Made by a program: the position numbers and the translations under genes. A stretch of DNA of 7,514 nt from Anaerolineales bacterium (GTDB taxonomy: Bacteria > Chloroflexota > Anaerolineae > 4572-78 > NAK82). Positions 1-7,514 of this stretch are shown here, one piece after another. Positions within the stretch are counted from its first letter, which is position 1. Every line of letters begins with the position of its first letter. The notes beneath the pieces are model-generated. The model did not search any database. It was not told where the DNA came from and saw only the letters and a list, made by a program, of their open reading frames with translations. The stretch covers positions 1 to 7,514 of the forward strand of contig JAHELX010000293.1 of the NCBI GenBank assembly GCA_024643945.1, in the 5' to 3' direction.

Positions 1-2462
1 ACAAAGGTGTAAAAGGCGGCTCCATCCCACACCACCACGTGGAATTCCTGGAGCGAGACGCCAAAGTTTTTGGCGGCCAGTGTGGCAGCGAAGGCCAGAC
101 CAGTCAGTGCCATTACCCCCAAGTCAAGGTTGCGGGTGGGCGAGGTGACGAGTCTCTGTATCCACCACTTCTTGCCTTCCAGATTCGTCGCTTCGTTGAT
201 CCGGTAAACTACCTGAGCAGCGGCGGCCAGCACGCCGGCCGGGGGTAGCAGTATCAGAGCCAGCGCCGGCCAGTTGGCATCTGCAAGGGCGCCCCTATTC
301 GCCGCCGGTATCAGCGTCAGCAAGCCGAACAGGGTAGCGATCGCGGCCAAGACCCAGGCAGCCCAGTCGAGCCAGCCAAGCCGGTGGCAAGACCGACTTG
401 CATGGGCATCGTCTCTGAGCGCCCGTACTTCGGTGTCGATCAAGATCACGGCGCGGCGGGCGACGCATGCCAGCGCCAACAGCACCAGACTGACCTCGGT
501 CATCGAGATGGTACGTCCGGCCAGGGACTTGGGCAGCAAGAAGAAGGGGAGGCTAAAGGCCACCAGGGTCAGCCCCAGGTCAGGACGGGGGAGGATGGCC
601 AGAAAAAGAAGGCCCATCAGTCCCAGGGAAGGAAGGGTTCGCGGTGCGAAATAGAAGGCCAGGGCGGTTCCTGCTATGAGGAGCCAATGGGTTGGGGTGC
701 CCAGCTCCAGGTAGTGGGTATAGAGCCTCTCTCCCCACTGCAGCGCCCGTTGGACGTCGCGTAGGGGAATGCGGCGCGTTGAGCGGACCAGCCCGCTAAC
801 CGCCACGATTGCCATCCCACCGACCAAGATCAGCCCCAACTGGATAGTTCGCGTGTCTCCCTCGCGGCTCACCCGCCAACCAACAACTGACCACTGATAC
901 CAGCCTCCTTCAGCTTCAATGACGGCGGTGTGGGGACCGTCGGATAGGTGGCGGGCCAGGGTGACAGCGTCTTCCTGCTCCAGGGGATCATAAAGCACTA
1001 CGTAGGCGCGCCCTGCCTGTTGCGGCAAACTGTTGGCTGGTTGGCCGTCAATTGTCACGTACAAAAAGCCTCGAAAGGCTCCCCGGCGTACCATCAGGTC
1101 CAGGCGCGTGCCCTCGAACGGAATGGTCAGCCTGGCAGGTGGCTGGCGTGGCACGTCGGCGCCGGCGGGCGAAAAGCGCCAATCGCCGGCGTAATGGCCC
1201 GATGGGTGATGGGCCGGGTAGGTGCCAACGGTGGCGATTTCCTCGCCAGGCAAGGGTTCGCTGGCACCGCTGATCACGTGGCGGCGCATGGCCTGGGCCT
1301 GAGGCAGCAGGGTTTCTCCGGCGACCAGTGCCAGCCCACGCCGGGGATCGTCTTCCGGCAACGTCTCGGCGTCCCAGGCGGCGAAGAACATCGGACCCAT
1401 CCAGTACCAATTGGCGCGGGCCTGGCGGATAGCTTGGATGGTATAGGTCGCTTGTTGGTCGGAGGACAGCGCCGGCCAGGGGGAAGGTCCTCCCCCCCAG
1501 TCCTGGGGCAGGGCGCTCCAGCCGAAGGCGCTGGCCCACACCGGCTTGTTCTTATCCCCCTGGGCGACCATCGCCTGATGCAGCAGTTCCGCACGGGCAA
1601 AATTGAGGCTCTTTTCGCCGGGGGGCGCGGTGGGCTCCTGGTCGAAGCCGTAGGGTTGGGCGGCAACTACGTCGAACCAGGGGGCGGCATTGACAGCGTA
1701 GAGGTCTGCCAGAAAGGTAGGCTCGTTGAGGTTGAGCGGGCCGGTTTCTACTGTGGGGGCCAAGGCGGCTGTCAGTACCATGGCGCCAGCGTCGGCGGCG
1801 CGGACGTTGACCGCTCCTTCGCGCAGCAGACGCGCGTAGGCTGTCGGGTCTACAAACCGGTCGCCCCAGTGCGCGCTGAGGTTAGGTTCGTCCCAGATTT
1901 GGTAATAGTCGATCCGATCGCCGTAACGTTCGGCCAGGGCGCGGGCGAAATCTCCAAAGTCGGCTAATTCGGTCGGTGGGGTGAAGGAGCTGGTGTTGGG
2001 AGGGCGTGCCCAGGCAGGTGTCGTGTCGAGTACGGCAATGAGTTGCAGGCCATGGGCGCTGACTGCTTCCACTACCCGATCCCAGGGGGCCCAGTTAGAC
2101 TGACCGGACGTAGGCTCGATCTCAGCCCAAGGAAAGGGTTGGCGTATCCAGCGCAGTCCCAACTCGTTCATCCGAGCCAGAGTGTGGTCAAGGGCCGCAG
2201 GTGGGTAGCGGGTCAGGTCGGCGTTGACGCCATAGGATTTGTCGGCAGCGAGCGGGATGGTAGGAGAGGGGCCGGGGTACGACGACTGGATGTGACGGAG
2301 GTCTAATCCCAGCCAGGTGCCGACGCCAGCCAGGATGATCAGCAGAGCAAGCCAGAAGACTGGCCACCTATAGGGTCTCATCGAAGCATTCGATATCAGG
2401 GAGCCTGGCAAACGACGGTCTACTTCCTGGCTGTTCCTCATCTGGCTGTTGGGGGTCTGCAT
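1..2462 (-). CDS. Membrane protein: degenerate glycoside-hydrolase-like barrel + beta-sandwich + O-antigen-ligase-like segment (3' end outside window)
   Basis: Reading the minus strand from 2462 gives about 820 codons with no stop; the 3' end lies beyond base 1. Numbering from the inner ATG at 2381: a membrane anchor (about 5-28, WPVFWLALLIILAGVGTWLG), then a clan-A-type TIM barrel (about 50-340). The barrel has strand-4 motif YYQIWDEPN (candidate acid/base Glu165) and strand-7 motif KPVWASAFGW, where relatives usually have Glu but Ala285 is present. A beta-sandwich-like region (about 385-505, e.g. LYVTIDGQP) follows, then hydrophobic spans from about 513. LPRPDLGLTL and VSLQEFHVVVWDGAAFYTF resemble the N-terminal half of O-antigen ligase/polymerase-family proteins. 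A role in surface polysaccharide assembly or binding is inferred. In-frame ATGs exist at 2462, 2441 and 2381. I chose 2462 for GGAGAAGG at 2471-2478; 2381 lies nearest the anchor. The gene starts 38 nt after the upstream kinase stop, so co-transcription is likely. Confidence 0.8.
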   Translation of the reverse strand, partial: MQTPNSQMRNSQEVDRRLPGSLISNASMRPYRWPVFWLALLIILAGVGTWLGLDLRHIQSSYPGPSPTIPLAADKSYGVNADLTRYPPAALDHTLARMNELGLRWIRQPFPWAEIEPTSGQSNWAPWDRVVEAVSAHGLQLIAVLDTTPAWARPPNTSSFTPPTELADFGDFARALAERYGDRIDYYQIWDEPNLSAHWGDRFVDPTAYARLLREGAVNVRAADAGAMVLTAALAPTVETGPLNLNEPTFLADLYAVNAAPWFDVVAAQPYGFDQEPTAPPGEKSLNFARAELLHQAMVAQGDKNKPVWASAFGWSALPQDWGGGPSPWPALSSDQQATYTIQAIRQARANWYWMGPMFFAAWDAETLPEDDPRRGLALVAGETLLPQAQAMRRHVISGASEPLPGEEIATVGTYPAHHPSGHYAGDWRFSPAGADVPRQPPARLTIPFEGTRLDLMVRRGAFRGFLYVTIDGQPANSLPQQAGRAYVVLYDPLEQEDAVTLARHLSDGPHTAVIEAEGGWYQWSVVGWRVSREGDTRTIQLGLILVGGMAIVAVSGLVRSTRRIPLRDVQRALQWGERLYTHYLELGTPTHWLLIAGTALAFYFAPRTLPSLGLMGLLFLAILPRPDLGLTLVAFSLPFFLLPKSLAGRTISMTEVSLVLLALACVARRAVILIDTEVRALRDDAHASRSCHRLGWLDWAAWVLAAIATLFGLLTLIPAANRGALADANWPALALILLPPAGVLAAAAQVVYRINEATNLEGKKWWIQRLVTSPTRNLDLGVMALTGLAFAATLAAKNFGVSLQEFHVVVWDGAAFYTF
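2427..2450. repeat. Short direct repeat (ctggctgtt x2, 15-nt period) in the start region
   Basis: Two exact copies of the 9-mer ctggctgtt lie at 2427-2435 and 2442-2450. They fall between the candidate ATG codons of the membrane protein and give an N-terminal extension with NSQ twice (NSQMRNSQE). This may be chance or a small slippage duplication. Confidence 0.5.
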
Positions 2463-2470
2463 GCTTGTGG

Positions 2471-2478
2471 CCTTCTCC
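2471..2478 (-). promoter_or_regulatory. Candidate ribosome binding site for the membrane protein
   Basis: The minus strand reads GGAGAAGG, ending 8 nt before the ATG at 2462. Neither later in-frame ATG (2441, 2381) has a purine-rich stretch this good. This supports the outermost start, but the extra 27 residues are polar and partly encoded by a duplicated AACAGCCAG, so the call is moderate. Confidence 0.45.
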
Positions 2479-2500
2479 AGGTGGCGCGGGGTGTTGTGGC

Positions 2501-3712
2501 CTACTCTTCGTCAACCCAAATAGGCAAGACGAAGTGAAAGGTAGTGCCCATGCCCTCATCGCTCTCAACCCAGATGCGGCCATAGTGGGCTTCGACGGCC
2601 AACTTGCAGAAGGTGAGCCCCAGGCCTACACCCGCACGTTGACCTTCAGCGCGGATACCCGCTTGTGCAAATTTCTCGAAGATATGCTCGTGTTGCGACG
2701 GGGGGATGCCGTAGCCGGTGTCGGCAACGGAGAATTGAACCCCAGCCGGTGTTCGGCGTGCGCTGAGGGTGATACGCCCGCCAGGAGGGGTGAACTTAAG
2801 GGCGTTGTCAGTCAAATTCCCGATAATGCGTATCAGGGAAGTGTAATCTGCCCGAACGGGGGGCAATCCTTGCGACACGTCGATCGCGGCGGTTAAGTCG
2901 TGCATAGTAAGCATCGGCTGTATCTCGTCCAGACAGGTTTGGATCACGTCGCCGGGCGCGATTGGTTGGAGTTCTAATGGCATACGTCCTTCCTCTAGCC
3001 GGCGAACGTCAAGGATGGCGCTGGCGAGTTTCAAGGCCCGCTCGGCCGAAATCAGAGCGCTTTCCAGAAGTTGAGATTGCTTGTCGTCCAGGTTCTCGTC
3101 CAGGGTCCCTTTGAAGTAGATCATCGCTCCTTGAATGACGCCCAGAGGGTTTTTCAGGTCGTGAATGATCATATTGGAGAGGTTTTCTTTCCACATATCG
3201 GCTTCGCGTAGCCGGATGTTGGCTTCTTCCAGTTCAGCGTTGCGCAGCTCCAATTCTGCCTGACGCTGCTGCAGGGCCTGGGTTAACTGGCGGTTGCGTC
3301 GACGCAGTTCGGCTCGTTCCAGTACCTCGGCGGCCACGGTGATAATCTCCCATGGATGGACCGGCCGGATGAGGTAATCTTCGGCGCCCTGCTTGAGGGC
3401 GTTGGCGGCCAATTGCTCAGCCCCGTAATCAGTCATAGCAACTATGCAGGCTTCGGGAGCAGATGCTTTCAATGAGGCAACCAGCTCTGAGTCATCGGCG
3501 TCGCCCGTGGCGACGTTGGTGATGATCAGGTTGGGCTGTTCCTGTCGGGCGTGGCGGAGTCCGTCGGCGGTGTTGGTAGCAGTGATCACGCGATACTCGG
3601 TCTCGTTGAGGGCCTTGGCGATGATGCGTAGACTCAGGTCATCGTCGTCAATGACCAGCACAGTGGACGACGAGGCTGGCCCGGTTTCCTCTTCAAAAAA
3701 AGGGGAGGACAT
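2501..3712 (-). CDS. Soluble receiver-histidine kinase (pseudo-REC, coiled coil, HisKA, HATPase)
   Basis: Protein of 403 aa. Receiver-like domain at about 17-130: acid pocket IDDDD (21-25) and Thr94 are present. The phospho-acceptor position is Asn66 (NLIITN; AAC at 3517-3515), and the conserved Lys is Arg116 (DYLIRP). A charged coiled coil (about 130-172) leads to a HisKA domain with H-box MIIHDLKNP (His184). The HATPase has N-box GNLTDNALKFTPPGG (Asn299, Asn303), G1 DTGYGIP (Asp331) and G2 GVGLGLTFCKLA, all intact, so autokinase activity is expected. There is no membrane segment, so it should be cytosolic. The frame stays open upstream to 3868, but that would overlap the previous gene. The ATG at 3712 has GAGGGAG 8 nt before it. 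The gene starts 43 nt after the preceding, homologous kinase. The partner response regulator is not in the window. Domain calls are firm; physiological role unknown. Confidence 0.93.
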   Translation of the reverse strand: MSSPFFEEETGPASSSTVLVIDDDDLSLRIIAKALNETEYRVITATNTADGLRHARQEQPNLIITNVATGDADDSELVASLKASAPEACIVAMTDYGAEQLAANALKQGAEDYLIRPVHPWEIITVAAEVLERAELRRRNRQLTQALQQRQAELELRNAELEEANIRLREADMWKENLSNMIIHDLKNPLGVIQGAMIYFKGTLDENLDDKQSQLLESALISAERALKLASAILDVRRLEEGRMPLELQPIAPGDVIQTCLDEIQPMLTMHDLTAAIDVSQGLPPVRADYTSLIRIIGNLTDNALKFTPPGGRITLSARRTPAGVQFSVADTGYGIPPSQHEHIFEKFAQAGIRAEGQRAGVGLGLTFCKLAVEAHYGRIWVESDEGMGTTFHFVLPIWVDEE

Positions 3713-3720
3713 AGCTGTGG

Positions 3721-3727
3721 CTCCCTC
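3721..3727 (-). promoter_or_regulatory. Shine-Dalgarno that fixes the start of the second kinase
   Basis: The minus strand has GAGGGAG, 8 nt before ATG 3712. This decides against the longer open frame starting at 3868, whose first 52 codons would overlap the upstream kinase gene and encode a non-domain Arg/Ser/Pro-rich stretch. Confidence 0.75.
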
Positions 3728-3755
3728 GATGTCAGGGCGGAGAGCAGTCAAAGGA

Positions 3756-5423
3756 TCAGGATCTGGCTTTCGATTTCTGATTGCTAGACTCCTCGATCCT
3801 GCGATTCGCCAGCTCCCGGTATTTCTGATCCTCGTGGACGCGAAAGGCGACGTAAAAGGTGCTGCCACGTCCCTGTTTGCTCTTGACCCAGATGCGGCCT
3901 TGCATTGCGTCAGTAGCCAGCTTACAAAAGGCGAGACCCAGACCGAAGCCGGGTTGCACTAACCCACTTTCAAAACTCATCTGGCGGAATTGATCGAATA
4001 TGATTTGCTTTTGATCGTCAGGGATGCCTGGCCCGGTATCTTGCACGCTGAAGACCACGAAGTCATCTTCTAACCGGGAGCTGAGGGTGATTTCTCCTCC
4101 CGGCGGTGTGAATTTGATGGCATTGTCGAGCAGATTTTCGATCACCCGTTGGGCCACTACCCAGTCGACCCACAAGGGGGGAAGATCCTCTTCCAGGTCG
4201 GTGCGCGCGCCTACCTCCTGCACTTCCAGCATTGGGGCCAATTGCTCCAAGCTGGACTCGATCAGACTATTGGCAGCGATTGGCTCCATGCTCAGGGGCA
4301 TTTGCCTTTCTTCCAGGCGTTGCAGATCGAGTAGAGTGCCGGTGAGGCGTACCAGTTGCTGGCCGGCGGCCAGCGCGCCGTTGAGCGTCTCCTGTTGGCG
4401 TTCGCTAAGTTCAAGCGTGGCGTCAATTTGCACCAGCGTCAGGGCACCCATTATGGCGCTGAGAGGAGCGCGCAAATCGTGGACGACCATACTGGTAAAG
4501 GCCTGCTTGGCGCTATGCAGGAGGCGCAGTCGCTCGTTGGTCATCTGCAATTCTTTGTTCTGACCTTGCAGGGCTTGTCGTGTCTCCAGCAGACGGCGAT
4601 TGGTCTGTCGGAGCTGATGGGTCAATTCTCGGTTCAGTCGTCGCGCTCGCAACTTCTCCAGTGCGGATCTGACGGTGAGGATCGCCTGCCAGGGTTTGAT
4701 AGGTTGGAGCAGATAATCGTCCACGTCTTCCAGGATGGCCGTGGACATCTCTGCTTCCTGGTCAATGATGGTTATGATGGCCGGGTCGCCATAGGCGCCT
4801 CGTGCGTGAGATAGAATGGTGCGGCCACCAGGCAAATCGTCGTTGATCAGGATCAGGTCGGGTTGTGTGGCTTGGGTCAAGCGTAGCCCGCTGTTCACAT
4901 CCTGGGCGGTGAAAACGTGGTAACCATAGTGGTTGAGGGCTTTAGCGATGCTGGCGCGTTGTTCCGGGTTGTTATCGATAATGAGCACGACTTCGCCCGT
5001 CTGGCCGCCGAAGAGGCGATCGGGTTCGACCATGGCCCAGACGATCTCCATCATGCGCCGCAAGTCGGTGGGCTTGGGCATGTAGGCATCAACGGAGATA
5101 ACTGGTTGGTCGGGAGCCAGGACAAGCCGGCCGTCGGGGCCTCGATCAGGGATAGCCAGAGCTGTATGCAGCAAAATCGGGATGTGGCGGGTTGTTTCGT
5201 CCTCGCGCAGTTGCAGGCAAACCTGAAGTCCATCCACGCCGGCCAATAGCAGGTCGAGGATGATCAGATCGGGATGTTCCCGCCGGGCCAGGCGCAAACC
5301 TGCCTGCCCATCAGCGGCGACCGACACCCAGAATCCTTCTCGCCTCAGGACGGCCTGAAGTTTTTCTAGAGTTTCGGCATCCTCATCCATCAGCAGAATA
5401 CGTTTTGAGGTTTGTGCCGCCAC
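3756..5423 (-). CDS. Soluble histidine kinase with two N-terminal receivers (REC, pseudo-REC, HisKA, HATPase)
   Basis: Protein of 555 aa. REC1 (about 8-132) looks competent: acid pocket Asp13/Glu14, Asp57 in PDLIILDLLL, Thr87 and Lys117 in AYMPKP. Thr-to-Lys spacing is 30 residues, about 8 more than CheY. REC2 (about 144-255) is degenerate: acid pocket DNN (150-152), Asn194 for the phospho-acceptor (PDLILIN; AAC at 4844-4842) and Gln240 for Lys (DYLLQP). A coiled coil (about 255-305) leads to the H-box MVVHDLRAP (His315). The HATPase has N-box ENLLDNAIKFTPPGG (Asn430, Asn434), G1 DTGPGIP (Asp462) and G2 GFGLGLAFCKLA. No membrane segment or periplasmic sensor is present, so input probably comes by phosphotransfer to REC1 or from a cytosolic partner. 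The start is GTG with GAGGG 6 nt upstream. The last 20 or so residues are charged and non-domain. Residues about 144-530 align throughout with the next gene, implying tandem duplication. Confidence 0.94.
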   Translation of the reverse strand: MAAQTSKRILLMDEDAETLEKLQAVLRREGFWVSVAADGQAGLRLARREHPDLIILDLLLAGVDGLQVCLQLREDETTRHIPILLHTALAIPDRGPDGRLVLAPDQPVISVDAYMPKPTDLRRMMEIVWAMVEPDRLFGGQTGEVVLIIDNNPEQRASIAKALNHYGYHVFTAQDVNSGLRLTQATQPDLILINDDLPGGRTILSHARGAYGDPAIITIIDQEAEMSTAILEDVDDYLLQPIKPWQAILTVRSALEKLRARRLNRELTHQLRQTNRRLLETRQALQGQNKELQMTNERLRLLHSAKQAFTSMVVHDLRAPLSAIMGALTLVQIDATLELSERQQETLNGALAAGQQLVRLTGTLLDLQRLEERQMPLSMEPIAANSLIESSLEQLAPMLEVQEVGARTDLEEDLPPLWVDWVVAQRVIENLLDNAIKFTPPGGEITLSSRLEDDFVVFSVQDTGPGIPDDQKQIIFDQFRQMSFESGLVQPGFGLGLAFCKLATDAMQGRIWVKSKQGRGSTFYVAFRVHEDQKYRELANRRIEESSNQKSKARS

Positions 5424-5429
5424 AGTTTT

Positions 5430-5434
5430 CCCTC
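5430..5434 (-). promoter_or_regulatory. Shine-Dalgarno supporting a GTG start
   Basis: GAGGG on the minus strand ends 6 nt before GTG at 5423. No ATG lies nearby in frame, and the receiver fold begins only about seven residues after this codon, so GTG is the best start. Confidence 0.7.
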
Positions 5435-5443
5435 AGCGGATTG

Positions 5444-5456
5444 TACCCAAAGGGTA
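5444..5456. promoter_or_regulatory. Short palindrome upstream of the double-receiver kinase; possible operator
   Basis: tacccaaagggta is a perfect inverted repeat with 5-bp arms and a 3-nt centre, about 20 nt upstream of the GTG start. It could be a small operator half-site pair. With such short arms, chance is a real alternative. Confidence 0.2.
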
Positions 5457-5490
5457 TGGTATCGTCCGCCCTGAGCAAATTCTTAGCTGG

Positions 5491-5534
5491 TGGGGCTTTT
5501 CCCCAGAGGGGACCTATCCCCGCAGGGGACCTAT
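5491..5534. repeat. Tandem GC hairpins with a 17-nt direct repeat
   Basis: The first hairpin is tggggcttttcccca (5491-5505). Two 17-nt units follow, ccccagaggggacctat (5501-5517) and ccccgcaggggacctat (5518-5534), identical at 15 of 17 positions. Each unit is itself a cccc-NNN-gggg mini-palindrome plus acctat. This fills the middle of the 173-nt gap between the lipoprotein and the kinase. It may be a REP-like element or an mRNA processing/stability region. Confidence 0.6.
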
Positions 5535-5552
5535 GGGTGGGCTGGCCTGCCT

Positions 5553-5574
5553 GGGCAGCCTGGAAAGGCTGCCC
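5553..5574 (-). terminator. Strong hairpin after the lipoprotein gene; possible terminator without a U-tract
   Basis: gggcagcct / ggaa / aggctgccc makes a perfect 9-bp stem with a 4-nt loop, starting 22 nt past the lipoprotein stop. Flanking gggtggg (5535-5541) and cccaccc (5573-5579) can form an alternative outer stem. No T-run follows on either strand, so it may be a 3'-end stabiliser or attenuator, not a classical intrinsic terminator. Confidence 0.35.
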
Positions 5575-5596
5575 CACCCTACTTCTCAGACATGCT

Positions 5597-7261
5597 CTAA
5601 GGCGGAGTGAGTTCCCCTGTTGGCGTTACCCGATCACTGGTGGTTACCGGAACCGTGGACGTAACGACTGGTGCGCTTCCTATCCCAGGCGTAACTTGTC
5701 TGCCAGTATATCCGGCTGCCCAGCGCGGTTGACTGTTTTGATTGTTCGACGTGAGTTGTCTGGGGGAAGCGTCTTCAACATTGGTCAGGTACAGATTTCC
5801 ATTATACACGAAGATGAAATTTTGACCATTTGGCGACCAGGCGATTTGAGGTGGGGGTTCTACACCTGGCTCTTCGGCCAGCGGGAACAGCCGGCGCGGG
5901 TTGCTGCCGTCTCGATCGCGAAGATACAGCGCGTAGCGGCTGTCAACCGACTGGAGCGGGTTGACCGCCTGCCCATAGACGATCCCCTGTGGACCCCAGG
6001 CCGGCGATGTCCACATGCCCACCTGCTCGGCCACCCGCGCCTTCAGCGGTCCATCAGCAGCGAAGAGCCACAGGTCGAAGGCAGGGCTGTCTTGCGCATC
6101 CTCGCCAGCTACCGGCGACCCGTGGACCACGGCAGCTATAAATTGGCTGTCGGGTGACCAGGCCAGCGAAGGTACCCACACCCATTCGCTGTAAGTTTGA
6201 TAGGCGGCAAAGTCGACGAGCACGGTGGTGGTTCGGCTGAGGATATCCACCACGCCAATTTGGTCGGCGCGGGCATAGGCGAATTTGCGCCCGTCGGGTG
6301 ACCATTTGAAAGAAGTGCCCCACCAGCTATACACGCCGGCGGTGCTGGGGCTGATGACCTGGGTTGCGCCCGTAAGTCCCCTTTGGGAACTGGTGACAGG
6401 ATCGCTCGCCTGGATGAGCCACAAGTCGTTGTTGGCGCGCCAACCAGGCGAACTGGCCGTTCGCTCAGCTGTACTGTAGGCGATTTGGGTTCCGTCGGGC
6501 GACCACCCGGCGTAGAGCACCCCGCGGATGGGCAACGAGATGGGAGTCTCACCCACGATGGTCGTGTTGACCATCCACAATTGGTTGAGGGGCGTTTCGA
6601 TGTTTCCCTCCAGGCGGCGGCTGTAGAGGAGCTGGCGTCCGTCGGGGGAAAGGTCGAATACCCGGCCGTCCAGGTCACCCTCGGTGGTCAGCGGGCGCCG
6701 CCCGGCGCTGGTGTCGCGCATCACCCAGGCATTGCCCGCCGACAGGTAGGCCACTGCGCCGCTCAGCGGGACCGCCGCCAGGCGGTCCTGGGCACCCACG
6801 GCGATAATCTCGTCGACCGGCTCGATGATCGGCGCCTGCGAAACCTCGGTCCGTTCCACCTCAGCGCCGTTTTCCAGGACGGCCCGGTAGGTGATTTCGT
6901 CTTCGCCGTTGACGCCGAGCTGGATGAGCCGGGTTTCACCCGCCGGCAGCGCTTCGTTGGTCACGGTCTTGCGTTCAAAAGGGACCGACACCCGGGTCGT
7001 TTCGAATTGTTCCTCGACGCGGGTGACGACGATGACCATGCCTGGTTCCGTCTCCACGTACAGGTCGGGGCTGACCCGGTCCAGGGGGCCCAGGCTAACG
7101 CCAGCAACGGCCAGTGCATCGCGGACGGTGGTCGCGTCGGTTGTGACCGCCCGGCGGCTGTGATCCACTTCAATGAATAGTTGCCGTGGTTGGTCCTGGC
7201 AGCCGACCAGCCCCAGCAGGGCCACCGCCAGCGCGGCGAGCAGACAAGGTTTGAGTCTCAA
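5597..7261 (-). CDS. Secreted lipoprotein with DUF348-like, G5 and TolB-type beta-propeller domains
   Basis: Protein of 554 aa. The signal peptide MRLKPCLLAALAVALLGLVG ends in lipobox LVGC with Cys21 as lipidation site, so the mature protein should be membrane-tethered outside. About 27-80 resembles a DUF348 ubiquitin-like repeat (TTVRDALAVAGV). About 83-157 resembles a G5 domain (PFERKTVTNEALPAGETRLI), a fold linked to cell-wall or glycan binding. About 165-515 is a propeller with WSPDG-type turns at 203, 252, 319, 367, 421 and 474, suggesting six blades. The tail (522-554) is Thr/Pro/Val-rich and probably disordered. No enzymatic residues are recognisable; ligand binding or scaffolding is inferred. 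The start is TTG at 7261: a stop lies in frame at 7265-7267, and no later start keeps the basic n-region. No clear Shine-Dalgarno is seen. The start codon lies inside a heptad repeat. The next gene begins 173 nt downstream, after a strong hairpin. Confidence 0.9.
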   Translation of the reverse strand: MRLKPCLLAALAVALLGLVGCQDQPRQLFIEVDHSRRAVTTDATTVRDALAVAGVSLGPLDRVSPDLYVETEPGMVIVVTRVEEQFETTRVSVPFERKTVTNEALPAGETRLIQLGVNGEDEITYRAVLENGAEVERTEVSQAPIIEPVDEIIAVGAQDRLAAVPLSGAVAYLSAGNAWVMRDTSAGRRPLTTEGDLDGRVFDLSPDGRQLLYSRRLEGNIETPLNQLWMVNTTIVGETPISLPIRGVLYAGWSPDGTQIAYSTAERTASSPGWRANNDLWLIQASDPVTSSQRGLTGATQVISPSTAGVYSWWGTSFKWSPDGRKFAYARADQIGVVDILSRTTTVLVDFAAYQTYSEWVWVPSLAWSPDSQFIAAVVHGSPVAGEDAQDSPAFDLWLFAADGPLKARVAEQVGMWTSPAWGPQGIVYGQAVNPLQSVDSRYALYLRDRDGSNPRRLFPLAEEPGVEPPPQIAWSPNGQNFIFVYNGNLYLTNVEDASPRQLTSNNQNSQPRWAAGYTGRQVTPGIGSAPVVTSTVPVTTSDRVTPTGELTPP

Positions 7262-7317
7262 ATGTCAAATCTCAGGTGTCAAACGTCAAGAGTCAATCGT
7301 CAAACGTCAAATATCGA
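7255..7317. repeat. Nine-unit heptad array (NNGTCAA; TTGACNN on the coding strand)
   Basis: The plus strand divides exactly into nine 7-mers: gtctcaa, atgtcaa, atctcag, gtgtcaa, acgtcaa, gagtcaa, tcgtcaa, acgtcaa, atatcga. Six match NNGTCAA exactly. The first unit includes the TTG start codon of the lipoprotein, so the array spans its whole ribosome-binding region. It recalls short tandem heptanucleotide repeats described in some bacterial intergenic regions; the function is unknown. Confidence 0.8.
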
Positions 7318-7321
7318 AGCT

Positions 7322-7350
7322 ATGCTACCACGCTTGAATCGAATCAGCAA
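7322..7350 (-). promoter_or_regulatory. Weak candidate sigma70-type promoter for the lipoprotein
   Basis: The minus strand reads TTGCTG (7350-7345), a 17-nt spacer, then TAGCAT (7327-7322). These match 3 of 6 and 4 of 6 consensus bases with ideal spacing, about 60 nt before the TTG start. The -35 falls in repeat sequence, so the support is thin. Confidence 0.2.
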
Positions 7351-7380
7351 ATCAGCAAATCAGCGAGATAGCAAATCTCC
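7341..7380. repeat. Octamer array (AAATCAGC-like, five units)
   Basis: Units are gaatcagc, aaatcagc, aaatcagc, gagatagc and aaatctcc, with an exact 8-nt period. The array covers the stop codon of the upstream nucleotidyltransferase-like gene (7360-7362) and abuts the next heptamer array. Confidence 0.75.
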
Positions 7381-7514
7381 AATCTCAAATCCCGATCTCC
7401 AATCCCCAATATCCAAAGGGCACACTGTCTCCAACTCCCAATCCTCCGGTGTGTCCAGGTCGAAGGCGATGCTATCGGCGCGGTAGAGAACCGGTTCCAC
7501 GCCAGCGGCGCGGG
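7360..7514 (-). CDS. C-terminal end of a probable nucleotidyltransferase (CofC/FbiD- or MobA-like), 5' end outside window
   Basis: Fifty codons and a TGA stop (7362-7360) are visible; the start lies beyond base 7514. The first residues, AAGVEPVLYRADSIAFDLDT followed by PEDWELE, match the closing motif of MobA/CofC-type nucleotidyltransferases, where an 'aFDiDTPeD' segment ends the fold. In F420-producing bacteria such proteins (FbiD/CofC) transfer GMP to phosphoenolpyruvate or phospholactate; molybdenum-cofactor or sugar nucleotidyltransferases are alternatives, and 50 residues cannot separate them. The last 20 or so residues (from TVCPLDIG to the stop) are encoded by the ATCTCCA/AAATCAGC repeat tract and fit no domain, suggesting that the original stop was lost into the repeat. 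The lipoprotein start is 98 nt downstream on the same strand; a functional link is not evident. Confidence 0.5.
   Translation of the reverse strand, partial: RAAGVEPVLYRADSIAFDLDTPEDWELETVCPLDIGDWRSGFEIGDLLSR
7381..7415. repeat. Heptamer array (ATCTCCA-like, five units)
   Basis: Units are aatctca, aatcccg, atctcca, atcccca and atatcca. The tract is read through as coding sequence for the last residues of the upstream gene. The period changes from 8 to 7 nt exactly at the junction with the octamer array. Confidence 0.65.

Follow-up and report, generated by a model that had tools for sequence, protein, structure and literature searches.

The window analysed here is a stretch of DNA of 7,514 nucleotides from an Anaerolineales bacterium (contig JAHELX010000293.1). 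Its minus strand carries a fusion gene that joins a PslG-like barrel to a WaaL-like transferase region (3..2462). The gene was read as one frame of 820 aa, still open where the window stops at base 1, so that the window holds residues 1-820 of about 1,130 and the C-terminal third lies beyond base 1. The start codon is the ATG at 2462-2460 (minus strand); a ribosome-binding-like stretch, GGAGAAGG (2471..2478, minus), stands 8 nt ahead of it, and 38 nt separate the ATG from the stop of the preceding gene. Two receiver-plus-histidine-kinase genes lie upstream of it on the same strand (2501-5423, minus), with homologs in loci L001 and L002, and beyond them lies a G5/DUF348/beta-propeller lipoprotein-like gene (5597..7261, minus). 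With its listed start, the kinase gene at 2501-3868 would share 113 nt with the gene before it, and its true start is therefore probably later. No RNA element was detected within the window at the gathering threshold, and scans of the window for promoters and terminators gave 2 and 6 sites versus 1.8 and 6.4 in shuffled sequence. A role in a defence system was rejected, as PADLOC gave no match for the 3 proteins tested.

The fusion frame is not a product of chance, since a search of 5.8 billion proteins, in which 7,994 candidates were scored, returned 857 homologs at E <= 1e-3, the fusion was found at 49 genome loci (L001-L049), and an alignment of 78 sequences contained many invariant columns. 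The protein homolog set used below consisted of 120 of the 857 matches. Among the matches listed, the seven nearest full-length homologs (P0001-P0007) were 81-92% identical to the window protein and 1106-1153 residues long; the precomputed annotation PF04932 (Wzy_C) was present on 7/7 of them, and GH42 also on 5/7. The Wzy_C part of the window gene lies beyond base 1, and full-length relatives were used in place of the missing C-terminus.

A sequence-only reading of the window had described an uninterrupted frame with an anchor helix, a barrel, a beta-sandwich and polytopic segments, and all of these were recovered in the structure predicted for P0003, a full-length relative. In this model a helix (26-61) is followed by the barrel (about 72-405), the sandwich (about 410-535), a return helix (538-562) and then a WaaL fold. 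In the window, where all of these features lie on the minus strand, the N-terminal membrane anchor helix (residues 26-61, from hydropathy and the model helix of P0003) corresponds to 2280..2387, the PslG-like clan-A (beta/alpha)8 barrel (residues about 72-405) to 1248..2249, the beta-sandwich (residues about 410-535) to 858..1235, and the return transmembrane helix (residues 538-562, from hydropathy and the model) to 777..851. The first part of the predicted WaaL-fold membrane domain, from about residue 624, occupies 3..593 and is cut by the window edge. The sandwich gave a weak CE2_N-like match below the cut-off, and the alignment with PslG extends into it. The two flanking membrane segments are general features of the family: a hydrophobic stretch was present ahead of the barrel in 99/109 long homologs with enough N-terminal sequence, and after the sandwich in 111/112. 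Charge bias around the first helix weakly favoured an inside N-terminus (43 for and 18 against, of 99). The barrel would probably lie outside the membrane, together with the WaaL-type loops. The full-length model of P0003 had a pTM of 0.70, with an uncertain relative placement of the barrel and membrane halves. Two loci depart from this layout; in L045 and L046 the stretch from barrel to membrane is much shorter, apparently without the beta-sandwich, and the nucleophile Glu is kept. In the genome of L046, two separate frames encode the membrane part.

The clan-A-like barrel proposed from the sequence was confirmed, and its family was refined. PslG, of the GH39 class, was the best solved match both by sequence and by fold, and a PslG-like barrel plus sandwich was present. 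The Pfam GH42 match (PF02449) on the window chain was weak (24 bits against a cut-off of 21, profile positions 10-75 of 376), and GH42/GH35 was rejected as the barrel family, as only short N-terminal matches were obtained and PslG was far nearer. PslG is a retaining endo-beta-glucanase with Glu165 as acid/base and Glu276 as nucleophile, according to two studies (PMC11912335, PMC6813494). At the corresponding acid/base site of the window barrel, D191-E192 (1887..1892, minus), the Glu is kept and the preceding Asn is replaced by Asp (IWDEPN, where PslG and most stand-alone barrels have WNEPN), so that the Asn-Glu-Pro motif is absent and DEP is found instead. The strand-7 nucleophile Glu is also absent, with Ala312 at its position (1527..1529, minus; VWASAFGWS versus WSTEWGWS in PslG).

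These replacements were not restricted to the window. We compared the three catalytic slots in 197 fused barrels, using only the best profile match per sequence; the rows came from overlapping protein and locus sets, in which 232 of the 238 barrel rows (stand-alone ones included) were distinct, and six contig-truncated fusions were counted as fused. The ancestral set of Asn, acid/base Glu and nucleophile Glu was complete in 0/197. The Asn slot was occupied by Asp in 127 barrels, His in 68, Asn in 1 and Glu in 1, and the sole Asn-bearing barrel has Ala at the nucleophile slot. The acid/base slot held Glu in 191 and Gln in 6. At the nucleophile slot we found Ala (107), Glu (26), Asn (19), Gly (15), Ser (15), His (10), Thr (2), Gln (1), Pro (1) and a gap (1); other residues thus replaced the Glu in 170/197. 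The locus search patterns included DYYQIWDE, which favoured D-E members among L001-L049; the protein set, obtained without this pattern, showed the same loss of the nucleophile Glu, in 117/121 sequences (the window plus 120 listed of the 857 homologs). Judged by the residues at these positions, classical catalysis appears to be lost in most fused barrels. Both Glu were kept in 17/138 non-redundant fused barrels and in three fused copies from the control genomes described below (L006, L019, L046), so that some members may still cut.

As a control we examined barrels from the same 12 genomes that were called stand-alone because no membrane-part match was found in the same frame. The set comprised 40 stretches (41 rows) chosen from the stronger of the matches listed; matches with internal stops, one short match, weaker ones and fusion fragments were omitted. 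Asn, acid/base Glu and nucleophile Glu were all kept in 35/41 stand-alone barrels, while the fused copies in these 12 genomes carried Asp for Asn in 12/12 and had the nucleophile Glu missing in 9/12, the exceptions being the three just named. Five of the six non-intact stand-alone barrels, all without the nucleophile, fell in one clade (L091, L093 and L096-L098, with SE/S, ER/S, SE/K, NE/R and SE/R, respectively), and the sixth, L087, has Lys for Asn. Further positions distinguished the fused barrels from the 35 intact stand-alone ones: E239, after strand 5, was present in 99% versus 13/35, N244 in 100% versus 7/35, and V144 in 93%, with Arg at that position in 34/35 of the intact stand-alone barrels.

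Conservation was then compared between the cleft face and the remainder of the barrel, the cleft columns being defined as strand ends, with the range of strand 5 chosen manually about a strand of two residues in the model. Over the 120 rows that have lost the nucleophile, the cleft-face columns scored 0.746 versus 0.597 elsewhere (permutation p 5e-5, the lowest value possible with 20,000 shuffles). Glu-keeping fused rows gave 0.762 versus 0.653, and stand-alone rows 0.645 versus 0.550 (p 0.0036); since the stand-alone barrels show a contrast in the same direction, it is not special to the fusion. In the nucleophile-lost rows 69 barrel columns were at least 90% identical; numerous Trp and Tyr residues are among them, as is the acid/base Glu. 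This pattern of conservation indicates that the barrel cleft is in all likelihood still under selection.

The O-antigen-ligase-like character suggested for the membrane region was borne out through the relatives. A search of the window chain alone with the Wzy_C profile gave no match, since the chain is cut off ahead of its Wzy_C part, while 5/5 full-length relatives rescanned scored 55-70 bits (cut-off 31.7; P0003, 64 bits), and the predicted structure of P0003 contains a WaaL fold. The two motifs pointed out earlier were located in the window, RPDLGLTL at 564..587 (minus), with R626, P627, D628, G630 and L631 conserved at 0.94-0.99, and the REF-like motif QEFHVVVWDGAAFYTF at the frame end (3..50, minus), where the family consensus is REWRVV (A1) or REFRVV (A2). 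The loop Arg and His residues of O-antigen ligases, on which the ligase reading turned, were found to belong to an invariant set: R868, R885, R972, R987, H1032, H1034 and H1092 were present in 112/112 long homologs. In the alignment to the solved WaaL (7TPG), R987 falls on its RLKIW and the HPHN histidines H1032/H1034 on its HAHN, at R265 and H311/H313 respectively (WaaL numbers counted by hand), and they probably correspond to R288 and H338 of Escherichia coli WaaL. Position 927, a candidate for R215 of the E. coli protein, held K in 60 of the 112 long homologs and R in the other 52. All three E. coli residues are named as important, and as conserved in PglL, in one report (PMC3643930). The membrane half may accordingly act as ligase, polymerase or protein transferase. 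In P0003 the transferase loop at 1022-1030 (DAWQEPNLS) resembles the barrel motif at 187-195 (YQVWDEPNLS), and the barrel profile matches this loop, probably by chance.

All 49 locus titles named Chloroflexota groups, to which we take names such as Thermoflexia to belong. In the class of the genome carrying L001, 86/100 genomes gave a match at E <= 1e-100. Both halves were found in one match row in 48/100 (one of them, G040, with internal stops), and in a further 13/100 they occupied two rows that shared a contig and an open-frame length, which places the fusion in 61/100 sampled genomes; for three of these 100 (G001-G003) it was the fusion that had led to the genome. A draw across the phylum at the stricter cut-off of 1e-130 gave matches in 9/121 genomes, the centre genome included. 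The lipoprotein-like gene, of which the window carries a homolog, is a conserved partner: it lay directly upstream of the fusion in 38/49 loci and overlapped or abutted it in 32/38, where ORF starts were taken as the longest possible and 4/49 loci had no upstream ORF to judge. In the window, L001 and L002 the kinase genes stand between the two. Downstream, the cluster genes encode an NAD-dependent epimerase (27 loci), a second Wzy_C-like protein (27), a GtrA-type protein (19) and a GT4 glycosyltransferase (25); 10/49 loci end with the fusion gene and so cannot show downstream genes, and the family names of neighbours rest on one representative each (L037). The second Wzy_C-like protein has no barrel and carries HAHN (HxHN) in 27/27 (27 loci of L009-L049), and one pathway thus seems to use two such transferases. 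The epimerase, the second Wzy_C-like protein, the GtrA-type protein and the GT4 enzyme as neighbours suggest one cell-surface glycan pathway. A small Macro-kind gene follows the fusion in 8 loci (Pfam run on L009, L011 and L026), and at L040:5923-9627 a Macro domain is fused to the C-terminus of the fusion protein.

To place the fused barrels we built a quick maximum-likelihood tree of 179 barrels, retained from 238 after fused rows more than 80% and stand-alone rows more than 95% identical to a kept row had been dropped; the three catalytic columns were excluded. The 138 fused barrels lay on one side of a branch with an SH-aLRT of 98, and 59/176 inner branches of the tree were open. The fused barrels thus form one clade, newly found here. 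Over the whole tree 3 changes are needed to explain the Asn-slot trait, and the fused clade by itself requires 7 for the nucleophile trait. Asn was absent in all 138 fused barrels on the tree, from which the lone Asn-bearing fused row is absent with that state. The first-branching fused members L111, L113 and L120 already have Asp and keep the nucleophile Glu. L015 and L019 lie deep in the clade and yet carry the Glu, which may reflect a regain or a mis-placement.

Taking these results together, the reading we consider best supported, with a probability of roughly 0.55, is that the membrane half is a WaaL/Wzy_C-type glycan transferase, a ligase or polymerase acting on lipid-linked chains, and that its PslG-derived barrel acts in cis to grip or measure the glycan. 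The protein would carry barrel and sandwich on the outer side of the membrane in the same chain as the transferase. In most members the barrel would no longer hydrolyse by classical double displacement; its conserved cleft would hold the nascent or incoming glycan and present it to the transferase half, and in this way may set substrate choice or chain length. The nucleophile is lost in most fused copies while the cleft and the acid/base Glu are kept, and this suggests that the barrel is not there primarily for classical cutting. However, an acid/base Glu that is nearly invariant (191/197) is more than binding requires and speaks against a pure binding role. A PslG mutant lacking both catalytic Glu makes little Psl, as stated in PMC6813494, so that in the model protein cutting matters and not only gripping.

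The main rival holds that the barrel is still an enzyme with a changed mechanism, in which Asp/His-Glu has taken the place of Asn-Glu, the 2-acetamido group of the substrate replaces the nucleophile, and an N-acetylhexosamine-containing chain of the fused transferase is trimmed or transferred. GH123 enzymes and a GH20 enzyme are described as using a consecutive Asp-Glu pair, with the acetamido group of the substrate in place of the nucleophile. The D-E fused members, including the window protein, show this same pattern of D-E and no nucleophile. The retention of the acid/base Glu and the near-constant E239 speak for this reading, and the order of events on the tree, with Asp preceding the nucleophile losses in L111, L113 and L120, fits a permissive first step. 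However, His before Glu in 68/197 barrels argues against a uniform substrate-assisted version, as do the barrel with Asn though its nucleophile is gone and the six with Gln at the acid/base slot, and the order itself comes from a quick tree with many open branches and two Glu-bearing members deep in the clade. On balance we consider this mechanism unlikely. We are just as tentative about a fuller history along these lines, in which a single PslG-like/WaaL-type fusion was followed by a change of Asn to Asp (later His in some) and then by repeated discard of the nucleophile, yielding a one-chain machine that would transfer its chain and edit or re-join it by substrate-assisted or synthase-like chemistry.

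That the barrel is a fading remnant, which stays active where a few lineages keep both Glu and is otherwise a structural spacer without a glycan role, is rather improbable. The variety at the nucleophile slot (A, N, G, S, H, T, Q, P) is what relaxed selection at that position would produce, and the separate stand-alone clade of L091, L093 and L096-L098 has lost catalytic residues as well. The 69 columns conserved in the nucleophile-lost rows, the acid/base Glu among them, and the better conservation of the cleft face than of the rest of the barrel point the other way.

A natural glycosynthase-like barrel, with Ala, Gly or Ser for the nucleophile and the base kept, would form beta bonds from alpha-linked lipid-diphosphate donors. 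Engineered glycosynthases use these same three residues as nucleophile replacements, the donors of Wzy and WaaL are lipid-diphosphate linked, and 137/197 fused barrels have Ala, Gly or Ser at the slot. However, Asn, His and Thr also occur there, a transferase site is already present in the membrane half, and we know of no natural case of this kind; we regard the idea as very improbable. An IctB-like transporter in place of a glycan transferase was rejected as scarcely credible, for although TIGR00947 gave 40-51 bits on 3/6 proteins scanned, its maximum of 50.6 bits is far under the equivalog cut-off of 366.4.

Among known systems, the in-cis gripping transferase that we favour resembles PslG of the Psl cluster of Pseudomonas aeruginosa in its inner-membrane association, its barrel plus beta-sandwich and its place in a membrane polysaccharide machine. 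PslG, however, stands as a protein of its own and has both catalytic Glu, whereas the window barrel shares its chain with a WaaL-type domain and bears Ala in the nucleophile position. According to PMC6813494, both the activity and the membrane association of PslG matter for Psl production, and earlier evidence is controversial. Compared with the WaaL O-antigen ligase (7TPG) and the Wzy_C superfamily, which includes PglL, the fusion is longer at its N-terminus by about 620 residues, which include the barrel, and it has a Chloroflexota host. SEDS glycosyltransferases (FtsW, RodA) were also counted among the closest known systems. The GH20 and GH123 hexosaminidases share with the D-E fused members the consecutive Asp-Glu and the missing enzyme nucleophile, but the nearest solved relatives of the fused barrel are PslG and GH39 and many members have His for Asp (68/197). 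The fusion is grouped here with the WaaL/Wzy_C kind as a variant, and what is new here is the fused clade and its loss of catalytic residues. No description of a PslG-like barrel/WaaL fusion was found in the open-licence papers searched, though protein databases carry both Pfam labels on such proteins, and the architecture is in that sense already recorded.

Exopolysaccharide gene clusters often carry a glycosidase of unclear purpose, as noted in PMC9075953, and PslG is one such enzyme. A natural fusion of a glycosidase barrel to a WaaL/Wzy-type transferase physically links both functions, so that the role of these cluster glycosidases becomes directly testable in one chain, and the fusion serves as a marker of a surface-glycan pathway in a large class of bacteria.
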